NCBI GenBank assembly: GCA_022402525.1
Contig: JAKRSB010000122.1
Coordinates: 62,001-126,000, forward strand
Source of the DNA: Thermosynechococcaceae cyanobacterium MS004
Lineage (GTDB): Bacteria; Cyanobacteriota; Cyanobacteriia; Thermosynechococcales; Thermosynechococcaceae
Direction: 5' to 3'
Length of the DNA stretch: 64,000 bases
Positions 1 to 64,000 of this stretch are shown here, piece after piece. The notes beneath the pieces are model-generated. The model was not told the DNA's origin and searched no databases. It saw only the letters and a program-made list of their open reading frames with translations. The position numbers were made by a program, and so were the translations under genes. Every line of letters begins with the position of its first letter. Position 1 is the first letter of the stretch.

Positions 1-1003
1 AGGCCAAGATATGGATTTGCTGAAGGTCTGTGTACAGGTCTGCCGGAAGATTTAATCGAATGGGGCTTTGAGATGGGCTTTGAGGCTGGCCGCTTTGAGG
101 CTGGCCGCTTTGAAGCTGGTCGGGCTGCCAAGCGTCATCTAAATAGTTTTCGAGGCAGGTGCGGACCACACCGGGCTGCTCATAGATTTCCTTGAGCATG
201 AAGTGCTTGAAGCCCTGTTTTTCTACCATCACAGGGTTCCAGCTTAGGGTTCTGGGGGTTTTGCGGAGGCGATCGCCATTGAAATGATAGACCTCAACTC
301 CGGTACAGGTGAGTCGGGCAATTTCGCCATTATCCAGGGGCAGAATGGTTTGGGTATAGGCAATGAGGGCGGGGGTATCGGAAGCGCAGTAAAATTCGCC
401 CTGCCCATAGCCAATCACCAACGGAGCCTGCTGTCGCGCCACAATGAGCTCGTTGGGGAAGTCTGCTGAAATGACGGCGATCGCAAAAGCGCCCTGGAGC
501 TGATTGACCGCTGCGCGCACGGCACGAAGGAGTAGAGAGGCGTGATCGGCCTTGACCACTGGTGCCTCCGCAGAGTCCGACTGGAACTGCTGGAGGTGAT
601 CGGCAATGAGGTGAGGGATGACTTCTGTATCGGTTTCTGAGCGAAAGGTGTAGCCCTTTTGCTTGAGGAGTTCGCGGAGTTCTCGATAGTTTTCAATAAT
701 GCCGTTCTGCACCACCGCCAGCCGCTCCTGTTCATCACGGTGGGGGTGGGCGTTGTATTCTTCGGGCTTGCCGTGGGTGGCCCAGCGCGTATGGCCAATG
801 CCTAGCGAGGCTGGATATTCCCAAGTGGTCAACTTATCGGCCAGGTTATGGAGCTTACCTTTGGCGCGGATACAGTGCAGCTCGCCCTCCCAGATTGCCG
901 CAATCCCCGCAGAGTCATACCCGCGATACTCTAGCTTCTGGAGGCCAGAGAGCAGAATTTGACTGGCTTGCTGGGGGCCAATATAGCCAACAATTCCACA
1001 CAT
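1..1003 (-). CDS. glmS: Glutamine-fructose-6-phosphate aminotransferase, N-terminal part (cut by window edge)
   Basis: The enzyme makes glucosamine-6-phosphate from fructose-6-phosphate and glutamine, the first step towards UDP-GlcNAc. The protein opens MCGIVGYIG, so after Met removal Cys2 is the N-terminal nucleophile of a class II glutamine amidotransferase. Further motifs are YRGYDSAG, GHTRWATHG and SETDTEVI. About 334 residues are visible; the frame runs off the window just where the sugar-isomerase (SIS) half begins (QQIHILA). The linker between the halves holds a GQPQS repeat encoded by 15-bp units at 77-121, which is not usual for GlmS. Identification is firm; the 3' half is outside the window. 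Confidence 0.95.
   Translation of the reverse strand, partial: MCGIVGYIGPQQASQILLSGLQKLEYRGYDSAGIAAIWEGELHCIRAKGKLHNLADKLTTWEYPASLGIGHTRWATHGKPEEYNAHPHRDEQERLAVVQNGIIENYRELRELLKQKGYTFRSETDTEVIPHLIADHLQQFQSDSAEAPVVKADHASLLLRAVRAAVNQLQGAFAIAVISADFPNELIVARQQAPLVIGYGQGEFYCASDTPALIAYTQTILPLDNGEIARLTCTGVEVYHFNGDRLRKTPRTLSWNPVMVEKQGFKHFMLKEIYEQPGVVRTCLENYLDDAWQPDQLQSGQPQSGQPQSPSQSPIRLNLPADLYTDLQQIHILA
77..121. repeat. 15-bp tandem repeat inside glmS
   Basis: Three consecutive 15-bp units (77-91, 92-106, 107-121; the first two identical, GCTTTGAGGCTGGCC on the plus strand). They encode GQPQS repeats in the linker between the amidotransferase and isomerase domains. The period keeps the frame. Confidence 0.9.
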
Positions 1004-1176
1004 ACCGCAATTCCTTTGCTGTCACGATCAGCCTAATGGAGAAGAAGCACATCTATATCTAGGCGCTGTACTACAGTCTAGGGGACTGGGGCGAGCTGTT
1101 TGAGCCAGTATAGTTTCTAGACCCTGAAGTTTCTAGACCCTGCTGCTCAGCCTTGCATCAAGATCCTCAATAACGT

Positions 1177-1932
1177 TTACAGCGCCATGCTAGGCGAGGT
1201 GGTTTGCTGGGTCTGCAAGCTATGAACCAAATTTTGCATTCGATTCGTGATCGCCTGCCAGTCCCGCTGCTGTACCGATGCTGGGGGAAATAGATCCTCG
1301 GCTAACCCCAAGGCGATCGCCCCAGCCTCAATAAACGCTCTGGCGTTCTCCAGGGTGACGCCACCTGTGGGAATCAGTGGAATGCGATCAAGGGGTGCCT
1401 GAAGGCGACGAATATAGTCCACGCCGCCCACCGCGCCCACGGGGAAGACCTTGACGGCACTGGCCCCCGCATTCCAGGCGGTGACAATTTCTGTGGGCGT
1501 CAGGGTGCCCGGATGCATCGGAATCTGGCGATCGCGTCCGTACTGAATCATCTCCGCGTCGGTGTGGGGCATGAAGGCAAACTGTATTCCCGCCAAAATT
1601 GCCAGCTTCAGATCGGCAAGGCTGAGCAGCGTTCCGCAGCCAATCAGACAGTGGGGCAGTTCGGTTCGCAAGGTTTCAATTAGCGTTCCAGGGCGATCGC
1701 TGTTCCAGGTGACTTCGATAAGGCGACAGCCCCCTGCTGCCACCGCCTTTGCCATATCGCGTCCTAGGGCAATATCATCCGTGCGGATCACGGCGATCGC
1801 CCGATGGATTTTCAGAACTTCTAGCCAATCCTGATTTGCGAGGTGAGGCTCCTGGGGAAAAGCTGCACCGTTCGGTTTTAGGCTTGATTCTAGCTTCGGT
1901 TTTGAGCGCCGCAATGGCTTAACGGTTGGCAT
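1177..1932 (-). CDS. eda: KDPG/KHG aldolase (2-dehydro-3-deoxyphosphogluconate aldolase family)
   Basis: A class I aldolase that cleaves 2-keto-3-deoxy-6-phosphogluconate to pyruvate and glyceraldehyde-3-phosphate (Entner-Doudoroff pathway) and/or 4-hydroxy-2-oxoglutarate. Family marks are RAIAVIRTD, the catalytic Glu in LIEVTWNS (E73), the Schiff-base Lys in SAVKVFPVG (K161) and the phosphate-binding region PTGGV. At 251 aa it is longer than the usual ~210 because of a ~35-residue N-terminal lead. The ATG start overlaps the end of the upstream DUF362 gene by 14 bp, suggesting translational coupling. Which substrate is preferred cannot be read from sequence. Confidence 0.88.
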   Translation of the reverse strand: MPTVKPLRRSKPKLESSLKPNGAAFPQEPHLANQDWLEVLKIHRAIAVIRTDDIALGRDMAKAVAAGGCRLIEVTWNSDRPGTLIETLRTELPHCLIGCGTLLSLADLKLAILAGIQFAFMPHTDAEMIQYGRDRQIPMHPGTLTPTEIVTAWNAGASAVKVFPVGAVGGVDYIRRLQAPLDRIPLIPTGGVTLENARAFIEAGAIALGLAEDLFPPASVQQRDWQAITNRMQNLVHSLQTQQTTSPSMAL

Positions 1933-2911
1933 AGGCCGCGATGGGTTCTTTGATCCAGCGGATATAGAGATGCTTAAAGGTGGACTTTAGAACACGGGGC
2001 GCACCAAAGTCGATTGGCATCATCTTTTCGGGCAGCTTCCAGCCGGCGATCGCCAAGTCCTGGGGCGTCAGCAAGGGGTAGCTTAGCTCGGCCTCGTGCA
2101 GCCCCAAGCGCTCAGCAGCGCGCTGGGTTGGAATTTGGTTAGGGTCAACCTGAAGAATCTCCACCATCGCCCGATCCAGGGCAAATACATCGCGGGACGC
2201 GCCCAAAACGCCCAGTAGGCGAGGCTCACCCCCGCTAGGGCCGTTGCCTTCGTGTCCCAAAATGCCGTCCACAATCGTTAAGTCTGGCGCAATGGTGCGC
2301 GCTGTTTCGACCAGCATGTCGCCAAAGCGATCAGCATCTTTACCAGCCTCTAGATGCCACCAAGCCTTCATTTTCCCTGGGACGCAGCCAAACAGGTTTT
2401 TGACCCCCAACGTTACCGTGAGCTGCACATGGGATTTAACTTTGGGCAGGTTAATCACCACATCCGCATCCATGGCTTCTTTAGAAAGACGCAGATGGTC
2501 AAAGCTCTCCCCAACGGTTTGGTAGCGGCTCCCGTGGAACTCCACCACCGGAATGTCAAGATCCTTGAGCAGCCCCAAATATCCATTGGCCTTGGCCACA
2601 CCGTAGGCTGACCCAAAGGCTGGCCCATCCCCTAAGAAGGGTTTGCCCCCTGCTTCTTTAACAAGCTGAGCCACACAGTACACCAGCTCTGGCCGTGTCG
2701 TACATTCCTTGGTAGGGCGCGACCCAGTGAGCAGATTTGGCTTAAGCAACACGCGATCGCCAGGATTGACCACGGCACCCATACCGCCTAACGGCTCTAG
2801 CAAAGCTTCTACCGTCCCACGCAGGAGGGCTAGATCGTCGTAGCTTTCCGCGCGAACTAAGCAAACGGGGGTCGTGGATAGGGGTTCGGTTGGCGTGATG
2901 GCTGCAGGCAT
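1919..2911 (-). CDS. DUF362 domain protein
   Basis: A protein of about 330 aa with the DUF362 layout: GDRVLLKPNLLTG near the N-terminus, then VVINLPKVKSHVQLTVTLGVKN and IVDGILGHEGNGPSGG. I see no CxxCxxC ferredoxin cluster, unlike some DUF362 proteins. The ATG at 2911 follows a good ribosome site (AGGAAAGG); a TTG two codons upstream is less likely. It lies between thf1 and the KDPG aldolase gene on the same strand, with short gaps or overlaps, so the three are probably co-transcribed. The molecular function is unknown. Confidence 0.85.
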   Translation of the reverse strand: MPAAITPTEPLSTTPVCLVRAESYDDLALLRGTVEALLEPLGGMGAVVNPGDRVLLKPNLLTGSRPTKECTTRPELVYCVAQLVKEAGGKPFLGDGPAFGSAYGVAKANGYLGLLKDLDIPVVEFHGSRYQTVGESFDHLRLSKEAMDADVVINLPKVKSHVQLTVTLGVKNLFGCVPGKMKAWWHLEAGKDADRFGDMLVETARTIAPDLTIVDGILGHEGNGPSGGEPRLLGVLGASRDVFALDRAMVEILQVDPNQIPTQRAAERLGLHEAELSYPLLTPQDLAIAGWKLPEKMMPIDFGAPRVLKSTFKHLYIRWIKEPIAAYANR

Positions 2912-2923
2912 GGACAACCTTTC

Positions 2924-3685
2924 CTAAGGAGAGACTTCTGGAGAGGATTCGGCCGTAGGTTCTTCTGTTGCTGGTGCTTCAGTCGTCGGGGCTTCGGCCT
3001 TGGCAGCGGCGGCGGCCAGCTCCTCGGCGCGTTTTTCCTGACGGCGACGTTCCCCTTCAATAAATTCAGCCACGGCCTTGCGCGCCTGCTGAAGTTTATC
3101 CAGGTTACTGCGGTATAGCTCTAAATCTTTTTGAATGCGGCTGGCCGATAAGTTGAGCGGGGCCGAGAGCTTATCAATCACTTCATTGCGCTTGGCTTCT
3201 TCGGCAACGAGGGTGCTGTCTGCGGTTTCTAGGAGGTTATAGAGCCCCACGGCAAACAAACGACTGTACTTAAAGGTTGCGTTCTGGGCAATGTCTTTTA
3301 ATGTGGCGGCGAGGCCGTCTCCCCCCGCCGTAGCGGAATCGGTGATCCAGGCGATCGCTGATTCTCCTGGGTGATGCTGAATCGCGGCGATCGCGGTCTG
3401 GGCATCGGCACGAAACTGCTCTGGGCTCATTTCTTCAGCGTGAATGAGGGCGCTAAAAATAGAGTCGCGGTCGGGCGCTGGCTCGTAGCCCTCCATAAAC
3501 CGATCAAAGGTGCTGACTACGCCCAAGGCAAAAATGGGATCGTAGCGGAAATTTTCGTTAACGTGAAGCAGATGGATTTCTACCATCAACTCTTCAACCA
3601 CTCGTCGATAGACGGACGAAATGGGTCGAGTGTGAAGGGTATAGAAAGCCCTCTTAGTATCGGAGACGGTACGGACGGTATTCAC
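2924..3685 (-). CDS. thf1: Thf1/Psb29, photosystem II biogenesis protein
   Basis: Thf1 (Psb29) supports photosystem II assembly and repair and thylakoid formation, and in cyanobacteria is linked to the FtsH protease. The N-terminus (TVRTVSDTKRAFYTLHTRPI) and the block NENFRYDPIFALGVVSTFDRFM are characteristic of the family. The C-terminal third is a predicted coiled coil (LDKLQQARKAVAEFIEGERRR) followed by an Ala/Glu/Pro/Thr-rich tail that looks disordered. 253 aa is typical. The start is GTG at 3685. The gene heads a probable operon with the DUF362 and KDPG-aldolase genes. Confidence 0.93.
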   Translation of the reverse strand: MNTVRTVSDTKRAFYTLHTRPISSVYRRVVEELMVEIHLLHVNENFRYDPIFALGVVSTFDRFMEGYEPAPDRDSIFSALIHAEEMSPEQFRADAQTAIAAIQHHPGESAIAWITDSATAGGDGLAATLKDIAQNATFKYSRLFAVGLYNLLETADSTLVAEEAKRNEVIDKLSAPLNLSASRIQKDLELYRSNLDKLQQARKAVAEFIEGERRRQEKRAEELAAAAAKAEAPTTEAPATEEPTAESSPEVSP

Positions 3686-3779
3686 AACGCAGAACGCTTG
3701 ATAAACTGCTCTTATTTTCTCACTCTATCGTGTTCGCTGCTACTGTCTGCAATTCCTGTCTGCAATCTATGCACCTATT

Positions 3780-4478
3780 ATGCCCTTACCTACGGTCATC
3801 TTGCCGGGCTATCTGGCCCCAGCTCAAGACTACCTTGCCCTACAGCAAGCCCTGATTGAGCAGGGGTTTCCGGCTGTCATTGTGCCACTGACCCGGAAAG
3901 ACTGGTGGGTGACGCTAGGGGGTAGACCCGTGACGCCCATCCTAGATTTTTTGGATCAAACCCTCCGCCAAGCACTACAAGACCACCAAGCTGAGCAGGT
4001 TAACTTAATCGGCCATTCGGCGGGGGGCTGGATTGCGCGGATTTATCTGGGTGATATTCCCTACTATGGCCGCACATGGTCAGGGCGATCGCGGGTTAAA
4101 ACGCTCATTACGCTGGGCACGCCCCACACCAGCCAAGAGCGCTGGACGCGCACCAACCTTGAATTTGTCAACCGCGCCTATCCGGGAGCCTGTTGTTCAG
4201 ACGTTGAGTATGTTTGCGTTGCGGGTAAAGCCACCTACGGCAAACCCAGTTGGCGATTAGGCGACTGGTTTACCTACCAAAGCTACCAGCTCACCTGTGG
4301 CCGGGGCGACTGCTGGGGCGATGGCATTACGCCCGTGGCGGCAGCCCATCTCGAAGGTGCGACAAACTTGACCCTTGACAATGTGCAGCATTCACCGCGC
4401 ACTTCAACAAATTCGACTTCTCACCAGTGGTATGGCTCTCCAATGGCGATTTCCCAGTGGATTCCATATTTGCGTTAG
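3780..4478 (+). CDS. Alpha/beta hydrolase, lipase-like
   Basis: A predicted serine hydrolase of 232 aa. It opens with a strand and oxyanion region (VILPGYLAP) and carries the nucleophile elbow GHSAGG with Ser80, then TLGTPHTS. A catalytic His is plausible in NVQHSPRTS near the C-terminus. There is no signal peptide. Relatives are annotated as triacylglycerol lipase or esterase; the substrate is unknown. It is transcribed divergently from thf1 with a short gap and convergently with the MerR gene. Confidence 0.8.
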   Translation: MPLPTVILPGYLAPAQDYLALQQALIEQGFPAVIVPLTRKDWWVTLGGRPVTPILDFLDQTLRQALQDHQAEQVNLIGHSAGGWIARIYLGDIPYYGRTWSGRSRVKTLITLGTPHTSQERWTRTNLEFVNRAYPGACCSDVEYVCVAGKATYGKPSWRLGDWFTYQSYQLTCGRGDCWGDGITPVAAAHLEGATNLTLDNVQHSPRTSTNSTSHQWYGSPMAISQWIPYLR

Positions 4479-4578
4479 AAGACTGGCGCTGGAAGACTTG
4501 CACAAGAGACATCGCGGACATTGATACATCGCGGACATTGATTCCGCTCCACTGCTCAACAATCCCAGAAATAATCCC

Positions 4579-5016
4579 TTAAACAATTCCTTGCTTTTTA
4601 AGATTGGGGCAAATGGTTTGTTGCTGGTAGGCTGTCGGCAGTGGCTCCTGCCAACCCGACAAAATTCCCTGCACTTCACGACGCAACAGGTCAAGCTGGT
4701 GAATTTGGGCCTCAATGTCGGCCACTTTCGTTTCTAGATACTGCTTGACCTGACCGCAGGGTAGCTCTCCCTGATCGTGAATTTTTAAAATGTCGTGGAT
4801 TTCGGTGAGGCTGAGTCCTAGCGCTTGAGTCCGCCGGATAAAGGCCAAACGGTTTAGGACGCTGGATTCGTACAGTCGATACCCCGTTGGCGATCGCGCT
4901 ACATGCGGCGTGAGTAGCCCAATATCGGTATAGTAGCGAATGGTTTTAATCGGCAAGCTGCTGCGCTTTGCAATTTCTCCAATTTTCAAACCACTCCCAA
5001 CTTTTAAAGTTCTCAT
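4579..5016 (-). CDS. MerR-family, probably metal-responsive, regulator
   Basis: A 145-aa MerR-type transcription factor. The winged helix-turn-helix lies at residues ~9-70 (KIGEIAKRSSLPIKTIRYYT), followed by a dimerisation helix (QVKQYLETKVADIEAQIHQL). Cys87 at the start of that helix and Cys136 near the C-terminus are placed as in heavy-metal sensors of the ZntR/CadR/PbrR group; the metal cannot be assigned. No exporter gene adjoins it, so its target is elsewhere. A MerR-like dyad lies before cobN at 39867-39883, but a link is only speculative. Confidence 0.82.
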   Translation of the reverse strand: MRTLKVGSGLKIGEIAKRSSLPIKTIRYYTDIGLLTPHVARSPTGYRLYESSVLNRLAFIRRTQALGLSLTEIHDILKIHDQGELPCGQVKQYLETKVADIEAQIHQLDLLRREVQGILSGWQEPLPTAYQQQTICPNLKKQGIV

Positions 5017-5146
5017 GGATTGGTTTTTGACCTTGGTTATTTGAGGGAATGAGTCGGCTCATAGCGTGCAAGGATTGTTAATCTCTCGCATACTTAGATT
5101 TTGGCCTACTGCTCCGTCCTAATCGATTGGTTCAATGGGTTTATTT

Positions 5147-5202
5147 GAATTAGTCCATCTGAATTAGCCCATCTGAATTAGCCCATCTGAATTAGTCCAT
5201 TT
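5147..5202. repeat. 14-bp tandem repeat upstream of folD
   Basis: Four near-identical 14-bp units (consensus GAATTAGCCCATCT) at 5147-5160, 5161-5174, 5175-5188 and 5189-5202, in the merR-folD gap. The repeat lacks dyad symmetry and looks like a decaying minisatellite rather than an operator array. Confidence 0.85.
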
Positions 5203-5282
5203 GATTAATTCACTGCCATTTTATTTGTGATGAGCGAGCTAACCCCAGTAAATCACGTCTCTCCCTAATCTCCATACAAACT

Positions 5283-6182
5283 ATGTCTAGTGAACCTTTC
5301 ACCCTTCTTGATGGCAAGCAGCTTGCCCAGGAAATTTACGACACGCTCACCCATAAAATCCAGCAAATCCAGCCCCAGGTTGGTCGCCCACCGGGTCTAG
5401 CGGTGCTGATGGTAGGCGATAACCCCGCAAGCGCCGCCTACGTGCGCAACAAGGAACGGGCCTGCGATCGCGTAGGAATTGCGTCTTTTGGCCATCACTT
5501 TCCCGCCAATGTCTCGCAAGCCGAGCTGACGGCTGTCATCCATCAGCTCAATCAAGATGAGCGAGTGGACGGCATTTTGGTACAGTTGCCCCTGCCTCCC
5601 CATCTAGATGCCGAAGCGCTCCTCTATGAGATTGTGCCGGAGAAAGATGCGGATGGTCTACACCCCATGAACCTGGGCCGACTGGTGCGCAAAGAGCCTG
5701 GTTTACGGAGCTGCACCCCCGCAGGGGTTATGCGCCTGCTTCAGCACTACAATCTGCCCGTAGAAGGCAAACAGGCCGTCGTCATTGGCCGCAGCATCTT
5801 GGTGGGAAAACCCCTCGCACTCATGCTGCTAGACGCTAACGCAACCGTCACGATCGCCCACTCCCGCTCTAGCGACCTCAAGGCGATCGCGCGGAGTGCC
5901 GATATTTTAGTGGCGGCTGTTGGCCAGCCAAACCTAGTTCAAGCTGATATGGTGAAACCAGGCGCTGTGGTTATTGATGTGGGCATCAACCGTATTGAAG
6001 ACGCCACGGGCAAGGCAAGACTCATTGGGGATGTAGACTTTGATGCCGTCAAGGCGATCGCCAGCCACATCACCCCCGTCCCTGGTGGGGTAGGCGCAAT
6101 GACCGTTGCCATGCTGCTGGAAAACACTCTAGGGAGCTACTGCCGCGCCCTACTGCCAGAGGCGCAAAGCATCATACAATAG
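5283..6182 (+). CDS. folD: Methylenetetrahydrofolate dehydrogenase/cyclohydrolase FolD
   Basis: A bifunctional one-carbon enzyme that interconverts 5,10-methylene-THF, methenyl-THF and 10-formyl-THF using NADP. Visible marks are [13 protein letters not shown] with catalytic Lys57, [19 protein letters not shown], the dinucleotide site [12 protein letters not shown] and the C-terminal [11 protein letters not shown]. 299 aa is full length. The ATG start is unambiguous. Confidence 0.96.
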
Positions 6183-6240
6183 TTGAAATCTCAAGGGGTT
6201 GAAATCTAAGGGATTGAAGTCTAAGGGGTTGAAATCTTAG
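6180..6240. repeat. 15/16-bp tandem repeat after folD
   Basis: Four degenerate units built on TTGAAATCTAAGGGG start within a few bases of the folD stop codon. No hairpin is formed. Confidence 0.8.
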
Positions 6241-6569
6241 ACATTAAAGCCCTCAGGGTTGAAGTCGAGCGCTGTAGCCGACTGAATTTCATGTCGTGAA
6301 CTTAATCTCGTCTATTAATGCAGCCCCATATCTAGATTCAATCTCAAAGATTCACTACCAAAGACTCACCACCAAAGATTCAATCCCAAGCACAAAGTTA
6401 TTTGATCTCGTAACCTTAACCCTTACGCATCAGTCCTCCCCCAATCGCGCCAGTGCCAACCTGCTTGACAGGCTTTATCATGACAGGCTCTATGTTTAAT
6501 CCTTAGACTCAGGACTGTTGCAAGCTTCATCACTGTGCAAGGATTTTCTAGACAGCAAGGATTTTCACC
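6241..6569. other. Gene-less gap folD-crtE
   Basis: Apart from weak repetition (CACTACCAAAGACT and CACCACCAAAGATT) around 6350-6390, I see no gene or clear regulatory site. A 67-codon ORF at 6296-6499 has no family resemblance and is not called. Confidence 0.5.
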
Positions 6570-7529
6570 ATGATTTCTGCGGACCAAGCTTCTTCCACCT
6601 CATCGCCAGTGGCCAACCCCTCAGCGACAGATACCGTGAATCGGGACTTTGATCTGGGACGCTATCTTCAGGAACGACGCGAACAGGTTGAATCTGCCCT
6701 CCATTCATCGATCACGGTGGTCTACCCCGAAAAAATCTATGAGGCCATGCGGTATTCACTGCTGGCTGGGGGTAAGCGGCTGCGGCCTATTCTCTGCTTG
6801 GCGACCTGCGAGCTTACCGGCGGAACGCTAGAAATGGCGATGCCCACGGCCTGCGCCCTGGAAATGATTCACACCATGTCGCTGATTCATGATGACCTTC
6901 CCGCCATGGACAACGACGACTATCGACGGGGTAAGCTCACCAATCACAAGGTGTTTGGTGATGATATTGCAATTTTGGCCGGAGATGGGCTACTGGCCTA
7001 TGCCTTTGAATATGTGGCCGTCCATACTCAAGGGGTTGCACCAGAGCGACTGTTGAAGGTAGTGGCAAGGCTAGGACATGCTGTGGCGGCAACGGGTCTG
7101 GTGGGTGGCCAGGTGGTAGACTTAGACTCCGAGGGGGAGACGGATATTACCCTTGAAAAGCTTAATTTTATCCATACCCACAAGACCGGTGCGTTACTAG
7201 AGGCGTCTGTGGTGTCTGGGGCAGAGCTATCCAGCGCCGATAGCGAGACGCTGAAGCAGTTGACGCGCTACGCTCGCAATATTGGCCTAGCCTTTCAGAT
7301 TATTGATGATGTTCTAGATATTACGGCGACCTACGAAGAGCTGGGCAAGACTGCTGGCAAAGATTTGCAGGCACAAAAGGCAACCTATCCTAGTCTCTGG
7401 GGAATCGATGAGTCTAGACGACAGGCGCAAGCCTTGGTGCAGGAAGCGAAGGGCGCTCTGGCAGAGTTTGGCGATAAGGCTCTGCCGTTGATGGCGATCG
7501 CAGACTATATTACCGCCAGAAAGTCTTGA
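6570..7529 (+). CDS. crtE: Geranylgeranyl diphosphate synthase
   Basis: A trans-prenyltransferase that condenses IPP with allylic diphosphates to GGPP, the precursor of carotenoids, phytyl chains and quinone tails. The first aspartate-rich motif is [11 protein letters not shown] (residues 108-118) and the second is FQIIDDVLD (D246, D247, D250). GGKRLRP binds IPP. A ~25-residue Ser/Ala/Thr-rich N-terminal lead precedes the conserved core ([13 protein letters not shown]). 319 aa is slightly long for the family. Confidence 0.94.
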
Positions 7530-7626
7530 GGGTCGATGGAGACTAGGGCGATCGTCGCCCAACGGCCATCCCCCCAAACTATCCCCATAGCGGCATCAGC
7601 CAGTCCTGGACGAGTGAGAAGCGGGT

Positions 7627-8097
7627 ATGCAAGAATTTAGCAGCATTATTCACAATGGCGCGCTCTGGATTGCCCTAGCGGCCAGCGCCGTTGCTCAAGT
7701 CCTCAAGCTGATCATCGAATATATCCGCAATCGTAAAATTAACTTCCGCGTCTTATTTGAAACGGGCGGTATGCCCAGCTCTCATTCCGCTTCTGTGACA
7801 GCGTTAGCCACCGGGGTAGGACAGCTCAAGGGCTGGGGTGGAACCGAGTTTGCTTTAGCCACCGTGTTTGCCATCATCGTGATGTTTGATGCGGCGGGGG
7901 TTCGCCAGGCAGCAGGTAAACAGGCGCGCATTTTGAATCAGATCATTGACGAGCTGTTTCAGGAAAGCCCTGTCTTTAACGAAACCAGGCTCAAGGAGCT
8001 TCTGGGTCATACCCCTATTCAGGTCATTGGCGGCTGTATTTTGGGCATTGCCCTAGCGGTTTGCTTTGGCCCTACAGGACTTTTACTGTCTCTCTAA
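7627..8097 (+). CDS. DUF212 (divergent PAP2 family) membrane protein
   Basis: A 156-aa integral membrane protein of the DUF212 family, distantly related to PAP2 phosphatases. Conserved sections are AQVLKLIIEYIRNRKIN, ETGGMPSSHSASVTALATG (PAP2-like Ser-His motif), FDAAGVRQAAGKQA and LKELLGHTPIQVIGG. Four or so hydrophobic segments are visible. It lies about 100 bp after crtE on the same strand and may be co-transcribed. Function is unproven; a lipid or prenyl phosphate substrate would suit the neighbour but is inference. Confidence 0.85.
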   Translation: MQEFSSIIHNGALWIALAASAVAQVLKLIIEYIRNRKINFRVLFETGGMPSSHSASVTALATGVGQLKGWGGTEFALATVFAIIVMFDAAGVRQAAGKQARILNQIIDELFQESPVFNETRLKELLGHTPIQVIGGCILGIALAVCFGPTGLLLSL

Positions 8098-8232
8098 TAC
8101 TGCCACTCTAATTTTTTACATCTGCTTTTGTTACACCTGCTCTGATGTCGCGGCAATTGTAAGGTTGTTCTGATTTTATTGTCCTGATTTTGTGGCTCTG
8201 AGCTTTAAAAGTTGTTCTGGTATGCGATCGCG

Positions 8233-8562
8233 CTAAACAACAGCAACAGCAGAGGCGACTGGATCAGGAATAGTGGGAGAGGGTGCTGAAAAAGACCCCA
8301 TGATGACGTACTCTAGCCGCAGCTTTAGCCACAGAATAAACTGCTGATTGGTCGAAATGATCGCAGCAGAGGGCTGGGGGCAGCTTTTTTTGATATCCGC
8401 CATTTCGGGGGCTTCAAGGAAAGCGGGCTGCTTGACGAGCCAAAAGTCAACTTCTTTTTGGGTTTCACGATAGTTACGATACCGCTCATCAAAGACTTCT
8501 TGGAGGGGCTCTTCTTCTAGCAGAAACTTTTGGCTGGCTAGGAGATAGTGATAGGTCTGCAT
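8233..8562 (-). CDS. ycf54: Ycf54, factor of Mg-protoporphyrin IX monomethyl ester cyclase
   Basis: Ycf54 is a small soluble protein needed for assembly or activity of the oxidative cyclase that makes protochlorophyllide. The 109-aa product contains the very conserved blocks YHYLLASQKFLLEEEPL, VDFWLVKQPAFLEAPEM, CPQPSAAIISTNQQFI and LKLRLEYVI. The first ~95 residues match the known size; a short Ala/Val tail follows. It is a single gene without close co-directional neighbours. Confidence 0.92.
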   Translation of the reverse strand: MQTYHYLLASQKFLLEEEPLQEVFDERYRNYRETQKEVDFWLVKQPAFLEAPEMADIKKSCPQPSAAIISTNQQFILWLKLRLEYVIMGSFSAPSPTIPDPVASAVAVV

Positions 8563-9078
8563 AAGAAATGTTTAAGCGACACGATAGAGATTCATTTCTA
8601 TTATCCCAAGGTTTAGGACGTTTTTGCTGAGCCTATGGGTTACTGCTGATTTTTGCCGGAGGGCGTTGGCCTATCAGGCATAAAGGATTGAATGCGCTGA
8701 GCTTGGCCTGTTCTGCCTGCTGATCCAGAAGGTTTCAGCATGGAATTTCTTTGGCGATCGCCTGCACGAGACGGCCAGACAGACAGGTGCTCCATACTGG
8801 CATCGCTACTGGCATCGCTCATCATTGGTATCGCTAATAGATGATAATTGTGATTGTCTTAACAAAAATCGAAAGATTCTATGAATTAATAATGAGCCAG
8901 AGGCAGGCAGCTCCATGCCTTGGGTGAGAAAAAATCTTAAAAATGTCGGAGCATCTAAGATCTCCGCTTTCTTACTCTTTAGACTCTAACGATGATCCCC
9001 TAATAGAGCGCAAGGGCAGAGCACAATTAGCTGAACTATTTGGCAAAACTGCAACGAAATGAGCGATATTGAAGTTTT
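8563..9078. other. Gene-less gap before ndhF3
   Basis: About 500 bp without a convincing gene. A 61-codon minus-strand ORF at 8640-8825 has composition unlike the surrounding genes and no recognisable family. The right part becomes AT-rich towards the ndhF3 control region. Confidence 0.5.
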
Positions 9079-9176
9079 ATAGATAAAATCTATTGTTTCT
9101 ATTGCAAATAGAATCTTTTATCGATAGATGAGTCGCGATAAAGTGGTTCCAATCTATAGATAAACAGGTATAGATT
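9079..9176 (+). promoter_or_regulatory. Cluster of LysR-type dyads upstream of ndhF3
   Basis: Three exact inverted repeats are packed into 98 bp: ATAGAT-N3-ATCTAT (9079-9093), TCTATT-N3-AATAGA (9098-9112, which also fits T-N11-A), and AATCTATA-N10-TATAGATT (9151-9176). A looser TATCG-N12-CGATA lies at 9119-9140. In other cyanobacteria this operon is repressed by the LysR-type regulator NdhR (CcmR), and LysR sites have this form. The assignment to NdhR is inference; the regulator gene is not in the window. Confidence 0.65.
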
Positions 9177-9178
9177 TG

Positions 9179-11029
9179 ATGCCTCAATTCTGGATTGAGA
9201 CGGTTTGGCTTGTGCCCTGCTACTCGCTGCTGGGAGCCATTTTGACTATCCCTTGGTCGCCAGGGATCCTGCGCCGCACGGGGCCACGGCCTGCGGGCTA
9301 TGTCAACTTGCTAATGACCCTAGTGTCTTTTGTCCACAGCGCGATCGCCCTTTCTAGCCTTTGGGGGCAACCCGCGCAGCACGTTGCCCTACCTTGGCTC
9401 CAGGTCGCAACCCTAGACCTAACCCTGCCCCTAGAGCTTTCAGCCCTGTCTGTGGGTGCCATGACCCTAGTGACAGGACTCAACTTGATGGCCCAGCTTT
9501 ATGCCGTGGGATACATGGAGATGGACTGGGGTTGGGCGAGGTTTTTTGCCTTTCTAGCCTTTTTTGAGGGGGGAATGTGTGCCTTGGCCCTTTCTGACTC
9601 CCTGTTTTTTGACTTCATGGTGCTGGAGGTTCTGACCCTGGGCACCTATGTCTTGGTGGGGCTGTGGTTTAGTCAGCCTTTGGTGGTGACGGGGGCCAGG
9701 GATGCCTTTTTGACCAAACGGGTGGGGGACTTGTTTCTGTTGATGGGGGTACTGGCGCTGTACCCGATTGCAGGGACTTGGAACTTTGCCGAACTCACAG
9801 CTTGGGCACAAAGCCATCCCGCCTTAGCCCCCAGCACCGCCACCCTTTTAGGACTGGCGCTCATGGCAGGGCCGATGGGTAAGTGTGCCCAGTTTCCGCT
9901 GCATCTGTGGCTGGATGAGGCGATGGAAGGTCCACTGCCCAGCACCATTCTGCGAAATTCGGTGGTGGTGGCGACGGGAGCCTGGGTGCTGATCAAGGTA
10001 GAGCCGATTTTGGCCCTCTCCCCCGTGGTGATGACCGCCTTGGTTGTGGTAGGTGCTGTGGGTGCCGTGGGCGGAACCCTGATTGCGATCGCCCAAATCG
10101 ATGTCAAGCGCGCCCTTTCCTACATCGTCACGGCCTATATGGGCTTGGTCTTTATTGCAGTGGGTACCCAGCAAAACGAAGCGGCACTGCTGCTGGTGCT
10201 GGCCCATGCGATCGCCATGGCCTTACTGGTCATGAGTACGGGCACTGTGGTCTGGTCAAACATCACCCAAGACCTCACCCAGCTTGGGGGGTTATGGTCG
10301 CGCCGCCCAATTTCTGGCATTGCCTGTATCGTCGGGGCGCTGTCGCTGATTGGGTTTCCGCCCCTGGGTGGGTTTTGGGCCTTGCTGAAGCTACTTGATG
10401 GACTTTGGGGCAGTCATCCTTGGCTGACGATCGTGGTTTTGGGCGTCAACGCTCTAACGGCCTTTAGCCTAACCCGCGAATTTGGCCTCATTTTTGGCGG
10501 CAAACCGAAGTCCATGACCGTCCGCGCCCCAGAGGTGCTGTGGCCGATGGTGGTGCCGATGACCGTTACCCTAGGGGTGGCGCTCCATCTTCCTTTGATT
10601 TTGCAAACCCTAGGGTTGTTGCCCGACTGGGGGTTGCTCAACCGAGATGCAGCGCTCGTCTTAACCTGGTCTAGTTTGTTTGGGGTAGTTCTCGGCGGCA
10701 TTGTTTATCTGGGGTCTTGGATTCCCAAACCCGTACAGCTCCCCTGGCGATCGCTCCAGGACTTGCTGGCCGCAGACTTTTATACCCCGCAGATCTATCG
10801 CGCCAGCATTGTGCTGGGGGTTGCCATTCTCTCCCGCGTGACCGACTGGATTGATCGATTTATTGTTGATGGCTTTATCAACGCCATTGGCCTTGCCTCA
10901 ATTCTGGGGGGCGAAAGCCTGAAGTTCAGCAACACCGGACAGTCGCAGTTCTATGTGCTGACGATATTGGTCGGCATTTCTGCCTTTGGGCTGATGCTGG
11001 TCTGGTCTGCACTACCCGGTGGTTTATAG
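9179..11029 (+). CDS. ndhF3: NDH-1 subunit NdhF3 (inducible CO2-uptake complex)
   Basis: Membrane subunit 5-type proton-pumping protein of the NDH-1MS complex, which drives high-affinity CO2 hydration at the thylakoid. About 616 aa, almost entirely transmembrane helices. Antiporter-type marks are seen, such as MAGPMGKCAQFPLHLWLDEAM, DVKRALSYIVTAYMGL and GFPPLGGFW. ATG at 9179 is preferred over the adjacent TTG at 9176. The NdhF3 assignment rather than NdhF1/F4 rests on the downstream order ndhD3-cupA-cupS, the same as in other cyanobacteria. Confidence 0.93.
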   Translation: MPQFWIETVWLVPCYSLLGAILTIPWSPGILRRTGPRPAGYVNLLMTLVSFVHSAIALSSLWGQPAQHVALPWLQVATLDLTLPLELSALSVGAMTLVTGLNLMAQLYAVGYMEMDWGWARFFAFLAFFEGGMCALALSDSLFFDFMVLEVLTLGTYVLVGLWFSQPLVVTGARDAFLTKRVGDLFLLMGVLALYPIAGTWNFAELTAWAQSHPALAPSTATLLGLALMAGPMGKCAQFPLHLWLDEAMEGPLPSTILRNSVVVATGAWVLIKVEPILALSPVVMTALVVVGAVGAVGGTLIAIAQIDVKRALSYIVTAYMGLVFIAVGTQQNEAALLLVLAHAIAMALLVMSTGTVVWSNITQDLTQLGGLWSRRPISGIACIVGALSLIGFPPLGGFWALLKLLDGLWGSHPWLTIVVLGVNALTAFSLTREFGLIFGGKPKSMTVRAPEVLWPMVVPMTVTLGVALHLPLILQTLGLLPDWGLLNRDAALVLTWSSLFGVVLGGIVYLGSWIPKPVQLPWRSLQDLLAADFYTPQIYRASIVLGVAILSRVTDWIDRFIVDGFINAIGLASILGGESLKFSNTGQSQFYVLTILVGISAFGLMLVWSALPGGL

Positions 11030-11109
11030 CCTTGGCCCTAAATCCTTGGCCCTAAATCCTTAGTCCTAAAGTCTTAGCTCTAAAGTCTTCACCCTGAAGG
11101 AATGACCTT
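11030..11109. repeat. 14-bp degenerate repeat in the ndhF3-ndhD3 gap
   Basis: Four to five units resembling CTTGGCCCTAAATC fill the spacer directly after the ndhF3 stop codon, with decay to the right (CTTAGTCCTAAAGT, CTTAGCTCTAAAGT). Confidence 0.75.
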
Positions 11110-12702
11110 ATGTTGAGTGCCTTGATTTGGTTTCCGGTTTTGGGTGCCTTAGGTATTGGGCTATGGCCCAACGCCTCGGCTCAGCTTATTCGCTGGACTG
11201 CGCTGGGCATCATGAGCGGAGTGGTGCTGCTGACCCTAGGGGTTGTGCTCCCCTTTGATATCAGCGCTGCTGGACTGCAGTTTCAGGAATTGCTGCCGTG
11301 GATTGAACCCTTGGGACTCAACTACCGCCTGGGGGTAGACGGACTCTCGCTCCCGTTGGTGGCGCTCAACAGCATTTTGACCTGGATCGTGGTCTACAGC
11401 AGCACCCAATCTCTCAAACCGAAGCTCTACTATGGGCTGATACTGGTGGTCAATGCGGGCGTGACAGGAGCCTTTCTGGCGCAAAACCTGCTGCTGTTTT
11501 TCCTGTTTTATGAGATTGAGCTGATTCCCCTTTACCTGCTGATTGCGGTATGGGGGGGCACGAAGCGAAACTATGCCGCCACCAAGTTTTTGATCTATAC
11601 TGCGGCCTCCGGCGCGCTCATCTTAGCGGGATTTTTAGGCTTAACCTGGCTGGGCCATGCCGCCAACTTTGACTATGAAGCCGTTCAGCACATCGTAGAC
11701 GCGATTCCCGCCGGACTCCAGGGGCTGATTTTACTGACCTTAATCGTAGGTTTTGGCATCAAAACACCCCTGGTTCCCCTCCATACCTGGCTTCCGGATG
11801 CCTATGTGGAAGCCTCACCGCCCATTGCAATTCTGTTGGGTGGGGTCTTGGCCAAATTGGGCACCTACGGCTTGTTTCGGTTTGGATTGGGGCTCTTGCC
11901 CGAAGCCTGGACGAGCCTCGCCCCCCTGCTGGCATTCTGGGCCGTGATTGTGGTGATATATGGTGCTCTCGCTGCGATCGCCCAGCACGACATCAAGCGC
12001 ATGGTGGCCTACAGCTCCATTGGACATATGGGCTACGTCCTTCTGGGTGGTGCTGCCCTCACAGAACTGAGCATCGTCGGAGCTGTTTCTCAGATGGTCG
12101 CCCACGGCTTTATTTTGGCGCTGCTGTTTTACCTGGTGGGCATTATCGAAGCCAAAGTCGGCACCCGTGAGCTAGAGGCGCTCAACGGCCTGATGAGTCC
12201 GATACGAGGCTTACCCCTCATCAGTGCCCTTTTGATTTTGGGGGGTATGGCCAGTGCGGGTATTCCAGGACTGGTGGGCTTTATTGCTGAGTTTCTGGTC
12301 TTCCAAGGCAGCTACGCCGTCTTTTCTTGGCAGACCCTCCTGTGCGTCGTGGGTACAGGCTTCACGGCAGTGTACTTCGTCATTTTGCTGAACCGCACCT
12401 GCTTTGGTCGCCTCGACAACGCCCTCGCCTACTACCCCAAAGTGTTGTGGAGCGAACGGTTCCCCGCCCTCGCCCTCGCCGCCATTATTTTATTCTTAGG
12501 AGTACAGCCCCAATGGCTCGTCCACTGGAGCGAGCCCACCACTGCAGCCATGGCCCAAGTTGCCGCCGCCTACGAACCCTCAGCGGAACGGATTGGGTTT
12601 GGAACCATCACCCAGGCGATCGCCGAACTTACCCACCCTGCTGCACCTCCCACTCCCCTAGCCCTGATTCCCCCAATAGAATCGACATCCCCAGCGACAT
12701 AA
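11110..12702 (+). CDS. ndhD3: NDH-1 subunit NdhD3 (inducible CO2-uptake complex)
   Basis: Subunit 4-type membrane protein of NDH-1MS, 530 aa with about 13-14 hydrophobic helices. Conserved parts include FFLFYEIELIPLYLLIAVWGG, KTPLVPLHTWLPDAYVEASPP, IKRMVAYSSIGHMGYVLLG and GLVGFIAEFLVFQG. It is the second gene of the ndhF3-ndhD3-cupA-cupS operon. The C-terminal ~35 residues are Pro/Thr/Ala-rich. From its 3' end onward the coding strand becomes markedly C-rich. Confidence 0.94.
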   Translation: MLSALIWFPVLGALGIGLWPNASAQLIRWTALGIMSGVVLLTLGVVLPFDISAAGLQFQELLPWIEPLGLNYRLGVDGLSLPLVALNSILTWIVVYSSTQSLKPKLYYGLILVVNAGVTGAFLAQNLLLFFLFYEIELIPLYLLIAVWGGTKRNYAATKFLIYTAASGALILAGFLGLTWLGHAANFDYEAVQHIVDAIPAGLQGLILLTLIVGFGIKTPLVPLHTWLPDAYVEASPPIAILLGGVLAKLGTYGLFRFGLGLLPEAWTSLAPLLAFWAVIVVIYGALAAIAQHDIKRMVAYSSIGHMGYVLLGGAALTELSIVGAVSQMVAHGFILALLFYLVGIIEAKVGTRELEALNGLMSPIRGLPLISALLILGGMASAGIPGLVGFIAEFLVFQGSYAVFSWQTLLCVVGTGFTAVYFVILLNRTCFGRLDNALAYYPKVLWSERFPALALAAIILFLGVQPQWLVHWSEPTTAAMAQVAAAYEPSAERIGFGTITQAIAELTHPAAPPTPLALIPPIESTSPAT

Positions 12703-12769
12703 CGTAAGCGCCCCAAAGATAAACCCCAGAGATAACAGCACCCCCCTCAGACCCTTGCCGGAGAAACCC

Positions 12770-14065
12770 ATGCCCACCCTCGAAGCCTCCACCAAACTGC
12801 CCCCCTCCACCCACGAATTTGCCGAAGTCATCCACCGCCTCGAAGCCGGGGGTGCTATGCTGCCCGACACCCCGGAAAACCTGATGCAGATTATTGGCAT
12901 CTACAAAGCCTATGCCGTCCCCATGGACTTCTACTGGCGCGATCTGCTCTACATTGCCGAGAACGTCTTCCTCAACCCCCTTCCTTTTTTCAAATACTTC
13001 TTACCCCAAAAATACCTAGACCTACCCAACCACTACGCCGGAGACAGTGCCGACCTCCGCATTTGGCGTGGAGCCGCCACCGCCCACCCCGAACTTCTGG
13101 AATTTATGGCAAAGGGGGAAACGGGCAAAATGCCCAAGCTGTTGCACCACCTTTTCCATGACCGCGTCAACATGGAATTTGCCGAAGCCTGTATGCAGGC
13201 TATGCTTTGGCACGGGCGCGACATGGGCTGGGGACTCTTCGACGGCTACCTCGACAGCGACGAATACCGAGCCAACGCCGATCGCGCCATCACCGCCTAC
13301 TTCAAGTACAACCCACCCATGCTCGCCCTCTACAAACTCTTCCCAGAGATGTTTTTAGAGCAGTGCCGCATGATGTCCTACACCGCCAACCTAGGGCTAT
13401 TTTGGGAAGTCATGGCACCCGTCTTCTTTGAAATGTCCGATATCTACGACGAAGGCGGCTTCAAAGGCGTCCCCGACGCCATGAACTTTCTGGTGAACGG
13501 CATTTTTGCGATCGCCGGACGCCCCATCTACCACCACGTTTACATTCGCGGCGAATGCTTTGAAATCATTCCCAAATCCAAAGGCTTCATGTGGCTTTAC
13601 GAAGCCGCTCTCCCCTACGTCGAAGCCGTCTTCTACCGCACCGCACCCTTCCGAGGTACCAAATCCTACAACGCCCAAGCCAGACAAGTCCCCGCCGACC
13701 AAAAAGACTTCCACTACGGCATCCTCTACGCCGACGTCTTTCCCGTCGGCACCGCCGGCATTCCCCCCACCCTACTCATGCAGGATATGCTGCACTTCCT
13801 GCCCCCCTACCTCGTGGAATACTACCAGCAGCACTGCCGAGGCGAAGGCGACACCCTGATCCAGCTCGGCATCACCTTCCAGCGCTCCATGTACTGCGTC
13901 ACCTCCGCCGTCATTCAGGCCCTACGTCAAGCCTTGCTATATCCCCTAGACGACCCCAACCCCAAACACCTCGCCGCCAACCGCGCCTTCTTTGAAGCCC
14001 AACTCGATCGCTTCAAACGTCCCGAAGCCCGCCTCCGAGATATCCAAACCCAAAGCTACCGCTAA
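12770..14065 (+). CDS. cupA: CupA (ChpY), CO2-hydration subunit of NDH-1MS
   Basis: A hydrophilic, carbonic-anhydrase-like subunit that converts CO2 to bicarbonate on the NDH-1MS complex. The 431-aa product has the family blocks FAEVIHRLEAGGAMLPDTPENLMQ (in two parts), YYQQHCRGEGDTLIQLGITFQ and many conserved aromatic and His residues. The ATG at 12770 has a GGAG ribosome site; a TTG five codons upstream is less likely. Third-position C is very strongly preferred, more than in most genes of the window. Confidence 0.94.
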   Translation: MPTLEASTKLPPSTHEFAEVIHRLEAGGAMLPDTPENLMQIIGIYKAYAVPMDFYWRDLLYIAENVFLNPLPFFKYFLPQKYLDLPNHYAGDSADLRIWRGAATAHPELLEFMAKGETGKMPKLLHHLFHDRVNMEFAEACMQAMLWHGRDMGWGLFDGYLDSDEYRANADRAITAYFKYNPPMLALYKLFPEMFLEQCRMMSYTANLGLFWEVMAPVFFEMSDIYDEGGFKGVPDAMNFLVNGIFAIAGRPIYHHVYIRGECFEIIPKSKGFMWLYEAALPYVEAVFYRTAPFRGTKSYNAQARQVPADQKDFHYGILYADVFPVGTAGIPPTLLMQDMLHFLPPYLVEYYQQHCRGEGDTLIQLGITFQRSMYCVTSAVIQALRQALLYPLDDPNPKHLAANRAFFEAQLDRFKRPEARLRDIQTQSYR

Positions 14066-14083
14066 CAACCCTCAGCCCCAACC

Positions 14084-14102
14084 CCTCTCCCGCTGGGAGA
14101 GG
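14084..14102. terminator. GC-rich hairpin after cupA
   Basis: CCTCTCCC-gct-GGGAGAGG forms a perfect 8-bp stem with a 3-nt loop, 19 bp after the cupA stop. It lacks an immediate T-run. The sequence resembles a dispersed hairpin common in cyanobacterial intergenic DNA. It could attenuate transcription into cupS or be a mobile repeat. Confidence 0.55.
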
Positions 14103-14224
14103 AGAGCAAGATTGAGCATTTTTTATCGCATTTACATCTTCTTTTTTACTTATTCTTAGCCACCCACCCACTCACCCCTCTGGAGGGAGTTTGAGAGACG
14201 CAGCCGTCCCTCAATGGGGGTCGC

Positions 14225-14240
14225 GGGGGGCTAGCCCCCC
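14225..14240. repeat. Perfect 16-bp palindrome in the cupA-cupS gap
   Basis: GGGGGGCTAGCCCCCC is an exact palindrome within a G/C-run-rich 230-bp spacer. It can form a hairpin on either strand. Confidence 0.85.
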
Positions 14241-14299
14241 GAAACCAAACAACCCGTCAGCCTAGCTACTCCGCCAACCCTGCCACCCCACCAAAGCCC

Positions 14300-14701
14300 A
14301 TGCCCGACATTGTAGACATCGCCGTCAGCAACGATGCGTTCAAAACCCTCGTCACCGCCGTCACCGCCGCCAACCTAGTCGAAACCCTCCAAAGTCCAGG
14401 CCCCTTCACCGTCTTCGCCCCCACCGACGACGCCTTCGCCAAACTCCCCCCCGGCACCATCCAAACCCTAGTGCAAAACATCCCCCAACTTACCCGCATC
14501 TTGACCTTCCACGTCGTCTCCGGCAAACTCACACAAGCCGACCTAGCCAAACTTGGCACCGTCACCTCCGTCGAAGGTTCCCCCATCAAAATCAACTGCT
14601 CCGACGGCTTTGAAATCAAAAACGCCACCGTCCTTATCCCCGACATCGAAGCCGATAACGGCATCATTCACGTTATTGATACCGTCATTCTGATGGGTTA
14701 A
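14300..14701 (+). CDS. cupS: CupS, fasciclin-domain subunit of NDH-1MS
   Basis: A 133-aa single fasciclin (FAS1) domain: [20 protein letters not shown], then [30 protein letters not shown] and the C-terminal [12 protein letters not shown]. In cyanobacteria the small soluble CupS binds CupA in the NDH-1MS complex, and its gene is last in the operon, as here. There is no signal peptide, in keeping with a cytoplasmic protein. A 230-bp spacer with hairpins separates it from cupA, wider than in most operons. Confidence 0.9.
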
Positions 14702-14710
14702 TATCCTCAT

Positions 14711-14747
14711 CCAACCCCCAAGCCTAACGATTACGATTGGGGGTTGG
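14711..14747 (+). terminator. Hairpin after cupS
   Basis: CCAACCCCCAA and TTGGGGGTTGG form an 11-bp perfect stem around a 15-nt loop, 10 bp after the cupS stop. There is no good T-run, but the position suits the end of the ndhF3 operon. Confidence 0.7.
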
Positions 14748-14916
14748 ACTGGTCAGTTCTTAATAGAGTCTACTCTGGGGACAAAGTAGGCAAAATATTT
14801 AGACTTAGGGTGGGATAATAGGCTGACGAAAGACTGCTGTAGGCCAAACATTGCGCCTCTAGCAGCCTCCTTATGCTGATTTGCACCCAAGACCTCTGAA
14901 GGGCGGTAGAGTGACC

Positions 14917-16266
14917 ATGCACTTTTCTAAAATTCTGATTGCCAATCGCGGGGAAATTGCCCTCAGGATACTCAGAACCTGCGAGGAAATGGGAATTGCG
15001 ACGGTCGCGGTGCATTCGACGGTGGATCGCTCGGCCCTACATGTTCAGTTTGCAGATGAGTCTGTCTGCATTGGTGATGCGCCCAGCAGTAAAAGCTATC
15101 TGAATATCCCTAATATTATTGCGGCTGCCCTGACCTGTAACGCAACGGCAATCCATCCTGGCTACGGATTTTTGGCCGAAAATGCAAAGTTTGCAGAAAT
15201 TTGCGCAGACCATCAAATTCACTTTATTGGCCCTTCCCCCGACTCCATTCGCCGCATGGGCGATAAGTCCACCGCAAAGGAAACCATGCAGATGGCTGGG
15301 GTGCCCACGGTGCCCGGTAGTGACGGCCTAGTTGAAGATGAAGCGGCTGCCAAGGCGATCGCTGCTAAAATTGGCTTCCCGCTGATGGTGAAAGCGACTG
15401 CCGGGGGCGGTGGCCGAGGGATGCGCCTTGTTAGAGAGCCAGAGGAGTTAACCAAACTCTTTTTAGCCGCTAAGGGAGAAGCCGAAGCCGCCTTTGGCAA
15501 TGGTGGAGTCTACCTCGAAAAGTTTATTGAAAAGCCGCGCCACATTGAGTTTCAAATCTTAGCGGACAGCCACGGCAACGTCGTACACCTCGGTGAGCGG
15601 GACTGCTCCATCCAGCGGCGTCACCAAAAACTTTTGGAAGAAGCACCCAGCGGGGCCCTCACGCCAAAACTACGCCAAAAGATGGGAGAGGCTGCGGTGA
15701 GAGCTGCCAAGTCGATTGGCTATAAGGGCGCGGGCACCGTTGAATTTTTGCTGGATGCCTCCGGCGACTTTTACTTCATGGAAATGAACACCCGCATTCA
15801 GGTTGAGCACCCCGTCACCGAAATGATCACGGGGCTAGACCTAATTGCCGAGCAGATTCGCGTGGCCCAAGGCGAGAAGCTCACCTTTACACAAAAAGAC
15901 ATCACCCTACGCGGCCATTCCATCGAGTGCCGCATTAACGCTGAAGACCCAGACCAAAACTTTCGACCCAACCCAGGCCGCATCAGCGCCTACTTACCGC
16001 CTGGTGGCCCCGGCGTGCGGGTGGATTCTCATGTGTATCAAGACTACGAAATTCCACCCTACTATGATTCACTCATTGGCAAACTGATTGTGTGGGGGCC
16101 GGATAGACCCACGGCGATCGCGCGGATGCAGCGGGCCCTCCAAGAGTGTGCGATTACGGGAGTACCCACCACCATTGGCTTTCACCAAAAGATTTTGGCA
16201 AACCCTGAGTTTCAAAAGGGACTGGTCTATACCAATTTTGTAGAGCAAATGATGTTGAATAAGTGA
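14917..16266 (+). CDS. accC: Acetyl-CoA carboxylase, biotin carboxylase subunit
   Basis: Carboxylates biotin on AccB with ATP and bicarbonate, the first half-reaction of fatty acid synthesis. The start is [18 protein letters not shown]. The ATP-grasp core shows [12 protein letters not shown] and [13 protein letters not shown], and [15 protein letters not shown] is the catalytic/biotin region. 449 aa is the usual length with ATG at 14917; an upstream in-frame TTG at 14881 would add a non-conserved lead. Confidence 0.96.
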
Positions 16267-16315
16267 TGTGTTAGGTCATGATGTTGCAGGCTGTGGTGTT
16301 TAAGCTTATGAGCCG

Positions 16316-16597
16316 CTAAATCATCCTCAGTATGCCCTGCTGCCCTAAAAGCAGTTCACGACAGAGGCTCACAATCCCAAACCAGAGAATGGGCGTAATG
16401 TCCACGCCCCCAATGGGCGGAATCAGCTTACGGGTAACGGACAGCAGCGGCTCCGTCGGCCAGTAGATCAGAATCCAGGGAAACGTTCCAGACTCAACCT
16501 GGGGATACCACGTTAGGACAATGCGGAACACGAATAGAATACTCATGATGCCCAGTAGGGGGCCTAGGGTCCAAATTAATACGGTCGGGGTATCCAT
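16316..16597 (-). CDS. YggT-family membrane protein
   Basis: A 93-aa protein with two hydrophobic segments flanking the conserved block FRIVLTWYPQ...WPTEPLL...RKLIPPIGGVDITPI. YggT/YlmG/Ycf19 relatives act in membrane organisation, chloroplast or nucleoid distribution and cell division. It is convergent with accC. Confidence 0.88.
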   Translation of the reverse strand: MDTPTVLIWTLGPLLGIMSILFVFRIVLTWYPQVESGTFPWILIYWPTEPLLSVTRKLIPPIGGVDITPILWFGIVSLCRELLLGQQGILRMI

Positions 16598-16782
16598 GGG
16601 GCTTTTATGAAAACGGTTAACGATGGGAACGGTTATGGGCGCGCCTAGTTCTAGTCTAAGCCGTTTCGCTAAAATCCTTGAGCTGTTCCTTGAGCTGTTT
16701 TGGCTGAATGCTTCTCAAGGGTCAGTCCACGCCTTAAGATAGAAATACTGTTGTGATAGAAACGGTTATGATGCCTGTCTTA

Positions 16783-16905
16783 ATGACCATTACGCCATCT
16801 CTAAATGGCTTCTTTATCGGAATCATTGCAGGGGCAGTGGTTTTATCCGCGATCGCCGGTGGACTTGTCTTGGTAAGTCAGATTGACAAAATTCAGCGCT
16901 CCTAA
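16783..16905 (+). CDS. psbX: Photosystem II protein PsbX
   Basis: A 40-residue single-helix subunit of photosystem II near cytochrome b559 and the QB site. The translation starts MTITPSLNGFF and ends SQIDKIQRS, both typical of PsbX, with one hydrophobic helix between. An in-frame ATG at 16768 could add five residues, but the conserved start is MTITPS. A strong terminator follows at 17043. Confidence 0.95.
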   Translation: MTITPSLNGFFIGIIAGAVVLSAIAGGLVLVSQIDKIQRS

Positions 16906-17305
16906 TGGGTTAGATCAAAGCCAACAGCATGGGTTCTAGATGAGTTCTAGATGGGTTCTAGAAAACTCTATAAAACTCTCTTTTGTGTGATGGTTGTGCT
17001 TTTAAGTCTTGGGTGAGCGCTCATTCCATCATGTTTTAGTTGACGGCTGGAGTCTTTCAGCCGTTTTTTAGGTGAAAAATCTGCTGCATCAAATCGATAT
17101 CCTCACCAAACCCGCTAGGATTAGGCTAAGTTCGTTAAATGGCAGAGCCAGTTTTGCGTGACCTAGGCCCATTCAACTAGGCCCATTCAACAAAGAGCCC
17201 AGTCAAGCATCTACACTCAGGCTTATTTAGGCCTACTGCTCTAGGCGTATTGCGTTAGGCATATTGCGGTTCTGTTGAATCGTTATCACATTAGAGGAAT
17301 CCACT
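16906..17305. other. Gap psbX-ycf66
   Basis: A 400-bp stretch with no gene. It holds repeats of GGTTCTAGAT (16930-16965), the psbX terminator, and a duplicated AGGCCCATTCAAC at about 17165-17190. Confidence 0.6.
17043..17069 (+). terminator. Rho-independent terminator after psbX
   Basis: ACGGCTG-N8-CAGCCGT followed by a run of T (TTTTTT). Stem 7 bp, strong intrinsic terminator form. Confidence 0.85.
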
Positions 17306-18298
17306 GTGAACTTTGGTACTCCTGTTCCGTTACTGGTTGGGATCGTTTTAATTTTGATTGCCGTGGGTCTGTTTTTTTTAGACAGATTTAAGCCAGGGTA
17401 TAAGCGTGATTCCGATACGGTCTACTCAATTTTGTTTTTGACCGTCGGCATTCTTTCGCTTTTTCAGCTGAACCAGGACTTTATGCCGTCCTTTCAGATG
17501 ATGATTTTTGCAGGAATGCTGATTGCACTAATGATTGAGAGTATTCAGCGTCGGACGCCAGGGGGACAGGTCAAACAGAGTGCGCCACCCTACCGAGAAC
17601 CAGAGCGCGATCGCCCTAGCCGTGGCTATCGTGCAGGCTATAGCGAAAGTCCCAGGGCTGAGCTGAGGGTTGAGCTAGATGACGATCGCTTTACGCCAAT
17701 CAACGATGAGCCTCCTGCACGACGGATTCGCGGGACAGGTGAACGGGACTTCTCTCGTGATCCTTACGCATCGCGGAATGATTTACGCAGTAATGAATTA
17801 CGCGGCAATGATCTACGCAGCAATGAAGGATATAGAAACGATAGCTATGAGAAAGATAGCTATGGAACAGCGCTGACGGATGAGCCCCGTTCCTCTCGGC
17901 GCGGCAGTCGGCGGGACAATAGCTATGAGGATGAGCCACCATTTACAAGTGAAGGTGGCGAAGCTCGCCGCCGTCCCCTTCAGCTTGAGGGCGACGCCAA
18001 TTCTGACTTTTCTAACCCCTATTCAGCAGAATCTAGATCAGCGGAATCTAGGTCGGCAGAATCCAGACGTCCACGCGGACGGGGTGTTCAGCCAGCCGAT
18101 ACTTTTACAGACACTTTTTCAGAAGAGCCAGTGGTCTCTAGCTCTCGTAGCCGGAGACGACGCCCTCGCTCTAATAATGGCGATCGCCCTTCGGATGAAA
18201 CCTATGTAGACTATAAGCCCCTCAACCCGTCCGGCTATCCTGGAGATGGTGAGTTTGATAACAGCAACAATTTTGATGACGACCCAAAGTTTAGCTGA
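17306..18298 (+). CDS. ycf66: Ycf66-family membrane protein
   Basis: A 330-aa protein with two to three N-terminal transmembrane helices (VPLLVGIVLILIAVGLFFLD; YSILFLTVGILSLFQL; MMIFAGMLIALMIESIQRR) and a long hydrophilic Arg/Ser/Asp/Glu-rich tail. The N-terminal domain is Ycf66; its function is unknown. The GTG start has an AGAGGA ribosome site. The tail contains two in-frame 15-bp repeats: N(D/E)LR(S/G) at 17774-17833 and AESRS at 18026-18070, so part of the disordered region has grown by repeat expansion. Confidence 0.87.
   Translation: MNFGTPVPLLVGIVLILIAVGLFFLDRFKPGYKRDSDTVYSILFLTVGILSLFQLNQDFMPSFQMMIFAGMLIALMIESIQRRTPGGQVKQSAPPYREPERDRPSRGYRAGYSESPRAELRVELDDDRFTPINDEPPARRIRGTGERDFSRDPYASRNDLRSNELRGNDLRSNEGYRNDSYEKDSYGTALTDEPRSSRRGSRRDNSYEDEPPFTSEGGEARRRPLQLEGDANSDFSNPYSAESRSAESRSAESRRPRGRGVQPADTFTDTFSEEPVVSSSRSRRRRPRSNNGDRPSDETYVDYKPLNPSGYPGDGEFDNSNNFDDDPKFS
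17774..17833 (+). repeat. 15-bp tandem repeat in ycf66 (first)
   Basis: Four units of 15 bp (17774-17788, 17789-17803, 17804-17818, 17819-17833) encoding R/S/G-N-D/E-L-R. Confidence 0.9.
18026..18070 (+). repeat. 15-bp tandem repeat in ycf66 (second)
   Basis: Three 15-bp units (18026-18040, 18041-18055, 18056-18070) encoding AESRS, AESRS, AESRR. Confidence 0.92.
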
Positions 18299-18370
18299 GG
18301 CCAGGTTTAACTTAAATAACTTGCCTGAAATAAATTAGCTGAGTCAAGCGGGCTGAGCTAGAGCAATCAA

Positions 18371-18402
18371 AACCCGCTGCTGTTGCAGAATTAGCGCGGG
18401 TT
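18371..18402. terminator. Possible terminator hairpin after ycf66
   Basis: AACCCGC and GCGGGTT form a 7-bp stem around an 18-nt loop about 70 bp after the ycf66 stop. There is no T-run, so this is tentative. Confidence 0.45.
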
Positions 18403-18455
18403 GCTGGCTAGTATTCTGGAAGATTCAAGCATTATCTTCAAGCATTGTCACAGTG

Positions 18456-18752
18456 CTACTTAATTAAAGTCCATAGCTGCTTGAGACGAAGCTTGAGCCG
18501 ACTTTGAGACTCTTCTTTTGATGGAGAATGAACCCAACAGCGCTCTAGATACTCTACCTGCTGGTCTTCAGCCAGTTCATCCAGAAGGATGGAAACAAGA
18601 GAGCGCCATGCTGTCCCCAGCCTAAACCTAGAAGGGCTGGAGATTAGAGAGCCTAAGAGGATGGGAGAGGGTCTAGAAAAAGCTGTATGAAATGCTTGAG
18701 AAGTCTTCTGGAGGTTTTGTGCGCGATCTGATGGGCGATCTGAATAGTTCAT
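18456..18752 (-). CDS. Small hypothetical protein
   Basis: A 98-aa product from an ATG at 18752, preceded by a very good ribosome site (GAGGAGAA). The N-terminal half is Ser/Arg-rich. The C-terminal half (WRSLVSILLDELAEDQQVEYLERCW...LKLRLKQLWTLI) looks helical and amphipathic. I do not recognise a family. The ribosome site and clean frame support a real gene. Confidence 0.55.
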   Translation of the reverse strand: MNYSDRPSDRAQNLQKTSQAFHTAFSRPSPILLGSLISSPSRFRLGTAWRSLVSILLDELAEDQQVEYLERCWVHSPSKEESQSRLKLRLKQLWTLIK

Positions 18753-18945
18753 GATGGTTCTCCTCAATCTTTGCATTGCAGGAGACACTTCTAAACCTGT
18801 CACCACAAGAGTATAAAAATCCCTGTGTCCGAATCTTTTTCTGTGTCTTACGTTACTTTTTAATTATAAGTCAAAAAATGTATTGCTGAGTATACATCCC
18901 AAGACATAGATCTACTCAATCTGAGTCTTATTCAGCTTCAGTCCA

Positions 18946-19971
18946 TTAGTCGCCCTGGGATAAAACCCCATCTTCAAAGCGATCGCCAACCTTGAGCCGC
19001 AGTCCATTGGCGAAGTCCCAGCCGCTCTGCTGCCGCTTACCAGCAAGCTGCACAGACTGCAACAGAAGTAACCCTTCCCCAGTTTTGACGACGGGCCCAT
19101 AGTTTTTTGCGACGAAAACAATACTTCCGTCGCTGAATTCATGGGGGGCAGCATCTAGCGCTGACGCTTCAGCAGAAACGGCCTGGATGTCTAGCGGGAG
19201 GCGATCTCGCCACGGAAGATCCAGCGGCACCGTTGCGAGAATCTTCAAGGATTGCTCCCGAAACTGGGCGGTACTGGGCGTAAAAGCACGGATTTGATTA
19301 TGGAGGGCGATCGCGGGAGTTGACCAGTGGATCAGAAAATCAGCCTTTTCCAGAAGGCGAGCATAGGAGGCAGCACCATCATCCTGAGGCTCTGGCTCTA
19401 TGGAACCTTGGTCAAGCTGCTGCAGAGTCTCTACTAGCAGCGTCGCAGAGACTTGCGCCAGCTTGCCCGCAAGGGTGGCGGTATTGTCCAATAGCTCCAC
19501 TGGAATCACCTGCTTAAGCAGCATGGGGCCAGTATCCATACCTGCATCCATCAGCATGGTGGTCACGCCCGTTTCGCGATCGCCGTGGTAAAGGCTCCAC
19601 TGAATGGGCGCAGCTCCCCGATAGCTGGGCAAGAGAGAGCCGTGGGCATTAATGCAGCCCAGGCGCGGCATTTCCAAAATTTCGGGGGACAGAATTTGGC
19701 CGTAGGCAACCACCACAAAGGCATCGGCCTGCTGCGATCGCAGTTCTGCCAAAACCTGAGCGTCTTTTTTGACCCTTGTGGGCTGCCAAATCGTGATGTC
19801 ATGGGCCAGTGCGGCCTGCTTTATAGGAGAAGGAATGAGTTGACTGCCCCGTCCACGTCGTTTGTCGGGCTGCGTTACCACCCCGATGACATCAAACAAA
19901 GGATCGGCGATCAGCTTTTCCAAAGAGGGAACTGCAAACTGTGGGGTTCCCCAAAAAATGAGCTTTAGCAT
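18946..19971 (-). CDS. fmt: Methionyl-tRNA formyltransferase
   Basis: Transfers formyl from 10-formyl-THF to initiator Met-tRNA. The start LKLIFWGTPQFAVPSLEKL is typical. The catalytic region GCINAHGSLLPSYRGAAPIQW carries the Asn and His, and TGVTTMLMDAGMDTGPML follows. 341 aa from the ATG at 19971; the longer frame upstream is not conserved. It is 43 bp downstream of the next minus-strand gene, probably in one operon. FolD in the same window supplies its formyl donor. Confidence 0.95.
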   Translation of the reverse strand: MLKLIFWGTPQFAVPSLEKLIADPLFDVIGVVTQPDKRRGRGSQLIPSPIKQAALAHDITIWQPTRVKKDAQVLAELRSQQADAFVVVAYGQILSPEILEMPRLGCINAHGSLLPSYRGAAPIQWSLYHGDRETGVTTMLMDAGMDTGPMLLKQVIPVELLDNTATLAGKLAQVSATLLVETLQQLDQGSIEPEPQDDGAASYARLLEKADFLIHWSTPAIALHNQIRAFTPSTAQFREQSLKILATVPLDLPWRDRLPLDIQAVSAEASALDAAPHEFSDGSIVFVAKNYGPVVKTGEGLLLLQSVQLAGKRQQSGWDFANGLRLKVGDRFEDGVLSQGD

Positions 19972-20014
19972 AGCGAATGGACAAAACCTGACTGACCTAA
20001 GCCTACTGGACAAA

Positions 20015-21745
20015 CTACTGGATGGGAAAAGACGGCGTCCCATTGTCCCCTGGGTTCTCAACGCCCCCTGGCGTTGTCTGCGGCAGCGGCGCGGACTGAT
20101 TAGACGAGGGCGGGCTTGCAGAAGGTGGATTAGTTGAAGATGGATTGATTGAAGATGGATTGGTTGAAGACTGGCCAGAGGCAGAAGGAGAAGCCAGCGG
20201 CTTGCTCAAGACTGGCCTAGAAATAGAAGGCTGCTCAGCCAGATTAACTTCAGTCAGCTGGATGAATTTTTCAACCCTAGTGAGGGTGGCCACACTGCCT
20301 TTAGCCTGCTGCTGTGCCCAGGCGATCGCCCTTTCCTTTGACCCCCGCGATCGCCTCAGGAGGGCACCCCACACCACTGCATCCGGTTCTCCTGGCATCA
20401 CCTTGAGTACCGTATCAATGCGGCTCCCCAGTCGTCCAGAATCAGACAACAGCATTTCCTGAAGTTCTGTATGCAGGGTGCGGTCTGACTGCAGCACATC
20501 TAGCCCTGCGCTCCAAGACCCGTTGATGAGATACCCCATAACTCGCTGCACCCCACTCGCAGAGGGTTGAGCCGCCTGAGCCTGCGTCACCCGCGCATGA
20601 AGCTGAATTAAATCAAGCTGCCCCTGCGCGCTCAGACTCCAGCGCTGGGCATTCTCTTGCTTTACCTGGCTCAACATCTTTTGGGCGGGAGTCCAGAGGC
20701 CACTGCGAGCTAGGGCGAGAGCGTCTGCATAGCCAGGGGCATTCAGTGCAGGTTCATTGAGGAGAATCGGCCGAAGCTGCGCGGCAGCGCCATTGGATGA
20801 CTGGATCTGATAGACCTGATACTGCGGCTCCAGTCCCACAAGCTGATTGAGCACCAGCTCAGGCTCTTGGTTGCCTGTCACCTGCTGCCACTGGGGCACC
20901 TCCCCCGGTGGGCTAGCCCAGTTGAGCATCAGCGCAAGCTGCTCACGAAAGGGGTTGAAGTAATAAACCTGTCCATAGGTTGAAACGCTGCTGCCTTGGG
21001 TCTGTAAACCCACGAGCCGGAGCCAGACGCCAGGTTGAGGAGCCTGGTCATAAATTTCGCTTTGGGTGAGTGGCAGAGACTGGTCTGAACCGAGGGAAAT
21101 GAGCGGATTTTTTTCGAGGGCACGCAGGTCATGTTCCGATGGACCTTGGGTGGTAATGGTCTGAGTAAGCCGGAAGTAGGGGTCACCCTGAAAGATCCGA
21201 ATCGCCAAGGGAAGCTGGAGCGCACGGTAAACGCGGAGCTGATAAATACTGCGGCAGGGCTCCTGGCAGGACTGGGTCGAGTTTTGCTTGAGGACAGGAA
21301 TTGCAATATTTCCGGCGCTACCAAGGTTGCGCCGGAAAGTAAAGTCTGTTTTGAGGACGATGGGCTGTCCGGTGGAAAAGCCTTCTGCCTGGAGCGCTGC
21401 CTGAATTTTGGAGAGCCTGAGGGGCTGGTCTGCTTGGGCAGCACGCGATGGACTGCGCTCCAGTATGCCGCCTCGATCTAGCAAAAAGGCAACATCGGGG
21501 TTGATGAGGTATTCCAGGCTCAGCCAGAGCAACCCTGCGATCGCCACAAAGCTTCCCAACATCAGGAGTCTCGCCAGTCGCAGTCCAGCCTTTCCGGTCA
21601 ACCTGGGCTGAGCGCGAGGGCTTGGCTGATGGGTAAATTGGGAACGGCCAGGCGGAGAGTGAACAGACTGCGAACGATCAGGAAGGGGAACGTACACAGC
21701 TTTTCCCTGCCGTACTTCCCGATGCAGCTTTCGACGTGAACTCAC
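20015..21745 (-). CDS. Large conserved-looking unknown protein with one TM helix
   Basis: 576 aa. A basic N-terminus (SSRRKLHREVRQGKAVYVPLPDRS) precedes a single hydrophobic segment near residues 60-80 (LGSFVAIAGLLWLSLEYLI). A large soluble domain follows, probably periplasmic or luminal, with YFNPFREQLALMLNWASPPG and a helical TPR-like stretch (GLWTPAQKMLSQVKQENAQRW). The C-terminus is a Ser/Pro/Asn-rich low-complexity tail with 15-bp repeats encoding NPSS(I/T) units at 20121-20165. I do not recognise a named family. It is upstream of fmt on the same strand. Confidence 0.7.
   Translation of the reverse strand: MSSRRKLHREVRQGKAVYVPLPDRSQSVHSPPGRSQFTHQPSPRAQPRLTGKAGLRLARLLMLGSFVAIAGLLWLSLEYLINPDVAFLLDRGGILERSPSRAAQADQPLRLSKIQAALQAEGFSTGQPIVLKTDFTFRRNLGSAGNIAIPVLKQNSTQSCQEPCRSIYQLRVYRALQLPLAIRIFQGDPYFRLTQTITTQGPSEHDLRALEKNPLISLGSDQSLPLTQSEIYDQAPQPGVWLRLVGLQTQGSSVSTYGQVYYFNPFREQLALMLNWASPPGEVPQWQQVTGNQEPELVLNQLVGLEPQYQVYQIQSSNGAAAQLRPILLNEPALNAPGYADALALARSGLWTPAQKMLSQVKQENAQRWSLSAQGQLDLIQLHARVTQAQAAQPSASGVQRVMGYLINGSWSAGLDVLQSDRTLHTELQEMLLSDSGRLGSRIDTVLKVMPGEPDAVVWGALLRRSRGSKERAIAWAQQQAKGSVATLTRVEKFIQLTEVNLAEQPSISRPVLSKPLASPSASGQSSTNPSSINPSSTNPPSASPPSSNQSAPLPQTTPGGVENPGDNGTPSFPIQ
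20121..20170. repeat. 15-bp tandem repeat in the 576-aa gene
   Basis: Units GAAGGTGGATTAGTT, GAAGATGGATTGATT, GAAGATGGATTGGTT and a partial fourth (plus strand, 20121-20174). They encode NPSS-type repeats in the low-complexity tail. Confidence 0.88.
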
Positions 21746-21858
21746 GGACGACCTTTGCCAAGGGACGGCGAATTAAGGTTGGCGGATTGAAATGAATGGG
21801 CGGCAGGTGAATGGGCCGCAGATAGATAAGCTTCAGGTCAAAAAGCTTCAGAAAAGTC

Positions 21859-22191
21859 TCAGATGCGTTTTTGAAAATCTTCAAGCAGATCGATCAAATT
21901 CACTTGACTTTGCATGGGCATTAGCTCAGACAATGGCAGCTCACGCTTTCCACCGCCGAGGGGAACCTGCAGGCTAGATAAAACCTGCATCACCTGCTGT
22001 TCGTTAATGGTGGACTCAAAAAGCAGCGGAGCGAGCTGCTCTGCCAAGGCAACATCAAGGTGCGCTTCGCTGAGGTAGAGGTGCCATTTTGCAACGTCAA
22101 TGTAGATATTTTTCCCAATTTCTGCGATTAAACCTTCACGATCTGTGGAGGAAAGAGTATTGCTCACGGAGACACTGCCTCTTGAATTCAA
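21859..22191 (-). CDS. DUF3181-family protein
   Basis: A 110-aa soluble protein. The stretch EIGKNIYIDVAKWHLYLSEAHLDVALAEQLAPLL (read in parts) matches the cyanobacterial DUF3181 family; function unknown. The C-terminus (LSELMPMQSQVNLIDLLEDFQKRI) is helical. It is followed by the 576-aa gene on the same strand after ~110 bp. Confidence 0.78.
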   Translation of the reverse strand: MNSRGSVSVSNTLSSTDREGLIAEIGKNIYIDVAKWHLYLSEAHLDVALAEQLAPLLFESTINEQQVMQVLSSLQVPLGGGKRELPLSELMPMQSQVNLIDLLEDFQKRI

Positions 22192-22278
22192 CTGTGGGCT
22201 TTGAATGGGTTGTAGACGGAGATTTCAATGGATTCTGAAAGGGCACAAAGCCTAGGGAGCAAAGGCACCAGCAAAACA

Positions 22279-22554
22279 TTAGGATGCTTTTCCAGAAGTG
22301 CTGTTATCTCCATCGGAGCGGCTATAGTCTGCGATCGCAAAAATATACAGCCCGTGCAGGAACAAAACTCCAGCCCAGATGCCCGTCATCCAAGGCGTCC
22401 AGACCCAAGCCTGATTTTCGAGAATCCTAAAAAACCACGCCCCAGAGTTCAGGGTGAGAGCCAGCGCCACATGCACGGCAAAATTCATGCGATCGTCAAG
22501 ACGACGATATTCAGGATCGTTGCGATCGGGTTCACGGGGCCAACGCGGCGGCAT
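22279..22554 (-). CDS. 2TM-domain membrane protein
   Basis: A 91-aa protein with a charged N-terminus (PPRWPREPDRNDPEYRRLDDR) then two hydrophobic helices (FAVHVALALTLNSGAWFF; TPWMTGIWAGVLFLHGLYIF), the 2TM domain layout. Function unknown; small proteins of this form are common in cyanobacteria. Confidence 0.75.
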   Translation of the reverse strand: MPPRWPREPDRNDPEYRRLDDRMNFAVHVALALTLNSGAWFFRILENQAWVWTPWMTGIWAGVLFLHGLYIFAIADYSRSDGDNSTSGKAS

Positions 22555-22695
22555 GGAGAATACCTAAAGTGGGGAAAATAGATTCTGGATCTAAAGAGTG
22601 CAGAGCAGAAGTCTGAATAGTTCTATCCTAGTCCAGACAAAGCGGGGAATCCAGACACAGATACAAATCCAGACGGAACGAGCTGCACGGGCTTT

Positions 22696-23703
22696 CTAGG
22701 CTAGTCTCTGCTGAATGGCTTGACGAAGATTTCCCTGGCAGGACTCCAAATGATGTTCTCCCGTTGCGGCATCTAGCCCTGTCCAGTGCATCAAGAGCGC
22801 GAGCTTTACCCGACGGTTACTCTTGTCCAGTAGCGATGCCGCATCCTCTCGACTGAGATCCGTCAGGTCTTGAATCATTCGTACCGCACGGTCGTAGAGT
22901 TTTTGGTTGGTGACGGCCACATCGACCATGCGGTTGCCATAGACCTTCCCTAAAAGCACCATCGTCCCGGTTGAGAGAATATTGAGGGCGAGCTTTGTGA
23001 CCGTTCCAGCCTTGAGACGAGTCGAGCCGGCCAAAAGTTCAGGGCCGACCAGCAGGCGAATGTCCACATCCACATCCACTCCAACCTGCTCTGCAGGTAC
23101 ACAGGCCATAAAGATCGTGGTTGCACCCTGCTGCCGAGCCGCCTGGATTGCCCCCAGCACGTAGGGCGTAGTTCCCCCGGCTGTAATGCCCACCACCACG
23201 TCTTTTGAGGTGATTTTATGATCGATAATCGCCCTTGCCCCATCCTCTGGCCGATCTTCTAAGGCCTCTGAGCTGCGGAGGAGGGCTGGTGCGCCCCCGG
23301 CTAAAATGCCCTGCACTAGCTCTGGGGGGGTGCAAAAGGTGGGCGGGCATTCCGCCGCATCCAGTACCCCCAAGCGTCCGCTGGTACCCGCTCCGATATA
23401 AAACAGCCGCCCACCCTGCCGCAGCGCCGCCGCCGTTTTCTCTAGGGCAAGGGCTAAGTCTGCACGTGCCCCTGCGATCGCGCTAAGGAGCTTTGCATCT
23501 TCACGGTTAAATAAATCAACAATTTCGAGGGGAGAAAGCTGATCGAGGGTTTGGCTTTCGGGGTTCGCCTGCTCTGTGAGCAAGTGCCCCCGCTCTTGCA
23601 CAGCGCTAAATTCTGCGCCTAGCTGCCTATCTTGCTCCGTATTTAATGCCCTGTCCAATTCGGGATCTAATTCGGGATCTAATTCTGCTGAACTGCCGCT
23701 CAA
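22696..23703 (-). CDS. murQ: N-acetylmuramic acid 6-phosphate etherase
   Basis: Cleaves the lactyl ether of MurNAc-6-P to GlcNAc-6-P and lactate in peptidoglycan recycling. A SIS-domain enzyme: QERGHLLTEQANP at the start of the core, GRLFYIGAGTSGRLGVLDAAECPPTF (in parts), AGGAPALLRSSEALED and MVDVAVTNQKLYDRAVRMI. From TTG at 23703 it is 335 aa; a GTG at 23601 gives 301 aa, nearer the family norm. The extra N-terminal part contains ELDP repeats from 12-bp units, so the shorter start, or an extended variant, is possible. Confidence 0.92.
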   Translation of the reverse strand: MSGSSAELDPELDPELDRALNTEQDRQLGAEFSAVQERGHLLTEQANPESQTLDQLSPLEIVDLFNREDAKLLSAIAGARADLALALEKTAAALRQGGRLFYIGAGTSGRLGVLDAAECPPTFCTPPELVQGILAGGAPALLRSSEALEDRPEDGARAIIDHKITSKDVVVGITAGGTTPYVLGAIQAARQQGATTIFMACVPAEQVGVDVDVDIRLLVGPELLAGSTRLKAGTVTKLALNILSTGTMVLLGKVYGNRMVDVAVTNQKLYDRAVRMIQDLTDLSREDAASLLDKSNRRVKLALLMHWTGLDAATGEHHLESCQGNLRQAIQQRLA

Positions 23704-23816
23704 GGCTCTATCCGCCCTATTCTCAACATCTTTCCTACGGTATCACTCAGGCTGTCGAGTTGACGCGAGAAAGTCTGGGTCCAAGAAGGTCTGGATACGA
23801 GAAAGCCAGCGCGACA

Positions 23817-24086
23817 TTAATCTTCAATCTCAGCGCCTTCCGCCATAGCCTGCTGCATTAGCTTCGGCCACAGGAGCAAAAAGAAGCCCATCCACGCCCC
23901 AATGGGTAGCGCCACCAATGCCGTTACCCAAACCCGATGCAGCAGCAGCCAGCTTCCGCCCGTCACGGTGATGCCCGTCAGCACAATAGACCAGGGCTGA
24001 CACCACCAGGGTTTATGCTTCCAGGGGCTTTCTAGGGCAGCGGAAACACTAGAAGAAGGGACAACTTCGGGCGTGGGAGAGGCCAT
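23817..24086 (-). CDS. Small two-helix membrane protein (DUF6737-like)
   Basis: An 89-aa protein with a hydrophilic N-terminus, the block KPWWCQPWSIVLTG and two hydrophobic helices (VLTGITVTGGSWLLL; WVTALVALPIGAWMGFFLLL). I believe this is the cyanobacterial DUF6737 group, from memory of its W-W-x-Q-P-W-S pattern. Function unknown. It lies 8 bp after ndhM on the same strand, so the two are likely co-transcribed. Confidence 0.68.
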   Translation of the reverse strand: MASPTPEVVPSSSVSAALESPWKHKPWWCQPWSIVLTGITVTGGSWLLLHRVWVTALVALPIGAWMGFFLLLWPKLMQQAMAEGAEIED

Positions 24087-24094
24087 CGGATCGC

Positions 24095-24454
24095 CTAGGA
24101 TGAAGTGCTAGAGGTAGATTTAGACGGCACCACCTGGGGTAAACCCATGCTGTAGTTCAGCACGCGGGCGTTGAGGTTATAGCCAATCACGCCCTTTTGT
24201 AAAAGCGATCGCACAAAATGCTCTAGATCAGACCCAATCCGCCGGAGATTATAGTCGGTTAGGTCTTCGCCGCTAGAGGCTTCCACCAGTTCATCAAACT
24301 TTTGATAGACCTGCTGGAGCACATCTTCGCTCCACACCAGTTCATTATCAGGGTCAACATCCAAAGTCAGAACCGTATCGCTAGGGACAAGCTGGTTGTC
24401 TTCAACCTCAGCCGTAAAGATATGGATATGTCGAGTGGTGGACTTGAGTAACAT
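24095..24454 (-). CDS. ndhM: NDH-1 subunit NdhM
   Basis: A peripheral subunit of the cyanobacterial/plastid NDH-1 complex that helps form the ferredoxin-docking module. The 119-aa product carries the conserved stretches [35 protein letters not shown] and [21 protein letters not shown] short Ser/Thr-rich tail ends it. It presumably serves all NDH-1 forms, including the NDH-1MS complex encoded at 9-14.7 kb. Confidence 0.94.
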
Positions 24455-24548
24455 GGCGATGCATCAGCAGGATGTTCAGTATTGTAAACCTTTCCGCTGG
24501 ATTGAGGAGAACAAAAGCGTGATAGCAGGTTTTTGACCAGCGGTCAGC

Positions 24549-24611
24549 ATGGGTGCAGACTGGGTGGGTGCAGACTGGGTGGGTGCAGATTGGGTATGTG
24601 CAGATTGGGTG
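24549..24611. repeat. 15-bp tandem repeat upstream of ndhM
   Basis: Four 15-bp units built on GGGTGCAGACTGGGT, decaying to the right (ATGTGCAGATTGGGT). There are no spacers of differing sequence, so it is not a CRISPR array. Confidence 0.88.
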
Positions 24612-24775
24612 CAAATAATGTCCCGGAAATCATGTATACATCTATTAAGGAAAGATGTAAGGAAGCAAGAAGGGCGATCGCTGACTGGCATCCTAGTAGC
24701 ACCTAAAAGTAAAGCCTAAAAAGATTCAAAGCACACTCAAGTCGCACTCAGGTCACACAAACAGTTTCGCCCATT

Positions 24776-24820
24776 GTTATGTAGCCCATGTTATGTAGCC
24801 CATGTTATGTAGCCCATGTT
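24776..24820. repeat. 14-bp tandem repeat in the ndhM-phosphatase gap
   Basis: Three units TTATGTAGCCCATG in tandem. The rest of the 24455-24859 gap contains this repeat, the 15-bp repeat before it and no gene. Confidence 0.88.
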
Positions 24821-24859
24821 TATCCAGTTGATGCCAATCCACGCTAGGGTGAAGCGTTC

Positions 24860-25534
24860 ATGGACATTGTAATGATCCGCCATGCTGAGTCTGTGGGCAA
24901 TCGCGAGTACCGGATTCAGGGACGGGCGGACTATTTACTTTCTGAGCAGGGCGTAGAGCAAGCCCATGCCCTGGGCCAGTTTTTAGTCACGCAGCGCCCT
25001 AAGCCAACCCATATCTATACCAGCCCCCTGACCCGCGCTGTACATACTGCCGAAATTTTGCGCGACTACTGGGCAACGCGTGAATCTGTGGCTCAAGTCA
25101 CCCTATTCCCCGGTCTGCAAGAAGTTAAAAATGGCGTTTTGGACGGGCTGACTTGGGCAGAGGCCCAAGCCAAATACCCGGAACTCTGCGCCGCCCTCGT
25201 GGCGTCTACAGACTGGGTTCCTATTCCGGGCGCAGAAAGTCTCAAAGCCTGCCGCGATCGCGCGGATCAGGTTATTCAATCGCTTCTAGAAACCCATCAA
25301 AATAGGGACTGTCTTTGGCTCGTGAGCCACGGAGGTTTTTTGCAGTATTTGGTATGTGCCTTACTGGGGAGCGATCACACTTGGGGGCTGTCCATTCCGC
25401 CCACCGCGCGCTTTGAGTTTGCCCTAGAACAAAACCAGTGGAATACAACCAGCCAAAATCGCCACAATGCGCTGCTCTGGAAGATTCGCTGCTTTAATGA
25501 GGTCTGCCACCTCAAGCAGCCTGAGCTGCAATAG
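24860..25534 (+). CDS. Histidine phosphatase family protein
   Basis: A phosphoglycerate-mutase-like phosphatase of 224 aa. The catalytic motif is IRHAESVGN at the N-terminus (His8), with YTSPLTRAVHTAEIL, a catalytic acid in LQEVKNGVLDG and the second His in WLVSHGGFLQYL. Substrate unknown; no mutase-specific insert is obvious. It stands alone, followed 150 bp later by the AmpG-like gene on the same strand. Confidence 0.88.
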   Translation: MDIVMIRHAESVGNREYRIQGRADYLLSEQGVEQAHALGQFLVTQRPKPTHIYTSPLTRAVHTAEILRDYWATRESVAQVTLFPGLQEVKNGVLDGLTWAEAQAKYPELCAALVASTDWVPIPGAESLKACRDRADQVIQSLLETHQNRDCLWLVSHGGFLQYLVCALLGSDHTWGLSIPPTARFEFALEQNQWNTTSQNRHNALLWKIRCFNEVCHLKQPELQ

Positions 25535-25684
25535 CTGAGCAGATTGGTCGCAGCCGTGACCGTCAGCGATCCAATCAACCCATCAATCTCAGCGGTTCTT
25601 ACTGTGATACCCTCCTTTGTGGCGATCTCTGAGGTAATTCCTCGGTAATGGCCCTTCCGTGATAACCCCCGTCCTCGACACCCT

Positions 25685-27067
25685 GTGAAAAAAGCCCCTT
25701 CCGTTCTTCAAGTGTTCGGTAGCCGCAAAATGGCCGCCATTTTGTCCCTAGGTCTGCTGTCTGGTTTACCCTTTGCCCTCACGGACGATGCCTTTCGCGC
25801 CTGGATGTCTAAGGTAGACCTAGACCTGTCCACCATTGGCTGGTTTAGTTTGGTGGGGCTGCCCTATTCCCTGAAATTTTTCTGGTCGCCCGTTCTGGAC
25901 CGCTATGTGCCGCCCTTTCTTGGGCGGCGGCGAGGCTGGATGCTGGTGGCGCAGATAGGCTTAGTTGCAGCAATTGTGGCGATCGCCTTTCAGATGTCCC
26001 TCATTCCAGGGTTGGCGGGCGCACAGCGCACCCTCTGGCTCCAGATTTTGGCCGCAACGGCTATGGTGACGGTCTTTTTGAGCGCCACTCAAGATATTGC
26101 CATTGATGCTTACCGCACCGATGTTTTAGAGGAGCGTGAGACTGGCGCAGGGGCGTCTCTGTATATCTTGGGCTATCGAGTCGCCATGCTCTTAACCGGA
26201 TGGGTAGCCTTCAACCTTTCTGATCGAGTGGGCTGGAGTTGGGTCTATGTTCTGATGGCGGGACTCATGGCCATTGGCTCCTTCACTTCCTTTTGGGCAC
26301 CGGAGCCCACCCGTGACGAGCGTCCCCCCGAAACCTTTAGGCAGGCGGTGGTGCAGCCCTTTTTAGAATTTTTCCGGCGCTTGGGCTGGAAGCCCGCCAT
26401 CTATGCGCTGCTGTTCATTATTTTGTTTCGCCTAGGTGATGCCATGGTGGCAAAGCTGGCGGTGCCGTTTTTGGGCGGAAAGGGTATTGGCTTTAGCGAT
26501 GCGGATATTGGCAACATCCGTCAGGGGATGGGGCTGGTGGCCACCATCGTAGGGACGCTGATGGGCGGTGCAGCCCTCAGCAAGCTTGGCGTTAACCGAT
26601 CACTCTGGCTGTTTGGCAGCCTTCAGGCCATTAGCAACGTGGGCTACTACATTCTGGCGATCGCGGGGAAGAGCTATCTCACCATGGTGATTGCCATTAA
26701 TGTGGAGAACTTTTGCAGTGGTCTTGGCACCGCAGGCTTTGTAGGCTTCTTGATGACCCTCTGCAATGCGCGCTTCTCGGCCACCCAGTTTGCCCTACTG
26801 TCGAGCCTAATGGCGGTGGGGCGAGATTTGTTGGCAGGGCCTGCAAGCGGCATCTTGGCACAGCAAGTGCAGGTCTGGATGAATACAAATCCAGCATTGA
26901 GCAATAACCTTTACCTCGCAGGCGCAACGGGCCAGGGCTGGCCGCTATTTTTTCTCATAACGCTTTTGGCGGCGCTACCGGGACTGCTGCTGCTGCCAAT
27001 TTTTGCACCCTGGAATGCAAAGCCAGCAACGGAAATGCCGCGCCCTGGCCTTGATGACCTCCTCTAA
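25685..27067 (+). CDS. ampG: AmpG-like MFS permease (muropeptide transporter family)
   Basis: A 460-aa major-facilitator protein with about 12 hydrophobic helices. The N-terminal half shows LSGLPFALTDDAFRAWM, FWSPVLDRYVPPFLGRRRGW and ATQDIAIDAYRTDVL, all characteristic of AmpG, which imports anhydro-muropeptides from the periplasm. The GTG start at 25685 is the first in frame. With murQ (22.7 kb) and murG (27.3 kb) nearby, a role in wall recycling is plausible, but the genes are not in one operon. Transport substrate is inferred from family only. Confidence 0.82.
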   Translation: MKKAPSVLQVFGSRKMAAILSLGLLSGLPFALTDDAFRAWMSKVDLDLSTIGWFSLVGLPYSLKFFWSPVLDRYVPPFLGRRRGWMLVAQIGLVAAIVAIAFQMSLIPGLAGAQRTLWLQILAATAMVTVFLSATQDIAIDAYRTDVLEERETGAGASLYILGYRVAMLLTGWVAFNLSDRVGWSWVYVLMAGLMAIGSFTSFWAPEPTRDERPPETFRQAVVQPFLEFFRRLGWKPAIYALLFIILFRLGDAMVAKLAVPFLGGKGIGFSDADIGNIRQGMGLVATIVGTLMGGAALSKLGVNRSLWLFGSLQAISNVGYYILAIAGKSYLTMVIAINVENFCSGLGTAGFVGFLMTLCNARFSATQFALLSSLMAVGRDLLAGPASGILAQQVQVWMNTNPALSNNLYLAGATGQGWPLFFLITLLAALPGLLLLPIFAPWNAKPATEMPRPGLDDLL

Positions 27068-27286
27068 CCAGATCGGAGAAGACTTCAAGCTAGTAGATGC
27101 GCCAAATCGGCGCTGAATTTAGTTGCTGAATATTAGAGTTGTTGCCTTATAAAACAGAAAATGGCTGAAAGCCTCTCTATGTATAGGTTTCAAGCATTTT
27201 TGGCAAAATTGGCTATAACCCATACGGTATAAGGCTTTTAGCGATTTTGAGAATTAAAAAGCAACAGGTCTATTTAGTTGCTGAAT

Positions 27287-28384
27287 TCACGGCTGAATTT
27301 GTTGCTGCACGAGCTGAGCACACTGCACATTGCTATCGGGCACCGCAAGGCGTCGGGCATTCTCGGCCATTTTGGCAAGCTTGCTGGGCGATCGCACAAG
27401 CTCTAGCACCAGTGAGGCTAAGTCTTCTGCGGTGAGTTCGGCTTCACGGTAGGCATAGGCCGCCCCCCCGTCAATAAAGACCTTGGCGTTGAAGTATTGA
27501 TGATCTTCTGCTGCGTAGGGGTAGGGCACCAGGATAGAGGGGGTGCCCGTTATGGCCAGTTCTGTCAGGGATCCGGCTCCAGAACGACTCACGGCAAAAT
27601 TAGCCCGCTGGAGTAGCCCTGCCATATTGTCGAAAAAAGGACGCTCCAGGTAGTGCGGATGGGTAACAGTGCCAGCCTCTGGATCGCGATCGCCCGTGAG
27701 ATGGACAATCCAAAGGCCAGCTTCCAGCCAGGTATCGGCACAGGTGCGCACCAGTCGGTTCAGCGCCCTCGCCCCCTGACTGCCGCCCATCACCACCAGC
27801 ACAAACGCATCGTCAGGAATCGTAACCCCCAAGTCCACCGCACTCTCCTGGGAAAATGCCTTGCGGACGGGGGTGCCCACCACCTGCACAGGAACCCCCG
27901 GCAGGGCAGACTTTGCCACCGCAAATCCCAGCGCCACCGCGCTGCACCACCGACTTAAAAACCGCGTGACTTTACCCGGAATGGCGTTCGATTCATGAAG
28001 GACACTGGGAAGACCCAGCGATCGCGCAGCTAAAATTGCCGGAGCCGCAATATAGCCCCCCGTGGTTAATACCCCCTGAAACTGACCACGCTTGAGCAAC
28101 TGCCGAGTCTGCCAGAGGGACAGAACAAACTTACCCAACACCGCCAAAGTTTTGAACCCCAGCTTTGTCTGAAATCCCTCCACCGGAATGATATGCAGCG
28201 GATATTGCTTGGGCACCAACTGCGTCTCCAGCCGATCGCGCACCCCCAGCCACTCAATGCGGTAGCCATTCTGCTCCAGTACCTCAGCAATGGCGATCGC
28301 TGGAAATAGGTGCCCCCCCGTTCCACTCGCAGCAACCAGTAGCCGAACGGATGCGGACGGGTTAGGCTGAAGGTCAGAATTCAT
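27287..28384 (-). CDS. murG: UDP-GlcNAc:lipid I N-acetylglucosaminyltransferase MurG
   Basis: Makes lipid II from lipid I at the inner face of the plasma membrane. GT28-type marks: VAASGTGGHLFPAIAIAEVL at the N-terminus, TTGGYIAAPAILAARSLGLP, VVMGGSQGARALNRL and RSGAGSLTELAITGTPSILVPYP (in parts). ATG at 28384 follows a GGAGAG ribosome site and gives 365 aa; the longer frame is not conserved. Confidence 0.95.
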   Translation of the reverse strand: MNSDLQPNPSASVRLLVAASGTGGHLFPAIAIAEVLEQNGYRIEWLGVRDRLETQLVPKQYPLHIIPVEGFQTKLGFKTLAVLGKFVLSLWQTRQLLKRGQFQGVLTTGGYIAAPAILAARSLGLPSVLHESNAIPGKVTRFLSRWCSAVALGFAVAKSALPGVPVQVVGTPVRKAFSQESAVDLGVTIPDDAFVLVVMGGSQGARALNRLVRTCADTWLEAGLWIVHLTGDRDPEAGTVTHPHYLERPFFDNMAGLLQRANFAVSRSGAGSLTELAITGTPSILVPYPYAAEDHQYFNAKVFIDGGAAYAYREAELTAEDLASLVLELVRSPSKLAKMAENARRLAVPDSNVQCAQLVQQQIQP

Positions 28385-28843
28385 AGGGACTCTCCTCAAA
28401 AGACCACGCTCACTCGCTAAACTAAATCCCTCTCGCATGGCCTGGATGGGTTTGGGCAATGGTTCTGGGTAATGTTGCCGGTTAATGTTTCTGGGCAATG
28501 GTCTGGGTAACGGCCAGCTTACACAGTCCCTGAACGCATCATCCATCCAAAATCAGGCGAACTGCGGTCATGATTGTATCAGTGGATCTATCCTCTTGTG
28601 TTCTGCTTAGCTTTGAGAGCGGGTTTCAAACTCAGTCCAGCCCAGAGCGAGCCGATATTTAACCCAAAAGCTTCAACCCAAAAGCTTCAGCCTAAAATCG
28701 ATTAAAATTTCAGGATTGATGGATTTTCAGAACTTAAAGCTCAGAATTGAAAGCTCAGCATCTAAAGTTCAGCATCTAAATCTCACAAAACAACCCATAG
28801 GTGCGTTTTATTTCAGCATTGTCCTAATCAGGAAATAAATCCA
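28385..28843. other. Gene-less gap murG to NTF2-like gene
   Basis: 458 bp between divergent genes. It contains duplicated AACCCAAAAGCTTCA (about 28660-28690) and 14-bp units related to AAAGCTCAGCATCT (about 28736-28785). No gene or clear operator seen. Confidence 0.55.
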
Positions 28844-29755
28844 GTGAACATGAGTCAATCCCAAGCCATGACCCAATTCAGCATCCAACCCCGCCAACCT
28901 CGTCCAGCGCATCCCCAACGGCTGCTCGGTCTGGCCTGTGCTGCCTTGGGGGTTGTCATGTTGTTTGGACAGCTCCAGATCCACGCTGCTGAGCCACCAT
29001 CCCCAACGGCCTCTCCTAATGGTTCAGTTCCCAGCGGCCCAGCCCAGCCAGCTCCTCCAGAAATTGTGGCCATTCTCCGAGACCTGGATGCCGCCTCTAG
29101 CCGCCAAAATCTCAAGGCCGTCCTGAAATTCTATAGCCCCAACTTCACCCACGCCGACGGATTAACGTACAGTACGCTTCAGCAGGCCGTAACGACTTTT
29201 TGGAAAGACACCAAAAATCTTCAGTACAGCACCAAAATTGATAGCTGGCAGGCGCAAGGAAATGGCTACATCCTAGAAACCACCACCACGATTCAGGGAA
29301 TTCAAACGGCGGCAGATCGGGACATGAAGCTGTCGGCAACCGTAAAAGCGAAAACTAAAATCGTCAATAAGCAGCTTGTCTCTCAAGAGATTTTAAGAGA
29401 GCAGACCCGCCTTAGCTTTGGAGAAAAGTCACCTGATGTTGATGTGAACCTTCCGGATCAGGTCAATGTGGGTCAAACCTTTAACTTTGACGTGATTGTT
29501 AAAAATCCGATTGGAGAAGACCTCCTGCTGGGGGCTGCGGTAAAAGAACCCATTACACCAGAGCAGTATCTTAAGCGCACACCCATTGCCCTAGAGCCCT
29601 TGGCCGCTGGAGGACTCTTCAAGATTGGTCAAGCACCCCAACAGCCTTCTCGCGAGTGGGTGTCTGCCGTTTTGATTCAGCAAGGGGGCATTACCATTGT
29701 CAGTCAGCGCCTGAATGTGGTAAGACCCATTGAATCTACTGCTTCTCCGCGCTAG
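28844..29755 (+). CDS. Exported NTF2-like protein
   Basis: A 303-aa protein with a signal peptide or anchor (LLGLACAALGVVMLFGQLQIHAAE) and a Pro/Ser-rich linker. An NTF2/SnoaL-like domain follows (VAILRDLDAASSRQNLKAVLKFYSP...TYSTLQQAVTTFWKD), then a second beta-rich domain (VDVNLPDQVNVGQTFNFDVIV). It probably acts in the periplasm. Function unknown. GTG at 28844 or ATG at 28850 may be used. It precedes minC on the same strand. Confidence 0.72.
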   Translation: MNMSQSQAMTQFSIQPRQPRPAHPQRLLGLACAALGVVMLFGQLQIHAAEPPSPTASPNGSVPSGPAQPAPPEIVAILRDLDAASSRQNLKAVLKFYSPNFTHADGLTYSTLQQAVTTFWKDTKNLQYSTKIDSWQAQGNGYILETTTTIQGIQTAADRDMKLSATVKAKTKIVNKQLVSQEILREQTRLSFGEKSPDVDVNLPDQVNVGQTFNFDVIVKNPIGEDLLLGAAVKEPITPEQYLKRTPIALEPLAAGGLFKIGQAPQQPSREWVSAVLIQQGGITIVSQRLNVVRPIESTASPR

Positions 29756-29832
29756 CGCGGTTCTTACTGATGCAGGGGATAGGAGATTCTATTTGGGGGT
29801 GCAGTCAAGAGCGATGCAGTCAAGGGTGAGCT

Positions 29833-30924
29833 ATGCAGTCCAATCGTGCCTCTGAGGCGAGTCTGTCTGAAACAAATTTGCCTGAAACCAGTTTGACTGG
29901 AATCAGTTTGCCTGAGGGTGAGCCGTCTGAGGTTGGGCTGTCTGAAGCCGAATTAGTCCAGGTCGAATTGGCCCAGGTCGAATTAGCCCAAGTCGAATTG
30001 GCCGAGATCTCAATATCTGAGCCTGAGCGATCGCATCTTAAGCAAGCCACTCCCCAACAAGCCACTTCCCAGAGTTCAGCAGCCCTGCTAGGGATTCAGT
30101 CAGGGAGGCTACCAGGAGTTCAACAGGCTGGGCTAAGCCCAGCCCTCCTCGCATCGCCAGCAGAGCGTGCCGCGCAGGGAGGGCATATTTTCTTTAAAGC
30201 TGAGAAAGGGGTGCTGTACCTCTACCTCCCTTCTAATCAAACGGCGGTGGAGTGGTCTGTAATTTGGGAGCAGCTCCAGCATCGTCTGGAAGCCAGTCAG
30301 CGCATCTGGCCACCCCAGACGCCCGTTTATTTAGTGGCCAATGATCGGCTATTGGATCAGCGACAGCTTGACCAGTTAGCCGTAGCTTTGTCGAATGCAC
30401 ATCTCATTCTGCGTCGCGTCTTGACCAGTCGCCGTCAAACCGCGATCGCTGCGGTGACGTCTGGATACTCCGTCGATCAGCAGTTGCCCACCCTAGGCCT
30501 TCCTGCGATCGCCAGTCCGGCCGCCTCTAGAGTGGCTGCCCTGACAAGTCCAGAGCTAGTCTTAGCAGAGCCGCTGTACCTTGAAACAACCCTGCGATCA
30601 GGAGGAGAAGTGCGCCATCCTGGCTCGGTGGTGGTGGTGGGGGACACCAACCCTGGAAGTGCGATTATTGCCGATGGTGATATTCTAGTTTGGGGTCGTT
30701 TGCGGGGGGTTGCCCATGCAGGGGCCCAGGGTGATCGCGATCGTCAGATTATGGCTTTGCAGATGGAGCCAACCCAACTGCGGATTGCGGATCAGGTGGC
30801 AAGAGCACCAGCCAAGCCGCCCAATCAGGTCTATCCAGAGGTTGCCTACACTACTCCAGAGGGCATTCAAATCATGCGAGCGGCTGATTTCGCAAAGCAG
30901 TATTCAAAACAATCTGGTAAATAA
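29833..30924 (+). CDS. minC: Septum site-determining protein MinC
   Basis: Inhibitor of FtsZ polymerisation, positioned by MinD. The C-terminal beta-helix domain is clear (LETTLRSGGEVRHPGSVVVVGD, read in parts; ADGDILVWGRLRGVAHAGAQGD). The N-terminal domain (GGHIFFKAEKGVLYLYLPSN) is weaker. The first ~60 residues are an acidic pentapeptide-like run (VELAQ) built from 15-bp units at 29950-30009; this extension is not part of the usual MinC. minC-minD-minE are co-directional. Confidence 0.93.
   Translation: MQSNRASEASLSETNLPETSLTGISLPEGEPSEVGLSEAELVQVELAQVELAQVELAEISISEPERSHLKQATPQQATSQSSAALLGIQSGRLPGVQQAGLSPALLASPAERAAQGGHIFFKAEKGVLYLYLPSNQTAVEWSVIWEQLQHRLEASQRIWPPQTPVYLVANDRLLDQRQLDQLAVALSNAHLILRRVLTSRRQTAIAAVTSGYSVDQQLPTLGLPAIASPAASRVAALTSPELVLAEPLYLETTLRSGGEVRHPGSVVVVGDTNPGSAIIADGDILVWGRLRGVAHAGAQGDRDRQIMALQMEPTQLRIADQVARAPAKPPNQVYPEVAYTTPEGIQIMRAADFAKQYSKQSGK
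29950..30009 (+). repeat. 15-bp tandem repeat in minC
   Basis: Four clear units (29950-29964, 29965-29979, 29980-29994, 29995-30009) built on GAATTGGCCCAGGTC. More degenerate copies precede them from about 29875. Confidence 0.9.
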
Positions 30925-31141
30925 TCTGCCAAATCATCTGCCGAATCATCTGTAATGTCCACAGCTATGTCTTAGGGCAAAACTGCCAGGGCAAAAACCA
31001 TCCTGGGGTAGATGGAATGACAAGGCCTAAAAGTAGAGCGATTCATAAAGTAGAGCAATTAATCTAAGTCGTTCCTTTGAGCGAGTTATTGATAGGCGAA
31101 TATTAATAAGCGAGTATTGAGCTAAGCGAGTTTTTAAAGCT

Positions 31142-31942
31142 ATGGGTCGAATCATTGTAATTACTTCTGGGAAAGGAGGGGTTGGCAAGACTACCTGTAC
31201 CGCCAACCTAGGGACGGCTCTCGCTAAGATAGGTCGCTCTGTGGCGCTGATGGATGCTGACTTTGGCCTGAGAAACCTGGATTTGCTCCTAGGGCTAGAA
31301 AATCGAGTCGTCTATACAGCCCTTGAGGTTTTAGCAGGGCAGTGCCGCCTAGAGCAAGCGCTAGTGCGGGATAAACGCCAGCGCGACCTCGTACTGCTGC
31401 CCGCCGCTCAAAATCGCAACAAAGATTCGGTCACGCCAGACCAGATGAAGCAGTTGGCCTATGCGCTCACAAAAAAATATGACTACGTGCTAATTGACTG
31501 CCCCGCTGGCATTGAGATGGGCTTTCAAAACGCGATCGCCGCTGCCGACGAAGCCATCATTGTCACCACGCCCGAAATTTCCGCCGTGCGGGATGCGGAT
31601 CGGGTTATTGGCCTGCTCGAAGCAAACCGCGTCAAAAACGTCCGGCTGATTATCAATCGGATTCGGCCCGCCATGGTTCAGGCAAACGACATGATGTCCG
31701 TAAGCGACGTACAGGAGATTTTGTCTGTCCCGCTGCTGGGCATTATCCCAGACGATGAAAAGGTGATTGTCTCCACCAATCGCGGGGAACCCCTTGTGCT
31801 GTCGGAAGAGGCGTCCTTGAGCAAGCTGGCGCTACAGAATATTGTGCAGCGGCTAGAGGGCAAAGAAGTTGAGCTTTTAGATCTCAATGCACCTTACGAT
31901 ACCCTGCTCGCTAGATTGCGTCGATTTTTTAAGTCGAAATAG
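31142..31942 (+). CDS. minD: Septum site-determining ATPase MinD
   Basis: ParA/MinD-type ATPase that recruits MinC to the membrane. The deviant Walker A is SGKGGVGKTTCTANLG; also DADFGLRNLDLLLGLENR, DYVLIDCPAGIEMGFQNAI and the C-terminal amphipathic membrane-targeting helix (YDTLLARLRRFFKSK). 266 aa is normal. Confidence 0.97.
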   Translation: MGRIIVITSGKGGVGKTTCTANLGTALAKIGRSVALMDADFGLRNLDLLLGLENRVVYTALEVLAGQCRLEQALVRDKRQRDLVLLPAAQNRNKDSVTPDQMKQLAYALTKKYDYVLIDCPAGIEMGFQNAIAAADEAIIVTTPEISAVRDADRVIGLLEANRVKNVRLIINRIRPAMVQANDMMSVSDVQEILSVPLLGIIPDDEKVIVSTNRGEPLVLSEEASLSKLALQNIVQRLEGKEVELLDLNAPYDTLLARLRRFFKSK

Positions 31943-32055
31943 ACTAAGTCTAAATAAGACTAAGCCGAAATAGACCGCTTGACATTAAGCGTTTTAGAGC
32001 CAGTCTGAGTCCCTTTCACTAGGCTGAACCCCTTAAAGCATAAGTTGGAATTCCT

Positions 32056-32427
32056 ATGATTAGCGAGCTTATCGAACGGCTGTTTTTTGGCACCGATCAC
32101 TCTAGTAGTCGCGATCAGGTTAAGCGTCGCCTTAAGCTTGTGCTGGCCCATGACCGCGCTGACCTGACGCCCGAAATGATGGAGGCGATGCGGCGAGACA
32201 TTCTAGAAGTGGTGTCTCGCTACGTGGAGCTGGATATGGAGAGCCTGAACCTATCCCTAGAGTCTGATCAGCGAACCACGGCACTGATTGCAAATTTGCC
32301 CATCCGGCGCATTAAAGACTCGTCCAACAGCAATGTGGTTGAATTTTCTGATGACCTAGGTCTGGGGCCAGAGCGCAGGTTAGAGCAGGGTAAACCTGCG
32401 GCTCAAGACATCGATTTAGATCTGTAG
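32056..32427 (+). CDS. minE: Cell division topological specificity factor MinE
   Basis: Stimulates MinD ATPase and confines MinC/D. The conserved N-terminal part includes [20 protein letters not shown] and [21 protein letters not shown]. 123 aa is about 30 longer than E. coli MinE because of a charged C-terminal extension, common in cyanobacteria. It completes the minCDE operon. Confidence 0.95.
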
Positions 32428-32552
32428 CCCATAGCGCTAGCGTTAGGCTAGATTTAGGGTTCACCTTTAACTCTAAAAGCGATGCTAAATCCAGCAAAAA
32501 GAGCCGTGTTTTGAGCGCTTTTTATGCGCTTTTTTCTAGGTGATTAGGGCTT

Positions 32553-34019
32553 TTGGCATTAGGGGTAAAATCTGACCCGCAGGCAGGCACGGTTTTGGCA
32601 AAGCATGGTTTGATTGGTGCTCAAAAAAAAATAAGGATTCCTACGCCGAGCCGCTTTGGCCAATCTGTTAAGTGGCTATCTCCCGGCCTGTCGGTCAAGC
32701 GCTGGATGTTTATCAGCGCGATTGGAGTGCTTTGTACGGTGGTGGGGCTAGCCATCCTGGTTAAGCTCACCCCAGTTTTTTATGTCATTCAGGTACTGCA
32801 GCTGATCCTGCAGGTCATTACCCAGTACATGCCCAGCTATATCAGCGGGCCTTTGGTCATTGGGCTAGGCGCGCTGTTGGTGTGGTGGGGCCAGACGCGC
32901 ACCCTTGGCTCCATTACAGAAGTGCTGATGCCAGAGGGGGATGAAGAACTGGTGGATCGTCTGCTGGCCCATCGTCGCCTAAATCGGGGGCCGAGAATTG
33001 TAGCGGTGGGTGGCGGAACAGGCCTTTCAACGCTGCTCCGTGGCCTTAAGGAATACAGCGCCAATATTACGGCGGTCGTGACGGTGGCCGATGATGGCGG
33101 GTCTTCAGGACGTTTGCGGCGCGAGATGGGAGGGCTCCCTCCGGGCGATATTCGTAACTGTCTAGCGGCGTTGGCCGATCAAGAAAAGCTGATTACGGAG
33201 CTGTTTCAGTATCGCTTCAGGATGGGGGATGGGCTGGCTGGCCACAGCTTTGGCAATTTGTTTTTGTCGGCCATGAGCGAAATTACCGATGGGTGGGAGC
33301 AGGCGATCGCCACGAGTTCCCAGGTGTTGGCGATTCGTGGGCAGGTCTTGCCCGCGACCCTCAGCGATGTGCGGCTCTGGGCAGAGCTTGAAGATGGCCA
33401 ACACATTGAGGGTGAATCTCGCATTAGTGCGGCGGGGGGAAAAATTGTCAAAATTGGCTGTCGTCCTTCCCGCCCCCCGGCACTGCCCAGCGTGCTTGCC
33501 GCTATTCAAGAGGCGGACTTTATTATTTTGGGGCCAGGGAGCCTCTACACCAGCGTGATTCCCAATCTGCTGGTGCCGCAAATTGTGGAGGCGATCGCCC
33601 GGCGTACTGATATCCCCCGCATTTATGTCTGCAACATCATGAGTCAGCCTGGGGAAACCACCGGATATCGTGTTTCAGACCATATCAAGGCCATTGATGC
33701 CGCTACGGGTCGCCGCATTTTCGATGCGGTACTGGTGCAAAAAAAATCTCCCTCCGATGCTGCGATTAATCATTACGCCCAGCAGCAGTCCTACCCCATT
33801 CCTATCGATCGCCAGGAACTGCTGAGGATGGGGTGTCGCGTCATTTTAGCCAACGTCATGGAGGAAGATCTCAAAACCCATGTGGTGCGCCATAGCTCTA
33901 AACGTCTCGCACGGGTTCTACTGCGCTGGCATGGCCGAGTTGAAAAACTAGCGACGGAAACACCTCTAGACGCCTCAGACCCTAGCCCTCGCCTCGTAAG
34001 GCTTCGCCGCTCTAAGTAA
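32553..34019 (+). CDS. YvcK/CofD-like protein (gluconeogenesis factor family)
   Basis: About 450-488 aa. Two N-terminal membrane helices ([38 protein letters not shown]) precede the CofD-like core: [49 protein letters not shown] (in parts), GHSFGNLF and [17 protein letters not shown]. Bacterial YvcK binds UDP-sugars and links carbon metabolism with wall synthesis and cell shape. The start is uncertain: the longest frame opens with TTG at 32553 and there is no good ATG before the first helix. It follows minE on the same strand after ~125 bp. Confidence 0.86.
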
Positions 34020-34543
34020 AACGATTTTTATAAGGCGATCGTCGAATCTGCGATTGCCAGATCCCCGTTTACCAGATCCCTGCTTGCCAGATCTGCGATT
34101 GCCAGATTCCTTCTCACAGGAGGCCTTTGTCCTACTGGCCTATAGCTGATTCCATGAAACAGTCTTCAAAAATACTGTTTCGATCAAAATACTCTTAAGA
34201 CTTATGAAGTCAAACTGAAAAAAATTTTGCGCCGCCAGACTGTAGGCCAGACCGTAGTGTAAAAGCTTAAGACTATTTCCGGTGAGGGTTCCAAACAGAA
34301 TGCTGGGATCAGTTTCCTCCAGATTGGATTTCTGAGAAACCCAACCCACAATCTTTACGTTTCGCGTAGGTCGCGCTCTGGCACAATAGAAATTTGGATA
34401 AGGGGATCGTTGCAGAGCTGCGTTCTCATTTATGATTTGCAGGTTGTATAAAAGCTGTATTATTTGCAGGTTTAGCGCTGCATAGACCTTGTTTGCTCTA
34501 ATTCACCTAACCTCACTTGCCTAACCCTATTGGTTAAAGCCCT
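34020..34543. other. Gene-less gap before the branching enzyme
   Basis: 525 bp. The left part (34050-34115) holds four 15-bp units ending in CCAGATCC. The rest has no ORF of note. A small RNA cannot be excluded but no conserved structure was recognised. TATAAAAGC near 34447 is AT-rich and could be promoter-proximal. Confidence 0.5.
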
Positions 34544-36133
34544 ATGACCCTCGGCTATCTCGCACTGGTTTTACACGCCCATCTGCCGTTTGTCAGACAT
34601 CCTGAAAGCGACTATGTTCTCGAAGAAGAGTGGCTATACGAAGCCATTACCGAAACCTACGTCCCTCTGCTTCAGGTTTTTGAGGGGCTGAAACGGGATG
34701 GGATCGACTTTAAGCTAACCATGAGCATGACGCCACCCCTCGTCTCCATGCTCAGCGACCCCCTCCTCCAAGATCGCTATGACGACTATCTCACCACCCT
34801 AGAGGAACTGGCCACCCTAGAAGTTGAGCGCAATGCCTTTAACGGCCACCTTCGCTACTTGGCAGAGCATTATGTCGAAGAATTCCACAACATTCGCCAA
34901 ACCTGGGAAAGCTACGATCGCAACCTGATTAAAGCCTTCCGGCAGTTTGTAGACAGCAACAACCTAGAGATCATTACCTGCGGCGCGACCCACGGCTACC
35001 TGCCCCTGATGAAAATGTACCCCGAAGCCGTCTGGGCACAGCTTCAGGTCGCCTGCGAGCACTACGAAGAACATTTTGGCCGCGCCCCCAAGGGCATTTG
35101 GCTCCCCGAATGCGCCTACTACGAAGGGCTAGAGCGGATGCTGGCGGACGCTGGCCTGCGCTATTTCTTGACCGATGGCCACGGGCTGCTCTATGCTCGT
35201 CCCCGCCCTCGCTTTGGCACTTATGCCCCCATCTTTACCGAAACTGGCGTGGCAGCCTTTGCCCGTGACCAGGAGTCTTCTCAGCAGGTTTGGTCGTCGG
35301 AGGTGGGATATCCGGGAGCCGCAGAATACCGTGAGTTTTATAAGGACTTGGGCTGGGAAGCGGACTATGAGTACATCAAGCCTTACATTATGCCCAACGG
35401 CCAGCGAAAAAACGTGGGCATTAAGTATCACAAAATTACAGGCAAGGGTCTAGGGCTGAGCGACAAGGCGCTCTATGACCCCTACTGGGCCAGGGAAAAA
35501 GCCGCCGAACATGCCGCCAACTTTATGGTGAACCGAGAGAAGCAGGTCAGCCACCTGCACGGCATTATGCAGCGTCCGCCCTTAGTGGTATCTCCCTACG
35601 ATGCTGAGCTATTTGGCCACTGGTGGTATGAGGGGCCAATCTTTATCGACTATCTGTGCCGCAAGTCTTGGTATGACCAAAGCACCTACGCCATGACGCA
35701 CTTGGCCGACTATCTGCGCGCCCATCCCAATCAGCAGGTTTGTCGCCCGTCTCAGTCAAGCTGGGGCTATAAGGGCTTCCATGAATATTGGCTCAACGAA
35801 ACCAACACCTGGATTTATCCTCATCTGCACAAAGCAGCAGAGCGGATGATTGAGCTGGCCAAGCGGGAACCTGCGGATGAGCTGGAGTGGAAAGCGCTCA
35901 ATCAGGCCGCTAGAGAGGTGCTGCTGGCGCAGTCTTCGGACTGGGCATTCATTATGCGGACGGGAACGATGGTGCCCTACGCGGTGCGCCGCACGCGATC
36001 GCATTTAGTGCGGTTTCATAAGCTGTACGACGATATTCTCGAAGGCAAAATTGACTCCGGCTGGCTAGAAAAGGTAGAGGCGATCGACAATATTTTCCCC
36101 AGCCTCAACTATCGGGTCTATCGATCGCTCTAG
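34544..36133 (+). CDS. GH57 1,4-alpha-glucan branching enzyme (DUF1957)
   Basis: A 529-aa family 57 glycoside hydrolase. The (beta/alpha)7 barrel opens with LALVLHAHLPFVRHPE. The nucleophile is Glu189 in GIWLPECAYY and the acid/base Asp353 in SPYDAELFGHWW, the same numbering as in characterised bacterial GH57 branching enzymes. A C-terminal helical domain with DUF1957 features follows. It would act in glycogen metabolism alongside a GH13 GlgB elsewhere. Activity is inferred from family. Confidence 0.9.
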   Translation: MTLGYLALVLHAHLPFVRHPESDYVLEEEWLYEAITETYVPLLQVFEGLKRDGIDFKLTMSMTPPLVSMLSDPLLQDRYDDYLTTLEELATLEVERNAFNGHLRYLAEHYVEEFHNIRQTWESYDRNLIKAFRQFVDSNNLEIITCGATHGYLPLMKMYPEAVWAQLQVACEHYEEHFGRAPKGIWLPECAYYEGLERMLADAGLRYFLTDGHGLLYARPRPRFGTYAPIFTETGVAAFARDQESSQQVWSSEVGYPGAAEYREFYKDLGWEADYEYIKPYIMPNGQRKNVGIKYHKITGKGLGLSDKALYDPYWAREKAAEHAANFMVNREKQVSHLHGIMQRPPLVVSPYDAELFGHWWYEGPIFIDYLCRKSWYDQSTYAMTHLADYLRAHPNQQVCRPSQSSWGYKGFHEYWLNETNTWIYPHLHKAAERMIELAKREPADELEWKALNQAAREVLLAQSSDWAFIMRTGTMVPYAVRRTRSHLVRFHKLYDDILEGKIDSGWLEKVEAIDNIFPSLNYRVYRSL

Positions 36134-36285
36134 ATGCAGGAAAAGAAAGCCGCAGGAAAAGAAAGCCGCAAGAAAACCAAGCAGATCCGCTACGGTAGGG
36201 CAATCCACCCTCGCTCAATGAGTCAAATTCACTACACTAAAAGAGAGTGAATCCGTAAAGCATCGCGATCAGTAGAGGAGAACCT

Positions 36286-36504
36286 ATGTTTTTGCAAGAG
36301 CTGTCGCCCATTTTTCAAGAGCTTGTCCAGAAGCCCGTGGCGTTTATGGGGGGCTTTGCGTCTGGGGTTTTTCGGCTCAATCTATCGCAAGACCCAGTGA
36401 AGACCTGGCTAGATCGAGAGATGGGCGCGCCATCAACACCCTCTGGCAATGGCTCCTCAGACAACAACAACGGCAGCGGCCCCCAGTCCATTAGCATCGA
36501 CTAA
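36286..36504 (+). CDS. Small conserved cyanobacterial protein
   Basis: 72 aa with a strong ribosome site (GAGGAGAA) before ATG. The core KPVAFMGGFASGVFRLNLSQDPVKTWLD resembles a short protein seen in many cyanobacteria whose function is unknown; the recognition is from memory. A Ser/Asn/Gly-rich tail follows. Confidence 0.68.
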   Translation: MFLQELSPIFQELVQKPVAFMGGFASGVFRLNLSQDPVKTWLDREMGAPSTPSGNGSSDNNNGSGPQSISID

Positions 36505-36599
36505 GAATCATGGACTCTTCTGGGGTGAGTTCAAGCCTATGGATACAAGAGCTCACCCCTATAGGCTCTGTGGGCCTATTTATGGATCTATTTATGGGT

Positions 36600-37112
36600 C
36601 TATTTATATGCAGCAATGCCGCGTTCTAGCAGGGCCTTCACCTTATCAACATCGTGCCAGCCGCGAATCTCAACCTTTTTCTTTTGCAGGTTTTTGTAGG
36701 TTAAGAAAAACTCAGCAATCTCGTCTAGGCGATGCTGGGCAATATTGGCCAGGGAGGTGACATGGACAAATCGAGGATCCTGGTCAGGGACGCACAGAAT
36801 CTTCTCATCTCCTTCACCCCCATCAATCATTTCTAGGTAGCCAATGGGGCGGGCAGCAATCACGCAGCCCGGAAAGGTTGGCTCGTCCATAATGACCATC
36901 CCGTCTAGAGGGTCGCCATCATCCCCTAGGGTGTTGGGGATAAATCCGTAGTCGTAGGGGTAATGGACAGAAGAATAGAGAACGCGATCTAGGGCAAAGG
37001 CGTTCATTTCTTTATCAAACTCGTACTTGTTTTTGCTCCCCGCTGCAATTTCAACGAGGACATTGACTAGGCCAGCCTTTGGCTGAGCTGGGATTCTTGA
37101 TAAGTCGACCAT
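36600..37112 (-). CDS. ppa: Inorganic pyrophosphatase
   Basis: Family I soluble pyrophosphatase, 170 aa from ATG at 37112 (GGAGAG ribosome site). Marks: [37 protein letters not shown] (in parts), [11 protein letters not shown], and the metal-binding [17 protein letters not shown]. The frame extends 92 codons upstream without conservation, overlapping the end of the kinase gene, so the longer start is rejected. Confidence 0.96.
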
Positions 37113-37320
37113 GACTCTCCAATAATGATTTTCGCCACAATAATTGAGTTTTTTGGGAGTGAGCGGCCATGAGCGGATCATAGAGTTTTGCTCTGGTTTG
37201 CCTACCTTGTCACGCTCCCCTAAGCATTTTAGAAGACTTTCGGTCGATCTCTTTGCCTTGCAGGGGTCTGAGTTGAGCGGTCTGAATCGACTCACAATTA
37301 GGGGCGTGCCATCAGTAGGC

Positions 37321-39621
37321 CTAACTGCGCTTTCTCCGGGATGGACTGACAGCGGCTGGCAAGTTAGCCGATGGGCTGGATGAGGCACTGGAATGGGGAG
37401 TCCCCTGGGCGGTGGTTGCTGGGCTGGAGAGTAAGATATCCACTTTGTGAACCAGGTGTTCCGGATTGACGGGCTTGTGCAGAAAGGTATCTGCCCCTGC
37501 TAAGAGATAAGGCTGCGGATCTTTTGCTGCCTCATGGGGGCCAAGCGCCACAATTTTCAGGTTGAGGGATTCAGAAAATTTCCGAAACTGCTGGATGAGC
37601 TTGAGGCTGTGGCTCTCTTCGTGGTCTGTACTAATAATGACGGCCGAAGGCTGTAAGAATCGAATTTGGTCACGGGCGGTGGAGTCTTCCACAATCCAAA
37701 TAACGTGATAGCCTGCAGCGGTCAGCATTTCACAAATTAACGTAGCGTTTTCCTCGTTCTCTTCGAGCAGCACAATGCGGTTGCTGGAGGTGGTGACGTA
37801 CTGCGATCGCAAGAGATCCTGGTGAGACTCTAGTAGGGCTTGGTTGGGTAGCTCTACGGTAAAGATTGTTCCCTGACCTTCCTCGGACTCCACTTCAATC
37901 CAGCCGCGATGCAGATCAATGAACTGCTTGGTGAGGGCAAGTCCTAAGCCTGTCCCCTCGTAGGTGCGACGGTAGGAAGTATCTAGCTGCTGGAACTTTT
38001 GAAACAGTCGGGGCTGCTGGCTGGCGGCAATGCCAATGCCCGTATCTTCGACTTGAAAAATGGCGGTATTGGGCTCAACCCAGACCCGAAGCGTGACGGT
38101 GCCTTCGGGGGGCGTAAATTTAATGGCGTTGGAGAGCAGATTAAACAGAATTTGCTTGACGCGGCGCGAGTCGGCCACAAAGTTGTCTTGGCCCTGGGGC
38201 ACTTTGACATTCACGCGCAGGTCAATTTCGCCTTCTTCGGCTTTGTCGCGCAGCATCTGGACGCTTTGGTGGGCTAGCGCATTCAGGGAAAATTCGCTGA
38301 GGTTAAGGGTCGCTTTGCCAGATTCGGCGTAGGACAGCTCCAGAATGTCGTTAATCAGCTCTAGCAGGTGTTCGCCGCTGTCGTGGATGGTTTGGAGATA
38401 GCCGCGCTGTTTATCGTTGAGGGGGCCTAAGGACCAGCGAATTAGGGTGGCAGACATGCCAATGACGCAGGTGAGGGGGGTGCGCAGCTCATGGCTCATG
38501 GTGGCTAAGAAGTCACTCTTAACGCGGTTGGCGGACTGGGTTTCGACGAGGGCATCCCGTAGATCTTGGGTGCGCTGCACCACCTGCTGCTCTAGGGTTT
38601 GCTTTTGAATCTGAACCTGTTGGAAAAGCTGAGCTTGGTAAATGGCGATCGCGAGGTGTTCGGCAATCTGTTCCAAAAACTTCACGTCCCGCGCCTCCCA
38701 TTCGCGGGGGCTGCACTGATGGGAGATCAAGAGGCCCCAGAGCTGGTTCTGGACAAGAATGGGGGTAATCAACTGCGATCGCACGTTGCCTTGATAGAGC
38801 AAATCAAGGGTTCCATCCAAGAGGTCGGCTGCTTTTTTGACCTGAGCGGTAGCTAGGGTCTGGCCTTGGGCATAGCGCCGACACTGTTTGGCCGTGAGCG
38901 CCCAGAATACTTCTTGACCTAGAAGGGACGGGATTGCCTCGTGGGCGCAAGATTCGTAAATCACCGAACCTTGAAGAACTGGCAACTCTGGCGAAGAAGC
39001 CTCAAACTGATTCTCAAACTGATAGATTAGGAGCCGATCCGCCTCTAGGAATTTACAGACCTTACTGACGGCCGTTTGCAGCAGCGTAGGCAGCTCTAGG
39101 CTTTCCCGAATCTGAGTGGTGACCTGCTCCAGAAGGCGCTCTTGCTGGCCTTGCTGGTGGAGTGCAGCCGCTACGATAGGCTGACAGCTCATGGCCGTGG
39201 GCTGACTTTGTAGGGACTGAACGGCCTGAGTCAGAGCGTTAAATAAATGCTGAACCAATCCAGGGTAAATGGAGGCGACCGAAATGGGGCGGCTATGAAT
39301 CGTCTGCGCTAATTTAACCTGCGCGCTTAGGGTGGGCTGATGGATGGCGAGCGATCGCAAGGTTTTTAAAAATGCAGTAATTCGGGGCGTTTCTAAGGTC
39401 AAGGTGGGTAGGCTGAGGGGTTCTGTCGTCTCCTGGGCGTGCAGCAACCCGCGAAACTCAGGGGCCACAACCAGGACAAAAGGCGTCATGTCAGGATTGA
39501 CCCCACGAAACGCTTCCTCGGTCAGCACGACACCTTCAGCCAGAAGGGGATGCCCCAGATCTAAAATTGCGGCCTTTAAGCGTTCAAATAGATCGCGGGA
39601 ATAGGATAAATCGGGCATCAT
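37321..39621 (-). CDS. Hybrid sensor histidine kinase: GAF-HisKA-HATPase and degenerate receiver
   Basis: 766 aa. An N-terminal region (1-150) has no clear domain. A phytochrome-like GAF (~165-330; [16 protein letters not shown]) follows, but the usual chromophore Cys-His position is Gly-Thr (270-271), so a bilin is unlikely. A coiled coil leads to HisKA with phospho-acceptor His377 (MSHELRTPL) and an ATPase domain with N-box NLLSNAIKF and G-boxes VEDTGIGI and GTGLGLAL. The C-terminal receiver-like domain (~615-740) has Ser664 where the phospho-accepting Asp should be, although Lys716 remains. It probably relays to an external regulator. The signal is unknown. Confidence 0.9.
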
Positions 39622-39964
39622 GGGCCTTTAGAAACGCTGAGAAGGTTTTTATGAGACTTTTTTTGCTGAGTCTTGCTCGCAAAAACTTTCTTCTCGCAAA
39701 CTTTCCCTCTTCTGGTTCTAGCTCAAGGTCAGGCCGGAATGCTGGAATCCACCAGATTCTTTAAAGGTTGAAATCCGCAGATTTTAGCAGCGTTGCGGCT
39801 GAAATCCTTGTGTTGTAACCGCTTAAAGAGCGACTGTAGGCAGGTATGCGATCGCACCTCAGATCCCCTTCCGACGGGGAAGGCTCTACACTAAGGCTGA
39901 AGCAATATCGAAAAGTGCTTAAAGGCAAGAATTAAAAGCAAGAAACTAAAGGCGAGAAATATTT
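39622..39964. other. Gap kinase-cobN
   Basis: 342 bp between divergent genes, with no gene. It contains the dyad and -10-like element listed separately, and a repetitive A-rich leader (AAGGCAAGAATTAAAAGCAAGAA) before cobN. No cobalamin riboswitch box was found. Confidence 0.6.
39867..39892 (+). promoter_or_regulatory. MerR-type operator-like dyad upstream of cobN
   Basis: CCTTCC-N5-GGAAGG (39867-39883) is an exact inverted repeat, followed three bases later by TACACT (39887-39892), a good -10 hexamer. A dyad just upstream of -10 is the layout of MerR-family metal-regulated promoters. A -35 element is poor and could be activated by an underwound complex. Functional assignment is inference. 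Confidence 0.4.
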
Positions 39965-42900
39965 ATGCACCGTTTGGCGGCGATCGCGGGAGGTTGGGAA
40001 GCAGGGGCCTCTCCTGAGGGCGTCATTTTTATTGAGCAAACCCCTGCACCGCTGGTGGTGTTGACGGCGGCCGATACCGATATTCAGCTTTTTGCGAAAG
40101 CAGCTCGTTTAACTCCAGAGAGTTCCACAGAGAATTTCCCAGAGAGTTTCCCAGGTAAGCACCCAGACAAACACCCAGCCGAGTCTACGGGTCTACGAAT
40201 TGCGAGCTTACTTCAGCTTCAGCAGCAGTTAACCATCGATACCTATGCTGAAACCGTACTTACCCACGCTCAGGGCATTTTGATTCGCCTGCTGGGGGGA
40301 CGTGGCTACTGGTCTTACGGGCTAGAAGTGGTGCGTGAGGTGGTAGCGCGCACAGGGGCCGTGCTGATTGTCGTGCCGGGGGACGATCGCCCCGATCTTG
40401 AGCTGATGAGTCACTCCACAGTGCCTCTCAAAGTGGTGGAGCAGTTCTGGCGCTATTTTACGGAGGGAGGGGTCGAAAACTATGGCCGCGCAATTCGGTC
40501 TTTGGAATTACTGTCCGTCAATCTAGGCATCAAGGGAGAAGCACTGGACAGCGATCGCCACCTTCCCACCCTTGAGGCGGCACAGACGGTGCCCAAGGTC
40601 GGAAGGTATGACTGGAACGGCCACTGGAGACAAGATTTAGAGCCGGACTTAGAGCGATCGCCAAAGCATTTAGAAGCCACTCCACCTCTGGGGCGTGCTG
40701 GTGGGCGCGCTGGGGTTTTGTTTTATCGTGCCCACTACCTAGCAGGCAACACCGATGCCGTGGATGCGCTCTGTGCGGCGCTGGCAGAGCGGGGGTTAGC
40801 GCCAGTCCCCATTTTTGTTGATTCTCTCTCCATTCCTCAAAGTCAGGCTCAGACGCTGGAATTGCTAGAGGGCGTGGATATCTTGCTCAATACCCTGAGC
40901 TTTTCAGTGGCCAAAATTGGCGCAGCGGAGCTGAACTTAGACCTGTGGCAGTCTCTGGATGTGCCTGTCCTCCAGGCCATTTGCAGTGGGGGTTCCGTGG
41001 AGCGCTGGCAGACCCAGACCTTGGCACTCTCGCCCAGGGATATGGCTATGCATGTGGTGCTGCCAGAGGTAGATGGTCGAATTATTGGCCGCGCCATTTC
41101 CTTTAAGGCGACCCGCCAGTTTGACCCGCGCCTGGAAACCGAGGTGATGGGCTATCAGCCCGTGGGCGATCGCATTGACTTTATGGCGGATTTGGCAACC
41201 CGCTGGACGATTCTGCGCCAGACGCCGCCTCAAGAGCGTAGGGTCGCGCTAGTGTTAGCCAACTACCCCAATCGGGACGGTAGACTCGCCAACGGGGTGG
41301 GGCTAGATACGCCGGCCAGTTGTGTAGAAATCCTGAGGGCGCTTCAGGAAGAAGGCTATCGGCTCTCGGAGCTTCCCGCTACGGGGGATGAATTAATCCA
41401 GTGGCTGACCGCAGGGGTGACGAACGATCCAGAAGGCCGCGATCTGCGCGCGGTGTATCAGTCGGTGTCCGTGGCTGAGTATGAGGCGTTTTTTCAGCGC
41501 TTGCCCCAGGCAGTGCAGGATGCGGTCTATGAGCGCTGGGGTGCGCCCCAGGCCCAGGCAGGCAAGGGAGGCTTCGCGATCGCTGGGGTGCAGCTCGGCT
41601 CTGTGTTTGTGGGGATTCAGCCTGCACGGGGCTATGACCTTGACCCTAGCCTCAACTATCACGCCCCTGACCTGGTGCCAACCCACGCCTATCTCGCGTT
41701 TTACTACTGGGTGCGCCAGGGCTTTAAGGCTCATGCTGTGGTGCATGTGGGCAAGCACGGCAACCTGGAGTGGCTCCCTGGCAAAAGCGTGGCGCTGAGT
41801 GAGGGCTGCTTTCCAGAAGTTGCCCTAGGGCCAATGCCGCATTTATATCCATTTATCGTGAATGATCCAGGAGAGGGTGCCCAGGCCAAACGGCGATCGC
41901 AGGCGGTTATTATCGATCACCTGACGCCCCCCATGACCCGCGCCGAGCTGTACGGGCCGCTTCAGCAGCTTGAGGCACTGATTGATGAATATTACGAAGC
42001 CCAAACCCTCGACCCAGGCCGTCTAGACGCCATTCGGAGCCGGATTTTTGCGCTCTTAGATCAGTCTGAGATTTATCGCGACTTGGGCCGTGACTTGGGC
42101 CTAGACTTGGGCCGCGACTTGGGCCTAGACTTGGGCCTAGACTGGGAGGGCAAGGGCGCTCCAGAGATTGCGGTGTCTGAGCTAGAGCAGTTTCTAGGAC
42201 AGGCGGACGGCTATCTCTGTGAGCTGAAGGAATCCCAAATCCGAGATGGGCTGCATATTTTAGGGCAGTGCCCAGAAGGCGATCAGCTCCGAGATTTGCT
42301 GATTTCCCTAGCCCGCTATCCCGGCGCGGGACGCTTGGGCCTCACCAGGGCGATCGCCTTGGACTGGTTGCTCTCCTTCGACCCGCTGACGGCTGACCTA
42401 GCCGACGTGCTAGACCCGACCGATCAGGCTCAACTTAGCTCACGGCTTCCCTCCGATTCGCAGCCGTTACGCATTGTGGGGGACGCGGTAGAGGCGCTTG
42501 AGAACCAGGCTGCCCGTTGGATTGAGACGTTTTTGCTGGAGAGTGGCTCTGTGGAGCCATCTGGTCTATCCCTCAATCATCCAGGTGTTCAAACTCAGCA
42601 GGAACTAGACTGGATGTGTGATCGCCTCCTGCCTGCCCTGCGGCAAACCAACCAGGAAATTACGCACCTCCTCAAGGGATTAGGGGGGCGCTATGTCCCC
42701 AGCGGGCCTTCCGGTGCCCCCACCCGTGGCCGACCGGATGTGCTGCCTACGGGCCGAAATTTCTACTCCGTGGATATCCGCAGCCTGCCCACGGAAAGCG
42801 CCTGGAATGTGGGGCGCAAAGCCGCTGAAACCCTCGTTGAGCGCTATACCCAGGAGCAAGGGGAATATCCACAAACCCTCGCCCTTTCCCTCTGGGGTAC

Positions 42901-44023
42901 GGCCACCATGCGTACCGGGGGGGATGACATGGCCGAAGCCTTGGCGCTTTTGGGTGTGCGTCCGGTGTGGGAAGGGATATCGCGGCGGGTGATTGGGACT
43001 GAGGTCATTCCACTGAGCACCTTGGGTAGACCCAGAGTGGATGTCACCCTCAGAATTTCTGGCTTTTTTCGGGATGCCTTTGCCAACCTCATTGACCTGT
43101 TTGATCAGGCGGTACAGGCGATCGCCAATTTGGATGAGCCACCGGATCAAAATCCTTTAGCGGCCAGAGTCAAAACTGAAACAGAAGAATGGCTGGCCCA
43201 AGGTCTTTCCCCAGTCATCGCCGAGCAGCGATCGCGCTATCGGGTGTTTGGCGCTAAGCCTGGAGCCTACGGTGCCGGACTCCAGGGACTCATAGAATCG
43301 CAAAACTGGACAACCGATGAAGATTTAGCAAAAGCCTACATGCAGTGGGGCTGCTATGCCTATAGCGCCCAGCCCGTGGAGCAGTGGAGTACAGAAGCCC
43401 TTGAGGACGCTACCGGAACCTTTGCGCCAGAGGCCTTTAACCAGCGTCTCGGCAGTCTTCAGATTGTGCTGCAAAACCAGGATAACCGCGAACATGATCT
43501 GCTAGATTCCGATGACTACTACCAGTTCCAGGGTGGATTAACCGCTGCGGTGCGCAACTGCCAAGGCCAAAACCCTACGGTCTACTTCGGCGATCATTCC
43601 CGCCCCGCCAACCCCAAAGTGCGATCGCTCTCTGAAGAAATTACGCGGGTGTATCGATCTCGCGTGGTCAACCCGAAGTGGATTGCCGGAGCCATGCGCC
43701 ACGGGTATAAGGGCGCGTTTGAAATGGCGGCAACGGTGGACTTCTTGTTTGCCTACGACGCGACCGCCCACTGCGTTGAAGACCATATGTATCAGGGCGT
43801 GGCCGATGCCTATGTCTTTGACCCAGCGGTACAGGACTTTATCCAGTCTAAAAACCCTTGGGCCTTGCGCGATATGGCCGAGCGCCTCCTCGAAGCCCAT
43901 CAGCGCGGACTCTGGGAGTCTGCGGCGCAGGAGGTGCTGGATCAATTGCGATCGCTCGTCCATCAGGCAGAAGGCATCATTGAAGGCATGTCTGCAAAGG
44001 AGACTCTTCGCCCTGAAGCCTAA
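39965..44023 (+). CDS. cobN: Cobaltochelatase subunit CobN
   Basis: Large catalytic subunit of cobaltochelatase, inserting Co2+ into hydrogenobyrinate a,c-diamide for cobalamin; it is related to ChlH. The N-terminus HRLAAIAGGWE...EGVIFIEQTPAPLVVLTAADTD separates it from ChlH. The core shows HVGKHGNLEWLPGKSVALSE, NDPGEGAQAKRRSQAVIIDH, PTGRNFYSVD and GLTAAVRNCQGQNPTVYFGD. 1352 aa. An internal run of DLG(R/L) from five 12-bp units (42080-42139) lengthens a linker. The cognate small subunits are not in the window. Confidence 0.92.
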   Translation: MHRLAAIAGGWEAGASPEGVIFIEQTPAPLVVLTAADTDIQLFAKAARLTPESSTENFPESFPGKHPDKHPAESTGLRIASLLQLQQQLTIDTYAETVLTHAQGILIRLLGGRGYWSYGLEVVREVVARTGAVLIVVPGDDRPDLELMSHSTVPLKVVEQFWRYFTEGGVENYGRAIRSLELLSVNLGIKGEALDSDRHLPTLEAAQTVPKVGRYDWNGHWRQDLEPDLERSPKHLEATPPLGRAGGRAGVLFYRAHYLAGNTDAVDALCAALAERGLAPVPIFVDSLSIPQSQAQTLELLEGVDILLNTLSFSVAKIGAAELNLDLWQSLDVPVLQAICSGGSVERWQTQTLALSPRDMAMHVVLPEVDGRIIGRAISFKATRQFDPRLETEVMGYQPVGDRIDFMADLATRWTILRQTPPQERRVALVLANYPNRDGRLANGVGLDTPASCVEILRALQEEGYRLSELPATGDELIQWLTAGVTNDPEGRDLRAVYQSVSVAEYEAFFQRLPQAVQDAVYERWGAPQAQAGKGGFAIAGVQLGSVFVGIQPARGYDLDPSLNYHAPDLVPTHAYLAFYYWVRQGFKAHAVVHVGKHGNLEWLPGKSVALSEGCFPEVALGPMPHLYPFIVNDPGEGAQAKRRSQAVIIDHLTPPMTRAELYGPLQQLEALIDEYYEAQTLDPGRLDAIRSRIFALLDQSEIYRDLGRDLGLDLGRDLGLDLGLDWEGKGAPEIAVSELEQFLGQADGYLCELKESQIRDGLHILGQCPEGDQLRDLLISLARYPGAGRLGLTRAIALDWLLSFDPLTADLADVLDPTDQAQLSSRLPSDSQPLRIVGDAVEALENQAARWIETFLLESGSVEPSGLSLNHPGVQTQQELDWMCDRLLPALRQTNQEITHLLKGLGGRYVPSGPSGAPTRGRPDVLPTGRNFYSVDIRSLPTESAWNVGRKAAETLVERYTQEQGEYPQTLALSLWGTATMRTGGDDMAEALALLGVRPVWEGISRRVIGTEVIPLSTLGRPRVDVTLRISGFFRDAFANLIDLFDQAVQAIANLDEPPDQNPLAARVKTETEEWLAQGLSPVIAEQRSRYRVFGAKPGAYGAGLQGLIESQNWTTDEDLAKAYMQWGCYAYSAQPVEQWSTEALEDATGTFAPEAFNQRLGSLQIVLQNQDNREHDLLDSDDYYQFQGGLTAAVRNCQGQNPTVYFGDHSRPANPKVRSLSEEITRVYRSRVVNPKWIAGAMRHGYKGAFEMAATVDFLFAYDATAHCVEDHMYQGVADAYVFDPAVQDFIQSKNPWALRDMAERLLEAHQRGLWESAAQEVLDQLRSLVHQAEGIIEGMSAKETLRPEA
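42080..42139 (+). repeat. 12-bp tandem repeat in cobN
   Basis: Five units of GACTTGGGCCNN (42080-42091, 42092-42103, 42104-42115, 42116-42127, 42128-42139) encoding DLGR/DLGL. Confidence 0.9.
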
Positions 44024-44272
44024 GGCTGACATCCCCGCCCAAGGCCAAGCTAACCCTTGGTGCGCCTCCAAGAGACTCAGCCTGGAATAACGAGGTAGGG
44101 CTACTTGCTACGGCACGTTTTAGGCAAAGCGTACCCATTGCAGTGCGCCTGTCAAAAGTTCATCAAACTTGCTAGACTAATCAGAACATTATAAAAGTCT
44201 TATATTTTTCATTAATAGACTTTCTATATTTACCTTCACCAACTATCAATATTTTTAAATAAATTCCATAAA

Positions 44273-44794
44273 ATGCATACTATGTTTAATCGCGTTTCCA
44301 TATTTGTAGATGGGAACAATATGTTTTATGCGCAGCAAAGGAACGGATGGTTTTTTGATCCGCGAAAAATTCTAGAATACTTCACGCGCGAACATGATGT
44401 GCGATTGGTGAATGCATTTTGGTATACCGGATTAAAAGACTTCCAGGATCAGCGCGGGTTTAGGGATGCCTTGATTAGTCTGGGCTACACTGTCCGCACA
44501 AAACTCCTGAAAGAGTATTACGACGACAACTCCGGACGATATTCACAAAAGGCAAACTTGGATATCGAAATTGTCATCGATATGTTTAATACCGTTGAGC
44601 AGTATAACCGCGTCGTTTTGTTTAGTGGTGATGGTGATTTTGAGCGCGCTATTGAGCTATTAAGATCTAAAAACACGCACATTACGGTCGTCTCAACCGA
44701 AGGCATGATTGCACGCGAACTCCGAAATGTGACGGATCAGTACATTGACCTCAATACATTGCGAAGTGAAATTGAGAAGTCGGAATTCACATAA
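44273..44794 (+). CDS. NYN-domain (LabA/DUF88-like) protein
   Basis: A 173-aa PIN-like NYN domain protein. Acidic residues of the predicted metal site are seen in IFVDGNNMFYAQQ, LDIEIVIDMF and LFSGDGDFERAIELL; VVSTEGMIARELRNVTDQYIDL follows. The group includes LabA of the circadian output pathway and putative RNases; which applies cannot be told. ATG at 44273 or 44282 may be used. The upstream 250 bp is AT-rich with no other gene. Confidence 0.86.
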   Translation: MHTMFNRVSIFVDGNNMFYAQQRNGWFFDPRKILEYFTREHDVRLVNAFWYTGLKDFQDQRGFRDALISLGYTVRTKLLKEYYDDNSGRYSQKANLDIEIVIDMFNTVEQYNRVVLFSGDGDFERAIELLRSKNTHITVVSTEGMIARELRNVTDQYIDLNTLRSEIEKSEFT

Positions 44795-44817
44795 AGCCTG
44801 CGTAAACCAAGCCCTGC

Positions 44818-46587
44818 ATGAAATTTAGATGTTCTACAGCGCAGCCCCACAGAAAAAGAATTTTGAGTCTGTGTAGGGTTGGGGTAGCCCTGCTGCTATT
44901 TTTTTCACTTGGGTCTTTTTCCGCTGGATTGGCTCAACAGCGCCAGCCAACCTCGTTTCCGTCAGTTAACCTACAGCCCTTTCAAGCCTTTCTCAATACG
45001 GCCAAGGAGTCTAGTGTGGCTTCGGGTTGGGTGCGGCTGGATGGGTATGCCCTCTTTGCGATCGCAGCCCCAACCGTCACAACCGACAGTCCTTCCGATG
45101 GGGCGACGCCCATTGAGCTGAGGCGTCAGGCGATCGAGCAGCAGCTTGACAGCATCATCAACAGCGGACTAGACCCCAATGCACTTTCAGTGGTGTCCAC
45201 CCTGGATGAAAACAGCAGACTGCCCGTCATTTCAGTCAATGGCCAGTATCTAATGACGGTAACAGACTTAGATGCCCAGCTTCAGACGAGTGACGTGACT
45301 CGATGGGCCAACCAACTCACGGTGCTAGTTCGCAGGGCGCTCCTGAGAGCGTACCAAGAGCGTCAGCCGCGTTTTTTAATGCGTCAGGGCGCTATTTCTG
45401 GCGGATCAATATTGGCAATTCTCGTCTTGAGCCGTTTTTTGGTGAGTCAGCAGCGGCGTCTCAAAGCGAGTCGAAAAAGCATAGACGCTGAAAGCGAGGC
45501 TGCTAATGCTGTGATTCAGCGTCATCTCGTACCCAGTGGCCCAGCGCTGTCCAGCGCAACGGACTCCGCCGAGTTACCAGCGACGAATCTAGCCCCATCT
45601 CAGATCGTGCGGCAGCAGCGCAGGAATCTCATTGATCTTAGGCTGCGCGTTATTCAGATTAGCCAGGTGGGACTTTGGGGCGGTGGAGCCGTTGTCATCT
45701 TGGGGCTGTTTCCGCAAACCCGATGGCTGCGCGCATTCCTGCTCTCAACCCCGCTCCAGCTTTTAGGGGTGAGCCTAGGCACTTATCTCCTGATTCGGCT
45801 GAGTGATGTGCTGATCGATCAATTGTTTAAGTCGCTTCAGACCAATGAATTTATTACACCAGAAGACTCCCAGCGTCTGCTGCTGAGAATTTCTACGGTG
45901 GCGCGCGTGGCCAAGAGTACAGCGTCGCTGTTATGGATTGGGGTGGGACTGATGAGCTGCCTATCGCTGCTGGGGGTAGATTTACTCCCACTGCTGGCTG
46001 GGGCTGGCATTATTGGCCTAGCGCTCTCCTTTGCCGCCCAGAGCGTGATTAAAGATGTGATTAACGGATTTCTTATTCTTTTTGAAGATCAGTATGCGGT
46101 AGGGGATGTGATTACGGTCGGGAATGTGGGCGGGCTGGTGGAGAATATCAACCTGCGCATTACGCAGCTCCGCAATAGCGAAGGGATGCTCATCACAATC
46201 CCCAATAGTCAGGTTTCAGTGGTTCAAAACCTGTCTCAAGGGTGGTCACGGGTTGACCTGACGATTCAGGTGGGCCATAGTGCTGACCCCGACGCGGTGC
46301 TTCAGTCACTTAAGCATTTGGCAGAGGAGATGTACTGCGATATCCAGTGGCGCTCAAAACTCTTGGAGCCTCCAGAGATTTTAGGTATTGAAACATTAGA
46401 TCATGTGGGAATGGCTATTCGGATTTGGATCAAAACCCAGCCGCTCCAGCAGTGGGTGGTGGCTCGTGAGTTCCGGCGACGCCTCAAAAAGCTGATGGTG
46501 GAAGAGAATCTATCCATTGGAATGCCCCAGCAGTCGCTATGGTTGAATGGTGACGCAGCCCCAGGGTCGAGGGTTACTGATCCTTGA
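44818..46587 (+). CDS. MscS-family mechanosensitive channel (first paralogue)
   Basis: 589 aa. A signal peptide (VALLLFFSLGSFSAGLAQQ) and a periplasmic domain (GWVRLDGYALFAIAAP; LPVISVNGQYLMTVTD) precede several helices and the MscS pore/beta domain (GLALSFAAQSVIKDVINGFLILFEDQYAVGDVITVG). It opens under membrane tension or conducts ions in osmotic adaptation. It begins 23 bp after the NYN gene and is followed 48 bp later by a paralogue with the same layout. Confidence 0.9.
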   Translation: MKFRCSTAQPHRKRILSLCRVGVALLLFFSLGSFSAGLAQQRQPTSFPSVNLQPFQAFLNTAKESSVASGWVRLDGYALFAIAAPTVTTDSPSDGATPIELRRQAIEQQLDSIINSGLDPNALSVVSTLDENSRLPVISVNGQYLMTVTDLDAQLQTSDVTRWANQLTVLVRRALLRAYQERQPRFLMRQGAISGGSILAILVLSRFLVSQQRRLKASRKSIDAESEAANAVIQRHLVPSGPALSSATDSAELPATNLAPSQIVRQQRRNLIDLRLRVIQISQVGLWGGGAVVILGLFPQTRWLRAFLLSTPLQLLGVSLGTYLLIRLSDVLIDQLFKSLQTNEFITPEDSQRLLLRISTVARVAKSTASLLWIGVGLMSCLSLLGVDLLPLLAGAGIIGLALSFAAQSVIKDVINGFLILFEDQYAVGDVITVGNVGGLVENINLRITQLRNSEGMLITIPNSQVSVVQNLSQGWSRVDLTIQVGHSADPDAVLQSLKHLAEEMYCDIQWRSKLLEPPEILGIETLDHVGMAIRIWIKTQPLQQWVVAREFRRRLKKLMVEENLSIGMPQQSLWLNGDAAPGSRVTDP

Positions 46588-46635
46588 GCTTTTGTATCCT
46601 GAGCTTTCGTACCTTGACCTTTCGCAGATGTTGCC

Positions 46636-48246
46636 ATGCGCTTTACTCGACTTTTCCGTCTCTTGAGTATCGCCTTGGCGTTTGCTTTAATTCTGGGGGT
46701 TTGGCTAAAGCCATCGATCGCTCAGGCTGAGGTGAAAGCGTCCGTGGTGCTGGATGGGCGATCGCTCTTTGCCCTGAGCGCGTCCGGTCAGTATAGCGCC
46801 CAGGAGCGTGCATCTTTTATCAACGCCCAGCTTCAGGAAACCGTGGCTAAGCCAGATGCGGTGCAGGTCACTCTAGAGCAGCGCAATCAGCTCCCTACGG
46901 TTTTAGTCAATGACCGCTATCTGCTGACCGTCACCAGCACCGATACGATGCTGGGCAGTACGCCAGAGGCTCAGGCGGGGCAGTGGGCACAGACGATTCG
47001 ACAGGCCATCCAGCAGGCTCAGCAAGAGCGTCGAGGAGAGTCTCTCCGGCAGATGGGAATTATGGCGGTTGGCCTGCTGCTGCTGGCGATCGCACTGCAC
47101 TGGTTGTTAGGAAAAATTGCCGGACGCCTCTCGCGGATAGCCCTGCGCAAGATTCTGCCGATGGAAGATGCGGGGGCAGCGCCCACGGGGATGCCTGTGG
47201 TGGCCCAATCCTCCACGATGGTTGCCTTTAGCTTCAAGCTGGCCCTTGCGCTGCTGCGGCTAGGGCTATGGGTCAGCATGGTGCTGTATGGTGCCAACCT
47301 ATTTCCCTGGACGCGCCAGTGGAGCTACCAGGCCATTGAACTGGTGCGCTCCAGTTTTTTGTCGCCCATCCTCACCCTCGGCACAAATCCCTATTCCTTA
47401 ACGGATTTGTGCATTTTGGTCAGCGTCTTGCTGGGCTGGGTTGTGCTGGCCGGCCTTTTGAGCAATGTGCTCAAGACCCGCGTGCTGTCCCTTGCCGGAC
47501 TGGGGCGCGGTGCCCAGGAGGCGATCGCTGTGGTGACGCGCTACCTGCTGATCTTTTTAGGGACGCTGGTTCTGCTCCAGGTCTGGGGGTTAGACCTTAG
47601 TTCTTTAACCATTTTGGCCAGTGCCTTGGGGATTGGGATTGGGCTAGGGCTGCAAAATATTGCCAAAAACTTCAGCAGCGGCCTCGTGCTGGTCTTTGAG
47701 CGTCCCATTCAGGTCGGAGACTTTATCGAAGTGGGTGCTTTTAAGGGCACCATTGAGCGCATTGGCCCGCGCAGTACCTATATTCGCACGCCAGACTTTG
47801 TGTCGATTATTGTGCCCAATTCACGGTTTCTCGAAGAAGAAGTGATCAATTGGAGCCATGATACCCCCATGTCTCGACTACATTTACCCGTAGGCGTTGC
47901 CTATGGCTCTGACCCCAAGGAAGTAGAAGCTGCCCTGATGGAAGTGGCGAATCTCAACGTTAAAGTGCTCCAAAATCCGCCACCTAGGGTGGTCTTTACG
48001 GGATTGGGGGATAGTTCTTTAGACTTTGAGCTACTGGTCTGGACGGAAGACCCCAGCAAACAGTTTTTACTCAAGAGCGATTTATATTTTCAGATCTATG
48101 AGATTCTTTGCCGGAAAGAAATTGAAATTCCTTTCCCTCAGCGGGATCTTCATATTCGCTCTAGTAGTTTATCCAAGAAGCAGTCGACGATCGCAGCTCA
48201 AATTTTGCTAGCTGAGGGTGAATTAGCACAAGAGGATTCAGATTAA
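46636..48246 (+). CDS. MscS-family mechanosensitive channel (second paralogue)
   Basis: 536 aa with a signal peptide (ALAFALILGVWLKPSIAQA), then a periplasmic domain matching the first paralogue (VVLDGRSLFALSASG; LPTVLVNDRYLLTVTS). The pore domain follows (GLGLQNIAKNFSSGLVLVFERPIQVGDFIEVG; IVPNSRFLEEEVINWS). The shared N-terminal domain points to tandem duplication followed by strong divergence. Confidence 0.9.
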   Translation: MRFTRLFRLLSIALAFALILGVWLKPSIAQAEVKASVVLDGRSLFALSASGQYSAQERASFINAQLQETVAKPDAVQVTLEQRNQLPTVLVNDRYLLTVTSTDTMLGSTPEAQAGQWAQTIRQAIQQAQQERRGESLRQMGIMAVGLLLLAIALHWLLGKIAGRLSRIALRKILPMEDAGAAPTGMPVVAQSSTMVAFSFKLALALLRLGLWVSMVLYGANLFPWTRQWSYQAIELVRSSFLSPILTLGTNPYSLTDLCILVSVLLGWVVLAGLLSNVLKTRVLSLAGLGRGAQEAIAVVTRYLLIFLGTLVLLQVWGLDLSSLTILASALGIGIGLGLQNIAKNFSSGLVLVFERPIQVGDFIEVGAFKGTIERIGPRSTYIRTPDFVSIIVPNSRFLEEEVINWSHDTPMSRLHLPVGVAYGSDPKEVEAALMEVANLNVKVLQNPPPRVVFTGLGDSSLDFELLVWTEDPSKQFLLKSDLYFQIYEILCRKEIEIPFPQRDLHIRSSSLSKKQSTIAAQILLAEGELAQEDSD

Positions 48247-48295
48247 TTGACTCAGACTAATTGACTCAGGCAACGTGAATTCGATGATGCACTTA

Positions 48296-48335
48296 AAGCC
48301 CCTCACCCCAAACCTCTCTCAAAGGCGAGGGGCTT
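48296..48335 (+). terminator. Hairpin after the MscS pair
   Basis: AAGCCCCTC and GAGGGGCTT form a 9-bp stem around a 22-nt loop, 50 bp after the stop. The sequence resembles a dispersed cyanobacterial intergenic hairpin; it may terminate the operon. Confidence 0.6.
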
Positions 48336-48358
48336 AAGAAGCTTGCTTTTTAATTGCC

Positions 48359-48553
48359 TTAGCGCAGGGTATGGCAGCTCACGTTTTTGTCGATTTTGCC
48401 ACTGCGTACTGCTTTGCTTGAGCGATCGCTGTAGAGCACCGTCATCCAGGTGATGTCGACGGATGATTTCACTTCTGGGCTCGATGGAGTGCTGCTTGGT
48501 GGGGAAGACGCACTGCCATTTCCATTCACGGTTGGCGTTTGGATATTTTCGCT
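48359..48553 (-). pseudogene. Possible gene remnant, 64 codons without a start
   Basis: A minus-strand frame ends with TAA at 48359 and reads ...VDITWMTVLYSDRSSKAVRSG to a Cys-containing end (NVSCHTLR). It is preceded by a Ser/Pro-rich stretch and closed upstream by TAG at 48554-48556, without ATG, GTG or TTG. The coding look of the C-terminal part suggests the tail of a decayed gene. Low confidence. Confidence 0.25.
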
Positions 48554-48961
48554 CTAGGTGGCTCCATACCGTGCTGAATAAGATCCTATTCTTGTCAGTT
48601 AGGATAGCATTTTGCGTTCTAAGTCACCTTAATTTTGACGAAGAAAAAGTCTCAGGATGCTGACATGAAGAAGCGTTGAGAATTTATAAGCAAGGTTTCT
48701 ATATTTGTTTTTTAGATATAGCTTCTTAAAGAGAAGGATGATAGTATAGCTGCAAGCTTTATACACCTAAGATATTAGAGGCTGACAGGTAAAGTTATGT
48801 AGATCCCATTTTGGGTTCTACATATAGTTAGCTTTCAAATTATTAATAGAGCTGCCGTTGAATTTGCAACCATGAAACATTTTTGTGGACTATTTCAGAG
48901 TTTTGATACCGCAGACATAACGAGAAAAGTCAATTATAATTGATAGATAGGAAAACCATTT
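48554..48961. other. AT-rich gap before the two-gene module
   Basis: About 400 bp, lower in GC than the left flank, with no gene seen. It marks the start of the accessory segment and presumably carries the promoter of the 129-aa gene. Confidence 0.55.
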
Positions 48962-49351
48962 ATGAGTCAGAATAACGAAGGAATTATTGTCTCAGGTGGC
49001 ACCTTTAGTGCGGGGCAAGTTACTGTTGGTAAAGGTGCTCAAGCGATTCAAACGACTTACAACCTTGCTAGTGAGTTTCAAGCTGAAGGCAAAGAAGAAT
49101 TAGCTAAGGCAATTACAGAACTACTTACTTCCCTTGAAACTCATCGACCTCAAGTATCTGATTATGACGAAGTATCTCAAACTGTTCAACAGATTGCTGA
49201 GGAAGTGAAAAAAGAGAAGCCAAGTAAATTGACTTTAAAGGGACTACTGAATGCTGTCAAAGAATCAGTAGGCTCAGTAGTTGAAATTGTCGAAAAAGTA
49301 GGACTTTTACAAAAGGCAATTGCAGTAGTTACAGGACTTTCTCTGCTGTAG
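48962..49351 (+). CDS. Small protein with N-terminal GG motif and hydrophobic C-terminal helices
   Basis: 129 aa, not assigned to a family. Residues 4-29 form a Gly-rich beta-like motif (GIIVSGGTFSAGQVTVGKGA). Residues ~32-80 are charged and helical (EFQAEGKEELAKAITELL). The last ~40 (LLNAVKESVGSVVEIVEKVG, then LLQKAIAVVTGLSLL) are amphipathic to hydrophobic and could associate with membranes. An AGGAAAA ribosome site precedes the ATG. The motif is repeated, in the same form, near the C-terminus of the downstream 494-aa protein, which suggests partnership. Confidence 0.75.
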   Translation: MSQNNEGIIVSGGTFSAGQVTVGKGAQAIQTTYNLASEFQAEGKEELAKAITELLTSLETHRPQVSDYDEVSQTVQQIAEEVKKEKPSKLTLKGLLNAVKESVGSVVEIVEKVGLLQKAIAVVTGLSLL

Positions 49352-49449
49352 CAGAGTATGTTCTGACACACCTATAAATTTAATCTCTAAGAGATTATTT
49401 TCCAAGTGATGAATCTGGTTGCACCTACTTCCCTGACTAGAGGAAACTC

Positions 49450-50934
49450 ATGAAGAAATCTAATACCACGCGCTACTTGTGTGCTGCCGCTCAAATTGAT
49501 CGAACCTTTCGGAGTCAGGTTCTAGAGAAGATTCTAGATGAAGAGTATCGTGTTATCAGCATTCCAGCAGGTGTTGATTTATTAGCTGTTGCCAAACACT
49601 GTCTTGATGCTAAACGTCGAAAGTTAATTCGGAACATTGTTCTATCTATCCTTTTTATTATAGCTTTGGTAAGTGCCTATGGACAAGTAAGCTATGGACT
49701 TGAATACGGCTATACCGATCCTATCTCCGCCTTCTTACGCAGCATCTTTTCATCTTTCTTTTCCTTCTATTTCTTATTATCTTGGGCAGTAGTTGTATTT
49801 GAGACTTGGATTACTCGGTATCAAATTATTGCTAAATCTTTGCTAAAGCAGAACTTCAACCCAGACGGCGTAACTTTAACAGATGAAGCTGAAGCTGAGA
49901 TACGCCGTAAGCTTTCTGGAGTTATAAACGAAGAAGATTGCAACATAGTTATCTATAGCGGCTTTACACCTTTTGTCGGTTCAGGTACGGATATTGGTGG
50001 ATGGTCTTTTACTTTGAATATAAACAAAGGGAAAGAGGAAATGAAAGTCGCCAAGAAACCTGAACCTTTTACTGTTGAAGAGTTATATTCTTATATTGAT
50101 TCAGATATCAGAAAGCTGCATCTACAAGGAACAAGTATTCAAGACAAAATTTTTGTAAATGGTCAAGAAATTCGAGGTGACGAGAGATTTCTACCTGATC
50201 TGTTTCATCGTCCTTTAACGCAGGTCGATCAATCGACTTTGAAGGAGTTTATTGGAGGTCAATCAGATGGAATTAGGCACTATAAATGCATCCGTATAAT
50301 TGGTTGGCAGGGAGAAATCATCTTGTCAGTATTTTTGCGCTTCCTTAAACTCCGTCAGAATCTATTTGTTGAAGCCAGTTACTTCTTCTTGCCACCGCTT
50401 AAGCAGGAATATCGCAAGATTGATGAAATTCAGCATAATCCTACTTGGCGACAACTGGTTCAGATGCTTCAAGAGACATTTATGAAAGCGTTATTTCTCT
50501 TTCCATTTTCCATTTTTCTGCTTAGTGGAGAACTATTTCGACCTCTTGCTCGGTGGAATCAACGAATATCTAACAGACGATTAATTCGTGAAAATCCAAT
50601 GTTTGATTATGGTGCTTCAACTAGTATTCGGGAATTAGCAGCTTCCAATTTGTACAGCCACTATTTTCAGAAATTAGATAAAGAAATGTATCTGAAACTT
50701 ATTGAACGCCAAATCTTAGATAGTATTGTCAATTTCCTTGATGCTCACAATATTGATACTTCTGATTTGAGAGCAAGACAAGACACAATTTTGAATAATG
50801 GTGTTATTGTTACAGGTGGTTCCGTTGAAGTACAGAATCTTACTGTAGGGGAACGTGCTAAATCAGTAATGAACAATGTGACTCAAGCTGTTTCTTCGGT
50901 CACAAGTACTCAGGCAAGTAGCAGTAAAAACTAG
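49450..50934 (+). CDS. Membrane protein of unknown function with C-terminal GG motif
   Basis: 494 aa from ATG with an AGAGGAA ribosome site. The N-terminal segment (TRYLCAAAQIDRTFRSQVLEK; GVDLLAVAKHCLDAKRRKL) and the block YSGFTPFVGSGTDIGGWSF recall a family I remember from actinobacteria, also without known function. Hydrophobic segments lie near residues 60-78, 95-122 and 343-362. Residues 449-473 (NNGVIVTGGSVEVQNLTVGE) repeat the motif of the 129-aa protein. AT-rich codon use differs from the chromosomal flanks, suggesting transfer. The stop lies 31 bp before attC-like site 1, the layout of an integron cassette. Confidence 0.78.
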   Translation: MKKSNTTRYLCAAAQIDRTFRSQVLEKILDEEYRVISIPAGVDLLAVAKHCLDAKRRKLIRNIVLSILFIIALVSAYGQVSYGLEYGYTDPISAFLRSIFSSFFSFYFLLSWAVVVFETWITRYQIIAKSLLKQNFNPDGVTLTDEAEAEIRRKLSGVINEEDCNIVIYSGFTPFVGSGTDIGGWSFTLNINKGKEEMKVAKKPEPFTVEELYSYIDSDIRKLHLQGTSIQDKIFVNGQEIRGDERFLPDLFHRPLTQVDQSTLKEFIGGQSDGIRHYKCIRIIGWQGEIILSVFLRFLKLRQNLFVEASYFFLPPLKQEYRKIDEIQHNPTWRQLVQMLQETFMKALFLFPFSIFLLSGELFRPLARWNQRISNRRLIRENPMFDYGASTSIRELAASNLYSHYFQKLDKEMYLKLIERQILDSIVNFLDAHNIDTSDLRARQDTILNNGVIVTGGSVEVQNLTVGERAKSVMNNVTQAVSSVTSTQASSSKN

Positions 50935-50965
50935 GTTTTTAGATAAAACACCTCAAGGTCAACTG

Positions 50966-51057
50966 GGCTAACAAGCGCTTGCACTCGGAACGGCAGCATA
51001 CGCTATTAGCTGTGTCGTAAAGTCCAGTGCCGTCCGGTGAAGCGCCAGCCGTTAGAT
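50966..51057 (+). repeat. attC-like site 1
   Basis: GGCTAAC (50966-50972) and GTTAGAT (51051-51057) bound a long imperfect hairpin. The inner arms pair over 18 bp: GCGCTT/AAGCGC, CAC/GTG, CGGA/TCCG and CGGCA/TGCCG. Three unpaired bases, all on the left arm (50981, 50985, 50990), interrupt the stem. Extrahelical bases on one arm and a 3' GTTRRRY core are defining marks of integron attC sites. The 5' core deviates at one base from RYYYAAC. It follows the 494-aa gene in cassette orientation. Confidence 0.75.
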
Positions 51058-51178
51058 CGCTATTATTTCATTTCTATCGCTTCATTGCGGAAAAGCGGCG
51101 GCATTCCAGGAAAGGCCACCGCTTCTTTATGCTTTGGAAAGGAGTAACTCCTCAATCCATTCAGCCTGAGTGGTTCAC

Positions 51179-51475
51179 CTAGCCGGACACTGGCGAAACC
51201 GCGATCGCCCCAGCAATACCTGAGGATGGAGCAGGAGCACCACGCAACATCCCTTCCGTACTCAAATCTTCGTCGATGTCATCCCAGTGAATCCCATAAC
51301 CACCACCGCAAACTTCCCAATTTGAACGTTGATCGGGTGTGGCATTAAGCAGCTTTGGGTACCAAGCTAGAGGGACAGTGATTATCCGTCCATCCATTAA
51401 ATCAACGCTAACGGTTTCTTCAGTACAGTAGACATTCTTCACTCTTTCATCAGCCCGAATTGCCAAAATACCCAT
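51179..51475 (-). CDS. DUF2442 protein, copy 1 (antitoxin-like), chimeric C-terminus
   Basis: 98 aa. The DUF2442 core is clear: VSVDLMDGRIITVPLAWYPKL, NWEVCGGGYGIHWDDIDEDLS and EGMLRG. The last 15 residues (SSGIAGAIAVSPVSG) are not expected for the family and match the end of the adjacent 1030-aa membrane protein, including the stop codon and downstream DNA. The start overlaps the 3' end of DUF4160 by 26 bp, so translation is probably coupled. The pair is often adjacent in bacteria and is treated as toxin-antitoxin-like; activity is not established here. Confidence 0.85.
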   Translation of the reverse strand: MGILAIRADERVKNVYCTEETVSVDLMDGRIITVPLAWYPKLLNATPDQRSNWEVCGGGYGIHWDDIDEDLSTEGMLRGAPAPSSGIAGAIAVSPVSG

Positions 51476-51701
51476 ACCAAGCCTCCAATAGATTTTTCTG
51501 ATTTTCTTGGGCTATCGATTGCAATGTCCGAAGTTCTTTAGCACTAAAACCAATGTTGCTAGCGAGGCTCACTGGTTCCAGCCAAAATTTAGCCGATGAA
51601 TCATCGCGGTCAATATGTATATGCGGTGGCTCATTCGGCTCATGGCTGTAAAAATAAAAGCGGTAGGGGCCGATCCGTAAAATTGTTGTAACTCTAATCA
51701 T
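51450..51701 (-). CDS. DUF4160 protein, copy 1 (toxin-like)
   Basis: 83 aa from ATG at 51701: TTILRIGPYRFYFYSHEPNEPPHIHIDRDD, then KFWLEPVSLASNIGFSAKELRTL (both read in parts), the DUF4160 pattern. A longer frame from 51740 would start inside the attC-like site and is less likely. The start codon lies 15 bp from the attC-like site 2, so its promoter must lie in or across that site. Confidence 0.86.
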   Translation of the reverse strand: MIRVTTILRIGPYRFYFYSHEPNEPPHIHIDRDDSSAKFWLEPVSLASNIGFSAKELRTLQSIAQENQKNLLEAWYGYFGNSG

Positions 51702-51715
51702 ACGTTGGTTGCCAT

Positions 51716-51802
51716 GTCTAACCCAGGCGTGCAACGGCACGGAGCGATACGCTAGGCTGCTTCAAAGTTCAATTCTGTCCGCTGAAGCCTGAGCCGTTAG
51801 AT
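51716..51802 (+). repeat. attC-like site 2
   Basis: Core sites GTCTAAC (51716-51722, exact RYYYAAC) and GTTAGAT (51796-51802, exact GTTRRRY) bound 87 bp. The inner arms are partly complementary (AGGC/GCCT, CGG/CCG) with bulges. The stem is less perfect than site 1. The sequence is identical to site 3. Confidence 0.7.
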
Positions 51803-51928
51803 CGCTATTACTTCATTTCTATCGCTTCATTGCGGAAAAGCGGCGGCATTCCATTTCAGGAAAGGCCACCGCTTCTTTATGCTTTGGAAGGGAGTAACCC
51901 CTCAATCCGTTCAGCCTGAGTGGCTCGC

Positions 51929-52225
51929 CTAGCCGGACACTGGCGAAACCGCGATCGCCCCAGCAATACCTGAGGATGGAGCAGGAGCACCACGCAACAT
52001 CCCTTCCGTACTCAAATCTTCGTCGATGTCATCCCAGTGAATCCCATAACCACCACCGCAAACTTCCCAATTTGAACGTTGATCGGGTGTGGCATTAAGC
52101 AGCTTTGGGTACCAAGCTAGAGGGACAGTGATTATCCGTCCATCCATTAAATCAACGCTAACGGTTTCTTCAGTACAGTAGACATTCTTCACTCTTTCAT
52201 CAGCCCGAATTGCCAAAATACCCAT
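51929..52225 (-). CDS. DUF2442 protein, copy 2, chimeric C-terminus
   Basis: Identical in protein sequence to the copy ending at 51179, including the SSGIAGAIAVSPVSG tail. It overlaps its DUF4160 partner by 26 bp. The stop and the following ~120 bp again match the DNA at the 3' end of the 1030-aa gene. Confidence 0.85.
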   Translation of the reverse strand: MGILAIRADERVKNVYCTEETVSVDLMDGRIITVPLAWYPKLLNATPDQRSNWEVCGGGYGIHWDDIDEDLSTEGMLRGAPAPSSGIAGAIAVSPVSG

Positions 52226-52451
52226 ACCAAGCCTCCAATAGATTTTTCTGATTTTCTTGGGCTATCGATTGCAATGTCCGAAGTTCTTTAGCACTAAAAC
52301 CAATGTTGCTAGCGAGGCTCACTGGTTCCAGCCAAAATTTAGCCGATGAATCATCGCGGTCAATATGTATATGCGGTGGCTCATTCGGCTCATGGCTGTA
52401 AAAATAAAAGCGGTAGGGGCCGATCCGTAAAATTGTTGTAACTCTAATCAT
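52200..52451 (-). CDS. DUF4160 protein, copy 2
   Basis: Identical in protein sequence to copy 1, from ATG at 52451. It lies between attC-like site 3 and DUF2442 copy 2. Confidence 0.86.
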   Translation of the reverse strand: MIRVTTILRIGPYRFYFYSHEPNEPPHIHIDRDDSSAKFWLEPVSLASNIGFSAKELRTLQSIAQENQKNLLEAWYGYFGNSG

Positions 52452-52465
52452 ACGTTGGTTGCCAT

Positions 52466-52552
52466 GTCTAACCCAGGCGTGCAACGGCACGGAGCGATAC
52501 GCTAGGCTGCTTCAAAGTTCAATTCTGTCCGCTGAAGCCTGAGCCGTTAGAT
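52466..52552 (+). repeat. attC-like site 3
   Basis: GTCTAAC (52466-52472) to GTTAGAT (52546-52552), identical to site 2 throughout. The DNA to its right is the third copy of the shared spacer, leading into the 3' end of the 1030-aa gene. Confidence 0.7.
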
Positions 52553-52678
52553 CACTATTGCTTCATTTCTATCACTTCATTGCGGAAAAGCGGCGGCATT
52601 CCATTCCAGGAAAGGCCACCGCTTCTTTATGCTTTGGAAGGGAATAACCCCTCAATCCGTTCAGCCTGAATGGCTCGC

Positions 52679-55600
52679 CTAGCCGGACACTGGCGAAACC
52701 GCGATCGCCCCAGCAAGTCCCGCCGCAATACCAGAGCTGAGTGCAGTGGCAAAGAGCCACCAAGCCGCCGTGGCCGCCGCCTTACGGGTTACTTCAGCCT
52801 GTTCTTGCGCCTGCCGCTTGATGTCGTCTAGACGCGACTGGATTTGATGCTGAATGCGCTCAGCCCGTTGCAGGACATTGGTGCGCACCTGATCCACCTG
52901 GTCGATGACCCGGTTGGCGTCCGCTTCAGAAATATCGTCCCGTGAACTGATGACCGCCACTAAGGTATCTCGGTCAAACTGCGACAGGCGATCGCGCAGG
53001 GCCTCAAAGCCCGCATTGGGGTCATCAAAGAGGGTGCGCACATCCTGCTTAATGCCGTCATAGTTGAGTTCAGGGCGCTCTAGACCGTTGAGATAGTCGC
53101 GAATTTTCCCTAAAATCCCCTCAATGACAGACTCAATCTTGGCCTTAATAGCCTCGATTTGAGCCATCAGCCGATCACGCACCGCCAGCACCCGATCCAC
53201 AATTTCTTCGGCTTCCGCTTCCGAAATGTCTTCCCGCTGGGACAGGAGCGCCACAACGGTAGAGCGGTCAACTTGGGACAGGCGATCGCCAAGCTGATTT
53301 ACCCCCAAGCGCGGGTCTTGGAACAGTAGACCCAAGTCGCGCTTAATGCCGTCGGGGTTTAGCTCGGCTTTATCGGTATTGCGCAGATAGTCTTCTAGGG
53401 CAGTTTGGAAATTCTGCACCTTTTCTTGGGCGCGAAGGGCCAGTCGCCGAGGGGTACGCAGCACTTGACGAATGGTATCCTGCACTTGGTCGATGGTGGC
53501 GTTGACCTCTTCTTCCGTCAGGTCATCCCGCTGACTGAGCAACTGCACCAGGGTATCGCGATCCACTTGGGCGAGGCGATCGCGGATGAGGCTTAGCCCC
53601 GTCTTGGGATCTTCCAGGAGCGTGCTGAGGTCGCGTTTAATGCCTTCAGGATTTAGCTCGGATTTACCCGTGTCCCGCAGGTAGGCTGCGATCGCGGCGG
53701 TGGTGTCTTCGTACTTCACCTTGGCTTGATGGGCCAGGTCTTCTGGGGCATGGATCACCTGCTTCCAGCTCGATTCCACCTGATCCAGGACGCTCTTCAC
53801 CTGATCTTCGCTGAGATTTTCCTGCTGGCTCAAAAGCTGCACCAGGGTATCGCGGTCAAAGCGACTGGCTCGCAGCTTGAGGTCATAAAAGCCCACCTGC
53901 GGGTCGTCTAGGAGCGTTTTTAAGTCGTGCTTGATACCCTCTGGATCTAGCTCAGATTTGCCCGTACTGCGCAAGTAGTCCTGCACCTTTTGCCATTGAA
54001 GATCAACCCTAGCCTGAGCGCCTTCCTTCAGCCCCTTGCTATCGGCGATCGCGACGGTCAAAACCTGCGTAAAGGCGTCAGAGAGATGCGTCTTTTCGAC
54101 GCTATTGAGATCCGTCCGCTGCTGAAGATCGCTCAAGACATTCTTCTGCTGAAGCTGCACGAGGCGATCGTGGAGCTCCTGGGGGTCGGCCTCAGGGTCA
54201 GTTAGCAATGCCTTAAAAGATTGGCTCGCTTCTACTGAGAGAAACTCCTCTTTTGGCGTTGTATGAAGATAGTGGCTCACGGCCTGCCGCGTATCTTCCA
54301 GCGCTTCTGCCGCCTCTGCCTCCCGCACCTCTGCCAAGACCTGCTGCCGCACCTGCTCTAGTTTGTCGGTGAGATCGGCAATCTTAGCCTGAGTAAACAC
54401 GCCACGGGACTGAAGAATGAAAGTAAAGTCAGAGTCCTTCAGGGACTCAATGCCTTGGCGAATCGTCCGCGCATCCGCATTGGGGTCATAAAGCAGCGCT
54501 CTAAAGTCCGTCTCAACCTGAGATAGCTGCCAAGCATAGGTGTGGCGCAGGTAGTCTTCCACGTCCGAGCGAATTACCGCCGCCCCTGGAGAGAGGGTCG
54601 AGCTGGCCACCTGTTCTGAAACAGCGCTCACCCGATCTTGCACCTGGGCTTGAGCACTCTTAAGCTGACCCTTAATTTTGCCAACATCCAGATCGGATAA
54701 ATCCACCCGACCCACGATCGCCCCCAGGAGCGCACTAATGCCCTGCTCTAGCTGGCTCGGATTTTGCTGGGCACGGGCGTCTTTCACAAACTGACCGAGC
54801 TGCTTCGCAAATTCTTGCGAGAGGAGTTCTCTCGGCTTTGCCGATTTGGCAAACTTCAGCAGATCGCTGAGTCCACCACCGGATTTGAGACTCTTGAGCG
54901 CACCCTGCCAGGACTGATCTAACTCATTCACAATCTTCTTGACATCCCGTGGAGAGAGGTCAGTACGCTCTTTGAGTAAATTCTCGAAGGTTTCCCGACT
55001 GACCGTCGGCAGATTTTCTCCAGACACTAGGCCCTTGAGGTCAGCGTCAGACTCCTTTAGAATTTTTTCAAACTGCTCCCGAATCCCCTGGAGATTTAGC
55101 TCCGGCGATCGCACCGTGCTGATGAGTTTTCCAAAGGACTCCTGAACGTCCTGGGGGTCAACATAGGCCGTCATTTCCCGACGCACTGCCGCCGCCGCCG
55201 CCTCTGCAGAAGACACCAACTCAGAGCCAGCAGCCTTTACGCCCAGCGCTGCGGTCGCCGTCCCAAATACCGTCTGAAACCCTTTGGTGGCCGTACTCAC
55301 CACAGAGCCCACCAATGAGCCTACAGTCGTAGAGCTAATCCAGACCAAAATTGAAAAATAAGACGCCCAAATGACCAGCCCCACCGTCACGCCCATTATG
55401 GTGGTGGTTACAAAGCTGAGCTTGACCGCCAGCAAGGACGCCACAAATAGCGCAATACTAACCGTCACTAACGTCCACAGCCCCACCGCCTTGCCAATGG
55501 TGCCCATGCTGCTGCCGCCACCGGAGGACTCGTGATCATTGGGGGCAAGACTAAAGACTGAAATTCCAGCAGCTACTGAGAAGTTGGTGAGTAGCATCTG

Positions 55601-55771
55601 AAACCCAAAGGTCAAAAACAGCCCCGCCACCAGTGCCGTAAAGAACTGCGGCCCTGAAAACGCTAAGGTTGTCTCACGGGCGGTATCGATGAGCTGAGGA
55701 TCGGACTGCACGCCTACTTGGGCGAGGACAGTTGCCACAGCTCCCTGAAAAACTGTTTCATTTGCCAACAT
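52679..55771 (-). CDS. 1030-aa membrane protein with six ~95-residue repeats
   Basis: Three or more N-terminal membrane helices (FFTALVAGLFLTFGFQMLL; GLWTLVTVSIALFVASLLAV; MGVTVGLVIWASYFSILVWI) precede a long helical region. Six related units each have YLRxTxKxELxPEGIKxDL, then LLxDPxxG, DRDTLVQLLSQRxDLSEE and a DQV helix. Their starts are spaced about 280-300 bp, near 54550, 54270, 53970, 53680, 53390 and 53090. A last TM helix (AWWLFATALSSGIAAGLAGAIAV) ends the protein. No named function is known to me; the layout suggests a membrane-anchored extended scaffold. It is divergent from a CsbD gene across an AT-rich gap. Confidence 0.82.
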   Translation of the reverse strand: MLANETVFQGAVATVLAQVGVQSDPQLIDTARETTLAFSGPQFFTALVAGLFLTFGFQMLLTNFSVAAGISVFSLAPNDHESSGGGSSMGTIGKAVGLWTLVTVSIALFVASLLAVKLSFVTTTIMGVTVGLVIWASYFSILVWISSTTVGSLVGSVVSTATKGFQTVFGTATAALGVKAAGSELVSSAEAAAAAVRREMTAYVDPQDVQESFGKLISTVRSPELNLQGIREQFEKILKESDADLKGLVSGENLPTVSRETFENLLKERTDLSPRDVKKIVNELDQSWQGALKSLKSGGGLSDLLKFAKSAKPRELLSQEFAKQLGQFVKDARAQQNPSQLEQGISALLGAIVGRVDLSDLDVGKIKGQLKSAQAQVQDRVSAVSEQVASSTLSPGAAVIRSDVEDYLRHTYAWQLSQVETDFRALLYDPNADARTIRQGIESLKDSDFTFILQSRGVFTQAKIADLTDKLEQVRQQVLAEVREAEAAEALEDTRQAVSHYLHTTPKEEFLSVEASQSFKALLTDPEADPQELHDRLVQLQQKNVLSDLQQRTDLNSVEKTHLSDAFTQVLTVAIADSKGLKEGAQARVDLQWQKVQDYLRSTGKSELDPEGIKHDLKTLLDDPQVGFYDLKLRASRFDRDTLVQLLSQQENLSEDQVKSVLDQVESSWKQVIHAPEDLAHQAKVKYEDTTAAIAAYLRDTGKSELNPEGIKRDLSTLLEDPKTGLSLIRDRLAQVDRDTLVQLLSQRDDLTEEEVNATIDQVQDTIRQVLRTPRRLALRAQEKVQNFQTALEDYLRNTDKAELNPDGIKRDLGLLFQDPRLGVNQLGDRLSQVDRSTVVALLSQREDISEAEAEEIVDRVLAVRDRLMAQIEAIKAKIESVIEGILGKIRDYLNGLERPELNYDGIKQDVRTLFDDPNAGFEALRDRLSQFDRDTLVAVISSRDDISEADANRVIDQVDQVRTNVLQRAERIQHQIQSRLDDIKRQAQEQAEVTRKAAATAAWWLFATALSSGIAAGLAGAIAVSPVSG

Positions 55772-56556
55772 TTCTTCTTCCTACCTAAAAATGGCCAATT
55801 GTATTCCGAGATAACTTAATTCCGAGATCTTGAACCAGATTTCGGTTGAACGCTTGAGTTCAATCAGGCTTTTGTAGAGCTGCACAAAAAACTGCGATCG
55901 CCCTGCCCATTTTCTCTAACAGCTTTGAAAAAAGTATCAAACAGCGCTGTCTAAAAAGATTTGGGTATAGGAAGCAAACGTAGAATTTATAAAATTTTCA
56001 AGCCAGCTCTCACACCAGCCCCATAGATTTACTCTCATTTATTTCAAGAATTTTTAAAGACCGAACACTATTTATTAGAATCAATCTTCAAAATATCTAC
56101 TTTGAAATCATTAGAACCTAGCTTGAAGATTCAACAAACGTCCTCAAGAAAGAGAGACTGAATTTAAAAATCTATCCGATGACAGATATTTACAAAATCT
56201 CAGATTTTACGAAGTTAAACTTTTTCCAGAAGCACAGCAAAACTGCATAAAGTTCAACAAAAATATCAATAAATGAGAGACTTTAAGATTTTTAAGACAA
56301 AATCAATTATCTAACTGAAAATGCTTCTGCTACAGCAGTTTCAGCGCTTATCTTAGATATTATTCACAGCAATATCTCCATAAAATTAACCATAATCTCT
56401 CTTTAGGAAGAGTCCATCCAAGTCATCCTAAAACTAGGATATAAACGTTAACTCAGCTTAGCTTTTAAGAACCTGACCCTAATTGCAGCTTCTTTTAAGC
56501 AAACTAGAGTAAACGCTTAAACTTCGACTAACTTCATTAACAAAGGACTTAAGGTT
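55772..56556. other. Long AT-rich intergenic region between divergent genes
   Basis: 785 bp, strikingly AT-rich compared with either side, with no ORF or tRNA. It must contain the promoters of the 1030-aa gene and csbD. No clear dyads or long repeats were spotted. Confidence 0.65.
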
Positions 56557-56739
56557 ATGGGTCTCGACGATAAAATTAAAGCTGCTGCCAAAAACGTTGA
56601 AGGCAAGGCTCAAGAAACGTTAGGCAATATCACTGGCGATCCAGAAGACCAAGCCGCAGGCAAAGCAAAGCAAGCTGAAGCAAGTGTTCGCAATGCCGTT
56701 GAAGACGGAAAAGATGCTGTCAAAAAGGCAGTTGACTAG
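56557..56739 (+). CDS. CsbD-family stress protein
   Basis: A 60-aa hydrophilic protein: DDKIKAAAKNVEGKAQETLG, then ITGDPEDQAAGKAKQAEA, the CsbD pattern. CsbD proteins are general-stress induced and of unknown mechanism. AAAGGAC serves as the ribosome site. A strong terminator follows. Confidence 0.9.
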   Translation: MGLDDKIKAAAKNVEGKAQETLGNITGDPEDQAAGKAKQAEASVRNAVEDGKDAVKKAVD

Positions 56740-56807
56740 GACGCTACAATCCTTTCAGCCTTTTAGGGAATCGTCCCTAGACTAAGTAGTCTACGCTCTA
56801 AGCAGCT

Positions 56808-56850
56808 AAAAGCACCAAGGCCATAATGGTCTTGGTGCTTTTGTGTTTTG
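56808..56850 (+). terminator. Strong terminator after the CsbD gene
   Basis: AAAAGCACCAAG and CTTGGTGCTTTT form a 12-bp stem extended inward by GCCA/TGGT with a TAA loop; T-rich DNA follows. It could work on both strands. Confidence 0.9.
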
Positions 56851-56984
56851 TCTCTTGATGCTTGGTTATGGGTCAAGGTTATGGGTCAAGTCTGGCAAAA
56901 GGCTAACTCGCATAAAATGGTTGAATCCAGCAAGGGCATCAGTTTTCCAGATGCCTTTCAAAAAGCGTTCGGAGTATTGACGAA

Positions 56985-58508
56985 ATGAGCTTTCAGCAAG
57001 ACTTTGACCTTTGTCTGCGGGCGCGCTATCCGCTGATTTATATTCCGACCCAAGAGGAAGAGCGCGTAGAGGGAGCGATCGCAGCGGCGGCCAGCAGTCA
57101 GGGTAATCGTGCGATCTATATCTGGGATTTTGTGGATGGCTATCAGGGCAACCCTAGCGATACAGGCTTTGCCCAGCGCAATCCGCTCCAGGCGCTGGAT
57201 CTGGTCGAGAAGATTCCGCCTACTGCGCCTGCCGTATTTATTCTGCGAGATTTCCATCGCTTTTTAGAAGATGTGGCGGTTTCACGCAAGCTGCGCAACT
57301 TGGCGCGGAGCCTCAAGTCTCAGCCCAAAAATGTGGTGATGTTAGCGGCTGGACTCACCATCCCTAATGACCTGAGTGAAGTCTTGACCGTCCTGGATTT
57401 TCCACTGCCCACCCTTCTTGAAATCCGTACTGAAATTGAGCGGATGCATAGTGCAACGGGGCGATCACTCTCTCCTAAAACCCTAGAAGAAATCGTGCGC
57501 TGCTGTCAGGGCTTATCAATGGAGCGGATTCGGCGAGTGCTGTCCAAGGCGATCGCGACCCACGGCTCCCTAGAGCTGAATGACCTAGACCTGATTTTGG
57601 CCGAGAAGCGTCAGATTATTCGCCAAACTCAAATTCTAGATTTTGTGCCCGCCAATGAAGCCATTACCGATATTGGTGGCCTAGACAACCTCAAAGACTG
57701 GCTACTGCGCCGAGGCGGATCGTTCTCCGAGCAGGCGCGAGAATACGGCATTCCCCATCCCCGTGGGCTGCTCTTGGCCGGCATTCAGGGCACCGGAAAG
57801 TCCCTGACTGCAAAGGCGATCGCCCATCACTGGCACCTACCGCTGCTGCGGCTGGACGTGGGCCGGCTTTTTGCCGGACTCGTGGGCGAATCGGAATCGC
57901 GGACAAGGCAAATGATTCAGCTTGCTGAAGCCCTTGCGCCCTGTATTCTGTGGATCGATGAAATTGATAAAGCCTTTGCTGGGGCAGACGGTCGGGGAGA
58001 CTCCGGCACCACCAGCCGCGTCTTTGGCACCTTTATTACCTGGCTGGCCGAAAAAACATCCCCGGTCTTTGTGGTCGCCACCGCCAACAATATTCAGACC
58101 CTACCGCCAGAGCTATTGCGGAAAGGCCGCTTTGACGAAATCTTTTTTGTGGGGCTTCCCAACACGGAAGAGCGCAAGGCCATTTTTGAAGTCCATCTGG
58201 GCCACCTGCGGCCTCACAATATTGCCGCCTACGACCTAGATCGCCTAGCTTACGAAACCCCTGACTTTTCCGGCGCTGAAATCGAGCAGAGCCTGATTGA
58301 AGCCATGCACCTAGGGTTCAGTCAAAACCGCGACTTCACCACCGACGATATTTTAGAGTCCGCCAGCCAAATTGTCCCCCTGGCCCGCACCGCTCAAGAT
58401 CAGGTGGATTTGCTGCAGGCCTGGGCTGCTGCGGGTAAAGCTCGCTTAGCGTCTCGGCATAGTACACTAAGTTTGCGGATTCAGCGCCAGGTTGAGCAGT
58501 CCGACTGA
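56985..58508 (+). CDS. ycf46: Ycf46-type AAA+ ATPase
   Basis: 507 aa. The N-terminal half ([26 protein letters not shown]) is the Ycf46-specific domain. The AAA module has Walker A GIQGTGKS, Walker [13 protein letters not shown] and an arginine finger region ([11 protein letters not shown]), with [12 protein letters not shown] as sensor 2 area. In Synechocystis the family has been linked to photosynthesis and CO2 use. It would act in the cytoplasm. Confidence 0.9.
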
Positions 58509-58549
58509 TCTTCAGTTTCTTGTTCCCTTTCTCTCCTTGTTTCTAAACC

Positions 58550-58939
58550 ATGCGCATTGTCCAAACCGCTTTGGGTATTTTGCTGGGCCTGTTGACCCTG
58601 GGCGTCATTGTCGGAGGCGTGAGCTATCTCTTTTTACAGAACTTATCCCGTAGCCCCGCCAAGCCTTCTTTTGCAGCGGTCAATCCAGAGAAAAAAGATA
58701 AATCCCAAGCCCTACAGTTGAGTGACGATGGCAGCTACCCTGCCCTTGTGGTGTATCAGGGAGAGCTGGTGGTACGCGATAGCCCCGCATCCTCTGGGAA
58801 AGTGGTAGATAAGCTGGTGCTTGACGAGACAGTGGTGGTGGAAGGCACCTCGGAGGACGGTCGGTGGCAGCAGGTACGCGTTCCGGCTAAGGGGGTTGAA
58901 GGCTGGGTCGGCAATGGCAATCTAAAGCGCGCCCAGTAA
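58550..58939 (+). CDS. SH3-domain protein with N-terminal membrane anchor
   Basis: 129 aa. One hydrophobic helix (ALGILLGLLTLGVIVGGVSYLFL) is followed by a bacterial SH3 domain (LVVRDSPASSGKVVDKLVLDETVVVEG, read in parts; WQQVRVPAKGVEGWVGNGNL). Such proteins usually bind peptidoglycan or cell-surface ligands in the periplasm. It starts 41 bp after ycf46. Confidence 0.82.
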   Translation: MRIVQTALGILLGLLTLGVIVGGVSYLFLQNLSRSPAKPSFAAVNPEKKDKSQALQLSDDGSYPALVVYQGELVVRDSPASSGKVVDKLVLDETVVVEGTSEDGRWQQVRVPAKGVEGWVGNGNLKRAQ

Positions 58940-59030
58940 GTACGTCCAGCAAGTACGTCCAGTAAGCTTGCCCAGTAGAGTTATCAAAATAGGGTAATCA
59001 AGGATAAATGTCAGTTTCAGGAGATCAGGT

Positions 59031-60308
59031 TTGACCGGAGTTGCTGGCGTGGATGATGCCCAAGCCCCAGAGATCCGCCAAGTGGGGGTCATTGGGGGCG
59101 GTCAACTGGCCTGGATGATGTTGGGTGCAGCCCAAAAGCTTGGGCTAGAGCTGGTGCTCCAGACCCCCCTTGCCACAGATCCAGCGATCGCCAATAGTCT
59201 TCAGGCTGGACTCAATGAGGCGGTCAATGCGGTGCTTGCTCCCATCGCCGATGCGGAGGCCACCGCACGCTTAGCGCAGCAGTGCCAGGTCATTACTTTT
59301 GAAAATGAGTTTGTCGATCTGCCTGCCCTGCGTCAGCTAGAGGTCCAGGGCGTTTGCTTTCGCCCTAGATTATCGGTGCTGGCGTCACTGCTCGATAAGC
59401 ACGAGCAGCGTCAGTTTTTGCAGTCTTTAGATCTTCCCGTCCCGCCCTTTGCGGCGATTACGCCCCAGGATGATCCGCGATCGCTGGGGTTTGAGTTTCC
59501 GATGGTCGTGAAGGCGCGACGCCATGGCTACGACGGCCAAGGGACGTTTATTCTCAAAGATGCCGTTGAGCTTGAGCAGTTTTGGCAGCAGTTTCAACAG
59601 CAAGAGCTTCAAGCGCAAAACCTTCAGGAACAAAACCTTCAAGCGCCAGAGCTTCAAGCGCAAGAGCCGAATCTCAACCATCGATTTATGGTGGAGGCCT
59701 TTGTGCCCTTTGAGCGGGAATTAGCCATCATGGCGGCGCGTGCTGAGACGGGGGAAGTAGCACTCTATCCGGTGATTGAAACCCAGCAAAAAAAGCAGGT
59801 CTGTCGCTGGGCGATCGCGCCTGCCCCCATTTCGCCAGCCATCCAAACCCAGGTAGAAGCGATCGCCACCACGCTCTTAGCATCCCTAGAAGCCGTCGGC
59901 ATTTTTGGAATTGAGCTATTTTTGACCGCAGCGGGGGAGGTATTGGTCAATGAAATTGCGCCCCGCACCCATAATTCAGGACACCTCACCATTGAAGCCT
60001 GCTCCACCTCTCAGTTTGAGCAGCAGCTACGCGCCGTGGCTGGCTTGCCGCTGGGCGATACTGCGCTGCAGACGCCTGCGGCTGTTATGGTGAACTTGCT
60101 GGGCTTTGAAACCGCCCATGCCAACTATCAAGATCAACGCGATCGCCTTGGAGAAATTCCAGGGGCGACCGTCCACTGGTACGGCAAGGCAGAATCCAAG
60201 CTGGGGCGTAAGCTTGGTCACGTGACGGTGCTGCTGGATCACCCCAACCACGCGGCAGCGGTGGCGATCGCTCAGCAAGTTGAGGCACTCTGGTATCCAA
60301 GCCTCTAA
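59031..60308 (+). CDS. purK: N5-carboxyaminoimidazole ribonucleotide synthase PurK
   Basis: ATP-grasp enzyme that carboxylates AIR to N5-CAIR in purine synthesis. Marks: VGVIGGGQLAWMMLGAAQKLG, VVKARRHGYDGQGTF, VEAFVPFERELAIMAAR and LVNEIAPRTHNSGHLTIEA. The start is TTG at 59031, with AGGAG upstream. An insertion of LQAQN-type pentapeptides from four 15-bp units (59604-59663) lies in the central ATP-grasp region, after GTFILKDAVELEQFW. Convergent with the recombinase-like gene, overlapping it by 4 bp. Confidence 0.94.
   Translation: MTGVAGVDDAQAPEIRQVGVIGGGQLAWMMLGAAQKLGLELVLQTPLATDPAIANSLQAGLNEAVNAVLAPIADAEATARLAQQCQVITFENEFVDLPALRQLEVQGVCFRPRLSVLASLLDKHEQRQFLQSLDLPVPPFAAITPQDDPRSLGFEFPMVVKARRHGYDGQGTFILKDAVELEQFWQQFQQQELQAQNLQEQNLQAPELQAQEPNLNHRFMVEAFVPFERELAIMAARAETGEVALYPVIETQQKKQVCRWAIAPAPISPAIQTQVEAIATTLLASLEAVGIFGIELFLTAAGEVLVNEIAPRTHNSGHLTIEACSTSQFEQQLRAVAGLPLGDTALQTPAAVMVNLLGFETAHANYQDQRDRLGEIPGATVHWYGKAESKLGRKLGHVTVLLDHPNHAAAVAIAQQVEALWYPSL
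59604..59663 (+). repeat. 15-bp tandem repeat in purK
   Basis: Units 59604-59618, 59619-59633, 59634-59648 and 59649-59663, consensus GAGCTTCAAGCGCAA, encoding ELQAQ/NLQEQ/NLQAP/ELQAQ. Confidence 0.92.
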
Positions 60309-61630
60309 AAAATAAACTGTAGAGCGATCGTCCAGTTTGGGTCGGTGCGCTGAGCGTCAGTGCGCTGAATGTCATTTCGCTGGATTTCGATGGCGCGCAG
60401 AAATTCCCGAAAGTAAAACCTGCGCTCCGTTTCGGAAAGATCCATCCAGAACTGGGTAATGGAGACGGTTTGTACGGTTTCGAGAAGGTTCACGGGCGGC
60501 AGTTGGGAGAGCCTGTTTTGAATCTCGGCAATTTCTGTTTTGAGGGTGTAGGCTCTGAGGTCTGCGGTTGGCTCGTCTAAAATTTGCTGGCTGACCAGCA
60601 GGGGAAGCTGCCCTAGGGCGAATTGCTTTTGCTCAATGGTGCTGGCTAGGGTGGTTTTAATTTGGTCGAGGGGCGGCAGTGGTAGACCCGCGATCGCCTT
60701 GGGTAAGTCTTCACAGATGCGCTGGATGGTTTTTTCTAAGACGGCCTCGTAGGGTAGCGCCTTACATTTGGGCTGCTGGGGGCAAGCCGTTGGGCGCAGA
60801 TAAAGGTACTCAGCGGTTTGGCGGCGAGCGGTCACCCGCGAGATTGTCATTGGCGACTGACAGTGCTGGCAGACCACCAGTCCAGAAAGCGATCGCGGGG
60901 CGCTGGCAGCACGGGGCGCTAAACTACGGTTGCGTCGTAGGAGGCGATCCACTTGGGCCGCTTCGTCGCGGGAAATGAGGGGCGTGTGGGTATCCAGCAG
61001 GATGGACTGATCTTGATAACTCAAGTCTCCTCGGTAGGCTGGATTGGTCAGCCAGTGCTGCCCCGTGGAGACTGAAATTTTTTTGCTGTACTTCTTTTCA
61101 ATCTGCCGCACGGCACCGCGCAGCGAGCCATAAAGCAAAAAATGATCAAAAAACTCGCGCACGACCACCGCTACGGTTTTGTCAATGATGTAGCGATCGC
61201 GGCCTCGACGGTAGCCATAGGGCGCTTTGCCGGGGGGCGGTAGCCCCTTGAGGCGCTTCTGAGCGTGCCCGTGACGGATTTTGCGGCTGCGCTGCTGCTG
61301 CTGAATCTCTTCCGTGAGCGCTAGCAGGGCAGCATCGGGCGCGGCGGTATCCGAGCGGTAGGCTTGCTCCAGCGCCACCACACAAACCCCAAGCTGCTCT
61401 AGCGCTGCCAAACAGCCCGTAACGCTCTTGAGAGAATCGCCCAGATCATCGAGGCGGCGCACCACCAAATAGCGGGGGGGCGACTGCACGGCCTCTTGGC
61501 GCAAGCGCTTAAGCTGCGATCGCTGGGCATCTAGATCTTCATACACCTTGCTAAAGCTCCAGCCCCAAGTTGCAGGATCGGGTCTGGATTCCCAACTGGG
61601 GTCGTAGTACAGGTAGGCAATGCTGGACAT
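60305..61630 (-). CDS. Serine-recombinase-like protein without the usual catalytic motif
   Basis: 441 aa. The resolvase-like N-terminal part keeps VVRRLDDLGDSLKSV, the arginine helix equivalent of (K/R)LDRLGRS, but the expected (I/V)R(V/Y)S near the start reads YLYYDPSWE. A recombinase domain (GKAPYGYRRGRDRYIIDKTVAVVVREFF; read in parts) and a zinc ribbon (CQHCQSPM...CPQQPKC) follow, as in large serine recombinases. The C-terminal 40 residues hold an IQR(N/T)D repeat from 15-bp units at 60345-60389. Relatives seem widespread in cyanobacteria. It could be a domesticated, catalytically dead or altered enzyme. Confidence 0.8.
   Translation of the reverse strand: MSSIAYLYYDPSWESRPDPATWGWSFSKVYEDLDAQRSQLKRLRQEAVQSPPRYLVVRRLDDLGDSLKSVTGCLAALEQLGVCVVALEQAYRSDTAAPDAALLALTEEIQQQQRSRKIRHGHAQKRLKGLPPPGKAPYGYRRGRDRYIIDKTVAVVVREFFDHFLLYGSLRGAVRQIEKKYSKKISVSTGQHWLTNPAYRGDLSYQDQSILLDTHTPLISRDEAAQVDRLLRRNRSLAPRAASAPRSLSGLVVCQHCQSPMTISRVTARRQTAEYLYLRPTACPQQPKCKALPYEAVLEKTIQRICEDLPKAIAGLPLPPLDQIKTTLASTIEQKQFALGQLPLLVSQQILDEPTADLRAYTLKTEIAEIQNRLSQLPPVNLLETVQTVSITQFWMDLSETERRFYFREFLRAIEIQRNDIQRTDAQRTDPNWTIALQFIF
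60345..60389. repeat. 15-bp tandem repeat in the recombinase-like gene
   Basis: Units 60345-60359, 60360-60374 and 60375-60389 (GTGCGCTGAGCGTCA, GTGCGCTGAATGTCA, then a decayed copy). Confidence 0.85.
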
Positions 61631-61666
61631 GAGACGCTAGAGAATGGGGCGCTAGGGAATGGGGCG

Positions 61667-62965
61667 CTAGGGAATATCCTGGTCATTTCGGCTGTGCTGC
61701 CGCCATGCTGCCAAGACCTGCTGCTGAATCTCCTGAAGCGGAACCTGATGCTGTCGGGCAAGCTGGGTACAGTCTTCATATTCAGGCTGAACGTTAACCA
61801 CATGACCGCCAGCATAGGCTACCTTCACCCGTACCGTACCGAGGGCCGTGGAGACAGTCTCAAAACTCCGAGCGAGGGCCGTGCGCTGCTGTACCGTGCG
61901 CCGAATGCCCAGGGTCGTGGTTTCCCGAAACAGGAGCGCTTCACAGATACTGACCCGATCCGGCCAGCACAGCACGCTCAGCAAAATGCCGGGACGAGAC
62001 TTTTTCATACCGATCGCCTGGGTAAACACATCCAGCGCCCCGACGGCAAACAGCTCATCGTATAGATAGCCCACCACTTGCGGACTTAGATCATCGATCT
62101 GGGTTTCCAGCAGCACCACGGTTTCAGTGGGAGATGACACCTCTAATGCCTCCCCAATCCAGAGCCGCAAGAGATTGGGTAAGGGAAAATCCTTACTGCC
62201 AGCCCCTAGTCCCGTCTGCTGAAGCGTCATGGCAGGGGGGGCACCAAATCGCTCCGCCAGGGTCACTGCGATCGCCGCTCCGGTGGGGGTCACCAGTTCC
62301 GCCGCGATGCCGTTATCGTAAATCGGGACTTGACGCTTGCTGAACATCTGCAACACTGCCGGGGCAGGCACCGGCAAGAGTCCGTGGGCTGCCCGCACCG
62401 TACCGCCGCCTTTTGGCAATGCAGAACAATACACCCGCTCAATGTCCAGCCAATCTAGCCCAATACAGGTGCCCACAATATCGATCAGGGCATCCGTTGC
62501 GCCCACCTCATGGAAATGCACCGTCTCTGGTGGAATGCCATGAACCGCACCCTCAGCGATCGCCAACGTGCGAAAAATCTCTAAACTCCAAGTCTTTACC
62601 CGTAGAGGCAAATCTGCTGCCTGAATTAAGGCCTCAATGTCTGGCAGGTGTCGATGAGCGACATGGCCAGAGTGGGAGACATGACCAGCCCCCGACTCAA
62701 GGGGTTCATGATGGTGTTCATCATGGGATTCAGGGTGGGATTCATCATGGGATTCAGGGTGGGGTGCTAGATCAATCTCAACATGAGTGGCCTGCTGACT
62801 CTGCCGCAGCACCTTCTCCACCCGAAACGCATAGGCTTCTGGCAAAGAAAGCTGCAGGAGCAGTTGTTTCAGATGGGCCAGCGGAACCCCCGCGTCCAGC
62901 AGCGCCCCCAGACACATATTTCCGGCAATTCCGGTGGGACAGTCAAAATAGGCAATCTTCGCCAT
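61667..62965 (-). CDS. larC: LarC, nickel-pincer cofactor synthesis protein
   Basis: 432 aa. LarC inserts nickel into the pyridinium bis-thiocarboxylate mononucleotide cofactor of lactate racemase-type enzymes. Marks: [54 protein letters not shown] and MKKSRPGILLSVLC. A His/Asp/Ser/Glu-rich insert (near residues 69-105, HPESHDESHPESHDEHHHEP) is partly built from 12/24-bp repeats and could store or pass nickel. LarB and LarE are not in the window. It is 36 bp upstream of the recombinase-like gene. Confidence 0.92.
   Translation of the reverse strand: MAKIAYFDCPTGIAGNMCLGALLDAGVPLAHLKQLLLQLSLPEAYAFRVEKVLRQSQQATHVEIDLAPHPESHDESHPESHDEHHHEPLESGAGHVSHSGHVAHRHLPDIEALIQAADLPLRVKTWSLEIFRTLAIAEGAVHGIPPETVHFHEVGATDALIDIVGTCIGLDWLDIERVYCSALPKGGGTVRAAHGLLPVPAPAVLQMFSKRQVPIYDNGIAAELVTPTGAAIAVTLAERFGAPPAMTLQQTGLGAGSKDFPLPNLLRLWIGEALEVSSPTETVVLLETQIDDLSPQVVGYLYDELFAVGALDVFTQAIGMKKSRPGILLSVLCWPDRVSICEALLFRETTTLGIRRTVQQRTALARSFETVSTALGTVRVKVAYAGGHVVNVQPEYEDCTQLARQHQVPLQEIQQQVLAAWRQHSRNDQDIP
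62695..62762. repeat. 12/24-bp repeat in larC
   Basis: Alternating GGGATTCATCAT and GGGATTCAGGGT units encode the His-rich insert. Confidence 0.85.
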
Positions 62966-63116
62966 GTTTGTAACAGATAATACTGTTGAATGCGTTCAGC
63001 CACAGCCGACTTCTATGATGGGTGGAGGAGGCTGATGTCTTAGCTCATGTCTTAACAGCTTTTGAAAATCAGTTTGCTGACAATCAGGCCCCTGGCATTC
63101 AACCTTTATAACCACA

Positions 63117-63797
63117 ATGGCTCAAGTCTACACTGTCCATCCAGACTCGCCCCAGAGCCGCACCATTGATCAAATCCGCGACGCGCTCCGATCTGGTGCA
63201 GTGATGCTGTACCCCACGGATACTGTGTATGCCATTGGCTGCGATCTCTATTCTAAGTCAGCCGTTCAGCGGGTGCGGCAGATTAAGCAGCATGCCAACG
63301 ATAAGCCCCTCACTTTTTTGTGTCCGTCACTCTCAGACATTGCGAAATACGCCTACGTCAGTGATGACGCCTATCGACTCATGCGGCGGCTCATTCCAGG
63401 CCCACTGACCTTTATTTTGCCCGCCACCAAGCTTGTCCCCAAACTGGTTTTAAGCCCTAAGCGAAAAACGACGGGGATTCGGGTGCCAGATCATACCGTG
63501 GCACAGGCGCTCTTAAAGGCGTTAGATAACCCTGTGATTTCAACTTCTGCGGCAATATTTGGCTCTCAAGAGAATCAATCTCAGCGTAAAAAAAACCAGA
63601 GTAAGGAAAATAGAATTAAAGTACCAATCACAGTTGCTGAGCTTTTTGACGCCTTTGAGAAGGTTGTAGACATTATGGTTGACAATGGCCAGCCCCCCAG
63701 CGAGCGGGTTTCGACAGTTCTCGACCTCTGTGGCGAACCAGTGCAGGTACTTCGCCAAGGATTAGGATGGGAAACGGTCGCCCCTCTGCTGGACTAA
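63117..63797 (+). CDS. Sua5/YciO/YrdC-family protein (threonylcarbamoyl-AMP synthase-like)
   Basis: 226 aa. Motifs of the YrdC fold: GAVMLYPTDTVYAIGCD, RVRQIKQHANDKPLTFLC, PGPLTFILPAT and GIRVPDH. TsaC/Sua5 enzymes make threonylcarbamoyl-AMP for the t6A37 modification of tRNA; YciO-like members are less defined. A Lys/Asn/Gln-rich insert (ENQSQRKKNQSKENRIKV) sits after the core. No C-terminal Sua5 domain is present, so it is the TsaC/YciO form. Confidence 0.85.
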   Translation: MAQVYTVHPDSPQSRTIDQIRDALRSGAVMLYPTDTVYAIGCDLYSKSAVQRVRQIKQHANDKPLTFLCPSLSDIAKYAYVSDDAYRLMRRLIPGPLTFILPATKLVPKLVLSPKRKTTGIRVPDHTVAQALLKALDNPVISTSAAIFGSQENQSQRKKNQSKENRIKVPITVAELFDAFEKVVDIMVDNGQPPSERVSTVLDLCGEPVQVLRQGLGWETVAPLLD

Positions 63798-63876
63798 ATC
63801 AGGGTGCTTAAGGCAGGCTAGTACCGTAATTGATACCCAAAGTACGGGTAAACCCTTTATTTTCTCTTCTGGGAAG

Positions 63877-64000
63877 CTATATTCCCGTGACCGCCGCCGA
63901 CCTTGGGACAGTATTTTCTAGGGGTAAGGGATTTAAAAACTCTAGATTGGCATTCAGGGTAGAAAGCTGGGGCAAAATTTCGGCAATGAAAATTTCCGAA
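63877..64000 (-). CDS. 3' end of an unidentified gene (cut by window edge)
   Basis: A minus-strand frame entering from the right edge reads SEIFIAEILPQLSTLNANLE, then FLNPLPLENTVPRSAAVTGI, to a TAG at 63877. The composition looks like a real cyanobacterial protein C-terminus, but 40 residues are too few to name it. Confidence 0.4.
   Translation of the reverse strand, partial: SEIFIAEILPQLSTLNANLEFLNPLPLENTVPRSAAVTGI

Follow-up and report, generated by a model that had tools for sequence, protein, structure and literature searches.

A two-gene unit of cyanobacteria and actinomycetes with matched terminal motifs: a candidate for NLR-free amyloid-type signalling

The locus and its genomic setting

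The window, a stretch of 64,000 nucleotides, carries two neighbouring plus-strand genes at 48962-50934, where the first-pass annotation had placed them. The first, P0001, encodes a small soluble protein and the second, P0002, a membrane protein. The features of the locus are as follows.

48402..48578, minus strand: relic of a gene for an integron integrase, upstream of the two-gene unit and in divergent orientation (TIGR02249, E 3.5e-17 over 59 aa)
48939..50962, plus strand: DNA similarity (84%) to the two-gene unit of Phormidium tenue FACHB-886 (L003), with unrelated flanks
48962..49351, plus strand: P0001, 129 aa, N-terminal motif and helical domain, member of DUF5955 (PF19380) (Pfam, AF2 model)
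48974..49048, plus strand: motif of P0001, residues 5-29, NEGIIVSGGTFSAGQVTVGKGAQAI (ungapped alignment, six-frame scan)
49450..50934, plus strand: P0002, membrane protein of 494 aa with a C-terminal motif
50794..50868, plus strand: motif of P0002, residues 449-473, NNGVIVTGGSVEVQNLTVGERAKSV (ungapped alignment, six-frame scan)
50969..51056, plus strand: attC-like site 1, directly 3' of P0002 (pattern match; bottom-strand folding z -2.2)
51719..51801, plus strand: attC-like site 2 (pattern match)
52469..52551, plus strand: attC-like site 3 (pattern match)

The DNA similarity to P. tenue spans exactly the two genes and nothing beyond, which argues that the pair moves jointly. Its GC content is 0.38, compared to 0.53 in the rest of the window. 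The attC-like pattern occurs three times where 0.01 occurrences are expected, and all three sites have GTTAGAT as R'; at the upstream boundary of the pair, inspection and folding revealed no attI or attC. Because the integrase remnant lies upstream and the attC-like sites downstream, the pair is most likely what remains as first cassette in an integron that has decayed. The genome to which the window belongs has one intact integron integrase (G000:C140:45363-46304) and about a dozen degenerate copies elsewhere, among them the one at 48402-48578 of the window, so that integrons have decayed in it repeatedly. Several other loci of the pair lie on plasmids. The integron remnant, the attC-like site, the low GC content and the movement of the two genes as a unit bear out the accessory, transferred origin proposed in the first-pass annotation.

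Positions 50969-52716 of the window hold two near-identical 750-bp cassettes, each of which carries, besides an attC-like site, minus-strand genes for DUF2442 and DUF4160 proteins. A third copy of this repeat overlaps the 3' end of a 1030-aa gene, whose product ends in AGAIAVSPVSG, a sequence that also closes each of the DUF2442 products. Just upstream of the pair, at 44818-48246, two different genes for MscS-type mechanosensitive channels are arranged in tandem. We tested the MscS channels, an NYN gene and the DUF2442/DUF4160 pairs as window neighbours, and among the genes examined saw no NLR partner near the pair. The defence context is thin: direct defence neighbours are few across the loci, and OLD/GajA-like ones occur in S. 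griseorubiginosus only.

Matched motifs in P0001, P0002 and their relatives

The shared motif lies at opposite ends of the two products, N-terminal in P0001 and C-terminal in P0002. The ungapped match, already noticed in the first-pass annotation, is real, but it extends over 25 residues with 10 identities (P0001 residues 5-29, P0002 residues 449-473) instead of the 23 and 9 given there. With a local BLOSUM62 score of 59 it exceeds shuffled partners (mean 24.2, sd 4.7) by about seven standard deviations, and none of these reached 59 in 2000 trials. When the 64-kb window was searched in six frames (1,239 fragments), P0001 ranked first with the P0002 motif as query (score 59, next 36), and P0002 ranked first with the P0001 motif (score 58, next 38). 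A cruder query, the last 40 residues of P0002, placed P0001 just fifth, because this cut loses the start of the motif. Across the whole 4.9-Mb genome, a motif profile that included the two sequences matched their own two sites only. Matches of the motif profile alone outside such pairs, at E 0.001-0.1, were set aside because short glycine-rich matches are unreliable.

P0002, in the first-pass annotation a membrane protein without known function, has no match above cut-off in Pfam or NCBIfam and none in PADLOC, and sequence searches of the PDB gave no relatives of its family. Its hydrophobic stretches fall at about residues 56-84, 92-121 and 344-363. Two hydrophobic segments at the N-terminus are followed by a soluble region, in which PFxGxG and certain R and E residues are conserved, and by the C-terminal motif. 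In an alignment of eleven sequences, the conserved positions (P0002 numbering) are R8, H50, the F and both G of PFxGxG (175-179), R276, R297, E308, R394 and D410. The structure model of P0002 was unusable (pLDDT 35).

Relatives of P0002 come from P. tenue FACHB-886 (86%) and the cyanobacterium G298 (44%). Others are encoded on actinomycete plasmids or megaplasmids, in Streptomyces BHT-5-2, NBC_01340, NA03103 and AD2-2, in S. griseorubiginosus and in Nonomuraea. Profile searches added G410, G527, G576, G609 and G350, and the short form in G350 led to G652 and to plasmids of Gloeothece and Phormidium yuhuli. As to how independent these finds are of the motif, the full-length queries were dominated by the membrane-protein body; the G350 match is short and includes motif columns of the profile, and in the three loci found from it the matching part lies outside the tail. 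Members of the family are rare: the profile search met them in 3 of the 386 cyanobacterial genomes sampled. Viral contigs and phages yielded nothing.

An FHA domain is present at the N-terminus of the membrane protein in Nonomuraea (E 7e-14), G576 (4e-13) and Gloeothece (8e-8), with a weak match in G410, and three of the loci (G410, G576 and Gloeothece) have a gene for a Ser/Thr protein kinase next to the pair. In the AD2-2 plasmid (L042:2953-4684) the membrane protein is distributed over three ORFs, with a 4-nt overlap between successive ones, which jointly span the length of unsplit relatives; this may be a gene fission with coupled translation, or it may reflect sequencing errors.

In all 15 independent loci with readable flanks, from cyanobacteria and actinomycetes, the tail motif of the membrane protein recurs at the N-terminus of a protein encoded nearby. 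No membrane protein with both flanks readable was found to be missing its motif-matched partner; in G527 just 66 bases of contig precede the gene, and an upstream partner would lie beyond the readable DNA. In most loci the partner gene is directly downstream; in the window it lies upstream, in P. yuhuli it is divergent, and in Gloeothece it is one gene away. Examples of matched motifs, tail first and partner second, are:

G298: NSGVLVSGGSFQATNVSSGTNTKAI and NQGIQVTGGHFWADNVASGNNTMAI
Nonomuraea: GSNFGNAPGSNFGNAPGSSF and GTNYGNAPGSNFGHAPGSHF
S. griseorubiginosus: GVIINGGVQSGSIAGGHTVAQTNQT and GVSISGGTQHGPIAGGYHVQQTNQT
NA03103: GGVLIETAGAVGVGDHNIVSN and GGIHIGEAGAVAIGDYNQVTN
G576: FAGGYTKQGNVYTGTVN and FAGGYTEKGDVYTGEVN
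G652: QNFTGPVGGVTGTGVVKV and QTFHAPVGGVTGTGDVNV
P. yuhuli: FTGSVGSVAAKVHGNVTNIN and FTGSVSGVAGEVHGNQININ

Some motifs are tandem repeats, as in Nonomuraea (NFGNAPGSNFGNAPGSSF). One motif type is common to the window, G298 and BHT-5-2, and most other loci differ strongly. The window motif is not private to its pair: the G298 tail scores 63 against P0001, and P0002 itself scores 59.

To compare all combinations, we scored 14 tails against 14 partners. The own partner was best for 14 of 14 tails and the own tail for 12 of 14 partners, with a mean of 70 on the diagonal and 27 off it. The optimal assignment was the true pairing, and none of 500,000 permutations reached the observed sum, while two control segments outside the motif showed no within-pair excess. 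When the loci were scanned in six frames, 13 of 14 gave the partner as highest-scoring fragment, and so did the window once the motif was correctly delimited. The fifteenth pair was found by a six-frame scan of the whole Gloeothece plasmid, where the partner, with a score of 91, was the sole fragment scoring at least 42 apart from the tail itself. Its ORF (NC_011733.1:17651-18121, plasmid pP742405) is missing from the plasmid gene table because it spans the record start.

This within-pair co-variation in 15 loci strongly supports the earlier proposal of an interaction between the two products by means of their common motif, and specific recognition of the partner by way of the motif is, to judge from the sequences, very probable. 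The genomes G576 and G609, which belong to one genus, present a natural swap of the motif. Their membrane-protein bodies are 74% identical (464/630, up to the motif), whereas their tails agree in 14 of 38 positions and each matches its own neighbouring partner. The membrane gene of G609 is intact, but a stop shortly after the motif interrupts its partner gene.

It is highly improbable that the likeness is a mere by-product of a recent internal duplication, of a low-complexity glycine-rich linker or of chance. The motifs are indeed rich in G, N, S and T, but partners shuffled at the same composition fall short of the true score (0 of 2000 in eight of nine pairs, 0.55% in the ninth), and the pattern recurs in 15 loci with varied gene orders, including one divergent arrangement. 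As to duplication, identical motif residues are encoded by the same codon in 5 of 11 cases in the window, 1 of 10 in G410, 5 of 14 in G576 and 7 of 16 in G298. Since identical residues often differ in codon, the cyanobacterial pairs are kept alike by constraint at the protein level and not by recent duplication. In some GC-rich actinomycete pairs most codons are shared, which would suit a duplication, but codon bias weakens the test there. Chance or composition as the source of the likeness is ruled out by the shuffles and permutations, and recent duplication in the cyanobacterial pairs by the codon comparison.

Partner-specific matching would be expected just as well if the motifs were plain docking tags, which form a small, stable heteromeric β-structure and tether the soluble to the membrane protein without polymerising, in a constitutive two-subunit complex for transport, envelope functions or signalling. 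The conserved R, H, E and PFxGxG residues of the membrane protein could suit an enzyme or a channel in such a complex. Docking, however, needs complementary and not similar sequences, the tandem repeats of the Nonomuraea motif resemble known stacking motifs, and the fast turnover of the motif, together with the exchange of the partner for a PNP effector described below, would be unusual in a constitutive complex. We therefore regard docking without polymerisation as unlikely, though it deserves to be kept in view, and favour stacking of the motifs. Stacking is suggested because the paired motifs are alike rather than complementary, as parallel in-register stacking requires, because some of them are tandem repeats, and because the same signature marks amyloid pairs of the same phyla (PMC7889193, PMC8086366).

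Soluble partners and the assignment of roles

P0001 matches DUF5955 (PF19380) with 28.6 bits (E 1.9e-6), above the Pfam cut-off of 27.1. The partner in G410 stays below it with 18.5 bits, and several other partners have no match. Residues 16-117 of P0001 also match the C-terminal part of the PADLOC candidate defence family PDC-M14B (E 7.9e-9), whose N-terminal part differs. In the AF2 model of P0001 (mean pLDDT 73), residues 1-20 are unstructured, the motif is left disordered and five helices, modelled with reasonable confidence, extend from 24 to 124; fold searches of the PDB with this model returned nothing below E 1. The C-terminus, hydrophobic according to the first-pass annotation, is moderately so and remains below the transmembrane threshold. 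A single-sequence search with P0001 over the phylum gave weak matches in L006-L009 (E about 0.004-0.01), and a search of plasmids gave none. A search of the freely accessible literature found no paper naming DUF5955. By eye, the other partners have related or different helical domains of about 100 residues, many with Ala/Gly-rich hydrophobic ends.

Regular occurrence of one gene without the other and without the motif had been named as evidence against the pairing. The membrane protein provided no such case; the small protein provided a partial one, a DUF5955-like protein in Streptomyces NBC_00525 (L041) with no matching motif within its 10-kb locus.

In one locus, that of the Streptomyces AD2-2 plasmid, the motif of the partner is followed not by a helical domain but by the nucleoside-phosphorylase domain PNP_UDP_1 (Pfam E 1.9e-15), and the best PADLOC match of this protein is a PN-superfamily 'Effector' (E 7.7e-21). 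Immune effectors of the PNP_UDP family, both fungal and bacterial, hydrolyse ATP (PMC12881547), and the fungal ones are joined to NLRs via short amyloid motifs (PMC9815663). Because the helical domain is exchanged in AD2-2 for a domain known among immune effectors, the soluble partner is the likelier effector; because some loci have FHA domains and adjoining Ser/Thr kinase genes, the membrane protein is the likelier receptor. These sequence features back the sensor/effector logic of the first-pass annotation, which had left the roles open, and favour the membrane protein as receptor or platform and the soluble partner as effector.

The reverse direction, in which the small protein would be a cytosolic sensor or regulator with the membrane protein as killer, or else an inhibitor in a toxin-antitoxin-like pair, seems to us quite improbable. 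In its favour, it is P0002 that is embedded in the membrane, the small gene precedes it in the window, and in G609 the partner is broken beside an intact membrane gene. Yet this last case argues against a toxin held by that very partner, no toxin-antitoxin family was matched, the catalytic PNP domain of AD2-2 is of the defence-effector type and suits an effector, and an FHA domain on the membrane protein suits a signal-receiving role.

In two Streptomyces plasmids the pair is followed by a third gene of 308 codons (L036:5338-6264 and L038:6046-6972), whose product is Pro-rich, has one hydrophobic segment by eye and, in one copy, a weak PsbP-like domain; it is a possible extra component of the system. 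In the P. yuhuli plasmid (L060:2619-6699), related N-terminal motifs (VAGKVDRDQI, VAGQVTGDQV) are borne, besides the matched partner, by a second small protein and by a protein of pentapeptide repeats that weakly matches a TRADD-N-like domain (PF20694, E 6e-4), which suggests that several effectors may share one platform.

Relation to known systems and a proposed mechanism

Bacterial amyloid pairs, with similar termini on the products of neighbouring genes, are known from cyanobacteria and actinomycetes (PMC7889193, PMC8086366). Among them BASS1-10 (Dyrka et al. 2020) link Bell-domain effectors to NLRs (PMC8086366, PMC7889193). One criterion for these, similar motifs of 20-40 residues at the ends of proteins from adjoining genes, also describes P0001 and P0002, and further common traits are the many motif families, the small helical effector, the occasional enzymatic effectors and the distribution over actinomycetes and cyanobacteria. 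In contrast to BASS, no NLR or STAND protein was found in P0002 or the neighbours examined, its place being taken by an unnamed family of membrane proteins, some with FHA. The ends are also reversed: here the effector has the motif at its N-terminus and the membrane protein at its C-terminus, whereas BASS have it at the C-terminus of the effector and the N-terminus of the NLR. The effector domain is DUF5955-like and, though perhaps distantly related to Bell, is not classed with it.

The fungal system of PUASM motifs (PMC9815663) resembles the AD2-2 locus in combining PNP_UDP with a short glycine-rich motif that is matched in the adjoining gene, but its receptor is a fungal NLR and its motif is C-terminal on the PNP protein. 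With the effector-associated domains (EADs) of bacterial conflict systems (PMC7159879, PMC8195603) the pairs share a core to which variable effectors are coupled homotypically, the highest similarity between copies in adjacent genes, the occurrence in multicellular bacteria and, in one neighbouring protein, a TRADD-N-like domain. EADs are, however, conserved globular domains, whereas the motif here has about 25 residues of nearly free sequence, and neither P0001 nor P0002 matched an EAD in Pfam at E up to 10. Among the freely accessible papers listed by a literature search there was none on NLR-independent bacterial amyloid pairs.

We propose that P0002 is a membrane-anchored receptor or platform and P0001 its soluble effector partner, to which the C-terminal 25-residue β-motif of P0002 would signal by homotypic, amyloid-type β-templating. 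When P0002 is clustered or modified, its tails would build a short β-stack, which the N-terminal motif of P0001 could join. The helical DUF5955 domain would thereby be concentrated and activated as effector, most likely by disturbing the membrane with its hydrophobic C-terminal helices, and the cell would probably stop growing or die, as part of a response to conflict or stress. Cross-β polymerisation, the direction of signalling, membrane damage and a role in defence are the parts of this account that we infer. Taken as a whole, an NLR-free variant of bacterial amyloid signalling, in which a receptor or platform is coupled to its effector by amyloid-type templating, is in our judgement the rather probable explanation of the pair. 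More tentatively, with the case falling somewhat short of balanced, the loci may represent an NLR-independent amyloid-type class in cyanobacteria and actinomycetes: a membrane platform, partly phospho-regulated through FHA domains and Ser/Thr kinases, would be combined with exchangeable effectors (DUF5955-like domains, PNP nucleosidases) by pair-specific β-motifs and spread by integrons and plasmids.

A review from 2021 asks whether bacterial signalling amyloids exist in NLR-independent pathways (PMC7889193), and the family described here is a concrete, testable candidate. Its natural motif pairs, of which there are about a dozen, two of them from related genomes with a motif swap in both partners, may serve as a system for measuring how specificity among signalling amyloids is encoded. 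Functional hypotheses are gained for DUF5955 and for the unnamed membrane-protein family.
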